Shown here piece after piece: positions 1 through 38,932 of a stretch of DNA of 38,932 bases. The notes beneath the pieces were generated by a model, which made no database searches, had not been told where the DNA came from, and was given only the letters and a program-made list of their open reading frames with translations. The stretch comes from a virus. Where the stretch lies: positions 1 to 38,932 of IMG/VR virus record IMGVR_UViG_3300024431_000015; one strand, given 5' to 3'. Numbering within the stretch: position 1 is the stretch's first letter; every line of letters starts with the position of its first letter. The translations under genes and the position numbers were made by a program.

Positions 1-206
1 GGCTGAACCGGTATCGACTGGTACGTGGAAGTGACTGGAGGCAGCCGAGTTGTCACAGACTCGTAAAACGGTGGCAAACTTTTAAACGGCGCCAACACGC
101 TCCGTCTTGCTGCCTGATACGTCAGGTAAGCCGGGCTAGATGATTAGCCTCTGAACAGAACATCAGGCTTGCACAGGCGAAAGCCCGTGCAACCCTTTCC
201 TTTTTT
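1..206 (+). ncRNA. ssrA: tmRNA (ssrA), coding piece of an apparently permuted two-piece tmRNA, left part cut by window edge
   Basis: The first bases (GGCTGAACCGGTATCGACTG) match the conserved tmRNA 5' end, an acceptor strand followed by the GGAUUCGAC-type D-loop block. Next comes a pseudoknot-1-like hairpin (46-50 pairs with 59-63, 8-base loop), then TTAAAC at 82-87, and a tag frame from GCC at 91 that reads ANTLRLAA and stops at TGA 115-117. The tag begins AN and ends LAA, as ssrA tags do. The stop sits inside a hairpin (113-117 with 122-126), as in helix 5 of known tmRNAs. A further hairpin is at 134-149. No T-arm or CCA end occurs before the next gene, so the 3' tRNA-like half must lie left of base 1 (circular permutation, as in alphaproteobacteria) or be missing. 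Role of the family: rescue of stalled ribosomes and tagging for proteolysis. tmRNA identity is well supported; the two-piece form is inferred. Confidence 0.82.
166..206 (+). terminator. Intrinsic terminator-like hairpin at end of tmRNA
   Basis: TTGCAC (169-174) pairs with GTGCAA (187-192). Inside is a GGC/GCC step closed by a GAAA tetraloop at 179-182, with one A-C mismatch. The stem is followed by a pyrimidine-rich stretch ending in six T (201-206). This is the form of a rho-independent terminator, though the T-run starts a few bases after the stem, so it may leak. It could also be a 3' processing hairpin of the tmRNA. Confidence 0.6.
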
Positions 207-216
207 GGAGTTTGTT

Positions 217-1275
217 ATGCGAATCGAGCAAGATTTGAAACTTGATTTCAGCGATGTCCTCATCCGACCGAAGCGAACCACGCTTACGAGTCGAAGTCAG
301 GTCGAGCTTACCCGAACATTCAAGATGCGTCACTCGGACAATACATGGTCTTGTGTGCCTATCGTTGCAGCAAACATGGATGGTGTTGGTACGTTTCGCA
401 TGGCGACTGAGCTAGCCAAGTTCGATATGCCTACGGCACTACACAAACACCACACCGTCGAGGAACTGGCAGACATTTTTGTTCCCGATGGCGAAGCGGA
501 TTATGCTTGCTGGGCCCATATGTTCTATACGGTTGGTGTGAAGGATGCCGATTATGAAAAGCTAAAAGAAGTCACTAGCATGGTGCGAATGATTCTACCT
601 GGACCTCCACACATTGAATACTTCCCCCATCTACTTTGCATCGACGTTGCAAACGGCTACATGGAAAAGCTGGTTGAACGAGTCAAATTTTACCGCACAC
701 TCTATTCAAAATCAATCATCGTTGCAGGTAACGTAGTCACAGCCGAGATGACCGAAGCATTGATCTTCGCTGGTGCTGACATCGTGAAGGTCGGCATCGG
801 TTCTGGTTCTGCCTGCACGACTCGCAGCAAAACGGGTGTGGGTTATCCACAACTTTCCGCAATCATCGAGTGTGCAGATGCCGCTCATGGTATGGGTGGC
901 CTCGTCATGTCGGACGGTGGGTGCAAAGAAGTGGGAGACATTGCCAAAGCGTTCGGTGCTGGTGCTGACTTAGTGATGCTCGGTGGTATGCTTGCAGGTC
1001 ACGACGAAGGTGACGCCACGAAAACAATCAACGGCAGACAATTCTACGGTATGAGTTCCGAAAAAGCACAAGACAAGCACAACGGCGGGGTTGCAACTTA
1101 TCGTGCTGCCGAAGGCAAGACAATTGAAGTCCCTGATCGAGGACCGGTCAAGGATACGTTACAAGAAATTTTGGGTGGCTTGCGTTCGTGTTGCACTTAC
1201 GTTGGTGCTAAATACTTGAAGCAGCTACCCAAATGTACTACGTTCGTGCGGGTTTGCCGCCAGAAGGATGATTGA
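217..1275 (+). CDS. guaC: GMP reductase
   Basis: This 352-residue protein belongs to the IMP dehydrogenase/GMP reductase TIM-barrel family. GMP reductase converts GMP to IMP and ammonia using NADPH, so it feeds guanine nucleotides back into the purine pool in the cytoplasm. Visible motifs are [11 protein letters not shown] at residues 10-20, the phosphate-binding and active-site loop [11 protein letters not shown] (residues 193-203) with the presumed catalytic Cys200, then [10 protein letters not shown], which is typical of GuaC rather than IMP dehydrogenase. MSDGG and the FYGMSS segment follow. No CBS insertion is present and the length is close to E. coli GuaC (347). The start chosen is the ATG at 217, which follows GGAG at 207-210; an upstream in-frame ATG at 169 lies inside the terminator stem and lacks a ribosome site. 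It is the first gene after the tmRNA and overlaps the next gene by one base. Confidence 0.93.
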
Positions 1276-1535
1276 TGTTTAGAAATTTAGTAAATAAAGT
1301 TAGACGTTTGTTTGATACTGAAACTGGTGATGTATTTGCCGTCGAGAACAAAGGCCGCCATCGTGCAGCTAATCCCTATTACTTCGCTATGCGAGGCCGT
1401 CACGAAGGGAATTCACGCAATACAACCTGTTATCTGTTTACGGATAATGAGTTGCGTACTGCGAGTAGGCGTGCTTTGAAAAATCCTGAGGACGTACCTT
1501 GGTGTAATCCTCTTAGTTGCGAGTGCAAGGTGTAA
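1275..1535 (+). CDS. Small basic protein of unknown function
   Basis: This is an 86-residue protein rich in Arg, Lys and Asn, with a basic N-terminus (FRNLVNKVRRLFDTETGDVF) and three cysteines near the C-terminus (CNPLSCEC). I do not recognise a family. The start is the ATG at 1275, which overlaps the guaC stop (TGATG), so translation is probably coupled. In T4 the gene just before 33 is dsbA, a small DNA-binding protein of similar size; the position and basic character fit, but I see no sequence evidence for that identity. The Cys cluster at the end could bind a metal, which is speculation. Confidence 0.7.
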   Translation: MFRNLVNKVRRLFDTETGDVFAVENKGRHRAANPYYFAMRGRHEGNSRNTTCYLFTDNELRTASRRALKNPEDVPWCNPLSCECKV

Positions 1536-1783
1536 TGGATAAGGGCATGCTATCCATCGCGTTCTTAGCGAACACTAATGGCCCTTGCTTCTGTAAAGAA
1601 GTGGAGTCGATGGTGCAAGATCGTGAGATGGGCTACATGGATGCTGTTCTAGAGTTGTGTGAGAAACATAATCTCGAACCCGCTTCGGCCGCTAAGCTAT
1701 TGTCGAAGCCAATCATTGAGAAGATTCAAGTTGAAGGCCAGCAGATTCATCTTCTGCCACGATCAGGTGCTTTGCCCATCTGA
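1535..1783 (+). CDS. gp33: gp33-like late-transcription co-activator
   Basis: This 82-residue protein has a central acidic and helical segment (YMDAVLELCEKHNLEPASAA) followed by a segment with KLLSKPIIEKI and a C-terminal HLLPRSGALPI. This pattern matches, from memory, the short late-transcription co-activators of T4-like phages, which bridge the sliding clamp and the late sigma factor gp55 on host RNA polymerase. Gene context is strong support: in T4 genes 33 and 59 are adjacent and precede 32, and here this gene lies directly before gp59. The ATG at 1535 overlaps the previous stop (TAATG) with AAGG just upstream; an alternative TTG at 1517 would add six residues and is less likely. The N-terminal CFC pair is unusual and unexplained. 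Confidence 0.75.
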   Translation: MDKGMLSIAFLANTNGPCFCKEVESMVQDREMGYMDAVLELCEKHNLEPASAAKLLSKPIIEKIQVEGQQIHLLPRSGALPI

Positions 1784-1791
1784 GGATTATT

Positions 1792-2436
1792 ATGAAGCTG
1801 ACGGGATATGACGTATACAGATTGTACGTCGCCCTGAAAACGCACTTCCATTCTGAGACTTATGATTTCTTTAAGAATGAAGGTCGCATTCGGGCCAAAC
1901 GATCAAGCTATGGTAAACGACGAGATCGCTACTTCTTTGAGAGGTTAGCGAAGCGTTTTAGTGGGCGTGACTCGTTTGAGTTGATGGACTACTTTGTGGC
2001 AAATTTGGCTACGAACGCGAACTTGTGGGTGGGTGATATGCTCACCGAGAGTTCCGAACAAAACTATATGGATTGGTGCAGACGTATCCAAAGTTTGGAC
2101 TACACGTTCGAATGCGACTGTGAAATCCTATTGAACGAGATCGAGAAAGAGGGTATATCTTTCAACGACTTGTTCGAAACTGAGAGTCAGAAACATCCGT
2201 TGCTGTTGCGTATAGTAATGCGTAACCAAATCGGTGTCGAGTCGTTTATCATTCTGGAAAACATGCTGCATTTCTTCAAGCGTTGGAATAAAGAGATGCC
2301 TGATGATTATGTTTGGGAAGAGTTTCACCGCAGGTGTCAGAAGTACAAGCCATTCTTGCCCGATATAGACGCGAACAAACACAAACATAGCTTAGCGATG
2401 AAAAACAAATTACAGGAACATGGGCTATTGACATGA
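1792..2436 (+). CDS. gp59: gp59-like DNA helicase loader
   Basis: This 214-residue protein is similar over its length to T4 gp59 (217 residues), which loads the gp41 replicative helicase onto gp32-coated forked DNA and coordinates it with the polymerase. Recognisable landmarks are VYRLYVALKTHF near the N-terminus, KRRDRYFFERLAKRF, the LATNANLWVGD segment, and ESFIILENMLHFF in the C-terminal domain. The protein is rich in basic and aromatic residues, as expected for a fork-DNA binder. The start ATG follows GAGGA at 1782-1786. The last bases overlap the next gene (ATGA). Its partners by family knowledge are gp32, encoded downstream in this window, and gp41, which is not in the window. Confidence 0.87.
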   Translation: MKLTGYDVYRLYVALKTHFHSETYDFFKNEGRIRAKRSSYGKRRDRYFFERLAKRFSGRDSFELMDYFVANLATNANLWVGDMLTESSEQNYMDWCRRIQSLDYTFECDCEILLNEIEKEGISFNDLFETESQKHPLLLRIVMRNQIGVESFIILENMLHFFKRWNKEMPDDYVWEEFHRRCQKYKPFLPDIDANKHKHSLAMKNKLQEHGLLT

Positions 2437-2807
2437 GCGATAAGCTAGCCACATTCTTTATCGACATCGACGGGACTATCATCCGTTGGTCAGATGAAAA
2501 ACCAATTGAAAGCGCCGTCAAGACTATCAACGCATGGTATGATGCAGGTCATCGTATTGTAATAACGACGTATCGAGGTAATAGGATTTCGGGTGGTAGT
2601 CACAACGGCCGTTTCAGCGAAGGAAACACTATCAAGGAACTTGAGAGGATAGGACTCAAGTACCACGACATCTTGTTCGATTGCCCAAGTCCTCGAATCG
2701 TAATCAACGATGGTGGTGTCGGATCAATTGACCACCCTCAAGATGCTGAATGGGACTACAAGGTTCACCAGGGACCCCCGCCCGAAATTGTTGAAGAATC
2801 TACTTGA
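2433..2807 (+). CDS. HAD-superfamily phosphatase
   Basis: This 124-residue protein carries the HAD motif I (FFIDIDGTI, nucleophile Asp11 and general acid Asp13) at the N-terminus, a motif II-like VITTYRG segment about residues 43-49, and VINDGGVGSID near residues 90-100 as the probable acidic motif. The family hydrolyses phosphate esters or phosphoanhydrides through an aspartyl-phosphate. The small size leaves little room for a cap domain. The substrate cannot be told; a polynucleotide 3'-phosphatase, nucleotidase or sugar phosphatase are all possible. It overlaps gp59 by four bases and is the first of four genes that separate 59 from 32 relative to T4. Confidence 0.75.
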   Translation: MSDKLATFFIDIDGTIIRWSDEKPIESAVKTINAWYDAGHRIVITTYRGNRISGGSHNGRFSEGNTIKELERIGLKYHDILFDCPSPRIVINDGGVGSIDHPQDAEWDYKVHQGPPPEIVEEST

Positions 2808-2831
2808 CTTGACTCGAATCTGTTGTATACT
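2804..2831 (+). promoter_or_regulatory. Sigma70-like promoter before the exported-protein gene
   Basis: TTGACT at 2804-2809 and TATACT at 2826-2831 are separated by 16 bases. Both are close to the consensus -35 and -10 hexamers. The -35 box overlaps the end of the HAD gene, and the start codon of the next gene is 22 bases past the -10 box, with TAGGAG at 2838-2843. This suggests independent early transcription of the downstream genes by unmodified host RNA polymerase. Confidence 0.65.
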
Positions 2832-2852
2832 ATATGGTAGGAGCATTATACT

Positions 2853-3254
2853 ATGATTAAACTTATCAAGCGATATAAGCTGATGTTCGCGGGCGTGGCC
2901 TTTGTTCTTCTGGTAGTGATTGCCAGTGAGGTATTCGCAGCGCCACAACGCGCCTTTCGAACCCTAGACATGCCTGTTGCTCAGGTGATGTCGTACCAAG
3001 AGGGAGTCGGACTTCTCAATACTATGACCGGGGAGATTTTCGAGCTTCGTGGTGATCTGGATAACGCAAGTAGCCGACTGAGTTGGTTCCCTCGCGTTTC
3101 GGGACTCGCCGGAACTTCGGGTTTTCTCCAAGTACAGAGCCCGCAATTCAATCGGCCCGATGCCGTTTTTCTTGTTGACGCTGTGACAGGTGCTACATGG
3201 ATTCTGCGTGATCGCGGGAACCATAACGGTTCTTGGGAAGTTGTGAGTCGCTGA
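2853..3254 (+). CDS. Exported or membrane-anchored protein of unknown function
   Basis: This is a 133-residue protein. It begins with a basic stretch (KLIKRYK) and a hydrophobic core at about residues 11-25, then EVFA at 26-29 before APQ, which is a good signal-peptidase I site after Ala29. The mature part is about 104 residues with a beta-rich pattern and two similar segments, one around GVGLLNTMTGEIFEL and one around AVFLVDAVTGATWIL. That suggests a small duplicated beta-strand unit in which a short peptide ends in TG plus a hydrophobic-aromatic strand. The likely location is the periplasm or inner membrane. A role in superinfection exclusion or envelope modification is possible but unsupported. 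The start has a clear TAGGAG nine bases upstream and its own promoter. Confidence 0.72.
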   Translation: MIKLIKRYKLMFAGVAFVLLVVIASEVFAAPQRAFRTLDMPVAQVMSYQEGVGLLNTMTGEIFELRGDLDNASSRLSWFPRVSGLAGTSGFLQVQSPQFNRPDAVFLVDAVTGATWILRDRGNHNGSWEVVSR

Positions 3255-3256
3255 AC

Positions 3257-3748
3257 ATGGCAGGCAAAATGATTTATCTTGCTGGTCCTTTGTTCTCCGA
3301 GGCGGAACGACACTTCCTTGAATCGACCGCCGAGCGGCTAGCACACTGTTTAGAGATTGATGTTGTTGATGATATCTTCCTCCCCCATAGGGATGCCGGA
3401 GAATTAGGCGGCTCTCTGCTTGCGACAAGACCAGCAATCTTTCGGAGCGACATTGAAGCCATTGATGCTGCAACCGTTGTTGTTGCTTGGTTGGATGGTT
3501 CCGATGTGGACAGTGGAACGGCAACTGAGGTTGGTTACGCATATGCTAAAGGCATTCCAGTCGTGGGATTGGTGACTGACTTTCGCATCCCAAGCGAATT
3601 CTCATTGACCAGGAAACCCGATTGGAAAATCAACAACATGATTTGGGGAATGTGTGACTCTGGAAAGTCACTGTGCCTCACTCCCGATGATGCTGCCCGA
3701 ATGGTGCAGAAATTACTCATGAAAGCTGAAACAGAGGTAGGTAAATAA
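3257..3748 (+). CDS. Nucleoside 2-deoxyribosyltransferase-like protein
   Basis: The 163-residue protein starts with IYLAGPLFSEAE, the N-terminal strand and loop of the nucleoside 2-deoxyribosyltransferase family. It has a second conserved block VVAWLDGSDVDSGTATEVGYAYAKGIPVVGL, in which the Glu of TATEVG occupies the catalytic nucleophile position. Family members exchange bases between deoxynucleosides or hydrolyse N-glycosidic bonds of (modified) nucleotides, so a role in nucleotide salvage or in processing modified phage bases is plausible. The ATG at 3257 lies three bases after the previous stop; no strong ribosome site is visible, and an ATG four codons on (3269) is an alternative. It sits between the exported protein and a small unknown gene and may be co-transcribed from the promoter at 2804. 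Confidence 0.8.
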   Translation: MAGKMIYLAGPLFSEAERHFLESTAERLAHCLEIDVVDDIFLPHRDAGELGGSLLATRPAIFRSDIEAIDAATVVVAWLDGSDVDSGTATEVGYAYAKGIPVVGLVTDFRIPSEFSLTRKPDWKINNMIWGMCDSGKSLCLTPDDAARMVQKLLMKAETEVGK

Positions 3749-3749
3749 T

Positions 3750-4121
3750 ATGTTACAGACCGAACCCATAGCCCCACCGATTACCGAGGAGCTTCAAATG
3801 CTCGTCTCACGATTGGTGTGCTTGCGTGAAAACTTCAATTCTCTTGCCGATGACTTTGGGGTCCGGAGCGACAAGGCACCGATGCCTGACACTGAAGCTG
3901 GCCCGACTGAGAATGCTCCTGGTTTAGATGTACTCCGAACCGAGATCAGCCGAATCAATAATCAAATTTCTCTGATCGAGGAACTGCACGAACGTCTGTT
4001 TGCTGCTCGCGCCCAACTCTTTGGAGTTGGTGATGGTCGGTGGCAGTCAACAGACACTCCGATGCCCAACACCCCTGGCAATTATGCGGAAGTTCGTAAG
4101 GGCGATTTCAGAGCCCACTAA
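3750..4121 (+). CDS. Protein of unknown function, partly coiled-coil
   Basis: The 123-residue product is not recognised. The N-terminal third (EELQMLVSRLVCLRENFNSLADDF) and a middle segment (LDVLRTEISRINNQISLIEELHERLFAARAQLF) are heptad-like and probably helical, separated by a Pro/Glu-rich acidic linker. The C-terminus is short and polar. The start ATG at 3750 follows GAGGTAGG at 3734-3741 and the previous stop by one base. It is the last gene before gp32. A protein-protein adaptor role would fit the helices, but nothing shows a partner. Confidence 0.7.
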   Translation: MLQTEPIAPPITEELQMLVSRLVCLRENFNSLADDFGVRSDKAPMPDTEAGPTENAPGLDVLRTEISRINNQISLIEELHERLFAARAQLFGVGDGRWQSTDTPMPNTPGNYAEVRKGDFRAH

Positions 4122-4190
4122 AGCATAAATACAATTGCATATACCGTTATACTTGTTTACACTAACATACACTGAAATAGGAGATATAAT
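4122..4190 (+). promoter_or_regulatory. gp32 leader with late-promoter-like CATAAATA
   Basis: The 69-base gap before gp32 is AT-rich. CATAAATA at 4124-4131 matches seven of eight bases of the T4 late-promoter element TATAAATA. TATACT at 4148-4153 is a -10-like hexamer without a good -35 box. TAGGAG at 4178-4183 is the ribosome site. T4 gp32 controls its own translation through its leader RNA; no pseudoknot was demonstrated here. Confidence 0.5.
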
Positions 4191-5153
4191 ATGTCATTCA
4201 GTGATCTAAAGAAGCGTCAAGGACGCAAAAGCATCGAAGCACTAGCCACTGAGGCGGCGAAGATGAATAAGCCCGGAGGCTCGTTCGACGACGACCGTTT
4301 CTGGAGACCATCCCGCGACAAATCAGACAATGGCTTTGCGGTCATCAGGTTTCTTCCCGCAGTAGAAGGCGAAGATATTCCCTGGGTCCGTATCTTTTCA
4401 CATGGTTTCAAAGGACCGAAGGGTCAATGGTACATCGAGAATTGTCCCACTACTAATGCCGGCAAGTGTCCGGCTTGCGAACGCAATAGTGAGCTTTGGA
4501 ACAGTGGTATTGATGCCAATAAGGACATCGCTCGCAAGCGTAAGCGCCGACTCCAGTACATCTCAAACGTGTACATCGTCAGCGATCCGAAGAATCCTGA
4601 GAACGAAGGTAAGGTCTTCCTGTATAAGTACGGGACTAAGATTTTCACCAAGTTGATGGACGGTATGGATCCTGAATTCGAGGACGAGAAGGCTATCAAT
4701 CCCTTCTGCTTCTGGGAAGGTGCTGACTTCAAGATCAAGATTCGTAGAGTCAAGGGTTATGTCAACTATGACAAGTCTGAGTTTGCTGCACAGACTCAGT
4801 TCCTTGATGGTAACGATGAAGCTCTTGAAGCTCTGTACGCCGGGCAACACCCGCTGCAACCGTTCATCGCCGCCAGTGAATTCAAGGAGTATAAAGCTCT
4901 CCTCAGTCGTGTCGAATCGGTTCTTGAAAGAGGTGGCTCTCCAACACCATCGACGGCTGATGAAGTTGTAGGGGAAGAAGATGTTCAATCTTCGCCTCGA
5001 CTTGGCTCAAGTCCAAGTTCGAATCCCGTTACTAACGATGACGATGATTCTGATTCTGGTATGACTGAGGCTACGGTCACGGTCGGTACTGATGACGAGT
5101 CGGATGCGTCAAACGCTAAGAGCTACTTCGAGGGTCTTGCCGACGAAGAATAA
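4191..5153 (+). CDS. gp32: gp32-like single-stranded DNA-binding protein
   Basis: This 320-residue protein matches T4 gp32 (301 residues), which coats single-stranded DNA during replication, recombination and repair. The N-terminus is basic (KKRQGRKS), consistent with the cooperativity domain. The core shows FAVIRFLPA, then a zinc-binding set His71, Cys85, Cys93 and Cys96, close in spacing to T4 His64, Cys77, Cys87 and Cys90. NVYIVSDPKNPENEGKVFLY and the FWEGADFKIKI strand follow, as in the OB fold. The C-terminal about 70 residues are acidic and low in complexity, ending in FEGLADEE, which in T4 recruits gp59 and other replication proteins. gp59 is encoded upstream in the same direction. The gene ends at a bidirectional terminator. 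Confidence 0.95.
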   Translation: MSFSDLKKRQGRKSIEALATEAAKMNKPGGSFDDDRFWRPSRDKSDNGFAVIRFLPAVEGEDIPWVRIFSHGFKGPKGQWYIENCPTTNAGKCPACERNSELWNSGIDANKDIARKRKRRLQYISNVYIVSDPKNPENEGKVFLYKYGTKIFTKLMDGMDPEFEDEKAINPFCFWEGADFKIKIRRVKGYVNYDKSEFAAQTQFLDGNDEALEALYAGQHPLQPFIAASEFKEYKALLSRVESVLERGGSPTPSTADEVVGEEDVQSSPRLGSSPSSNPVTNDDDDSDSGMTEATVTVGTDDESDASNAKSYFEGLADEE

Positions 5154-5183
5154 TCCAAGCCCTTAGTTAGGACTGTTCTATCT

Positions 5184-5212
5184 AAAACGCCACTCAATTG
5201 AGTGGCGTTTTT
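5184..5212. terminator. Perfectly palindromic bidirectional terminator
   Basis: AAAACGCCACTC (5184-5195) and GAGTGGCGTTTT (5200-5211) are exact reverse complements around AATT, so the stem is GC-rich with A/T tails on both sides (five T rightward). It lies between the converging ends of gp32 (+) and the tape measure (-), so it can stop transcription from both directions. Confidence 0.9.
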
Positions 5213-5215
5213 CTT

Positions 5216-7273
5216 TTAAGGTGATGCACCGCGGAAGTTATTGAATGCTACTCGCTGAAGCATATTTTCGTTGTTGCGGTTTGCGGTTGTTAGGGGAATT
5301 ACAGCCGGAGTAGAATCTCCACCCTGCACAATAGTTGGGGCTGTCTGAGTTATGACCACAGGAGCCTTTGCTCGTTCACGCAATGTAGCGTTGTCGCCCA
5401 CTCGTCTTGCTAAGTCTGCACCAGTAGTAACTTCGGGTTGCAACATAAGATCGGTCAGAGTTTCGTTTTGTGCCTTTAGCAATTTTTGCTTTGCTTGTAA
5501 CTCTTGAAGTTTCTGACGAGCTTGGACGAGCTTTAGTTGCGTTTGCCGGGCTTGAGCCAGGACTGCCTGTCTCGCATTTTCATTAAGTAAAGAACTTATT
5601 TGGAGTTTTTCTGTTTCTTGTACATCTTTGAATGCTTTGATTGCTGTTTTAAGAGCCTCAATACTTGTTGATCTATTGATACTATCAAGAGTTTCTTTAA
5701 GGTCCTGCTGGAAGAGAGTTGCTTTAGCGCCGAGACCTACGTTGCGTACCTTTGAGAAGGCCTCGCCGAACGTGCCGAGTGTTCCTGGAATATTGAATCC
5801 TGCTTTGAAAGCAACAAGAAACGGCGCTGCAATTATACGAGAAATTCCACTGAAGGTTTTCGCTACCGATTCTGTGCTAAATTCTTCCGTGACTACTGAA
5901 AAGAGATCAATAAAAGGTTGTCTGATTTTTTCTCGAAGTTCGTTTTTATTGACTAATCCCAAGGTTAGAAAATCAGCGGCAGCCACAAGACCTTCGCCGG
6001 CACCTTCTCGAAGACTTCCAGTTTTTTTGGTTTCTTTGACCGTAGTGACAAGACCAATACCTGCTGCGACGAGTGGGGCCCCGGCCTTGCCAAGTATGCG
6101 ACCTCCTACTTTAGCACCAGGAGACTGTGCAAGTCGAGCAAATCTTCCTGTTTGTGCAACTTTAGTAGCGGCATCCGCGGCAATCTTTCTTGCAAGCGGG
6201 CCGCCAGCTCTAGTAGCGGCCGTCGTGGTAGTTTTCTTTCCTGCGATCAAGGCCGCGGTTTTCTTCAATCCAATCAGTCCTGCGGCGCCACTCGCACCTG
6301 CCAAAATGCTCCCACCAATCCCCTTGACCACGCCCGTAACAATACCACCACTGGCCGCAAGTAGGCCACCGATACCACCACCACGACGAAGGAATCCTAG
6401 AAGTTTAGATAAGCGGCCGCTCTCTTTGGTATCTCGCCGATCTCTAGCACGCTGGTCCCGTACTTTCTCTCGTTTATCTTCAACTTGTTTCAGTCTTAAT
6501 TTACTACCAGATGTACCCCGAAGCACACCAATCAGTTTATCAATACCCTTTGGGAGCAGTTTGATTAGGAAGAAAAGTAGTCTACCCAAAGGTTTGAAGA
6601 TAACATTACTAAAAGCACTTGCTGTGATCTTGATGAATTGCCGTGGGTCAATAAAGAATTTAAAGAAACCCTTGACCTTATCTTGCAATTCACCTATTCT
6701 TGTTTTGATAGCACCAAATCCGTCACCAAATTTCGAGAATTCAGCCTTCAATGCACCGGCACTTGTAAGTCTCCGTTTTTCAATTCCTTCAACTAGATTT
6801 GCTGTTGCCTCACTTCGACCAACAAGTTGGAGAGCTAGAGCCTGGCCCGCGTGCGTATTCTCTAAAAAGCTGCCGGCTAAGGTAGACAGAATTCGGGCGC
6901 TTCGACCCCTAAAACTCTTTTCATTTTTTTCGAATTTTTGCTGGGCTGCAACCCGGACAGCAGCCATCTTTTGTGTGTGGGCACTCAAGTTGAAGATTGC
7001 CGTTTGAACCTCAACATTCTTTTTGGAATTTTTGGCTATCTTAGCCACGGGTCCCTTCAATAATTCCTCTACCTTACCATCACTGGCTTTACTGAGGTCT
7101 TTCATCAGGTTCTTATTCTTCTTCAGCTCGGCCGTCAACGCCCCGACGGCCTTCTTATCAACCCGCTCTTTACGATCTTCGGCCGTCTCATCTAGTTGCT
7201 TCTTCTGCAACGCAAGGCGCTCTTCCTCGATCTTGATAAGCTCATTGATTGATTTATTTGTTTCGTCAGCCAT
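5216..7273 (-). CDS. gp29: Tail tape measure protein (gp29-like)
   Basis: This 685-residue protein has the build of a tape measure. The N-terminal half is long, charged and helical with many Lys and Glu. A central glycine/alanine-rich hydrophobic stretch (about residues 295-345) alternates with basic segments, and the C-terminal half holds a Gln-rich coiled-coil (about 560-610). It is the last gene of the leftward block and is preceded by gp26 and a -1 frame extension, the usual place for the tape measure in tailed phages. T4 gp29 has 590 residues; the somewhat greater length would predict a slightly longer tail if the length rule holds. Sequence similarity to gp29 itself is not obvious by eye, so the call rests on composition, size and position. 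A 459-codon antisense frame lies opposite it and is a shadow. Confidence 0.8.
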   Translation of the reverse strand: MADETNKSINELIKIEEERLALQKKQLDETAEDRKERVDKKAVGALTAELKKNKNLMKDLSKASDGKVEELLKGPVAKIAKNSKKNVEVQTAIFNLSAHTQKMAAVRVAAQQKFEKNEKSFRGRSARILSTLAGSFLENTHAGQALALQLVGRSEATANLVEGIEKRRLTSAGALKAEFSKFGDGFGAIKTRIGELQDKVKGFFKFFIDPRQFIKITASAFSNVIFKPLGRLLFFLIKLLPKGIDKLIGVLRGTSGSKLRLKQVEDKREKVRDQRARDRRDTKESGRLSKLLGFLRRGGGIGGLLAASGGIVTGVVKGIGGSILAGASGAAGLIGLKKTAALIAGKKTTTTAATRAGGPLARKIAADAATKVAQTGRFARLAQSPGAKVGGRILGKAGAPLVAAGIGLVTTVKETKKTGSLREGAGEGLVAAADFLTLGLVNKNELREKIRQPFIDLFSVVTEEFSTESVAKTFSGISRIIAAPFLVAFKAGFNIPGTLGTFGEAFSKVRNVGLGAKATLFQQDLKETLDSINRSTSIEALKTAIKAFKDVQETEKLQISSLLNENARQAVLAQARQTQLKLVQARQKLQELQAKQKLLKAQNETLTDLMLQPEVTTGADLARRVGDNATLRERAKAPVVITQTAPTIVQGGDSTPAVIPLTTANRNNENMLQRVAFNNFRGASP

Positions 7274-7454
7274 GATGTTCAGCCTTCATGCGTTCGTTTT
7301 CTTCTTCTATATGTTGGTGAAGAAGGTCCAAGAAAACGTGTCTTTCCCAGGGTATCATATTTTCTAATTCGGTTAGGCTACAATGGTGATTGTTCATCAA
7401 TATGAAATTCACCTTGTAGAAATTCGCTAATGTCTCATGATATAAACTCAGCCG
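7266..7454 (-). CDS. -1 frameshift extension of gp26 (tail assembly chaperone C-terminal part)
   Basis: In the -1 frame relative to gp26, a reading frame is open from the slippery site to a TGA at 7268-7266 that overlaps the tape-measure start by eight bases. It adds 62 residues after Phe249 of gp26, giving a predicted 311-residue fusion. The extension reads RLSLYHETLANFYKVNF and later SLTELENMIPWERHVFLDLL, then an acidic helix IEEENERMKAE. Short proteins with a SLTELENM-IPWER core at this location seem familiar to me from other T4-like phages, though I cannot verify that here. The only internal starts are a GTG at 7412 and an ATG at 7397 (43 residues), neither with a convincing ribosome site, which favours frameshifting. 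This mirrors gpG/gpGT of lambda, where the extended form loads the tape measure. Confidence 0.75.
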   Translation of the reverse strand, partial: RLSLYHETLANFYKVNFILMNNHHCSLTELENMIPWERHVFLDLLHQHIEEENERMKAEHHG

Positions 7455-8200
7455 AAAAAATCGTTCACCGTATTGAGGACAATTTCACCCTTATGTCCGC
7501 AGGGCTCGCTAGTGGTATCACCAGTTCGTACCTTATGTTTACAGGTATATTTGATCTTATGTTCTACACGAGGAATGTTCTCGAAGAATTCTTGAATCTT
7601 GTTGAACTGCTCTTGAGTCAAACTGTCGAGAAATTCTGTTGCTTCTTCGCGGGTATAGTCCTTAAGACTATGAACTTCTTCAGCGGTATAGATGCATTCA
7701 ATACAATCAATCATCACATCAAAGACTTGCTCTAAACTGAAGTCTTTTCCTAGTAGACGACTCTGAAAAACTTCGAAGCTGGGATACTTCATCTTAACAC
7801 CGATGGTATCAGTAAGTCGAATATCAAATTTGATTGCCGCAGGTTTCGTTACTTTCACCTTCGACAAGTCAACTTTCAGTTTGATCGTGGAACCACAATC
7901 AGGACAATTGATTACGGGTTCTACAATTTCACCGACCGATTTAGCTCGCAACTGTAAGAAGATATATTCAAGGTCGAAAAGAGGCAAGTGGTTGATATCA
8001 TCTAAATCATCACAACAGTTTTCAATTACTTGTTTGATAGCTTTGATAGCTTCACGCTGCGACTCTCTTTCGTCCTCAATTTCTGCTGCCATCAACAGCA
8101 GCTTTTCCTCTTTGACCAGGAAGGGTCTATAGGTAATCTGCTTACCAGTAGACGGCTGTTCAAGTGTATAATGTGGTGTAACAATTAATGGTAAAGCCAT
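7448..8200 (-). CDS. gp26: gp26-like baseplate hub / tail assembly protein
   Basis: The 250-residue protein matches the T4 baseplate-protein family that includes gp26: it opens with a short strand and TYRPFLVKEEKLLLMAAE at 23-40, then LFDLEYIFLQLRAKSVGE at 74-91, the most conserved block. It carries four cysteines able to bind zinc, CPDC at 99-102 and C220/C234 with nearby histidines (CKH and CGH). The family is linked to hub assembly; its position just before the tape measure and the -1 frameshift at its end suggest it works as the short form of a tail assembly chaperone. The start has TAGGA upstream on the minus strand. It lies 17 bases after the tube-like gene. Confidence 0.82.
   Translation of the reverse strand: MALPLIVTPHYTLEQPSTGKQITYRPFLVKEEKLLLMAAEIEDERESQREAIKAIKQVIENCCDDLDDINHLPLFDLEYIFLQLRAKSVGEIVEPVINCPDCGSTIKLKVDLSKVKVTKPAAIKFDIRLTDTIGVKMKYPSFEVFQSRLLGKDFSLEQVFDVMIDCIECIYTAEEVHSLKDYTREEATEFLDSLTQEQFNKIQEFFENIPRVEHKIKYTCKHKVRTGDTTSEPCGHKGEIVLNTVNDFFG
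7454..7460 (-). promoter_or_regulatory. -1 ribosomal frameshift slippery heptamer (T TTT TTC)
   Basis: On the minus strand the gp26 frame reads GAT TTT TTC GGC TGA. The heptamer T-TTT-TTC is in the correct phase for tandem -1 slippage and lies two codons before the gp26 stop. After slippage the frame stays open to the tape-measure start. No strong downstream stem was found by eye, and the lambda-type sites do not require a large one. Confidence 0.72.
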
Positions 8201-8217
8201 AATAATATTATCCTATA

Positions 8218-8901
8218 TTAAAGAATACTTCCAAACAAGGTTCCACCCGAACCAGTAATACGGGGTAGTTGATCGAAGAAGGCAAATGCAGATTGCTTCA
8301 ATACGGTTATGATCTTGCCGTCCTCAGCCTTCTTCTGAGATACCGTGCTGGTAAACGTTAGGGGAACCTCGTTAGTCTCCGCCCAGTAGCGGAAAGCAAA
8401 TGTAATAGTTTGTCTGTTATATGTATCTCGGGACTCAGCGGATAGCTCGATAGGTAGAATAGCTTCGGGCCATACTTCAAAGAGTTTCACTGAATAAATT
8501 CGTTCATCAGCTTCATTGAATTGATGAATCACAAAGTCAACGACATAATCTTCGTAGTATCCAAACATATTGGTTTCTTGATTCATTACAACGTTCTGCC
8601 ACACGTCAAAGACTGAACGTTCTTTATAGTCTGTACCAATACGAAAAGCCAAGTCGAGAGAATTGGTAAACGTTGGAGTATACGGAAACTTTCGGATAGG
8701 ACCGTAGATACGATGCGGTTGTGTCGAGAAAGATTTGCCAGGCAGTTGTACTGTCTCGCACTGAATAGCTAGACGTTCGGCAAATAGCGGGGGTAGCAAG
8801 GTACGCACCTTCGGCGGTGGAGTCATTTCAACTTGAAACCGGTTCGGCCGCGTAACACCATATTGACTAATCCTAGATTGTATTTCGTTGATACTAGTCA
8901 T
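8218..8901 (-). CDS. gp54: Tail-tube-like protein, probable gp54 baseplate tube initiator
   Basis: This 227-residue protein has the tail-tube fold signature. RPNRFQVEM near residue 19 matches RPNLFQVEI of T4 gp19. There is a conserved LPGKSF loop, FDVWQNVVMN in the middle, and VKLFEVWPEAILPIELS followed by ITFAFRYW, the paired strands that end the tube domain. A separate major tube gene is expected elsewhere in the genome, and placement between gp26 and the gp4 region suggests this copy is the tube initiator gp54, which starts tube polymerisation on the baseplate. A gp19-like paralogue is the main alternative. Its start overlaps the stop of the upstream gene (ATGA), so the two are translationally coupled. 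Confidence 0.72.
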   Translation of the reverse strand: MTSINEIQSRISQYGVTRPNRFQVEMTPPPKVRTLLPPLFAERLAIQCETVQLPGKSFSTQPHRIYGPIRKFPYTPTFTNSLDLAFRIGTDYKERSVFDVWQNVVMNQETNMFGYYEDYVVDFVIHQFNEADERIYSVKLFEVWPEAILPIELSAESRDTYNRQTITFAFRYWAETNEVPLTFTSTVSQKKAEDGKIITVLKQSAFAFFDQLPRITGSGGTLFGSIL

Positions 8902-9608
8902 GGGTTTTTCTGAGTGCCTTCTTCTTTTAGACGGTCAGCACGCACACGTTCGCGTCGTTCTTTAGCAGCCTTCGTTCTCTTACGGCGACCCTCTCGAATT
9001 TCTTTTCGAGTCTCCGACCAGACTGTTTGCCTTCCTCGTTTCTTAAATTGTTCTGCGGGCAGAAACAATGCGATCTCCCAATCGCGGGCGGCAACTTCAA
9101 GCATTCTTGACTTAATATACTTATTCTTGTATTCCCGAATTAGAGGTAAAGCATTGTGATATTTCGTTGCATTTTTGATAATTTGATAACTGAGCCGCAG
9201 ACGTGTGTTTTCATTCATCGTTTGCGTAGTAAGTAGGACAGTTAGTTTGTTGAATAGTTGTAGTCGCAGTTTGAGAGGCAGATAGTGCATGTTGAGTCCC
9301 AAGAAGCCTTGCTTTCGAAACTCTAGAACGAAGATCATTGGAAAACGATCATAGACAGGTAGTTGCTGGCGCAGCTTAGGATTATAGATGAACATATACA
9401 TGCGTCCCGTACGCAACCCGCGGATCTGTTGTGGTGAGCGAGTAGTAGTATCTTCAGCTCGGACAAGCTGCTCTCGTCCTCTTATTGGTGTGTCGCCATA
9501 GAGTCTACGAATAGTTTGTCGGAACCAGTCCTGTGCGACTCGACCACGCTCTGGAATACCAGCATTGCTACGAAGCTCTTGAATCCGATTAAAAATATTC
9601 TCTGCCAT
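8898..9608 (-). CDS. Conserved T4-like protein with basic tail, function uncertain
   Basis: The 236-residue protein has a hydrophobic core MYMFIYNPKLRQQLPVYDRFPMIFVLE (about residues 70-97), then GFLGLNMHYLPLKLR, and a strongly basic C-terminus with many Arg and Lys (about 190-236). I recall proteins of this pattern in T4-like phages near head-completion genes, and gp2, the DNA-end protector, is the neighbour of gp4 in T4. The basic tail would suit nucleic-acid binding, but I cannot establish that this is gp2. It lies between gp4 and the tube-like gene in a coupled leftward operon. Other possibilities are a baseplate or neck protein. Confidence 0.6.
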   Translation of the reverse strand: MAENIFNRIQELRSNAGIPERGRVAQDWFRQTIRRLYGDTPIRGREQLVRAEDTTTRSPQQIRGLRTGRMYMFIYNPKLRQQLPVYDRFPMIFVLEFRKQGFLGLNMHYLPLKLRLQLFNKLTVLLTTQTMNENTRLRLSYQIIKNATKYHNALPLIREYKNKYIKSRMLEVAARDWEIALFLPAEQFKKRGRQTVWSETRKEIREGRRKRTKAAKERRERVRADRLKEEGTQKNP

Positions 9609-9621
9609 ACTCTATCTATGC

Positions 9622-10074
9622 TCAGGCTTTCAAATGTCCCTCAGTTAGGATCACAAACTCCCAACCTTTTGTTTTACATAATGCCCGAGCGGCCTCCCAC
9701 TTAGCGGAGTTAATACCCCAGTTTTTCACGTCGCTGATGTAGCGTCGTGAAATCCTACCGGTTTTCGTCAATTTATTTTTTTGATTGGGCGGCCCGCAAT
9801 ATTTCTTTGGTTTGACTTCGATGACCGACTCATGAAGTTGGCCGTCTTTTTGCCGTACCATGATCCAGAAATCAGGAAAATAGCGGTGGGTCCTGCCGTC
9901 TATAGGCGACTTATAGGGAATGACCAATTCTTCGCTTGCCCATTCGACCACAGCCGAGTGACTATCACAATACCGCATGAAGCGAAGCTCAAGCGACGAG
10001 CGATAAATGATTCCAGTAGGATCACCCTGATATTTATTGGGATTGTGTGGTTTGAATTTACCTTTATACGCCAT
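9622..10074 (-). CDS. gp4: gp4-like head completion protein, PD-(D/E)XK-type fold
   Basis: The 150-residue protein has the same length as T4 gp4 (gp50/65) and matches it closely: KGKFKPHNPNKYQGD at the start, IIYRSSLELRFMRYCD, VVEWASEELVIPY, the motif HRYFPDFW, then VIEVKPK, and SAKWEAARALCKTKGWEFVILTE at the end. Glu29, Pro67-Asp68 and Glu86-Val87-Lys88 form a PD-(D/E)XK nuclease-like set. The T4 protein acts on filled heads before tail joining, and nuclease activity is unproved for this copy. The start used is the ATG at 10074; a longer frame would extend 37 residues into the divergent gene and is unlikely. It is the first gene of the leftward block. Confidence 0.92.
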   Translation of the reverse strand: MAYKGKFKPHNPNKYQGDPTGIIYRSSLELRFMRYCDSHSAVVEWASEELVIPYKSPIDGRTHRYFPDFWIMVRQKDGQLHESVIEVKPKKYCGPPNQKNKLTKTGRISRRYISDVKNWGINSAKWEAARALCKTKGWEFVILTEGHLKA

Positions 10075-10105
10075 ACATAATATGTAGCTAACACAGGAGA
10101 GTGCT
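10051..10105. promoter_or_regulatory. Divergent start region with 11-base palindrome
   Basis: The gap between the gp4 and gp48 start codons is only 31 bases. It holds ACATA-A-TATGT at 10075-10085, an exact inverted repeat touching the gp4 start. A weak sigma70-like pair, TTGAAT (10052-10057) and CATAAT (10076-10081) with 18 bases between, could serve gp48; the -35 box lies inside gp4. AGGAG at 10095-10099 is the gp48 ribosome site. No T4-type late element was seen here on either strand in a useful position. Confidence 0.35.
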
Positions 10106-11365
10106 ATGGGTATCGCATCATTAGGTAAACTTATTGGAACGATCGTCAACCCCGCGATGGGTGTGATTAGAGGGGCTCGGTCCAAGCTAGATGTACTTGA
10201 TTCACCAAATTTGGGAACAGATTTTGGTGCCCTGACATACCCACGCGAGATTGATAGTCAAAGTGGCCACTTCATGATGTTTCATGTGGTCGTCACAACG
10301 CCTGGTTCAGGTAGTCTTGAAACACCAGACGATAAAGTTAAAGCAGGGATTGACACGCAACCCATAGTTCAATATACAGGACAATTTTCTGGTCGGGGAG
10401 ATTTCAAAGTAGGTAATGTATTTCTGACTGGCACTACATCTATCCCCGGTGAAAAGATTAACCAGATCATTTCTGGAGGTAAAGCACGAATAGCAGCGGT
10501 TCGCCAAGCATTGAAACAAGTTGGTTCTTCAGTATCAGACCTCACGAATATAACCCAAAAAACCCTGCGTTCGAAAACGGTAACTACCATCATCATCTAT
10601 ATGCCCGAGAAGATTACAACAGGATATTCATTAGACTATCAGGGAGCAAATTTGAGAATTGCTACTGCTGGAGCGAAAGTATTTGAACTTACAGCCAATG
10701 CCCTTGGTCTATCTTCAACATTAACGGCTAGCCAAATGACCGATCTTCGTGAAGCACTTACGTTTGAATTTGGAACTTCTTTTGGTAAGAAATTGATTGA
10801 TGATTTAGGTTCATTTGTGGGAGCTGATATCGGTGCCCAAGCACTGTTCGAAAGAAATGTACGAAAAGTATTCAATCCACATATGCAATTTCTTTTCAAA
10901 GCCGTGAACCAACGTACCTTTGAGTATACGTTTCATTTTGTAGCACAGAGTCCACAAGAATCAGAGATCATTGATAACATTATTCGCACGTTCAAATTCT
11001 TTTCGCATCCAGAAGTGACCGGACCGTCCGGCCGCCTGCATAGCTTTCCTGCTGAATTTGATATTCAATATGTTTCCCGTGAACTTATTCCCGAAGGTCA
11101 ACGCGCCGCGGGCCATTCACATCACTTTCAAGAGAATAATTGGCTGAACCGTATCGGTCGTTGCTACTTATCCGGTATGACTGTAGACTATAGTGGTGCT
11201 GGCGTATTCGCAACGCATCGTCATCACGACGCTGCTGTTCCTGAAACTTTGCAAGGTGCTAGTATTCAGCTCCGCAAAGGCAACCCACCGACCCATGTTA
11301 CTATGACTTTGATATTCCAGGAACTCGAAACCTTGAATCGTCAGCATATTCTTGAAGGGTTCTAA
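10106..11365 (+). CDS. gp48: gp48-like baseplate tail-tube cap
   Basis: This 419-residue protein resembles T4 gp48 (364 residues), which caps the hub and, with gp54, starts the tube. The clearest matches are the C-terminal HVTMTLIFQELETLNRQHILEGF region, parallel to the T4 ending with its TLNR core, and the central EYTFHFVAQSPQESEIIDNIIRTFKFFSHPE with a bulky-aromatic pattern of tube-related domains. The N-terminal 150 residues are hydrophobic, Ser/Thr rich and less conserved. AGGAG lies six bases before the ATG. It opens the rightward structural block and is followed after two bases by gp53. Confidence 0.82.
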   Translation: MGIASLGKLIGTIVNPAMGVIRGARSKLDVLDSPNLGTDFGALTYPREIDSQSGHFMMFHVVVTTPGSGSLETPDDKVKAGIDTQPIVQYTGQFSGRGDFKVGNVFLTGTTSIPGEKINQIISGGKARIAAVRQALKQVGSSVSDLTNITQKTLRSKTVTTIIIYMPEKITTGYSLDYQGANLRIATAGAKVFELTANALGLSSTLTASQMTDLREALTFEFGTSFGKKLIDDLGSFVGADIGAQALFERNVRKVFNPHMQFLFKAVNQRTFEYTFHFVAQSPQESEIIDNIIRTFKFFSHPEVTGPSGRLHSFPAEFDIQYVSRELIPEGQRAAGHSHHFQENNWLNRIGRCYLSGMTVDYSGAGVFATHRHHDAAVPETLQGASIQLRKGNPPTHVTMTLIFQELETLNRQHILEGF

Positions 11366-11367
11366 GC

Positions 11368-12165
11368 ATGGCATACTTTTCGAAGTTTCCAGGCCTATCA
11401 TATGATCTAGATGTTCCTTCGGGCCGCAAGTTTGCAAATCCTCGCATCGTCACTGATATCTTCAAACGCATTGCAATCAAAAAGAATTTGCGTGGAGTGG
11501 GTACTATCTTTACCGCATATATTGTGAAAGATGAAGATACTGCGGAGATCATTGCTCATAAACTCTATGGTTCTGCTGGTTTGCATTGGTTAGTATATCT
11601 CGCCAATGAGATTATCAATCCATTCTTTGACTGGCCCTTGAGTGAACGAAAGTTTATTCGATTCTTAGATAAGAAATATAAGGGCAGTACCTTTTTTCTC
11701 GATCACCTACAGATTACAGGTAATTTTCTCGAAGGATTAACCATTACAACGTCAAGTGGGTCTGCTGTCGGTACAGTTACAAAAGTAAATGTAACTCTCA
11801 GTAGCTTAGTCGTCGAAGATATCTCGGGCGTATTTCAAAAAAATGATATATTAGTCCAAGATGTTGGCGTACTAACACCAGTTACGGCCGATCTAACTAG
11901 ATTGATACCTTCGACTAAAGATGCTCTACATCACTTTGAAGATTCGGAGAAAAATATTCTAAATCCAATTACGTTTCGTGATGGATATATTCAAGGTGGT
12001 TTTGGATTTCCAGGAGTTGTCAACGTTATTACTAATATGGATAATGAACGTCAACTCAATGAAGATAAGCGACAAATTCAATTGATTGATCCCGAATTTG
12101 TTGATGATCTACTGCGTGATTTAGAAATCATTTTTCGTACTAATCAAAATAGGCGAACATTATAA
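11368..12165 (+). CDS. gp53: gp53-like baseplate wedge protein with inserted beta module
   Basis: The 265-residue protein matches T4 gp53 (196 residues), a wedge subunit with a LysM-like part. The N-terminal ISSUE of identity rests on YFSKFPGLSYD, DIFKRIAIKK, and EIIAHKLYGSAGLHWLVYLANEIINPFFDWPLSE, the block that matches the NPQLYWVLLMCN segment of T4. The family acts in the centre of the wedge with gp25 and gp6. About 60 residues after residue 110 (ITGNFLEGLTITTSSGSAVG...) have no T4 counterpart and look like the beta module shared with other genes here. The stop overlaps the gp27 start (TAATG), indicating coupling. Confidence 0.86.
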   Translation: MAYFSKFPGLSYDLDVPSGRKFANPRIVTDIFKRIAIKKNLRGVGTIFTAYIVKDEDTAEIIAHKLYGSAGLHWLVYLANEIINPFFDWPLSERKFIRFLDKKYKGSTFFLDHLQITGNFLEGLTITTSSGSAVGTVTKVNVTLSSLVVEDISGVFQKNDILVQDVGVLTPVTADLTRLIPSTKDALHHFEDSEKNILNPITFRDGYIQGGFGFPGVVNVITNMDNERQLNEDKRQIQLIDPEFVDDLLRDLEIIFRTNQNRRTL

Positions 12166-13598
12166 TGGCTCCTATAACGTTTTCGCAAAAAGCCAGCGAA
12201 GAAATTTTCTATCCTAATGATGTTCGTCTTGATAGGGTCATCATTAAAAGTGGTATATTTGAAGTTGATGTCTCGGCATTAGTTGTACAAATCAATATCT
12301 TCGAAGATGTGTATAGCAATACCCTATCAGGTAGTATTACCTTAGCTGACTCGATCAACTTGATTGGTATATTTCCTTTTGTTGGTTTAGAACAAGTTGT
12401 GATTGGTTTCAAAACTCCAGGATTTGCAAAGCGTGATAAAACAGAATTATTATTCGACGTATATAAAATCGCAGATCGAAATACAGGTAGTTCGGCTGAA
12501 GGATCAGATGTAACTCAAGTTTACTCGTTGCATCTAATCTCACCGGCCTTTGCTCGTAGCCAGAAAAGTCGTGTCCTAAAAGCATTCTCCAGTATGTCTA
12601 TCGACGAGATGGTAGGACGAATTGCGAATAATTTTCTTGGTGAAGATGTCGAAGCAGAGTTTACTTCTGGTATGCAAACATATGTCATTCCTGGCTGGAC
12701 CCCATTTAGAGCTATCAACTGGTTAGCTGCACGGGCTCGCCCTGAAAATAATCCCTCCGCAGCGAACTATTTGTTCTATGAAACTTGTGCAGGATATCAG
12801 TTTCGTTCCATCGACTCCCTAATTCAGCAAAAGCCGATCGCTCGGTTTGCATATGATCCTGCTAATACGAGACTAACAAAAACTAGTGGTAATGCAGCAG
12901 AAAGACTTATCTTGCCTGAGCTACAAATGATGCGGAGTTACACGATTATGCAATCAGGTTCGATGATGGAACGTATAGATCAAGGCATGTATGCGAGCAA
13001 ACTAATTACTCATGATATTGTGACGAAGAAATTCAGTACCCATACTTTCAACTATACAGAGGATTTCCCGAAACAGAATCATATCGAAGATTTCATAGCT
13101 GACAAAAACTTAGATCAAAAACCGCAAGATGCTCAACCATTTCCTGGTGGTCAACGTCATGGACAAAACTCTGATTCAGTTATCAAGTTTCATCCTAAAC
13201 ATACTGCTCTATATAATGGTGTGCCAGACTATGATGAAAGTGAAAAATGGTTACTTCAACGCATGAGTCATATGAGACAAATTGAATCAATGCGGGTAAA
13301 GATTGAAATTCCTGGTTTGAATTTTCTATCAGCCGGTGAAACTGTAGTCTTAGAAGTCCCTCGACCCGAAAATGTTGAAGGACGGCAGCATCCTAGTGAT
13401 AGAGATCCAGAGGTTAGCGGTAACTATATCATCACGAACATCCATCATATCCTATCATTCACCGATCACCATATGGTCATGGAACTATCCAAAGAATCTC
13501 TCCCGGCAAGCAGCAACCAAAATCGTGCTGATATTGCAAATGCTGTTAGCTCGTTAGAGACTTTTGGTGGTACAACTATTCTTGAGCAATTCGCATAA
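12165..13598 (+). CDS. gp27: gp27-like baseplate hub protein
   Basis: This 477-residue protein fits the gp27/VgrG-type hub. The N-terminal domain reads IKSGIFEVDVSALVVQINIFEDVYSNTLSGSITLADS, a typical hub beta-barrel start, then TPFRAINWLAARARP with a conserved Trp, and a C-terminal VKIEIPGLNFLSAGETVVLEVP strand pair with SGNYIITNIHHIL. Three copies of gp27 form the torus that holds gp5 in T4. It is longer than T4 gp27 (391). The stop overlaps gp5 start (TAATG). Confidence 0.85.
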   Translation: MAPITFSQKASEEIFYPNDVRLDRVIIKSGIFEVDVSALVVQINIFEDVYSNTLSGSITLADSINLIGIFPFVGLEQVVIGFKTPGFAKRDKTELLFDVYKIADRNTGSSAEGSDVTQVYSLHLISPAFARSQKSRVLKAFSSMSIDEMVGRIANNFLGEDVEAEFTSGMQTYVIPGWTPFRAINWLAARARPENNPSAANYLFYETCAGYQFRSIDSLIQQKPIARFAYDPANTRLTKTSGNAAERLILPELQMMRSYTIMQSGSMMERIDQGMYASKLITHDIVTKKFSTHTFNYTEDFPKQNHIEDFIADKNLDQKPQDAQPFPGGQRHGQNSDSVIKFHPKHTALYNGVPDYDESEKWLLQRMSHMRQIESMRVKIEIPGLNFLSAGETVVLEVPRPENVEGRQHPSDRDPEVSGNYIITNIHHILSFTDHHMVMELSKESLPASSNQNRADIANAVSSLETFGGTTILEQFA

Positions 13599-15382
13599 TG
13601 GATACAATGGATACAGTACAGTTTGTTTGGTGGCAAGGTGTTGTCGAGGATCGAAATGATCCCTTACAACTCGGTCGTTGTCGTGTTCGTATTCTTGGAT
13701 TTCATCCTCAAGAAAGAGAAGCGGTAAACATTGACGAGTTACCTTGGGCCTTTCCTCTACAAGATATTACATCTGCTGCGATAAGTGGAATTGGACATGC
13801 ACCTGTTGGTCCTCTTGAAGGAACTTGGGTAATAGGTTTCTTTCGAGATGGTGATAATGCTCAAGAACCTATTATGCTTGGCACGATTGGTGGAATTCCT
13901 CAAGAAGAACCATGTCTAAGTGGTCTTGGTTTCTTCGATCCGAATGGCATCTATCCATTAGTTGGATCGTCACCGGTACAAGATGCGATTGCTCAGGCTA
14001 GTGCGGTTCAAGGTTTAGGTATTGAGGAGTTGTCTACAGCTTTCGGTGTTGATTTTGAAGCTGTATCGACAGCAAAAAATATTGTATCAGGTGTTCAGGG
14101 ACAAATTGAAACTGTGCAGAATCTTACTGACGGAGTTCAGTCTCAAGTTGAAGCGGCTGTTGGTGGTGCAATCACCGCAGCTACAGGGGTTGTAGCAACA
14201 TCCGATCAGATTCGAGCTGCATCAGCAAGCGTTTTAGCAAATGTTGAAGGACAAATCGGTACTCTAGCCACAGGTGTTCTCGCGGGAGTGGATAGCCAGG
14301 TGCAGGCTATAGAGAGTCTTGTCGCTGACGCTCAAGCTGATATTGAAGCTGCTGCATTGTCGGCTATTTCGGGTATCGAAGGTGTTATTCCGGCGGGTGC
14401 TAAAGCCGCGGTCGAAGGTGCAGTAGGAAATGTCTTGTCACGACTAGCAATTGTAGGTAAAGGAGTTGAACTTGCATCTGCTACAGTTCGTGATGCTCTC
14501 AAAGATGCTCAGACGAAAGCCCTTGAGTTGGCTTCGAAATCAATAACAAGTGTACTCGATGGACTACCAGGCGAGAATGCGGTAAGTAGTTTAGATGCTA
14601 TCGCAGCAGGAACAATTGAGTTTAATGGATTGTCGTTCTCGACTCCAGGTATTGGAGAACCCGATACATCTAGATTAGCGAGAACTGATGGTCAAGTAAT
14701 TTTCGGCAGAACAAGCGAAGAACATCCTGTCGTTTCGCAGAAAACTAACGTCTTACAGATTCCAGGTTTCAATGGTGTTCCGATTGAGTCGGAAGCTGCT
14801 AGCCCAAATGCTCCGCTTGATAAATGTCTTAGACAAATTGCTACTGCGAACTCTTTTGTCAAGTGGTTTGAACCTCCCACAGATGCGGTGTTCACGAAGT
14901 ATCCCTTCAACCATGTTTTTGAAAGTGAGTCAGGACATATTCAGGAGTTCGATGACACTCCAGGACATGAACGAATTCATACCTTCCATAAGACTGGAAC
15001 CTTCGAAGAAATTCACCCCGATGGTAGCCGCGTATTGAAAGTTGTTGGCACAAATTATGAGATTATTCATAAGGATAATAATTTACTCGTCAAAGGTGAC
15101 TTGAATATTACCGTTGATGACCAAGCTCGCATCTTAATTCAGAATACTTTTGATATCGAAGTTGCTGATGGTACTATGCAAGTAGTAATTCGTAAGGGTA
15201 ATCTAAATATTCAAGTAGAGAAGGGTAATGCCAATATATTCGTCGCAGGAAATCTTACAACCTCGGTCGGTGGTAATCGAACAGATAGGGTTCTAGGTAA
15301 TCATACAATTGAAGTTGGTGGAATCTTTAAAGTGCAAGCAGGTCAAGTGACGATCAAAGCAGGCACAATCTTCCTCAACTAA
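13598..15382 (+). CDS. gp5: gp5-like baseplate spike without lysozyme domain
   Basis: This 594-residue protein forms the central membrane-piercing spike. The N-terminal OB-fold is visible as FVWWQGVVEDRNDPLQLGRCRVRILGFHP through GTWVIGFFRDGDNAQEPIMLG (about residues 7-98). Where T4 gp5 carries its lysozyme, this protein has about 200 residues (about 125-325) of Ala-, Val-, Gln- and Glu-rich helix without catalytic Glu-Asp-Thr features. The C-terminal region has YPFNHVFESESGHIQEFDDTPG and FEEIHPDGSRVLKVV, then a beta-helix made of short repeats (VEKGNANIFVAGNLTTSVGGN...). Absence of lysozyme means wall digestion must come from another protein or is not needed. Two ATG codons (13598, 13607) start in-frame with a duplicated ATGGATACA. 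Confidence 0.88.
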   Translation: MDTMDTVQFVWWQGVVEDRNDPLQLGRCRVRILGFHPQEREAVNIDELPWAFPLQDITSAAISGIGHAPVGPLEGTWVIGFFRDGDNAQEPIMLGTIGGIPQEEPCLSGLGFFDPNGIYPLVGSSPVQDAIAQASAVQGLGIEELSTAFGVDFEAVSTAKNIVSGVQGQIETVQNLTDGVQSQVEAAVGGAITAATGVVATSDQIRAASASVLANVEGQIGTLATGVLAGVDSQVQAIESLVADAQADIEAAALSAISGIEGVIPAGAKAAVEGAVGNVLSRLAIVGKGVELASATVRDALKDAQTKALELASKSITSVLDGLPGENAVSSLDAIAAGTIEFNGLSFSTPGIGEPDTSRLARTDGQVIFGRTSEEHPVVSQKTNVLQIPGFNGVPIESEAASPNAPLDKCLRQIATANSFVKWFEPPTDAVFTKYPFNHVFESESGHIQEFDDTPGHERIHTFHKTGTFEEIHPDGSRVLKVVGTNYEIIHKDNNLLVKGDLNITVDDQARILIQNTFDIEVADGTMQVVIRKGNLNIQVEKGNANIFVAGNLTTSVGGNRTDRVLGNHTIEVGGIFKVQAGQVTIKAGTIFLN

Positions 15383-15392
15383 GGAGAATGTA

Positions 15393-15656
15393 ATGCCAGG
15401 TATTACAAGAGTAGGTCAAGATGTTGCTGGTGGTACTATTATCAACGGCGCGAATGGTTCAGTATTTGCGAATGGTGCTTTGATTGCTGTACGCGGATCT
15501 GGTGTTGCGGGGCATGGTTCCCCGCCTCACTCTGCTGCAATCATGGTTGGTGCGTCGGGCACAGTGTTTGCACAAAATATTTCTGTCTGTCGTCAAGGCG
15601 ATTCGGCATCATGTGGGCATGTAGCTACCGGTTCGGGTACTGTTTTTGCGGGGTAA
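15393..15656 (+). CDS. PAAR-domain spike tip protein
   Basis: The 87-residue protein is built of PAAR-type short beta repeats with many Gly, Ala and Val: GHGSPPHSAAIMVGAS in the middle and CRQGDSASCGHVATGSGTVFAG at the end. His and Cys residues (GHGSPPHS, C.., SCGH) can bind the structural metal ion that sharpens the tip. PAAR proteins cap the gp5/VgrG spike and pierce the outer membrane; T4 gp5.4 is the equivalent. GGAG precedes the ATG and the gene follows gp5 after ten bases, as expected for its partner. Confidence 0.93.
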   Translation: MPGITRVGQDVAGGTIINGANGSVFANGALIAVRGSGVAGHGSPPHSAAIMVGASGTVFAQNISVCRQGDSASCGHVATGSGTVFAG

Positions 15657-15659
15657 GTT

Positions 15660-16796
15660 ATGGCGATTATTCAGTTTCCAGTTGATGAGTTTGCGGCAGA
15701 GAAGCCACTACAGAAGATTGATCTAACCGAAGCCGAACGGGGCGTGGTCGATCTAGTATTTGGTGACAATGCACTTCAGAATCCAGTACGTTTAGTGATC
15801 GACAAAGCAATTGCAAGTATTGATCGTGAAGTTGTCTTGCTTGGTCCACTTAGTGGTGTACTAGGTGTTCAAGTGATTCCAACTCGGTTTACTTTATTCG
15901 GCCCTCCGGGACCCGGTGGTATTTCTGATACCCAAATCTCCTCGCTAATTTCATCTTTGAACAATCTACGAACAGAGATCACGCAATATAGAACACACTC
16001 AGATCGAGTAAGTGGTTTTACTCTACCTGTTGGAACTAACCCACCGTCGTTTCCAGGATTGCTTGGCGTTGCAGTTGGATTCAATTTTATCAAGAATAGT
16101 CTTGAGCCAGAAGGATCGCCCGAACAAGATTTCTTTTCACCGATCTTTGAGACTCTACTTGGCTCTGCTGAGTTATTAGTCAACCAAGCATTCACCGCAA
16201 CGTTTCGTACTTTTGAACGACTTACTGGAAGATCAAATGACGATACTACGCTCATCCTTAGCGGGGTAGCAGGGGACTTTCGCCCACGCGAAACTGTTGA
16301 TAATTTGACTACGGCTACAACTGCTCTGGTAACTTCATGGCAACCAACAACGAATACGTTAACAATTACTCAAACGGATGCTGGTGACTTCAATACGACC
16401 GACAGCATACAAGGTCAGATAACAGGAGCAACTGCCACAGTAGCTACTGTAACCCTGCCAGTGTTTAATAGAAGTGATCCTTCTGCTACACCAAAATCTA
16501 ACTATACCTCTATTATATCAGCGGTAAACGCTCTTATCGGACCCCTGAATTCCCTACCTAATATAGACGACAGCAATTACTTCGATGCTCTGGATTTCAT
16601 TACGAAGTTTGGTATGGCACAGACGATTTCGAGTCTAGCAAAAGAAGATTTATATGCTCGTTTCTTATTCAATACTGTCAATGGTACTGAAGAATTAAAT
16701 CAGGAGATCACGGATCTCCTGGACGAAGAGGATGAAGTTTCATTCGAATCTAGTATTCCTTTAATTGGACCTGAAGGTGAGTTGATACCGCAATGA
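15660..16796 (+). CDS. Structural protein of unknown function with beta-module insert
   Basis: The 378-residue protein is not recognised. The first 120 residues contain a Pro/Gly-rich FTLFGPPGPGGISD loop and the helix SDTQISSLISSLNNLRTEITQYRT. A middle portion (about residues 215-265) reads ALVTSWQPTTNTLTITQTDAGDFNTTDSIQGQITGATATV, a copy of the beta module found in neighbouring genes. The C-terminus is acidic (DLLDEEDEVSFESS). Position between the PAAR tip and gp25 points to a baseplate or spike-associated role. The next gene overlaps by four bases (ATGA). Confidence 0.72.
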   Translation: MAIIQFPVDEFAAEKPLQKIDLTEAERGVVDLVFGDNALQNPVRLVIDKAIASIDREVVLLGPLSGVLGVQVIPTRFTLFGPPGPGGISDTQISSLISSLNNLRTEITQYRTHSDRVSGFTLPVGTNPPSFPGLLGVAVGFNFIKNSLEPEGSPEQDFFSPIFETLLGSAELLVNQAFTATFRTFERLTGRSNDDTTLILSGVAGDFRPRETVDNLTTATTALVTSWQPTTNTLTITQTDAGDFNTTDSIQGQITGATATVATVTLPVFNRSDPSATPKSNYTSIISAVNALIGPLNSLPNIDDSNYFDALDFITKFGMAQTISSLAKEDLYARFLFNTVNGTEELNQEITDLLDEEDEVSFESSIPLIGPEGELIPQ

Positions 16797-17479
16797 TTAC
16801 AACCGCACTAATATTAGCTGCTATCTCGTCGAACGCTTGGTTGAATATCGGCATGACCGTCGGAACGGTCTTGGGAGGAATATCAATAGGCTTCCTTATC
16901 AAGAAACTCAAGACATGGGTTGCTAAAAGAAAAGATATCGAAACCCGGGAAGAACAATTAGGGGAAGACTCTACAACGTTACTGACAAACGGAAAAAATC
17001 ACCAAGAAATCAATGAAGTCTTGAATGAGCTTCGCAACGTACTCAGCGCCGAGCGGGCCCAGATTGGTCAATTCCATAATGGTGGGGATTACTTAGACGG
17101 CAGCCCCGTCAAACGATTCTCAGTCTCCTACGAATCTTTCAGATCAGGTTCGCAGCCGATGGCTCCGCAGATGCAGGGAGTCCTGTTGTCTCTATTCTGG
17201 GACGTTGTTCCAGTGTTGCGTGACAACAAAGCTATCGGTCGCCTTGTCGCAGAGCAGCCAGAAGGTTACTTCCGATCGCTATTCGAAAACAGTACGGTCT
17301 ATGCCTTCGCAGCCTTACCACTACGAAAGTGGCACGCCAAGAGCAAGAAATCCCAGATCATCGGTTATGTGCTGGTCGAATGGGGAACCCAGGAAGACTA
17401 CGAAGCTCAAACTGAGACACATATTCGATCTCAGCTACGCAGCACACGCACAGTTGTTGAGTCACAATTGACTCACTAA
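16793..17479 (+). CDS. Membrane-anchored protein with a possible GAF-like domain
   Basis: The 228-residue protein has one hydrophobic segment at about residues 17-37 (LNIGMTVGTVLGGISIGFLI) followed by Lys-rich residues, so the N-terminus is probably outside and the rest cytoplasmic. After a charged helix (KRKDIETREEQLGED) comes ERAQIGQFHNGGDYLDG and VKRFSVSYESF, a block of the FHNG type that I associate with GAF-like domains, then WDVVPVLRDNKAIG and a final helix. No enzyme motif is seen. Such a protein is out of place among baseplate genes. The coding sequence looks more G+C rich than the flanking structural genes. A 7-base inverted repeat lies over its last codons (17458-17475). Confidence 0.62.
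   Translation: MITTALILAAISSNAWLNIGMTVGTVLGGISIGFLIKKLKTWVAKRKDIETREEQLGEDSTTLLTNGKNHQEINEVLNELRNVLSAERAQIGQFHNGGDYLDGSPVKRFSVSYESFRSGSQPMAPQMQGVLLSLFWDVVPVLRDNKAIGRLVAEQPEGYFRSLFENSTVYAFAALPLRKWHAKSKKSQIIGYVLVEWGTQEDYEAQTETHIRSQLRSTRTVVESQLTH
17458..17475. repeat. Perfect 7-base inverted repeat at end of the membrane-protein gene
   Basis: TGAGTCA (17458-17464) and TGACTCA (17469-17475) flank CAAT, overlapping the last codons. There is no T-run after it, so it is not a good terminator. It could be a weak transcript-end hairpin, an operator, or chance. Confidence 0.4.
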
Positions 17480-17534
17480 AGAATAGAATAAGCCATATAC
17501 ATAATGGGTATGGAGTTACCTTGAGGGGACTGAC

Positions 17535-18728
17535 GTGGCTATCAACAATCCGAATGACATCAATGACTTGTTAGGACTATTCGAGTCTGATACGGGTATT
17601 ACGACGCAGAATAACGCCGGTGGAGGTGGAACTCCATCAGACGTGAATCTGTGGGTCAACCAAAAGGTGTTGTTCCCGCCACAAAATTTAATTCAGTCCA
17701 CAGGCACTACTATGCCAGCGTTTCGGGCTACCGCGACACCGAATTTGTCACCTGCGGTTAGTTTCGACGGGGTGGACGACTTGCTCAAGACGCTCACCGG
17801 TAACTTCTTTTTCCTGGCGTCTCACACCGTAGCGATGGTGGTGAAGTTCCCCCCTGCTCTACCTCTGGCCCCCGTAACTCTTGCTCATGTGACCGGGTTC
17901 GTTTTCGGTGGTGAAGTCCTGCGTATCATGCCAAGTGGTGATCTGCAAATACAGAACGAACTGGGGACTGAAGTCCCAGTCACCGTTGCGGTGAACAGTG
18001 GTTGGCAGTTAGACACCTGGGCAGTGGTGTTGTGGACTGTCGATGCGACGGCAACACCTTTCTTCGATCTGCGTATCGACCAGATTCCCTTGGACTCCGG
18101 GTTTTCATCATTGATTTCCCCCCCGAATGGTCTATCGGTGGCCTCATTAGAGGATGGAACTGAATCAGCAGATATAGAAGTAGCTTCGGTCATAGTATAC
18201 AAACGTAAGTTGACCGGTATTGAGATCGTTGATCTAGAGAATTTTCTAATTGATAAATATTTTATAGTCGTTCCGCCTCCACCTCCACCTCCAGTTCCAG
18301 TTCTACCAACCTTACCACTACGTTCAGGTATAGGATTTAAAACAAAGACACCACGTTTTACTGATCTTGATTTGGATTTTGTCGCTAATCCTATTACAGG
18401 TGAGCTATCACGCAAGTTGGATGACGAGGCGGTTAAACGTGCTTTGAGAAATTTGATTCAATTGAATCGTTATGAGAAACCATTTCATCCTGAAATAGAT
18501 CCTGGGATAACCGGTTTACTATTCGAACTTATTAATCCGGCTACAGCCGTTCTTTTACAAAGACGTATTGTTGAAATTGTGAATCATTATGAATCAAGAG
18601 TTGATTTGTTGGCGGTCAATGTAGAGGACCGGCATGAAGAAAATCTTTACAACGTCAGTATTGAATTTCGTATCGTCAATGAAGATAATAATATTGTAGT
18701 CAACTTTTCACTTACGAGATTAAGATAA
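17535..18728 (+). CDS. gp25: gp25-like baseplate wedge with N-terminal LamG-type lectin domain
   Basis: This 397-residue protein is a fusion. Residues about 35-243 form a concanavalin/LamG-type domain: SFDGVDD at 76-82, an AMVVKF strand, a WQLDTWAVVLWTVD strand pair, and the closing VIVYKRKLTGIEIVDLENFLIDKYFIV. Seven prolines follow (residues 247-253, bases 18273-18293). Residues about 270-397 are gp25 (T4: 132 residues): FTDLDLDFVANPITGEL, DDEAVKRALRNLIQLNRYEKPFHPEIDPGI, NHYESRVDL and VEDRHEENLYNVSIEFRI. gp25 is the conserved core wedge subunit shared with type VI secretion TssE. The start is GTG with GAGGGG at 17523-17528. No ATG, GTG or convincing TTG precedes the gp25 part, so it is probably made as one chain. 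The lectin part looks more G+C rich than the gp25 part. Confidence 0.9.
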   Translation: MAINNPNDINDLLGLFESDTGITTQNNAGGGGTPSDVNLWVNQKVLFPPQNLIQSTGTTMPAFRATATPNLSPAVSFDGVDDLLKTLTGNFFFLASHTVAMVVKFPPALPLAPVTLAHVTGFVFGGEVLRIMPSGDLQIQNELGTEVPVTVAVNSGWQLDTWAVVLWTVDATATPFFDLRIDQIPLDSGFSSLISPPNGLSVASLEDGTESADIEVASVIVYKRKLTGIEIVDLENFLIDKYFIVVPPPPPPPVPVLPTLPLRSGIGFKTKTPRFTDLDLDFVANPITGELSRKLDDEAVKRALRNLIQLNRYEKPFHPEIDPGITGLLFELINPATAVLLQRRIVEIVNHYESRVDLLAVNVEDRHEENLYNVSIEFRIVNEDNNIVVNFSLTRLR

Positions 18729-20566
18729 TGGCAAATGGAAACCAAAAGAATATTCCTATAACTGATCTTGACTTTGATGCGATCAAAGCAAACCTAACTG
18801 AATTCCTTAAGGACCAAGATCAGTTCAAAGACCTAAACTTCGAAGGTGCTGGAATCAACATTATGTTGGATCTTCTGGCAGCGAACACACACTATCATTC
18901 GTTCTACATCAACATGGTTGCAAACGAAATGTTTATTGATAGTGCTGTAACTAGAGATGCTATCGTTTCATTGGCTAAACATCTAGGATATACGCCACGC
19001 TCAGTAATTTCTGCAACCGCTCGCGTAAAAGTAGTATCAGCTACAGATCCGTTCCCGAGTCAGACAAATAAGTTTCTGTCACCAGATACAATCTTTCAAA
19101 CTACTATCAATGGAACAACTTTCAATTTTATCAATCTTGCTCCTGCTGAGTTTATAGAAGATACTGTAACAGGTGAATTTATCATTGGAGAAGTTTTCAT
19201 TCGAGAAGGATCCCATCTTGATTCTGCTTTTGTCGTTGATATTTTAAATCCAGATCAGAAATTTATTATTTCTGATCCTGCAATTGATACAACAACTCTG
19301 ATTGTTCGTATTCAAAATTCCATTACAGATGTAACAGGCGCCGATGAACCTTGGCAATTGGTCCAAGATTTGATTGAAGTAGATAGTGATGATGCTGCGT
19401 ATCAACTACAAGAAGTTGAAGGTGGTTTTTACGAGTTGATCTTTGGAGATGGTATTGTTGGTCGAGCATTAGAAAATGGTAATGTAATCGTTGTGGACTG
19501 GTTATCTGGAAATGCTATTGCACCAAACGGTGCTGGTATTAATGATTCATCACAGGCTCGCGCCTTTACAGTTGCAGGTAATTTCGATGTTATTGTATTG
19601 GACGCTGCCGCCGGTGGTGCTGTTCGTGAGCCGATTGAATCTATCAGATTCTTTGCCCCCTTGAATTTTCAAGCACAGGAGCGAGCAGTTACATCCGACG
19701 ACTATGCTACTATTGTAGCCCGTGACTTCCCTGATATCGAGTCGATCTTTGTATTCGGTGGTGAAGATATTGACCCTCCTCAATTTGGTAAGGTCTTTAT
19801 CTCTCTGAAACCTGTGGTAGGCGTGACAATCAGCGATGCTGAGAAGTTGACCATTGCTAATACCATTTTGAAACGACGTAACGTAGTGAGTATCACTCCA
19901 ATCGTAATTGATCCGGACTTCACTTTCTTGTTAGTTGAAACTGAAGTAAAATATAATCCACGCGCCACACGTCTATCGCCTTCAAGTATGGAACAATTAG
20001 TGAATCAGATTATTCGAGATTTTGGCGACAATGAGTTAGAGAAGTTTGATCGAGCTTTTCGTTATTCAAATCTTGTTTGTATAATTGACGATGGCGAATC
20101 ATCTATATTGAATAACGCTACTACAATTAAGATGCAAAAACGATTTGAACCATCTCTTGGCAGACAGGTTACATATATTCTCAAATACAATAATCCAATC
20201 TTTCACCCCGAAGATGGATTTCAACCTGTCTTATCAAGTACGTCTTTCGGTTTCTTCGATCCCGAAGTCGGCCAGATCGTTGATGCATTCTTAGATGATA
20301 ATGGAGATGGACTCGTTCAGGTATTCAAGCTAGTTGATCTCGAAAGAAGAATCATCAACGAATGCCAGGGTACGATCAATTATGAAACTGGTCAGGTAGA
20401 GTTAATCAACTTTCAACCAGAAACATTACCAGGAACTATCTCTATCTCGGTGACGGTTCAGCCTGCTGATCTAGATATCAACGTGCAATTCAATCAAATC
20501 CTATCTATTGACCCCGATGATGCTGCTGCGGTAAGCATTACTATCACACCGGACGAGGGACTATAA
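18728..20566 (+). CDS. gp6: gp6-like baseplate wedge protein
   Basis: The 612-residue protein matches T4 gp6 (660 residues), the wedge subunit that forms the inner ring and clamps gp7. N-terminal DFDAIKANLTEFLKDQDQFKDLNFEGAGINIMLDLLAANTHYHSFYINMVANEMFIDSAVTRDAIVSLAKHLGYTPRS is nearly diagnostic. The middle has FGDGIVGRAL and the C-terminal domain DIESIFVFGGEDIDPPQFGKVFISLKP. It starts at TAATG overlapping gp25, and the two products interact in the wedge core. Confidence 0.95.
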   Translation: MANGNQKNIPITDLDFDAIKANLTEFLKDQDQFKDLNFEGAGINIMLDLLAANTHYHSFYINMVANEMFIDSAVTRDAIVSLAKHLGYTPRSVISATARVKVVSATDPFPSQTNKFLSPDTIFQTTINGTTFNFINLAPAEFIEDTVTGEFIIGEVFIREGSHLDSAFVVDILNPDQKFIISDPAIDTTTLIVRIQNSITDVTGADEPWQLVQDLIEVDSDDAAYQLQEVEGGFYELIFGDGIVGRALENGNVIVVDWLSGNAIAPNGAGINDSSQARAFTVAGNFDVIVLDAAAGGAVREPIESIRFFAPLNFQAQERAVTSDDYATIVARDFPDIESIFVFGGEDIDPPQFGKVFISLKPVVGVTISDAEKLTIANTILKRRNVVSITPIVIDPDFTFLLVETEVKYNPRATRLSPSSMEQLVNQIIRDFGDNELEKFDRAFRYSNLVCIIDDGESSILNNATTIKMQKRFEPSLGRQVTYILKYNNPIFHPEDGFQPVLSSTSFGFFDPEVGQIVDAFLDDNGDGLVQVFKLVDLERRIINECQGTINYETGQVELINFQPETLPGTISISVTVQPADLDINVQFNQILSIDPDDAAAVSITITPDEGL

Positions 20567-20567
20567 A

Positions 20568-22991
20568 TTGCCACATAAGCGTTTCGTAACCCGTGATACT
20601 TTATCTTCTCAGGTGCCAGAGCAGTTACCTGAGTTTGTACGCTTTGACCACCCAACATTTGTTGCGTTTTTAGAAGCATACTACGAGTGGATGGAAACAC
20701 AAGACCAAGCACTAAATATTTCGTTTGGTCTGCGTGATCTTGCAGATATTGATGATACACTGGAAGAGTTTGTTGAACAATTCAAACAGACATATATGCT
20801 CAACTTTCCTATAGAACTAGCAATTGATAGTGAGACTGAACAACCGCTTGACCAACGACGAATTCTTAAGAACATCAAAGCATTTTATAAGGCAAAGGGT
20901 TCTGAAAAATCTTACAAATTCTTATTCCGTATTTTATTCGACACCAACGTAGAGTTCTTCTTTCCAAAGGTTGATATCTTGCGTGCATCGGATGGTAAAT
21001 TTATCATCGAACGGTTTATGCGTGTAACTACAGCAAACGGTTCTGAAACTTTTGAAGCAGTTGGTAGGAAAATTCAACAGAGAGATGGACTTACGGGTAG
21101 TATTACCGCATCAGCAAAAGTGACCAGAGCAATTCAATTTCAAGCTGGTCTATACGAAGTAACAGAGTTTGTCTTAACGGAAATCTTTGGCGTATTCAAT
21201 CCTCCGCAGCGTGTGGAATTTGAGATCGTACTTGACGATGGTACAACAAAAAAGATCGAAGAAAATATCTTTACTATGATTACAGGATTTAATGTAACCA
21301 ATGGTGGAACAGGTTTTTTTGAAGGTGAAATTGTGCGGCTCATCAATGCTCCAGGAGATGTGGGCATCGGTGCTTTGGGTGTCGTTGATCGTGTAGATGG
21401 TACGACGGGTGCGATATTGCGTATCTCTGTGCGTGACCCAGGAACAAACTATCTCATACCTCCAATTCCCGATTTTAGCGAATCAGCGAATGGAACAGGA
21501 GCAACGACTGATGTTCTGCTGGGCCCGATTTTTACCGCTGATGGTTTCTTTGGAAACAATGATGGCCAACTTAGTTCGAACAAGGTTATTCAAGATAGTT
21601 TCTTCTATCAAGATTACTCTTACGTTCTCAAGACTGAAGTAACAATCGACAAATGGTTAGGTACAATCAAGAAAGTAATTCACCCTGCTGGTTTGAAAGT
21701 GTTCGGTGAAGTAACAATCTTTCGATGCATCGAAACTGAAGCTCCTCATGAAACTCGCTTCCAGGTATTTGAGATACCTCTTATTGGACATTACACACCA
21801 TATACCTGGCTCACTACTGAGGATCTACGGGCTGCGACCGTTGCAAATCTGGATTTATACCCGAATGGTTTTGATCCTGCGGCCGGCACTGTTGCTGAAG
21901 ATGGCACCGGTGGTGTGCATGTGCCGGGAGGTAATCCAGAATTTGCTGGTGAATTCACTGACTTCTCTGATCTGAAGGCAAGAACGACTCTGGCTTTTGG
22001 TTCAGGAAGTGGACCGGTTTGGTTCACAATGTCAACTGTCACGGGAGGACCATTTCAGATTGGAGAAGTAGTTGAAGGATTTACGACCAAGGCCAATGGA
22101 ATTGTATACGCACTAGACCCAACAGGAACGAAGATCGGTTTGCTCATCCTTGATGGTGAATTTGCTGTGGGCGAAACGATTGATGGAGATACATCAGGGG
22201 CCTCAACCAGTTTGACTTCTCTTGTGAGTACAACACCAGTTGTCAAGTGGGGATTTCCATATCGACCGAAATCAGATCCTATCTTTATCATATACCACCA
22301 CCCGAATCGTCGTGGTATGATTGAGATTCCCGGGCCCAATGAACCGCACCCCAATCCGAATATGCGAATTATAGATCGCACAATGCTTAGTGGAGTATTT
22401 GTTGATGGTGAAAGTGTGATTGGCGATCTAACGCGAATCACCGATATTACTCCCTATATTTCGGGTCAAGACTTTATTTTAGGCGAACTTGTAATGGGAC
22501 TGACATCAGGCGCTACAGGTGTTGTATTTGAATGGAATCCTGTTGCGGTTGCTAGTTTGGGTAGTGAGTTGGTCTTAGGACAAATTACCGGTATGTTTTT
22601 GGATGGTGAAGATGTCCAAGGAAATACTTCGGCCGTAAAAATTACGATTGACGAAATCACTCAAGATTTGCGAGAGGGTATTATCGACGCTGACGAGCTA
22701 CCAAATGCAGGGGAAAGTCAGGTCATTATGTTCAGCAGCGGCGAGTTCTCGCCTGGCGAGAATATAACTGGTCAGACATCAGGTGCGGTGGCGAGAGTCG
22801 ATTCGCTTAGCAACTTGATCTATCTTAATGGAATGCCCTGGAGAGATATTAATATTCGTGACTTCGTTCAAAACATGCCTGCGGGTCTGGAAATCCTATG
22901 TCTGCCGCGGGGCGCCCAGGAGATCCTTAGCGATGCAGGATTCCCAAATGAAGATATAGGTGGGTTTGACGGCACTGGTCCAACGGACTAA
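20568..22991 (+). CDS. gp7: gp7-like baseplate wedge protein with repeated beta modules
   Basis: The 807-residue protein corresponds to gp7 of the cyanophage-like T4 group (T4 gp7: 1032). The N-terminal FVRFDHPTFVAFLEAYYEWMETQDQAL, LKNIKAFYKAKGSEKSYKFLFRILF and the middle DSFFYQDYSYVLKTEV with KVIHPAGLKVFGEV (about residues 343-381) are the main landmarks. Residues about 494-746 contain six related units with a GE-x-V-x-G-x-TSGA core, for example DFILGELVMGLTSGATGVV. The start is TTG at 20568: GAGGGA (20555-20560) stands seven bases away, no ATG is near, and the reading frame begins two bases after the gp6 stop. gp7 links the wedge to gp8 and gp10 in T4. Confidence 0.86.
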   Translation: MPHKRFVTRDTLSSQVPEQLPEFVRFDHPTFVAFLEAYYEWMETQDQALNISFGLRDLADIDDTLEEFVEQFKQTYMLNFPIELAIDSETEQPLDQRRILKNIKAFYKAKGSEKSYKFLFRILFDTNVEFFFPKVDILRASDGKFIIERFMRVTTANGSETFEAVGRKIQQRDGLTGSITASAKVTRAIQFQAGLYEVTEFVLTEIFGVFNPPQRVEFEIVLDDGTTKKIEENIFTMITGFNVTNGGTGFFEGEIVRLINAPGDVGIGALGVVDRVDGTTGAILRISVRDPGTNYLIPPIPDFSESANGTGATTDVLLGPIFTADGFFGNNDGQLSSNKVIQDSFFYQDYSYVLKTEVTIDKWLGTIKKVIHPAGLKVFGEVTIFRCIETEAPHETRFQVFEIPLIGHYTPYTWLTTEDLRAATVANLDLYPNGFDPAAGTVAEDGTGGVHVPGGNPEFAGEFTDFSDLKARTTLAFGSGSGPVWFTMSTVTGGPFQIGEVVEGFTTKANGIVYALDPTGTKIGLLILDGEFAVGETIDGDTSGASTSLTSLVSTTPVVKWGFPYRPKSDPIFIIYHHPNRRGMIEIPGPNEPHPNPNMRIIDRTMLSGVFVDGESVIGDLTRITDITPYISGQDFILGELVMGLTSGATGVVFEWNPVAVASLGSELVLGQITGMFLDGEDVQGNTSAVKITIDEITQDLREGIIDADELPNAGESQVIMFSSGEFSPGENITGQTSGAVARVDSLSNLIYLNGMPWRDINIRDFVQNMPAGLEILCLPRGAQEILSDAGFPNEDIGGFDGTGPTD
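22047..22806 (+). repeat. Six tandem copies of a GE-x-V-x-G-x-TSGA beta module in gp7
   Basis: The coding sequence for gp7 residues 494-746 repeats a unit of about 20-25 residues: FQIGEVVEGFTT, FAVGETIDGDTSGAST, FVDGESVIGD, FILGELVMGLTSGATG, FLDGEDVQGNTSAVK and FSPGENITGQTSGAVA. The copies are similar as protein but differ as DNA, so they are old rather than recent duplications. Confidence 0.72.
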
Positions 22992-22994
22992 ATA
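22988..22994 (+). promoter_or_regulatory. Candidate late-promoter element CTAAATA before gp8
   Basis: CTAAATA overlaps the gp7 stop and lies 30 bases before the gp8 ATG. It resembles the TATAAATA late element of T4 and is repeated at 36087 and 36715 in the same kind of position. No -35 box is needed for late promoters. The motif is short and could occur by chance. Confidence 0.35.
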
Positions 22995-23017
22995 ACTCTG
23001 TAGAAAGAGAAGGTAAC

Positions 23018-25498
23018 ATGGCTCGATGCGAACCATTTAGATGTAATTTCAGACGCTACTTGGCTGAACGGTTTAAGGAGTTGTTCGATCTTGATTCGAA
23101 CGATCACTTCTATCTGTTTCTGTCGCGTGTAACTCCCTGGGAACGTGAGCCAACCGCTCCGGGTGCTGACGATAGCAATCCTCCGTTCAATATCGACTCG
23201 GTAAAGTCCGATATCGAAGCATGGCAGCAAGCATTTGGATTCAAACGAATTGGATTCAATGATGTTTTCCTGGTAGTGCCTCGAATTAATTGGGAACCGG
23301 GTCGTACCTTTGACCAATATAACGACGATGTAGACCTGTTTGATCCTGAAGATCCAAAGAAGTTCTATGTTCTAGTTGATGGCCGAGATGTCTACAAATG
23401 CCTTGGTAATAACTTCGGTGGACTCTCTACTGAGAAACCAACCGGAACATCGACCGAAGCATTTGTACGACCCAATGACCAATATCGTTGGAAATTCTTA
23501 TACCGCGTCCCGGAGGATCTTCGTGACTTCTTGACCGAAGATTTCATGCCAGTTGAATTTATCTCAGGCGAAGGACTACTTCCTGATGAGCGACAGCTAC
23601 AATTCAATGTGCAGCAAGCTGCGGTTGCCGGAGCAATCGACTTTATTGATCTTATCAGCTCAGGAAGTATTAATCCGTCAGCATATCCATTCAGTATTCC
23701 AGCCAACGCTGTTCACTTCGTTCAACGAAGCGAGAAGGCTAGTGAAGATAGTGGTTCAATTGCTAGTTTCCCAGTTCTCGGTGATGTTGAGCTAGATAAC
23801 GGTAGTGCCAGTGTGGTGAACGGTGCATATAATAATATGGTACTTCGAATCGTTGGTGGTGCAGGTGTTGGTGAGGAACGAATTATCGTCAGTTATGACG
23901 GGCCCAATCAAACAGCTACACTCAACGCACCTTTCTCCGCCAACGTACTTGTTGCTGACTCATATGAAGTCAAGAGTCGAGAGATGAAGGGCGCAAATAT
24001 TCTTAGTCAGGTAAACGATGTATTCAATGGTTATGTTATTACTATCCTTTCGGGCCCTGGAATTGGTCAGCAGCGTGAAGTTGTTGGTTATGATGGTGTG
24101 ACACAAATCTTTACCTTAGATACCGCATGGGATGCTGATTTGAAAGCTGATGCGAACCCTGCTCTCTCTAGCTTCTATACGATAACACCCAAGGTTACGA
24201 TTGTAGGTGATGGTCAAGGAGCAACGGCCACCTCTATCGTCAATTCTGAAAGTGTTATCACGCAGATTAATGTCGTCAATCGGGGTAGTGGTTACACTCG
24301 CGCCGAAGTTGAAATCTCACCTTTGTTTCCTGTAGGAGCTCCTGACGCTGCTGAGGCTTCGGCTGAGATTTCACCACCAGGCGGCCATGGTGCAAATGCG
24401 GTAAAAGAACTTTGTGCCCGGCGAGCCTTGATAGTAGTTCGTACCGATCAAGATGAATTAGGAGTCTTTGCTGTCGCAAATGATTTCCGAGAATTTGGTA
24501 TTGTTCGTAATCCAATTTTGAATGATGGCACAGAACGTGTTGCAGGTGAAGAAATTAAAGCTCGGTTAAGAATCGAAGTTACAAAGAATGTTTCGCCTCT
24601 ACTAGTAGGATCGTTTGATGCAGGTGGAACACAATTTTTACTTGGTAATGAGAGCGGTGCTGTGGGTAGAATCATCGAATGGACTCCAGATGGTACAGGT
24701 AATGCCGGTGTACTGGTGATCGAAGATCCTTCATCGCAAGATTTTGTTTTACCTGAAGGCGTGAGCCTCGGCGAATTACTACATCAGTTTGATGGTTCTC
24801 CAGCGTTTACCGCGACAGATGTTGCGACAGTAGTATTCGTTGAACAGCTTCCGCGAAATACTCCCGAAACATATCGGCAGTCATGCCAGATTACCCTTCA
24901 ATCAGATGGAACCGTAGCGAACCAACTAGATGACGATTCTTTCTCTCTAGACACATTCGCACGTGGACAAAGCTCGCTTCGATTGACCGATGCTTCCAAT
25001 TATGTTTCAGGTGAAGATTTTCTTGTTGGTGAAATAGTTGCGGGGCAATCTTCGGGTACGAGTGCTACGGTTGTTTCTTGGACTCCTGCTGCTGTGGGAG
25101 CCCCTGGATCAGTGCTGGCTCTCAGTAGTGTGGGAGGTACTTTTCTGGATGGTGAAGTTGTCCTTGGTCTGACATCTGGTGTCGAAGTTATTATTGACAT
25201 CGGTGGCCAGGAAAATGCCTCAGTACAAGGTATCGTTGTACAGTGGGAACCGGCTGTTGACGGGTTAACCGGTGTTCTGAGCTTAGTTGATGTTCGAGGA
25301 GATTTTGAGATCGGTGAGCAAATTGATGAATTCGATCCGGATACTGACACGACAGTAACAAATATTGGGAAAGTTACTGCAAAGACTGACCCGGAACTGG
25401 TTCATAATTCTGGGGAACTCTTATACATACAGAATGTAAAGCCCATTCAACGCGACGGTGAACAAGCTGAGGAATTCAAGATCCTCGTTGAATTCTAA
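23018..25498 (+). CDS. gp8: gp8-like baseplate wedge protein with extra repeats
   Basis: The 826-residue protein begins as gp8 (T4: 334 residues): HFYLFLSRVTPW, WQQAFGFKRI, FYVLVDGRDVYKCLGNNFGG, YRWKFLYRVPEDLRDFLTEDFMPVE (residues 156-180). Beyond about residue 255 it carries additions absent from T4: a duplicated unit (about 262-318 and 333-390) with GxGxGEERIIVSYDG and GPGIGQQREVVGYDG; a GDGQGATATSIVNSE..GSGYTRAEV unit (397-432); and three or four beta modules (530-775) like those in gp7. gp8 bridges gp7 and gp10 in the wedge periphery. AAGG lies just before the ATG and a CTAAATA element 30 bases before. Confidence 0.86.
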   Translation: MARCEPFRCNFRRYLAERFKELFDLDSNDHFYLFLSRVTPWEREPTAPGADDSNPPFNIDSVKSDIEAWQQAFGFKRIGFNDVFLVVPRINWEPGRTFDQYNDDVDLFDPEDPKKFYVLVDGRDVYKCLGNNFGGLSTEKPTGTSTEAFVRPNDQYRWKFLYRVPEDLRDFLTEDFMPVEFISGEGLLPDERQLQFNVQQAAVAGAIDFIDLISSGSINPSAYPFSIPANAVHFVQRSEKASEDSGSIASFPVLGDVELDNGSASVVNGAYNNMVLRIVGGAGVGEERIIVSYDGPNQTATLNAPFSANVLVADSYEVKSREMKGANILSQVNDVFNGYVITILSGPGIGQQREVVGYDGVTQIFTLDTAWDADLKADANPALSSFYTITPKVTIVGDGQGATATSIVNSESVITQINVVNRGSGYTRAEVEISPLFPVGAPDAAEASAEISPPGGHGANAVKELCARRALIVVRTDQDELGVFAVANDFREFGIVRNPILNDGTERVAGEEIKARLRIEVTKNVSPLLVGSFDAGGTQFLLGNESGAVGRIIEWTPDGTGNAGVLVIEDPSSQDFVLPEGVSLGELLHQFDGSPAFTATDVATVVFVEQLPRNTPETYRQSCQITLQSDGTVANQLDDDSFSLDTFARGQSSLRLTDASNYVSGEDFLVGEIVAGQSSGTSATVVSWTPAAVGAPGSVLALSSVGGTFLDGEVVLGLTSGVEVIIDIGGQENASVQGIVVQWEPAVDGLTGVLSLVDVRGDFEIGEQIDEFDPDTDTTVTNIGKVTAKTDPELVHNSGELLYIQNVKPIQRDGEQAEEFKILVEF
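23801..24187 (+). repeat. Tandem duplicated domain within gp8
   Basis: Residues 262-318 and 333-390 of gp8 align: a short Asn/Gly strand, then GxGxGxxRxxxxYDG, then a TLN/TLD strand with an Ala/Asp-rich end. Two copies in tandem, diverged at DNA level. Confidence 0.62.
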
Positions 25499-25509
25499 GG
25501 AATTAGTAC

Positions 25510-28500
25510 ATGGTATCTACAGTTGACTTCAATAAAAGCCCCTACTTCGATGATTTTGATCCGGAGAAGAAATTTCTTCGGCATCTGTTTCGTCCAGGGT
25601 TTGCCGTGCAGGCCCGTGAGCTTACACAAATCCAAACTATTCTACAGAATCAGATCGACAGATTTGGTTCCCATATCTTTGAAGATGGCAGCAAGGTTAT
25701 CGGCGCTGATATCGCGGACCAAAATGTTAAGTTCTTGAGAGTCGAAAAAGACTTCGACTTCTCGCCCCAGTCTCAAGGTATTGTGGATCTTGACCACACA
25801 AAGTTTATTGGATTCAATATCTCAAGTGTAGCTGACCCGAATCTAACAGCATTCGTGTTTCATGCGATTCCTTCTGTAGATGTTGACGATGAATATGTGA
25901 TTCTCTTCCTTGAGTATACTAGCACAGGTACTAACGATTCAGAATTTCAACCAACAGACGAATTAGTATCAGCAAATGATCCTGCAAATACAAGAGTTAT
26001 AGTTAAAGATACTGCTACTGATCCTAATGTTGCAGTAACCGGTGATGCTATCTTAGCATCTGTTGATGAGGGCATCTTCTTTATTGATGGGTTTTTCGTT
26101 CTAAATGATGCACAACGAATCGTTCCGTTTCGATCAGCAGTAGCAGCCGATGCGCCAGTACCTTTAAATGCAAGACTCTTTACAGGAATTAATGCTCGTA
26201 TTGGTTTTGATATCTCGCAAGATGTGGTAACTTCGAACGACGATAGTTCATTATTGGATCCCTCGTTTGGTTCTCCAAATTTCAATGCTCCAGGAGCGGA
26301 TCGTTTTCGTGTTCGTTTGCTTATTGATTTCAAGACATTCGAGTTTAGTGCAAATACACCAGCAGAATTTTCTGATGAATTGTTTGTTGAGTGGATGCGT
26401 GTTCGTCAAGATATTGTTGTATTACAGGCTGTGCGACCAAACTATTCAGCACTTGAGAATGAACTTGCTGAAAGAGTTGAAGGTATCCACGGTAGCTTTA
26501 CAGTAAGAGCTTTTAGTCAAGATATTAGACCTCACTTGAAAAACGATTTATCTGTGTTAGAAGTTTCAGCACAGGTAGGTACTTTTCAAGTTGGAGAATC
26601 GGTAACAGGTGGTACATCTAGTGCTGTTGGAGTGGTAGATTTTATCACCGACTTTGATATCAGTTTCTTAATGACCACTGGACAGTTTGTTCCAGCTGAA
26701 ACGATTACTGGAGTAACTTCTCTAGCAACTGCCACCGTTGATACAATTGATATTCAAGAAGATACTAATGGTGTATTTACACTTTCTCAGGGGGGTGAAG
26801 AGGACAGTATCGCTTTCGGTCTTGAGCCGGGCAGAGCGTTTGTTCAGGGGTTTGACTTTCAAACACTTGCAACTGAATTTATAAAAATAGACAAAGCCCG
26901 AGACACTAGTGAAATATTGAATTTCAATATTAGTGTTGGATTCGGCAATTATGTTCTCGTTGATAGTGTAAATGCCGGGCCGCCACCAGCAGAAAAGTTC
27001 GATGATTGGAATACGAACTTCACAATTGGTAATCAATCACCAGGATTAACGCCTGTGGATCTTTTTGACTTCAATGCGGTGCTGATTGGTACTTCACGGG
27101 TTCGACAAATCCTCGAAGATGAACCTGGAACGTATCGGATCTATCTCTTTGATTCGGTATTCAATCCAGGAAAGACCATGGCTGATCTGCGTGAGATTAG
27201 AGATGGTGCTGAGACTCTTTGGAAAGTTAAGGATCCAGAAGGTATCGACACAAATATTTTTAATCGACTTGGTAAACCAGCAACGATCTTGTTTGAAGGT
27301 GAAAGAAATAGTCTAGTCTTCCCCGTACCCGTAGGTAACTCAACCGAAAAGTTTGTTCGAACGGATTGGAGAAGTCAACAGCAGTTTGATGTGTTCTTGA
27401 ACGCCTCAGGTATTGGTAATATTTCGACCTCAAGCCCAAAGATTCGATTCGTTGGTGGTGTGCCTGCTGGCTTCTTTGTTAGTTCTTCCAACTTGATTCA
27501 CTACACTGTCATTGACCAAACCAACGGCAACATCATTGATATGTCGCTGCCGCTCAACGCGATCAAGACCAACAACGGCACACCGGCATCAAACGGTAAC
27601 GTCGAGTTGACGGTGGGTGATGATGGAACTGGCAACCCAATCACTAGCACAACTGTAACTTTGATTGCAACCCTTGAGATTGATGACGCAAATATTCCCG
27701 AAGAACCTTTGATTCGACGCAATAAGGTACTTCAGAAAAATGTATCCTTCCCAGTTGTCATGGAAGCCGAAGTCGTTTTTCAAGGAACTCCTAATCTTAC
27801 GAACACTCTGACGCAAGGTGAGACTTTGACAGTCACATCCTTACCTGTTACATTAGCTGAAGCTACTATAGACTTCACTAACAGCCCGCTTACTGCATTG
27901 CTGGTATTTTCTTTTCCAAATCTTGGTTTGGGTGGTGCCTTTATCGAAGGCGAAACCGCGACCGCAATTGGTGGCGAAATCGCAAACATCAACTGCAATA
28001 CTCTGATCGTCGATGCTCAGTTGTCCGCGATTACCGCATCGTTTACACCCGGATCTGTTCTGTTCGAAGGAGTTTCTCTGTCAACAGCAGTAGCTATTGC
28101 TGTGGCGATTACCCCAACTCGTTGGGAAATTACTTTCGGTATGTTTACGGATGGTGGTATAGTAGAAGAAGCAAGTACAGGTGAAACGGCTATTATTGCA
28201 ATTGCTCCACTGATTGGCGTCCCACGAAGTCGATTTACAGCAGCTATCTTTGACTATGATGCTTCAACAACTACAGGTGTCTTAGGTATTGGCGATAATG
28301 TAACGACATCAGGTTCTAGCAATACAATTGAAATCGAAGATGTCATCGAATATCGAGGCAAGATTCTTACAGCCGTAACAGGAGATGTATCTGAACGAGC
28401 ATTATCAGCCGGTGATGAAGTTCTTGGTGCAACTTCAACTGCGACAGCAACTATCAAGAGTATTCTAATTACGGGAACGATTCAACAGTCTGATATCTTT

Positions 28501-31500
28501 GGTGTTGTATCCATTACCGATGATGGTAATGCTAATGCGCCAGTTTCAACTGATGCATTCTTTATCGACGATGGACAACGAGATAATCTATATGACTTTG
28601 CTATCGCAGAATATGATAATCGAAATGCCATTCCTGCTGTAGGCCCGTTCACATTCAATATCAATTACTTTGAACACCAAGGCGATGGCCCAATTTACGT
28701 CAACTCATACACACATTCAGGTTCGAATCTTCGATTCGAGAATATTCCTCTCTACACAAGTCCTCAGACAGGCTTCACAGTGGCGTTGCGTGATGTTATT
28801 GACTTTAGACCCATCAGAGTTGCGGGTAGCCCAGACATCGAAAAGGGATTCTTCCCCAAGAATGCTGAAGCCTTCGATGCTGACTATACTTTCCATCTTC
28901 CACGAATCGACAAGATCATCTTGCGAAAGGAATTACGATTCGACGTGATTAGAGGAATTCCTAGTCTTGAGGCTCAGGTCCCACCGGATGATCCAGAGGC
29001 ACTGACTCTCTATGTCGTGAAGATTCCTGAGTACACATACAATTTCGGTGATATTGACGCTCGCTATATCGAGAACAAGCGTTACACGATGAGTGACATC
29101 GGTGCCATTGATCGACGTGTTGATCGTTTGGAATACTATACATCTTTGACTCTCCTCGAACGCGAAACAGAAGCACTAACTGTACCCGACGCTACCGGAG
29201 AAGATCGGTTCAAGAATGGTATCCTCGTTGATTCCTTCCAGGGACATAGCGTTGGTGATGTTCTTAATCCAGATTATGATTGTGCTATCGACTTCGCAGA
29301 GAGACATCTTCGACCACCGTTTATTGATAGACCGGTTGAATTGGAAGAGTTGACAAATAACGGGTTTGTGACAACTTCTTCAGATGGTATTGTAACCCTT
29401 GCTTGGCAGCCAACTCCTTTAGTATTTCAACCATTGGCAAGCACAGCCGTTAGCGTTAACCCTTTCAATGTTGTCAACTGGATGGGTAGCTTGTCTATCG
29501 CACCATCGTCTGATACTTGGGTTGATATTGAACAGCGACCAGAACTCCGAGTCAATCTTGAAGGCGAGAATGATGCTTGGGAAGCTGTAACCAGAGCTGC
29601 GAACGGTTCAATGCGAAATGGATTTGGTACACAATGGGGTTCGTGGGAACAGAATTGGACCGGCAGAACCTTGACTCAACGCAGTTTCGTCAGAACTATC
29701 ACCCGGCGTCTTAGTGCTCCTCATCGCTCGCGGGCTCCTGATGGCGTTATGCGTTTGAAGATATCTCAAGTAGTTGCCACGATATTGCGTACTACCACAG
29801 TATTGCGTGGGCGTTCAACTCGCACAGGCATTATAACCCGCGTGGTTCCTGAAAGAATTGAAAGAACACTTGGCAACCGAGTTGTTGATGTGAGCATTAT
29901 TCAATTCATTCGTGGTCGTGGCATCGGTACGAATCCTCCACTAGTCATCAATGCGGTAAGTATGAAACCGAATACGCAAGTATTCCCATACTTTGATGAT
30001 ACTGAAGTCTCAGCATTCTGCCGACCGAGCGGCGGCGCTTTGGGTGATGCTATCATCACTGACGCTGCTGGTAAGGTTGTAGACCTTGAGTTTAGCTTGC
30101 CGGCCGGTAGATTCAGAACGGGCGATCGTTTATTCCGTCTTACTGACGAACCAAACAATATTATTGCCAACGCATTGACAACTTCTGAAATAATTTGGAA
30201 TGCTCAAGGCCTGCTACAGACACGCGAAGAAACAATTGTTTCGACTCGCGTTCCTGTTCTGCGTCGTCAAACAGTTACGCAATCAAGACCAGCAAGAGAT
30301 GTTCGAACCCGCGACAGAACGGTACGATCACAGACTCGCATTCGTTGGGTTGACCCGTTAGCTGAGACATTCTTGATCGACAGCAACTTACATCCAAACG
30401 GTGTGTTCCTCACAAGTGTTGATCTGTTCTTTCGTGCGAAAGATGCATCTATTCCAATTACGATTCAGATTCGACCAGTTGTGAACGGTTTTCCACACTC
30501 GTCAGCAATTGTGCCTTTCTCGGAGATCACTCTTGAGCCAGGTTCGGTAAACACAAGTGAGACACCCGACCCCTCTGATTCTGGAACGGTGACAACGTTT
30601 GCGTTTTCATCTCCTGTTCATCTTTCTGGTGGTCAAGAATATGCGTTGGTTCTGCTATCGAATAGTAATGAATACCTTACCTATATCGCTACTATTGGCC
30701 AGAACCAGTTGGGTACTGAAGATCGAATCTCAGCACAACCATATGCCGGTTCATTATTCCGTTCACAGAACGCTTCGACGTGGACGCCCGATCAAACATC
30801 GGACCTCATGTTCACTTTGAACCGGGCTCAGTTTGATACGGTCAACACGGGAGAGATTGATTTCAGAAATACACTTGTTGCCAACATGGCTACCCCAGTT
30901 CCTTCATCATTTTCGGATGAAGCCTTGGCGAACGAGATGTATCTGTTGACGAGTCAATTGGAGTTTCCTGATTCTGAGCTGAACCTTTCAGTCGATATTG
31001 CCACTGAACAATCCGGCATTCTCACGGGAATATTCAATCCGATTTTGGCAAATCAAAGAGAGAGATTCACGAACAAGAAAAAGATTCTTATGACAACGGA
31101 TCCAGCAACATTCGTTTTGAAAGCACAGTTCATCAGCAATGATGATGCTATCTCACCGGTCTTGGACAAAGATCGTTTGACAGCAATTGTTGTTGAGAAT
31201 CGGGTTAATGACTCGCTCATTACTGATCCAGCCAGTGATAACTATAATGGTGAACTTGAACCAACAGCATTCGTTCCTAAGAGTTCTGATGCTGATATTA
31301 TCAATGATGGTGCGATGGCACGTTACATCTCTCGTATCGTTACATTGCAGCCTGGTTTCGAGTCAACAGACTTGAGAGTATTCTTGACCGTCAATAAACA
31401 ACTTGGTAGTGAAGTCCAAGTATTCGTTAAGGTACAGACTCCCGAAGCTGAAGGAGACTTCAACAATGAACGATTCATTCAGTTGCAGCCAGCATTAGAT

Positions 31501-31665
31501 GTGATCTCTGAGAATGAAGAGGATTTCCGCGAGATTGAATACGAACTGCCAGCCGACTTCCCAGAACCGTTTAATCAATTCGTCGTGAAGATTGTGATGT
31601 ACTCGACTGACTTTGGCACAACAGTACCGAGAGTGAGGGACTTGCGAGCAATCGCAGTTATCTAA
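25510..31665 (+). CDS. Giant virion structural protein, DUF4815 family
   Basis: At 2051 residues this is the largest gene in the window. The N-terminus (VDFNKSPYFDDFDPEKKFLRHLFRPGFAVQARELTQIQTILQNQIDRFGSHIFEDGS) is the signature of the DUF4815 proteins of cyanophage-like T4 phages, which lie after gp8 and are thought to be baseplate or tail-fibre base components. A second conserved block is FHLPRIDKIILRKELRF with YTYNFGDIDARYIENKRYTMSDIGAIDRRVDRLEYYTSLTLLE in the middle (about residues 1135-1220). Another is RIRWVDPLAETFLIDSNLHPNGVFLTSVDLFF near residue 1615. Several copies of the beta module (about 26560-26765 and 27780-28470) are inserted. Position is equivalent to T4 gp9/gp10, but I see no clear homology. 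Confidence 0.83.
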   Translation: MVSTVDFNKSPYFDDFDPEKKFLRHLFRPGFAVQARELTQIQTILQNQIDRFGSHIFEDGSKVIGADIADQNVKFLRVEKDFDFSPQSQGIVDLDHTKFIGFNISSVADPNLTAFVFHAIPSVDVDDEYVILFLEYTSTGTNDSEFQPTDELVSANDPANTRVIVKDTATDPNVAVTGDAILASVDEGIFFIDGFFVLNDAQRIVPFRSAVAADAPVPLNARLFTGINARIGFDISQDVVTSNDDSSLLDPSFGSPNFNAPGADRFRVRLLIDFKTFEFSANTPAEFSDELFVEWMRVRQDIVVLQAVRPNYSALENELAERVEGIHGSFTVRAFSQDIRPHLKNDLSVLEVSAQVGTFQVGESVTGGTSSAVGVVDFITDFDISFLMTTGQFVPAETITGVTSLATATVDTIDIQEDTNGVFTLSQGGEEDSIAFGLEPGRAFVQGFDFQTLATEFIKIDKARDTSEILNFNISVGFGNYVLVDSVNAGPPPAEKFDDWNTNFTIGNQSPGLTPVDLFDFNAVLIGTSRVRQILEDEPGTYRIYLFDSVFNPGKTMADLREIRDGAETLWKVKDPEGIDTNIFNRLGKPATILFEGERNSLVFPVPVGNSTEKFVRTDWRSQQQFDVFLNASGIGNISTSSPKIRFVGGVPAGFFVSSSNLIHYTVIDQTNGNIIDMSLPLNAIKTNNGTPASNGNVELTVGDDGTGNPITSTTVTLIATLEIDDANIPEEPLIRRNKVLQKNVSFPVVMEAEVVFQGTPNLTNTLTQGETLTVTSLPVTLAEATIDFTNSPLTALLVFSFPNLGLGGAFIEGETATAIGGEIANINCNTLIVDAQLSAITASFTPGSVLFEGVSLSTAVAIAVAITPTRWEITFGMFTDGGIVEEASTGETAIIAIAPLIGVPRSRFTAAIFDYDASTTTGVLGIGDNVTTSGSSNTIEIEDVIEYRGKILTAVTGDVSERALSAGDEVLGATSTATATIKSILITGTIQQSDIFGVVSITDDGNANAPVSTDAFFIDDGQRDNLYDFAIAEYDNRNAIPAVGPFTFNINYFEHQGDGPIYVNSYTHSGSNLRFENIPLYTSPQTGFTVALRDVIDFRPIRVAGSPDIEKGFFPKNAEAFDADYTFHLPRIDKIILRKELRFDVIRGIPSLEAQVPPDDPEALTLYVVKIPEYTYNFGDIDARYIENKRYTMSDIGAIDRRVDRLEYYTSLTLLERETEALTVPDATGEDRFKNGILVDSFQGHSVGDVLNPDYDCAIDFAERHLRPPFIDRPVELEELTNNGFVTTSSDGIVTLAWQPTPLVFQPLASTAVSVNPFNVVNWMGSLSIAPSSDTWVDIEQRPELRVNLEGENDAWEAVTRAANGSMRNGFGTQWGSWEQNWTGRTLTQRSFVRTITRRLSAPHRSRAPDGVMRLKISQVVATILRTTTVLRGRSTRTGIITRVVPERIERTLGNRVVDVSIIQFIRGRGIGTNPPLVINAVSMKPNTQVFPYFDDTEVSAFCRPSGGALGDAIITDAAGKVVDLEFSLPAGRFRTGDRLFRLTDEPNNIIANALTTSEIIWNAQGLLQTREETIVSTRVPVLRRQTVTQSRPARDVRTRDRTVRSQTRIRWVDPLAETFLIDSNLHPNGVFLTSVDLFFRAKDASIPITIQIRPVVNGFPHSSAIVPFSEITLEPGSVNTSETPDPSDSGTVTTFAFSSPVHLSGGQEYALVLLSNSNEYLTYIATIGQNQLGTEDRISAQPYAGSLFRSQNASTWTPDQTSDLMFTLNRAQFDTVNTGEIDFRNTLVANMATPVPSSFSDEALANEMYLLTSQLEFPDSELNLSVDIATEQSGILTGIFNPILANQRERFTNKKKILMTTDPATFVLKAQFISNDDAISPVLDKDRLTAIVVENRVNDSLITDPASDNYNGELEPTAFVPKSSDADIINDGAMARYISRIVTLQPGFESTDLRVFLTVNKQLGSEVQVFVKVQTPEAEGDFNNERFIQLQPALDVISENEEDFREIEYELPADFPEPFNQFVVKIVMYSTDFGTTVPRVRDLRAIAVI

Positions 31666-31666
31666 T

Positions 31667-31960
31667 ATGGTAGAGAATGATCCTAATTTGGTTCAGATCG
31701 AAGATCGTAAGCTCGTTCGTGATATGCGTTCGAAAGCTATCTTGAATATTGATCGAGCTGCCCGTGCAGCTTACATGAAACGGCGAGCTTTGCGAACTAA
31801 AAAGACTAGTGAACTTTCCAATATGAAGCGAGAAGCAGTTGTGAGTCAAAATGAAATTGCTGAGTTGCGGGTCCAAATCCAAGCACTAAGTAAATTGATA
31901 CAAGATAAACCTACCGCAAAGAAGAAATCGACCCGTAAAAAGAAGTCTGAGGATAGCTGA
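31667..31960 (+). CDS. Small coiled-coil protein of unknown function
   Basis: The 97-residue product is highly charged. Its last 45 residues have a heptad pattern (SELSNMKREAVVSQNEIAELRVQIQALSKLIQ) followed by a Lys-rich tail (AKKKSTRKKKSED). It begins one base after the giant gene's stop and overlaps the fibre gene start (TGATG). It is too short for a fibre; a chaperone or connector for the fibre, forming an oligomeric helix, is a reasonable guess only. Confidence 0.7.
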   Translation: MVENDPNLVQIEDRKLVRDMRSKAILNIDRAARAAYMKRRALRTKKTSELSNMKREAVVSQNEIAELRVQIQALSKLIQDKPTAKKKSTRKKKSEDS

Positions 31961-34062
31961 TGGCAATTGACTTAATCAATATTGATAGTATCGTTCTCTC
32001 AAACGATTTCGAATCGTGGTTCAATCGAACTAACGAAGTTATCGACGCACTCAACCCGTTGCAGATTTATGACTTCTATGATGGTGGTTATGCTACTGTT
32101 GATCTCGTATTCCCCACGGTTCCTGGTTATCTTACCGTGCAAGATATCACCGAAGCTACCACTCTCGGTTTGAAGATTACCAGGGACGTTCGATTCTTCG
32201 GCGATATGCAGATCGAAATTCTTCCCGAAGCACCTTTGGGTTTCAACACAACCACAGGTGCTTTGACGTTTGTGTTCACCGGTTCGAATGCACCACCATT
32301 GCTCGGTACTAGTTGCACCCCACCTGACTCAGTTGACAGACTGGACAGATACATCGTTTGGGATGATTCTGCTGGTGTAACGAAAGTGGTCGAAGCACAG
32401 AAGATGCTCCCCCTTATCATCGAATGCGATCACCAGTTTGGTGAAACTGCAACCCCCGTAACCATCACGATCAAGGGTGACTTGATTGTGGACGGCAACC
32501 AGACGATTCTGAGTACAACTAATGTTTCGTCTGAGGACAAGAACATTGATCTCAACGATGACGGTACAGGAACTGGTGTTGCTGCCGGCGATGACCCCGT
32601 TGCCGATGGTGGTGGTATCACCTTGCTTTCGACAGACGGCAACAAGACACTCTCTTGGTTGAACGCCGGAGACAGATGGTTTGTCAATCAAGGCTGGGAA
32701 GTTGATCCAGCCTTCTCTGTATTTACGACAAGGATTGAACCCCAAGGTAATATGTTAAACGTTGAAGGTTCGGGAACGTTCGACGCGGTTGCGATACATC
32801 TTCATGAAACTGTGAGCCCTACTAATCCTGATGATGCACATTGGCGATTGACTTTACAGGAGACCACGGCGGTGGGACAACTCCCTTATACGCTTGATGA
32901 ATATCCTGGAGATCCGACTAATTCTAACGTTCCCACTCCTGCTCCTTTCAATCTTGACGGAACATTCAAAATTCAACATAGTACGCTCGGCGATGCTACT
33001 CCTGCGATTGATCTTGGGATCGTCTTTGACAGCGTGACACCGACACACGATCCGACAATCCAAGGATTTGCTCGTAACCTGAATGCTGACTTGCTCGATG
33101 GTTGCCACGCCACGGTCATACCGACACCGCACATGATTCCATGTGCTGACAATGCGGGTTTTATAGATTCAGGATGGATTCCATTCACGGGCGCCATTAA
33201 AGAAATCAATCAAACTGCTCACGGTTTCACACTTGGGCAGGTGGTTCGAATTGACAAGGTTACTCCTTTTGGATATATTCTGGCTCAAGCTGACTCACTC
33301 GATAATGCGGAGGCAGTTGGTGTTGTAGGAAGTATCATTGATGCAAATAACTTCCAAATTACTTTACGCGGTTGTATGGAGCTAACAACAGGTGAGTGGG
33401 ATGCTGTAACTGGAGACGTTGGTGGTTTACTTCCAGGTGGTGTATACTTTTTAGATAAAAATATTGCTGGTAGATTGACTACAAATGATCCTGCCGGTGG
33501 TGATATCAGCAAGACGATGTTCATTGCAATTGATGCTACCTCCGTAATAGTTATGAATTACGTTGGTGGTAAGACTAATCCTATATCAAGTACACCAAAT
33601 ATTGAACTAACCGGAGATGTGATTGCTTTCGGTTTACTTGGTGTTCCACTGACCGCTACTATTATTGAACGCACACAACAACTAACAGCCGTTGGAGTAA
33701 ATTTGCCATTGAACGTAGAAGATTCTAATGGAGTTGGCTTCAGAACTTTCGAAATTGATTTGCAGGCTAATACTATTCTTGAACTGACACTTCTGCCAAA
33801 TATAGCAACTCACTCCGCTGATTGGGATATCGCAGCATCTCCAAATCGTCATACCAATAGTGTCACCATCGTCATTACACAAGATGGTACAGGAGGACAT
33901 ACCCCCGCTATCACGGTTGCGGGAGGTACTATCGTTTGGGATAACTCTCCTGCACAACCGGTTGTACAAGCTGTTGCCGGCAAGACAACAATTTACACGT
34001 TGATAAACGGAACGAGTAATCCAACCGTATGGTATGGAAATCGGTCTGTACTTGAACTATAA
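31960..34062 (+). CDS. Tail-fibre-like structural protein
   Basis: The 700-residue protein opens with IDLINIDSIVLSNDFESWFNRTNEVIDALNPLQIYDFY, an attachment-type N-terminus known in cyanophage fibres, then beta-rich repeats such as GDLIVDGNQTILSTTNVSSEDKNIDLNDDGTG. A middle segment (about residues 365-380) reads NLNADLLDGCHA, the LNADLLDG motif used in T4 long-fibre proteins. The rest is alternating strands and Asp/Gly loops, ending in LELTLLPNIATHSADWDI and VWYGNRSVLEL. It is probably a trimeric fibre, with the C-terminal end of receptor-binding type. It overlaps the downstream adhesin gene (TAATG). Confidence 0.78.
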   Translation: MAIDLINIDSIVLSNDFESWFNRTNEVIDALNPLQIYDFYDGGYATVDLVFPTVPGYLTVQDITEATTLGLKITRDVRFFGDMQIEILPEAPLGFNTTTGALTFVFTGSNAPPLLGTSCTPPDSVDRLDRYIVWDDSAGVTKVVEAQKMLPLIIECDHQFGETATPVTITIKGDLIVDGNQTILSTTNVSSEDKNIDLNDDGTGTGVAAGDDPVADGGGITLLSTDGNKTLSWLNAGDRWFVNQGWEVDPAFSVFTTRIEPQGNMLNVEGSGTFDAVAIHLHETVSPTNPDDAHWRLTLQETTAVGQLPYTLDEYPGDPTNSNVPTPAPFNLDGTFKIQHSTLGDATPAIDLGIVFDSVTPTHDPTIQGFARNLNADLLDGCHATVIPTPHMIPCADNAGFIDSGWIPFTGAIKEINQTAHGFTLGQVVRIDKVTPFGYILAQADSLDNAEAVGVVGSIIDANNFQITLRGCMELTTGEWDAVTGDVGGLLPGGVYFLDKNIAGRLTTNDPAGGDISKTMFIAIDATSVIVMNYVGGKTNPISSTPNIELTGDVIAFGLLGVPLTATIIERTQQLTAVGVNLPLNVEDSNGVGFRTFEIDLQANTILELTLLPNIATHSADWDIAASPNRHTNSVTIVITQDGTGGHTPAITVAGGTIVWDNSPAQPVVQAVAGKTTIYTLINGTSNPTVWYGNRSVLEL

Positions 34063-36083
34063 TGAGAAAGTCACCACATTTTCGGGGTTTATTTAGCGGC
34101 GAAAGTGCGCCTGGTCCACCAATCGTTACTTTCGCCGTTGATGATGGCCCACTTCCTGTAGAGTTCAACAAGACAACGATTATCTTGGGTGCTACACTTC
34201 TTTCAAATGACATCATTCCTAATGGTGCGACCGTTATCTCAGTGCAAGCATTCAGTGGCGGCACCGGAGTTGTAGTTGGGGGTGACGTTCATTGGTCACA
34301 GATCGAGGCCCCACCTTTCGCTTCATCGTTCACCTATACTATTCAAGATAACGTTACAGCACAAACTTCAACAGCAACAGTAACAGTCGCGCCATTTAAT
34401 GCGGCTATAAGTTGTGTGGATGATGGGCCTAGTTTTGATATTACAACAGAATTTCACCTACTAGTTCTTTCGAAGTTTGGTGGTGGTAGTATTACAACAA
34501 ACGATACGTTTGGTGGTGCTGCTCCTGCAAACCCTGTTACTGTAACGGTGCTATCACAAAATACACCAGCATATGCTACGCTATTTGATAGCTCTACGCC
34601 AGGTATTTTCACCTTTATCGTTCCATCAGGCATCAACCAAATAGAAATTGAATGTTGGGGCGCCGAAGGAGGCCGAGGTGGTGACTTGGGTGCTCCTGGA
34701 GCCGCTTCTGGCCTATCACAACAAGTTCCGGGTCGGGGCGCTCACCGATTAGTTAGTAATCTCGCAGTTACACCGGGGCAAATTTTGAGTATCGCTGTTG
34801 GTAGTGCTGGTACAAATGGTCAAATTACTCCGGGTAATCAGACTAGTTCTGGAAGTGGTGGTCTGGGCGGTATAGGGTTTGCAGATAATTCGACATCGGC
34901 CTCGCTAGTTAATCTTGACAGTTTTGGTTTTCCTGACGGCACGGCAGGCCCCGTCGGCGGTAGAGGTCTTTGTACGGGTTGCGATGGCGCTGGGGGCGCC
35001 AACGGTTCCAATTCGACGGGTAATCAGCGACCAAATATAGTAGGTACTGGTGGTGGTGGTGGTGCTGGAAGTGCTGTGACCGTAGGTGATGCTACTACAA
35101 GCAACGGTATTCCGTTTAATCGTCTGGGCCCAGTGTTGAATTGTGCTGCTGGTGGTGGAGGTGGATCTGGCGCGAGTGTATTAGATACTTCGCGTGGCCC
35201 CGGTCAAGACGGAGGACCACCTGATCTCAATAGACCTCTATCTAATGCTGGCTTTGCTTCACACGGCAGCACCATCGCCGGCGCCGGAGCAACCGGCGGG
35301 GGCGGAGGCGGCTTTCGTGGGGGCAATTCATTCCCAAACGTTGATATTATCACTGGCCGACGGATCGGCTTCGGAGGGGAGAGCAACGACGAACGTTATC
35401 GAATATCCGGCGAAAGATTTGCTGGTAATAAATCACCTTCATTCCAATCTGCTGGTCAAGAACTTTGGTCGCCTTTTTCAGGATCAACAACGACCGAGTT
35501 TGCTTCGTTACAAGTTGGCAATGGTCGTGTTCGAATCAGAGGTAGAACAGTAGTCGATCAGCTTGGTGGAACCCAGTTTCCGTTTCACTGTGAGGTAGTT
35601 GACTTGGGTGCAACTATTCAGATAACTCCTGATATTCCTTTCAATCCTAGTGGAACAAGAAAATGTTCATTCTTCTACTTCCTAACCGATAGTTTGACAG
35701 GTGAAACTTCTGGTGTTTGCGAAGTAACGTTAGATATTATTGCGAATAATATTGTTGCGGTCAATGATGGACCTTTCAATGTTCTTGAAAATTCAACGAA
35801 TGCTATAGTGGCGTCTGAGGCAACTTTGCTCGCCAATGATTTACTCAATGGAGTCCTCGGTCCATCTCTTGCATTAGTGAATATAGAAGTCGTAAGTTTT
35901 TCAGGTAATATAACGGCCGCAAGTTTTTCGGGTGGAAATCTAATAGTCGATACCGGTGCTATTGGAGCAGGTATCAGCGGCACGGTTACATATCAAATTC
36001 TTAATACCGTGATGCCTGCTGGATTCGAGCTTCTGGCCAATCGCGGGGCTGATACTGCTGACGTAGCAATCAACATTATCTAA
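34062..36083 (+). CDS. Glycine-rich adhesin-like protein with cadherin/VCBS-type repeats
   Basis: The 673-residue protein combines three Asp-Asp-Gly-Pro type units, FAVDDGPLPVEF, CVDDGPSFDIT and VAVNDGPFNVLEN, the last followed by ATLLANDLLNG, as in the VCBS/cadherin-like repeats of large adhesins. Between the second and third lies a glycine-rich domain that begins IFTFIVPSGINQIEIECWGAEGG (residues about 182-205) and contains runs such as GGGGGAGS and GGGGGSGAS up to about residue 430. That opening is typical of Gly-rich phage adhesin domains, and polyglycine receptor-binding tips occur in T-even gp38. A role in host recognition is likely. Position just after the fibre gene supports this. Confidence 0.78.
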   Translation: MRKSPHFRGLFSGESAPGPPIVTFAVDDGPLPVEFNKTTIILGATLLSNDIIPNGATVISVQAFSGGTGVVVGGDVHWSQIEAPPFASSFTYTIQDNVTAQTSTATVTVAPFNAAISCVDDGPSFDITTEFHLLVLSKFGGGSITTNDTFGGAAPANPVTVTVLSQNTPAYATLFDSSTPGIFTFIVPSGINQIEIECWGAEGGRGGDLGAPGAASGLSQQVPGRGAHRLVSNLAVTPGQILSIAVGSAGTNGQITPGNQTSSGSGGLGGIGFADNSTSASLVNLDSFGFPDGTAGPVGGRGLCTGCDGAGGANGSNSTGNQRPNIVGTGGGGGAGSAVTVGDATTSNGIPFNRLGPVLNCAAGGGGGSGASVLDTSRGPGQDGGPPDLNRPLSNAGFASHGSTIAGAGATGGGGGGFRGGNSFPNVDIITGRRIGFGGESNDERYRISGERFAGNKSPSFQSAGQELWSPFSGSTTTEFASLQVGNGRVRIRGRTVVDQLGGTQFPFHCEVVDLGATIQITPDIPFNPSGTRKCSFFYFLTDSLTGETSGVCEVTLDIIANNIVAVNDGPFNVLENSTNAIVASEATLLANDLLNGVLGPSLALVNIEVVSFSGNITAASFSGGNLIVDTGAIGAGISGTVTYQILNTVMPAGFELLANRGADTADVAINII

Positions 36084-36086
36084 TCC

Positions 36087-36093
36087 CTAAATA
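36087..36093 (+). promoter_or_regulatory. Candidate late-promoter element CTAAATA
   Basis: CTAAATA lies 34 bases before the ATG at 36121, in the only sizeable gap between the adhesin gene and the next gene. It matches the elements at 22988 and 36715. Confidence 0.38.
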
Positions 36094-36120
36094 CTTTAAG
36101 AGTTGAAGTAAGGAATACCC

Positions 36121-36471
36121 ATGGCTGCTGCTGACGCAAATCTATTAATAGAACAGGGATCGACATTTGAAATTGTCATCCAGATTTTTGCATTGGATGA
36201 CACGCCGCGGGACTTGACTGGTTTGACAATTAACGCTCAGCTTCGAAGAAACTATAAGTCCCGTCAAGCTGTGGACTTCACTGTTGAAATTACAATTCCT
36301 ATAGATGGCCAATTCAAATTGAAACTAACTGCCCATCAGACACAAGCATTGCGTGCTGGTCGTTATGTTTATGATGTCGAAGTAGTTGATGACACTGTTG
36401 CCCCCATCGTGGTTGCCAGAGCGTTGCAAGGAACTGCTAGAGTCACACCAGAAGTAACAAAGGTCTGTTGA
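36121..36471 (+). CDS. Small beta-sandwich virion protein (BppU N-terminal-like)
   Basis: The 116-residue protein has the pattern LLIEQGSTFEIVIQIFALDDTPRDLTGLTINAQLRR, then FTVEITIPIDGQFKLKLTAHQTQALRAGRYVYDVEV, a small beta-sandwich seen in many phage baseplate periphery proteins. Such proteins usually decorate fibre or baseplate joints. AAGGAAT precedes the ATG. The gene is followed at once by another small fibre-related gene. Confidence 0.72.
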   Translation: MAAADANLLIEQGSTFEIVIQIFALDDTPRDLTGLTINAQLRRNYKSRQAVDFTVEITIPIDGQFKLKLTAHQTQALRAGRYVYDVEVVDDTVAPIVVARALQGTARVTPEVTKVC

Positions 36472-36472
36472 T

Positions 36473-36706
36473 ATGCCACATTTACCAAATACAACTATCG
36501 TAACTCAAGGTAAGCCAAGTATTCTGTTAGGACAACCTGCTGGAAGCAAGATTTTATTGAAAGAAGTCGGAGCGTTTATGACGACATCTCTTTCTGATAT
36601 CGCGGGTATAGACATCACTGGCGCACAACAAGGTGACGTGTTAATTTTTAATTCTGTTTCTGGAAATTATGAAACTGGACCCCTTGATGGGGGTACGTGG
36701 ACTTAA
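36473..36706 (+). CDS. Small fibre-associated protein
   Basis: The 77-residue protein starts with a strand-rich SILLGQPAGSKILLKEV, then has a single copy of the fibre repeat motif: SLSDIAGIDITGAQQGDVLIFNSVSGNYETG. This matches the LxDLxDV...G..L.F.....W units of the next gene. The C-terminus is short (GGTWT). It may be a separate connector of the next fibre or an older fragment of the same fibre family. Confidence 0.65.
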   Translation: MPHLPNTTIVTQGKPSILLGQPAGSKILLKEVGAFMTTSLSDIAGIDITGAQQGDVLIFNSVSGNYETGPLDGGTWT

Positions 36707-36714
36707 CGGATTCG

Positions 36715-36721
36715 CTAAATA
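36715..36721 (+). promoter_or_regulatory. Candidate late-promoter element CTAAATA before the long tail fibre
   Basis: CTAAATA lies 46 bases before the ATG at 36761 in a 54-base gap. GGAGA at 36747-36751 is the ribosome site. It is the third copy of this element in the window. Confidence 0.38.
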
Positions 36722-36760
36722 GGACTAGTAAAACACAAGTTTCCTCGGAGAAATAACCCT

Positions 36761-38932
36761 ATGTCACGACGACGACCCAATAAAAGATCCCGCCTTAACT
36801 TCTCACGACCTTCTAGCTGGAGATCCGACTACGCGAGTAATGATGTTAAGGGACACCACAGAGTCCACGGCGATTCACATACTGATGGACATATGTTCAT
36901 TGATAAGCACGTTCTCGTCGCAGGAAATATTTTCGTTAGCTGTGCTATCGAGGCATCTGCCTATCAGGTTAACGAGTCCACCAAGGGTATTGTCGGAGAT
37001 CCAAATTTCGATGCCGACCACATTTACCATTCAAATATCGTACCAGGCTTCGTAAAGAACGATGCTGCTGGTAACTTCTTATTCGGACAAGCTGGTGGTG
37101 GTGACGGTGGCGGTGCAACTGCACTTGACCAACTTGATGATGTGACTCTTACGAGCCCGCAGGGCAGAGAATATCTTTGTTATGATAGTGCCAGTTCGAT
37201 GTGGGTCAACCAAGTAATCGCACTTGATGATCTTGGTGATGTGGTTATCACTTCACCACTCGATGGCCAGTCCCTTGTATTCGATAGCAATAGTAGCTCA
37301 TGGATCAACAAGTTCAACACTGAGCTAAACGATCTTACAGATGTTACTATTGATAATCCCGCAAATGGTCAGTACCTTTGCTTCGACGGTTCGGAGTGGG
37401 TCAACGCAGCTATTCCGCTAAACGATCTTTCAGACGTAACGCTCACCGGCACGGAGGGTAATGGTGACTTCCTCCGATTCAACGGCTCGCAATGGGTTGC
37501 CACGCCGATTACCGATGGTGACGTTCCAAACGATCTAACGCTCAACTCGATCACAACCGTCGGCGCGATTCAATTTATCGTTCAAGATGAATTCACCAAT
37601 CTAATGTTCAGAATGGGGCAACAGGGTGGTGCGCCAAAAAATAATATCGCAGTAGAAAGTGGCTCCGACTTCGGCAGCCCGTCGCACGGGCCCTCTCCGA
37701 TAATTCGGTCAGAGGGAATTGACACCAATATTGATATGGTACTCTTGACCAAAGGTACTGGTCAGTTTCGTCTCCAGCCCGGTGGTGGTGATCCCTTGCC
37801 TGGTCTGCTCGGTGTGGATTCAAGCGGTAACATCCTGTTCGCTCAGTCGGGTGGTGGTGGTGTTGACGAACTCGACGATCTCTCTGACGTAAACACGTCC
37901 GGTGCAAGCACCCGCGACGTACTCATCTTTGATGGTGCGAGTAGCTGGGATGCTGGTCAACTAGTTCTCGACGATCTTTCAAATGTACGCGACACCACTA
38001 CTGGTGTTGCCGAGGGCTCGGCTCTTGTCTACCGCGATAGCGAAGGCGACCCGCCATGGCATCCTAGACTACCCGTTCTCGTTGGTTCTTCGCCTACGTT
38101 TCTACAAGACGTAGCCCCCGGAAATCCAAGCGTCGGCAATATCCTAGAGTACGATGGAACTGAATGGGTAGCTGTGGCTGGCGGCAGCGGCGGCGCCATT
38201 AATCTTAACGATCTCGATGACGTGACTATTGTGGCTCCTAGTGATTGTGACTTTCTCCAGTACATCGTTGGCGAGTCTAACGAATGGCGAAACAGATCGG
38301 AACCAGCTTTTTCTGGCAACGTTAAATTCAAGAGTGCGGATCCATCTGGTGGTGGAGTTGCTAATCTTCTTGATAACGATGGCAACATCATTCTGCAACT
38401 TGAGGCGCGATCGGGTACTCCCGTAAACTACCTTGTAGTCAAGAATGGTACTACTGGCGTTCCAGTAAACATCTTTGCTCAAGGTAGCGATACAAACGTC
38501 GATCTTCGCCTTCGCGGTCAAGGTCCTCTCGGTAAGGTTATCATTCGCAAGGATGTAGAACTTCCGAACGGCGATCTTTGTGTCGAAGGTAAAATCGACG
38601 CAACAGCTTACGAAATCAAGGGCGCTGGTGCTGGCGGATTCGTCAAGACCAACGCTTCGGGTATCTTCCTATTCGATCAAGCTGGTGGCGGTGGTGCTTC
38701 TGCACTGAACGACCTTTCAGACGTAACTCTTTCCGCTTTAGCTAACGGTGAGGTACTCACGTTCAATGGTTCAGCTTGGGTAAACGCTGCTCCTGCCGGT
38801 GGTGCCCACCCCAACGATGTAGAACTTGATAGCATCTTTGATGCGAACACTAATGAATACTTTGTGTTCAATTCGGCAGCTAGTGCGGTCAATCACTTCG
38901 AGGTTAGCAACGCTGCGGCCGGTGGTAGTCCA
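36761..38932 (+). CDS. Tail fibre protein with eight LNDLxDV repeats, runs off right edge
   Basis: From the ATG at 36761 the frame stays open for 724 codons to the last base, so the C-terminus is missing. The N-terminus is basic (RRRPNKRSRLNF), then HHRVHGDSHTDGHMFIDKHVLVAGNIFV. The body contains eight copies of LDDLGDV- or LNDLSDV-like motifs at about 37124, 37223, 37325, 37418, 37871, 37967, 38204 and 38705, most followed by a G..L.F.G..WVN unit. Gly-rich turns (GGGGDGG, GGGGASA) separate blocks. Such repeats are typical of trimeric fibres and would give a long shaft before a receptor-binding tip that must lie right of the window. A family-based name cannot be given. Confidence 0.9.
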   Translation, partial: MSRRRPNKRSRLNFSRPSSWRSDYASNDVKGHHRVHGDSHTDGHMFIDKHVLVAGNIFVSCAIEASAYQVNESTKGIVGDPNFDADHIYHSNIVPGFVKNDAAGNFLFGQAGGGDGGGATALDQLDDVTLTSPQGREYLCYDSASSMWVNQVIALDDLGDVVITSPLDGQSLVFDSNSSSWINKFNTELNDLTDVTIDNPANGQYLCFDGSEWVNAAIPLNDLSDVTLTGTEGNGDFLRFNGSQWVATPITDGDVPNDLTLNSITTVGAIQFIVQDEFTNLMFRMGQQGGAPKNNIAVESGSDFGSPSHGPSPIIRSEGIDTNIDMVLLTKGTGQFRLQPGGGDPLPGLLGVDSSGNILFAQSGGGGVDELDDLSDVNTSGASTRDVLIFDGASSWDAGQLVLDDLSNVRDTTTGVAEGSALVYRDSEGDPPWHPRLPVLVGSSPTFLQDVAPGNPSVGNILEYDGTEWVAVAGGSGGAINLNDLDDVTIVAPSDCDFLQYIVGESNEWRNRSEPAFSGNVKFKSADPSGGGVANLLDNDGNIILQLEARSGTPVNYLVVKNGTTGVPVNIFAQGSDTNVDLRLRGQGPLGKVIIRKDVELPNGDLCVEGKIDATAYEIKGAGAGGFVKTNASGIFLFDQAGGGGASALNDLSDVTLSALANGEVLTFNGSAWVNAAPAGGAHPNDVELDSIFDANTNEYFVFNSAASAVNHFEVSNAAAGGSP
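37124..38722 (+). repeat. Eight LNDLxDV fibre repeats
   Basis: The motif [LD]-[DN]-x-L-x-[DN]-V recurs eight times with variable spacing (first four about 95 bases apart, later ones 96-501 bases apart). Copies differ at synonymous sites, so they are maintained protein repeats rather than recent DNA duplications. Confidence 0.8.

Follow-up and report, generated by a model that had tools for sequence, protein, structure and literature searches.

A predicted -1 frameshift at a conserved T-TTT-TTC heptamer in the gp26-like tail assembly chaperone gene of an uncultured T4-like phage

Does the gp26-like gene of an uncultured phage encode one protein, or a short and a long protein that share their N-terminal part? 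This question is raised by the 3′ end of the gene in the window, by which we mean the whole stretch of 38,932 nucleotides analysed here (positions 1-38,932 of the IMG/VR virus record IMGVR_UViG_3300024431_000015). Gene content and sequence matches point to a T4-like phage near Kyanoviridae. The gene ends AAC GAT TTT TTC GGC TGA on the minus strand, and the initial annotation had recognized, within the last five codons, a T-TTT-TTC heptamer in phase for -1 slippage. This reading is exact. In the main CDSs of the window, in-phase T-TTT-TTC has one occurrence per ~11,700 codons. From 7484, the -1 frame contains no stop codon until 7268-7266. It was also correctly described as running for 62 codons after the heptamer to a stop overlapping the next ATG: the overlap with the downstream gene is 8 nt, counted from its ATG (7273). 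Base 7454 is shared by the two frames, and the predicted fusion would comprise 249 + 62 = 311 residues, the length that had been annotated. The features of the locus are collected in Table 1. The 685-aa ORF downstream had no match in PHROG or Pfam; because these matches are absent, the label "tape measure" refers to position and size only. The chaperone locus lies directly upstream of this candidate tape-measure gene, the place expected of a phage tail assembly chaperone locus.

Table 1. Coordinates of the features at the gp26-like locus in the window.
Feature	Position	Strand	Basis or remark
Candidate tape-measure gene, 685 aa	5216..7273	minus	Start overlaps the -1 frame stop; position and size
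Predicted -1 frame C-terminal domain (TAC-C), 62 codons and stop	7266..7454	minus	phrog_634, end of phrog_150, codon-position differences, AF2 model
Possible stimulatory stem-loop, weak	7426..7452	minus	MFE structure, directly downstream of the heptamer
Predicted gp26-like tail assembly chaperone, short form (TAC-N), 250 aa	7448..8200	minus	PF12322, phrog_150, AF2 model
Stop codon TGA of the gp26-like CDS	7450-7448	minus	Counted within 7448..8200
Slippery heptamer T-TTT-TTC	7454..7460	minus	In gp26 phase, stop codon 3 nt further on

The gp26-like CDS belongs to the T4 gp26 family (PF12322 T4_baseplate, E 1.2e-64; phrog_150, E 1.8e-63), and this homology of the N-terminal part is the one by which TAC-N and TAC-NC proteins are recognized. 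The -1 frame matched two profiles: phrog_634, annotated as "baseplate hub assembly catalyst" (E 7.4e-22), and phrog_150 at its C-terminal end (E 3.3e-7). On phrog_150, the gp26-like CDS covers the profile up to 232 and the -1 frame covers 230-279. The C part is homologous to the C-terminal domain of gp51 and colinear with the natural fusion. The nearest annotated match of the -1 domain, with 61% identity, is from Synechococcus phage DSL-LC03.

Phage T4 serves as a natural control. T4 gp26 (208 aa) matched phrog_150 only up to 235, and T4 gp51 (249 aa) matched phrog_150 from 13 to 280 as well as phrog_634. Colinearity with the predicted fusion is seen for T4 gp51, and with the N-terminal part of that fusion for T4 gp26. 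Therefore, from the extents of these matches, T4 possesses two genes, one short and one a long fusion. PMC10885494, describing the 2022 work of Vladimirov, Gautam and Davidson, presents some T4-like phages in this way, with a short gene, a fused long gene and no frameshifting. The initial annotation had named relatives in which the small frame is separated, or in which the heptamer and frame are not conserved, as the finding that would speak against its reading. The relatives mostly do not show this; the separate genes 26 and 51 of T4 do. T4, whose two forms come from these two genes, fits the same picture. The FF pair is coded by TTC TTT in T4 and in the T4-type phages L095, L098 and L107-L109, and L111 has GAG TTT TTT. 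Thus, the heptamer is missing from these phages because FF is coded by TTC TTT or because the codon before TTT ends in G.

The fold of the gp26-like protein was examined with an AF2 model (pLDDT 90). A plain Foldseek search of this model in the PDB gave nothing significant (best E 0.36), and the tail assembly chaperone of HK97, 2ob9, appeared with E 1.6 and a probability of 0.60. For this reason, the chaperone fold rests on a second-look alignment, in which 2ob9 was the best match (Z 7.9, rmsd 4.0, 86 of 107 residues aligned, N-terminal domain). A Z of 7.9 is "middling" on the alignment tool's own scale. The next matches were 3fgx (Z 7.4) and 5ir0 (Z 5.5), and unrelated chains scored at most 3.5. 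A sequence search of the PDB with both alignments gave no meaningful match. With moderate confidence, the modelled N-terminal domain of gp26 can be assigned the TAC fold. The 62-aa C-terminal domain was modelled as a helical hairpin (pLDDT 84), for which no structure match exceeded Z 2.4.

Alignment of gp26 loci was the comparison by which the initial annotation proposed to check its reading. We fetched 80 relatives' loci from IMG/VR, picked by similarity to the query; 79 were scored and one, L070, ends before the stop codon. Because they were selected by query similarity, the 79 loci are not independent of one another. Close to the gp26 stop codon, T-TTT-TTY was found in phase in all 80 scorable loci (the window and 79 relatives), each with an open -1 frame. 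This frame encodes the same small domain (phrog_634) in each, although a few frames are shortened by contig ends (for example, L020 and L061). This gives strong comparative support to the proposal that a lambda-type chaperone frameshift operates on a T4-type gp26. The spacing between the heptamer and the gp26 stop codon is 3 nt in 69 loci, 0 nt in 5 and 6-24 nt in 6. Among 69 non-redundant loci, the codon preceding TTT is AGT (27), TCT (22), GAT (8), AAT (7) or GCT (5). Four amino acids are thereby represented, and the third base is T in 69/69. When relatedness is ignored, and with the residues and the codon usage of gp26 taken as given, these T-ending codons have a log10 probability of -15.7. 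Thus, an in-phase X XXY YYZ heptamer is conserved at the nucleotide level, as in -1 programmed ribosomal frameshifting. In the -1 frame, mean pairwise differences at codon positions 1, 2 and 3 are 0.38, 0.20 and 0.57. At the level of sequence comparison, this pattern is the mark of a translated frame under coding-type constraint. That the -1 frame is a chance ORF or a decayed, unexpressed remnant is hardly conceivable in view of this constraint and of the conservation of the domain at the protein level, which is seen among cultured phages as well as the scorable loci.

The surroundings of the heptamer were also compared. An SD-like GAGGG is found in most relatives, ending about 9-10 nt 5′ of the heptamer. 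At this site, 68% of loci show strong anti-SD pairing, compared with 6% elsewhere in gp26. At codon -5, Glu is encoded by GAG rather than GAA in a ratio of 44:14, against a background of 437:1097 (p 3.5e-13, with relatedness ignored). GAGGG is absent upstream of the heptamer in the window. RNA directly downstream of the heptamer is more stable than its synonymous shuffles, with a mean z of -1.77 (s.e. 0.19); at control offsets, the same test gave z -0.43 and -0.12. Downstream stem-loops covary in two lineages, and each stem-loop is lineage-specific. The stem-loop in the window gave z of about -2 against synonymous shuffles and -0.71, which is not significant, against dinucleotide shuffles. T4-like chaperone frameshifting may commonly depend on a dnaX-style three-part signal, composed of upstream GAGGG, T-TTT-TTY and a lineage-specific stem-loop, with GAGGG lost from or never present in some lineages including that of the window; we consider the case for this generalization evenly balanced. 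Both the upstream SD-like element and the downstream stem-loops may be previously undescribed.

These elements bear on the mechanism by which the two frames would be joined. The heptamer contains a run of six T, or seven T in 9/69 loci, and slippage of the RNA polymerase on this run, instead of slippage of the ribosome, could also generate the fusion. However, efficient transcriptional slippage usually requires longer runs, and the run is held at six or seven with its phase fixed. The upstream SD-like element and the covarying downstream stem-loops also fit ribosomal shifting. We give transcriptional slippage very little credence.

In many GenBank records, the -1 frame is treated as an ordinary small gene (gp51) with its own start codon. 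A separate small CDS is annotated in Mendera, S-CRM01, nt-1, phiN3 and HTVC008M, and in some relatives an ATG lies 3-6 codons past the heptamer. In the window, however, the first ATG, GTG or TTG of the -1 frame is reached only 14 codons after the conserved domain begins, and the whole domain is for this reason without a start codon, as the initial annotation had noted. A separate start for the window's -1 ORF was rejected on this ground. The start position varies among the relatives, and GAGGG is about 25 nt from an ATG 3 codons past the heptamer, which is too distant. The annotated starts in P-HM2 and OC cut the domain short, and the records of S-WAM2 and DSL-LC03 contain no small gene at that place. 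Moreover, an independent gp51 would leave the invariant xxT-TTT-TTY unexplained. We regard such a gene as quite improbable here. Among the annotated records examined, 20 contain the -1-frame domain, and none of these has a joined CDS at the locus. In the GenBank records L082-L103, the C-terminal domain is entered as a separate, truncated or missing gene.

A set of 22 divergent annotated phages was surveyed for the same arrangement. An in-phase T-TTT-TTN with the -1 domain was present in 13, namely Kyanoviridae (including Pelagibacter, Methylophilales and Ochrobactrum phages), Eurybiavirus, Vibrio Straboviridae, Menderavirus, Emdodecavirus and Rhizobium phages. Seven others, of which five are Ackermannviridae, possess the -1-frame domain without an X XXY YYZ heptamer and have ATT TTC, GTT TTC or CTT TTT before the stop codon. 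ATT TTC is retained in 15 more Ackermann-type loci from IMG/VR. This suggests that these sequences may be weaker or single-tRNA shift sites. The loci with the -1 domain but no heptamer are L085, L087-L089, L091, L093, L094 and L113-L127; they are of the Ackermannviridae type or belong to two other phages. The T4-type Klebsiella phage in the set (L095) is without the heptamer. In Streptomyces phage BRock (L105, about 1970-2215), a sequence resembling the C-terminal domain lies in the +1 frame relative to the gp26-like gene. In a Campylobacter phage (L104, an unannotated record outside the 22-phage set), the N- and C-terminal domains are fused in one frame. Conserved across a wide range of phages, the arrangement had been put forward for the T4-like group as early as 2022.

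Frameshifting into a short and a long chaperone is the most likely explanation, because the heptamer and the -1 domain are conserved, T4 gp26 and gp51 are colinear with the two predicted products and the model of gp26 aligns best with the HK97 chaperone. On the sequence data, the gp26-like gene very probably directs -1 programmed frameshifting on T-TTT-TTC and so yields short and long tail assembly chaperones. We infer the ribosomal shift, its frequency and its function. The gp26-like gene alone would produce the short chaperone (TAC-N). A minority of ribosomes would slip by -1 on T-TTT-TTC, skip the nearby stop codon and append the 62-residue helical domain, giving the 311-residue long form (TAC-NC). 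The roles of the two forms are taken from lambda gpG and gpGT. By this analogy, many short forms would coat the tape-measure protein, a few long forms would bring in tail-tube subunits, and both would depart before the tail is completed.

The comparison supports a tail-assembly mechanism shared by lambda-like and T4-like phages, in which one chaperone exists in two forms. Many public genomes enter the C-terminal domain under the name "gp51", either on its own or truncated, or leave it out. Re-annotation here would put hundreds of records right and flag their chaperone and tape-measure genes.

The initial annotation regarded the arrangement as undescribed for this family. This was wrong: the tail assembly chaperone genes of T4-like phages (gp26/gp51) were identified in 2022 by Vladimirov, Gautam and Davidson (Virology 566:9-15). 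The gene analysed here is of the same family, and the window represents a further uncultured member. The 2022 abstract reportedly describes conservation of frameshifting across several groups of T4-like phages, with T4 relying on genes 26 and 51. The domains in T4 are the same as those in the window, gp26 corresponding to the short form and gp51 to the long fusion; however, T4 divides the two forms between two genes, and its TTC TTT is not slippery. E. coli dnaX resembles the T4-like system in having an SD-like sequence upstream of the heptamer, as in most relatives, and a stem-loop downstream, as in many. The window differs from dnaX in that it has no SD-like element and in that its heptamer is poly-T, in contrast to A-AAA-AAG. 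As in lambda gpG/gpGT (PMC5009743), one gene would give a short form and a -1 long form that serve the tape-measure protein. The likeness is one of arrangement; the phage of the window is contractile and T4-like and its N part is larger, with two cysteine-containing stretches. PMC12846349 (2025) credits the 2022 paper with poly-T -1 frameshift signals in the TAC-N genes of T4-like phages. The Vandenendeviridae and Andersonviridae chaperones treated there (phage Adele) likewise have a poly-T -1 shift near the end of TAC-N, but their motif is GTTTTT and they belong to other phage families.

Follow-up and report, generated by a model that had tools for sequence, protein, structure and literature searches.

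Contractile phage tails, type VI secretion, and extracellular injection systems have few parts in common; the gp25/TssE protein is one of these, and it is usually regarded as a fixed core part. The locus described here raises the question of whether gp25 can bear a large lectin-like domain on its own chain and, if so, what that domain might do in a baseplate. The window, i.e. the whole stretch of DNA that was analysed, comprises the 38,932 bases of one IMG/VR virus record. The first-pass annotation had described within it a single chain consisting of a LamG-like domain, seven prolines, and gp25, read from a GTG start, and this description was borne out by one reading frame of 397 codons. The features of the locus, each with the evidence on which it was placed, are the following:

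16793..17479, plus strand: upstream gene of unknown function, 228 aa, with a hydrophobic N-terminus; exchanged between lineages
17523..17528, plus strand: ribosome-binding site GAGGGG, 6 nt 5′ of the GTG; read from the sequence
17535..18728, plus strand: fused gene, 397 aa, GTG start and TAA stop; single reading frame read from the sequence, and relatives
17535..18272, plus strand: predicted N-terminal ConA/LamG-like domain, residues 1-246; alignment with Demequina Laminin_G_3, and fold matches
17901..18158, plus strand: residues 123-208, the hypervariable part of the lectin-like domain, in which most indels lie; amino acid identity, dN, and nucleotide identity profile
18273..18320, plus strand: proline-rich linker, residues 247-262, seven prolines (247-253) first; sequence, and alignment with relatives
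18321..18725, plus strand: complete gp25 (sheath-initiator) domain, residues 263-397 (start approximate); PF04965, PHROG 261, and T4 gp25 by sequence and fold
18728..20566, plus strand: gp6-like wedge protein, the next gene; PHROG 219 (E 1.4e-152) and PF21379

A tblastn-confirmed search recovered the whole fusion intact in three other IMG/VR contigs (L001, L003, and L082, all with sample number 3300020235) and its start, cut by the contig end, in three more (L002, L083, and L106; sample numbers 3300024431, 3300009030, and 3300020234). Over the aligned parts, all relatives except the short L106 were 71-80% identical to the window fusion, and at this level of sequence identity the fusion-bearing contigs are distinct genomes. 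DNA-pattern matches in L115 and L120 proved to be chance matches and were not counted as relatives. The GTG start and the ribosome site were common to the fused relatives, and the prolines of the linker read PPPPPPPP in L001 and PPPPPLPP in L003 and L082. Because it recurs in independent contigs, the fusion is genuine, arising neither by chance nor from an assembly join. Among 50,697 annotated phage records, none covered 80% of the length of the fusion, and tblastn with the N-terminal domain alone gave nothing better than E 8 in annotated phage records. A search for gp25 with an N-terminal LamG in other phages, as proposed in the first-pass annotation, therefore succeeded among IMG/VR contigs (whole in L001, L003, and L082) but not among the annotated records. 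The viruses bearing the fusion belong to one family of uncultured, T4-like viruses.

Regarding a separate start for gp25, a sequence scan of the window fusion showed that the interval between residue 227 and residue 279 is free of in-frame ATG, GTG, and TTG codons. Neither the window nor L001 has a start codon at the boundary of gp25, and no conserved, plausible internal gp25 start was found across the fused relatives. The first in-frame start after residue 279, TTG 280, has no ribosome site before it, and its use would trim conserved gp25. The earlier statement that there is no internal start was thus essentially right, and a separate gp25 start, which had been put forward as a possible refutation, was looked for and failed.

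By HMM, sequence, fold, and position before gp6, the C-terminal part of the fusion is gp25. Pfam PF04965 matched residues 297-383 with 27.5 bits, just above its curated cut-off of 27.2 (which was also exceeded in the genome search), and PHROG 261 matched residues 270-395 (E 1.8e-33). In a sequence search of the PDB, the C-terminal part matched T4 gp25 (5iw9/5iv5; E about 2e-11). When the predicted model of the gp25 half was compared with known structures over about 100 residues, Z was 12.6 for T4 gp25 5iw9 (rmsd 2.7, 99 residues) and 10.9 for TssE 6gj1, and the predicted C-terminal strands (356-366, 371-380, and 386-394) would be of the handshake type. The fused gene lies directly 5′ of gp6 in a gp53-gp5-PAAR-gp25-gp6-gp8 baseplate cluster; T4 gp25, TssE, and XM1 gp15 have the same domain, C-terminal three-strand region, and place before gp6. 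A genome search of the window and of the relatives' records, all of them fragments, turned up no second, plain gp25. Because each record holding gp25 has exactly one (and each holding the lectin-like domain has one copy of it), the fusion is the only visible gp25.

Two further observations concern the surrounding genes. Stretches matching PHROG 460 are common to three baseplate-cluster proteins of the window (15660-16796, 20568-22991, and 23018-25498), and two of the three stretches are SGATATV-like; on sequence, this suggests one small domain spread across several baseplate-cluster proteins. In addition, a 685-aa ORF on the minus strand (5216-7273) lies in a T4-like cluster, and a PHROG match was not found for it.

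The nature of the N-terminal domain was less readily apparent from profiles. Residues 1-246 had no direct Pfam or PHROG profile match, and the Laminin_G (PF13385) profile gave no match up to E 10 among six family members. An alignment-based scan of bacterial genomes led to Demequina proteins and one Myxococcaceae protein. The Demequina region matched with an E of 1e-11 (among candidates) and belongs to a protein with three PF13385 stretches, the best of which the match overlaps. Identity between the domain and Demequina Laminin_G_3 was 26%, with SFDGVDD, conserved R and G landmarks, and a closing VYKR/VYDR strand in common; the Demequina domains differ in being accessory domains of a multidomain, enzyme-like protein with a glucose/sorbosone dehydrogenase domain. 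In the phage contig L124, a structural-cluster protein aligned with residues 2-104 at 33%, so that the lectin-like domain begins almost at residue 1. L124 encodes two LamG-like proteins close by in its phage structural cluster (L124:3656-4660 and 5014-5772), one of which is the best viral relative of the window domain outside gp25 fusions.

The full-length AlphaFold model was poor over the N-terminal 94 residues, and residues 1-246 were refolded alone with bacterial LamG rows in the alignment (mean pLDDT 53, pTM 0.61). Foldseek returned ConA-like matches for this model (E around 1e-6, the best 3e-7), and ConA-like fold matches overall reached Z of 14-16.7 across 166-212 residues. The best VIA-align match was the tailspike of cyanopodophage Pan3 (9vyh; Z 16.7, 212 residues, rmsd 4.5), which has the same fold over the whole domain; the next was domain 4 of the arabinanase AbnA (Z about 16, 191 residues, rmsd 3.0), whose structure contains an arabino-oligosaccharide. 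In Pan3 the domain resides on a tailspike, and in L124 on a separate structural-cluster protein, rather than on gp25. Many viral models termed "Concanavalin A-like lectin/glucanase" matched the fold as well. In the full-length model, built from an alignment without the bacterial LamG rows, the N-terminal half gave weaker matches (Z 7-8) to pentraxins and neurexin, and the C-terminal half matched T4 gp25. A profile search of the PDB with the N-terminal domain gave one chance match only; a sequence match to the baseplate protein 5e7t (E 0.69) was not significant and was discarded. Taken together, the predicted ConA-like fold is well supported, at modest model confidence. Because a direct Laminin_G profile match was not obtained, the domain is classed here as a ConA-like fold related to LamG, not as Laminin_G_3 itself. 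Of the earlier label "concanavalin/LamG-like domain", the predicted fold and the Demequina homology therefore stood, whereas a direct profile assignment did not. "Lectin" is used in this report as the name of a fold, not of a tested activity, and a ConA-like fold alone is no proof of sugar binding.

Both halves of the fusion are, by comparison of the coding sequences, under purifying selection; for the lectin-like part this follows from dN/dS values of 0.08-0.25 (where dS could be estimated). Divergence within the lectin-like domain was uneven. Amino acid identity to the window was 45-77% in residues 123-208, compared with 70-89% in the flanks (1-122 and 209-246; 79-89% in residues 61-122 and 209-246), and dN was 0.16-0.51 compared with 0.07-0.22 in the flanking segments. 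Such conserved flanks on either side of a fast-evolving middle resemble a framework that bears a ligand-binding face. Given that synonymous divergence was also high in residues 123-208, exchange of old alleles may be an alternative to positive selection as the source of this divergence. In gp25 and gp6 the window was 92% identical to L001, but in the upstream 228-aa protein the two were 72% identical. For L003 the pattern was reversed, with 93% identity to the window in the upstream protein and 72% in gp25. The genes are therefore mosaic, partners having been exchanged within the lectin and linker or close to them. GC3 in the window fusion was 0.52 for the lectin-like part and 0.25 for the gp25 part. 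Because this contrast was weak in L082 (0.57 and 0.49, respectively), it is only a hint of a foreign origin for the lectin-like part. The upstream 228-aa gene (16793-17479) also has a GC3 of 0.52, compared with 0.28-0.39 in its neighbours, and a distant homologue (25%) in L101.

Sister contigs showed that the domain can be present or absent at the same site. In L096/L100 and L102/L107, a plain gp25 of 141 aa lies between the same two genes as the window fusion, and the gp6 of these contigs was 74-76% identical. Despite having no lectin, these sisters retain the TTGAGAGGACT ribosome site and the GTGGCTATCARCAAT start, and the pattern TTGAGRGGA...GTGGC (ribosome site and start) was common to them and to all fused relatives. 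In the plain sisters, GTGGCTATCARCAAT opens a mini-frame of 25 codons that at its end overlaps the gp25 ATG as ATGA; CCACCTCCGCC, part of a four-proline tract, is retained in the gp25 frame just before that ATG:

L096:4502-4579: 25-codon mini-frame from the lectin's GTG, in a plain-gp25 sister
L102:4502-4579: 25-codon mini-frame from the lectin's GTG, in a plain-gp25 sister

The two mini-frames differ at 4 codons, 3 of which replace a residue, too few for judging selection. Because the ribosome site, first codons, and short proline tract remain as a deletion would leave them, the plain sisters appear to descend from a fused ancestor that lost the lectin by deletion; alternatively, the lectin may have been inserted into such a site. 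Plain gp25 is also what the more distant L101 (gp6 46%) encodes, and most of the gp25s examined are plain; the lectin-like domain was therefore probably gained in this clade. Six annotated gp25 genes encoded 128-147 aa, and the known sheath initiators that were checked (117-150 aa) have no N-terminal lectin-like domain, unlike the fusion. The single frame, its conservation, the purifying selection, the variable segment, the presence or absence of the domain, and the mosaicism are all direct observations. They suggest an optional module, that is, a swappable accessory for host-surface contact.

Proteins of the gp25 type are located on the wedge core, where they hold the first ring of the sheath. 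We consider it slightly favoured (probability roughly 0.55) that the fusion is an accessory glycan adhesin carried on gp25 and displayed six-fold on the wedge ring; virion placement, copy number, glycan ligand, and attachment role are what we infer in this proposal. The C-terminal part would do the ordinary work of gp25, seated on the gp6/gp7 wedge core and starting the contractile sheath. The N-terminal ConA/LamG-like domain would be suspended from this part by a stiff, extended proline linker keeping the domain away from the core, with about six such domains round the wedge ring. There the domain would most likely bind a host-surface glycan, strengthening or holding attachment after fibre docking. 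It would have been gained in the ancestry of the clade, with at least one sister lineage apparently having lost it, and its middle third would be diverging like a ligand-binding surface under host-driven change.

Six copies can fairly be proposed by analogy, because the solved AlgoCIS baseplate contains six gp25-like chains (PMC8894135) and that of XM1 one gp25-like protein per wedge (PMC10457771). An N-terminal cargo would leave the sheath-binding side free, since the handshake strands of gp25 are C-terminal (PMC5924787) and the N-terminal residues 1-22 of XM1 gp15 are the part that does not fit after contraction (PMC10457771). In siphophage Dit, carbohydrate-binding insertions help adsorption to exopolysaccharide-bearing hosts (PMC10688798). 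Other points speak against the adhesin reading. The lectin-like model has low confidence, as its mean pLDDT indicates, and because gp25 is placed above the tip, between wedge and sheath, the domain may be unable to touch the cell until contraction. By analogy, a warning also comes from the Anabaena myophage A-1(L), whose neck-fibre carbohydrate-binding module did not bind the host (PMC10966104).

The domain could instead be structural cement, packing on wedge proteins or the first sheath ring and stabilising the baseplate with no sugar bound. This possibility, which we hold to be rather unlikely, would suit the location of gp25 at the crowded wedge/sheath interface and the extra baseplate-stabilising protein gp12 of XM1 (PMC10457771), the insertion domain in the A-1(L) wedge (PMC10966104), and the well conserved framework of the lectin-like domain; however, the sister phages do without this domain although their wedge set is the same, a proline tract of such length points to spacing more than to packing, and the middle third is far more variable than gp6, the supposed packing partner. 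It is improbable that glycan contact pulls gp25 directly and helps to fire the sheath, bypassing the fibre-to-wedge relay, given that the long proline hinge could decouple force and that the plain sisters must fire without the domain. Nonetheless, Alg9 in AlgoCIS (PMC8894135) and XM1 gp15 (PMC10457771) have each been proposed to relay the contraction signal, and the lectin-like domain is attached at the end matching the gp15 residues that no longer fit after contraction. Just as doubtful is the corollary that six gp25-borne lectins, tied covalently to the sheath initiator, would constitute a firing shortcut gained, lost, and swapped as a module.

Production of lectin and gp25 as two proteins in practice, through cleavage at the proline linker or re-initiation within gp25, is very improbable. 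Proline-rich linkers are often exposed, and TTG 295 of the window follows GGTGAG by 12 nt, but the gp25 boundary is free of start codons in the window and L001, a start at TTG 280 or TTG 295 would drop conserved gp25 residues, and TTG 295, a codon inside conserved gp25, is missing in L001. Finally, a sequencing or assembly error fusing two separate genes, anticipated by the first-pass annotation as a refutation, has a negligible probability, as the identical in-frame join occurs in other contigs at 71-80% identity and with low dN/dS.

As an accessory adhesin, the fusion would have its closest parallel in the evolved Dit of skunaviruses and other phages of lactic acid bacteria, in which a baseplate scaffold likewise carries an optional domain of carbohydrate-binding type (PMC10688798). 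Related phages have a classical Dit without the extra domain (PMC10688798), just as the fused L001, L003, and L082 stand beside the plain L096/L100 and L102/L107. Evolved Dit differs in its scaffold (Dit, not gp25), in phage type, and in carrying an internal insertion, and host binding was tested there. Extra domains are also grafted onto conserved contractile-tail baseplate parts in A-1(L); there, the added domains are on hub and wedge proteins, and the accessible part of the report mentions no lectin-like domain on the sheath initiator (PMC10966104). In the literature searched, mostly non-subscription, we found no described case of a gp25-lectin fusion, LamG in baseplates, or extra sheath-initiator domains; together with the 50,697 annotated phage records, this upholds the earlier remark that no such fusion was known. 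The parts (gp25, a ConA-like domain, and decorated baseplate proteins) are already known, and their combination on the sheath initiator appears to be undescribed.

Other gp25s with N-terminal extensions were also encountered. In L030:3155-4375, gp25 has an extension of about 280 aa that is rich in Ser, Gly, and Asp, and the vicinity of the gp25 boundary contains no start codon; the gp25s in L053:3249-3848 and L060:3237-3836 have extensions of about 75 aa. In L035:3200-4393, L050:3209-4402, and L015:322-1620, another kind of domain, about 270 aa long and carrying an Ig-like GSLPDGLSL...IEGT motif, lies upstream of gp25 in the same frame. An internal ATG is kept at the usual gp25 start in these three, so that both gp25 forms could be made. 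In the baseplate of the injection system PlPVC1, a chain of 212 residues (PDB 9qgl chain 9A) has its gp25-like part at 124-219, and PlPVC1 may thus also have an N-terminally extended gp25-like protein. Judged from these sequences, N-terminal cargo on gp25 may be a wider theme.

As a conserved natural fusion, the protein described here indicates that the N-terminus of gp25 can bear a cargo of about 250 residues while gp25 itself is under purifying selection. The fused and unfused sister phages provide a natural comparison for the role of the domain. The gp25 N-terminus would thereby be an attachment point in contractile machines, and the idea of the "decorated baseplate" would be extended from siphophage Dit to the sheath initiator.
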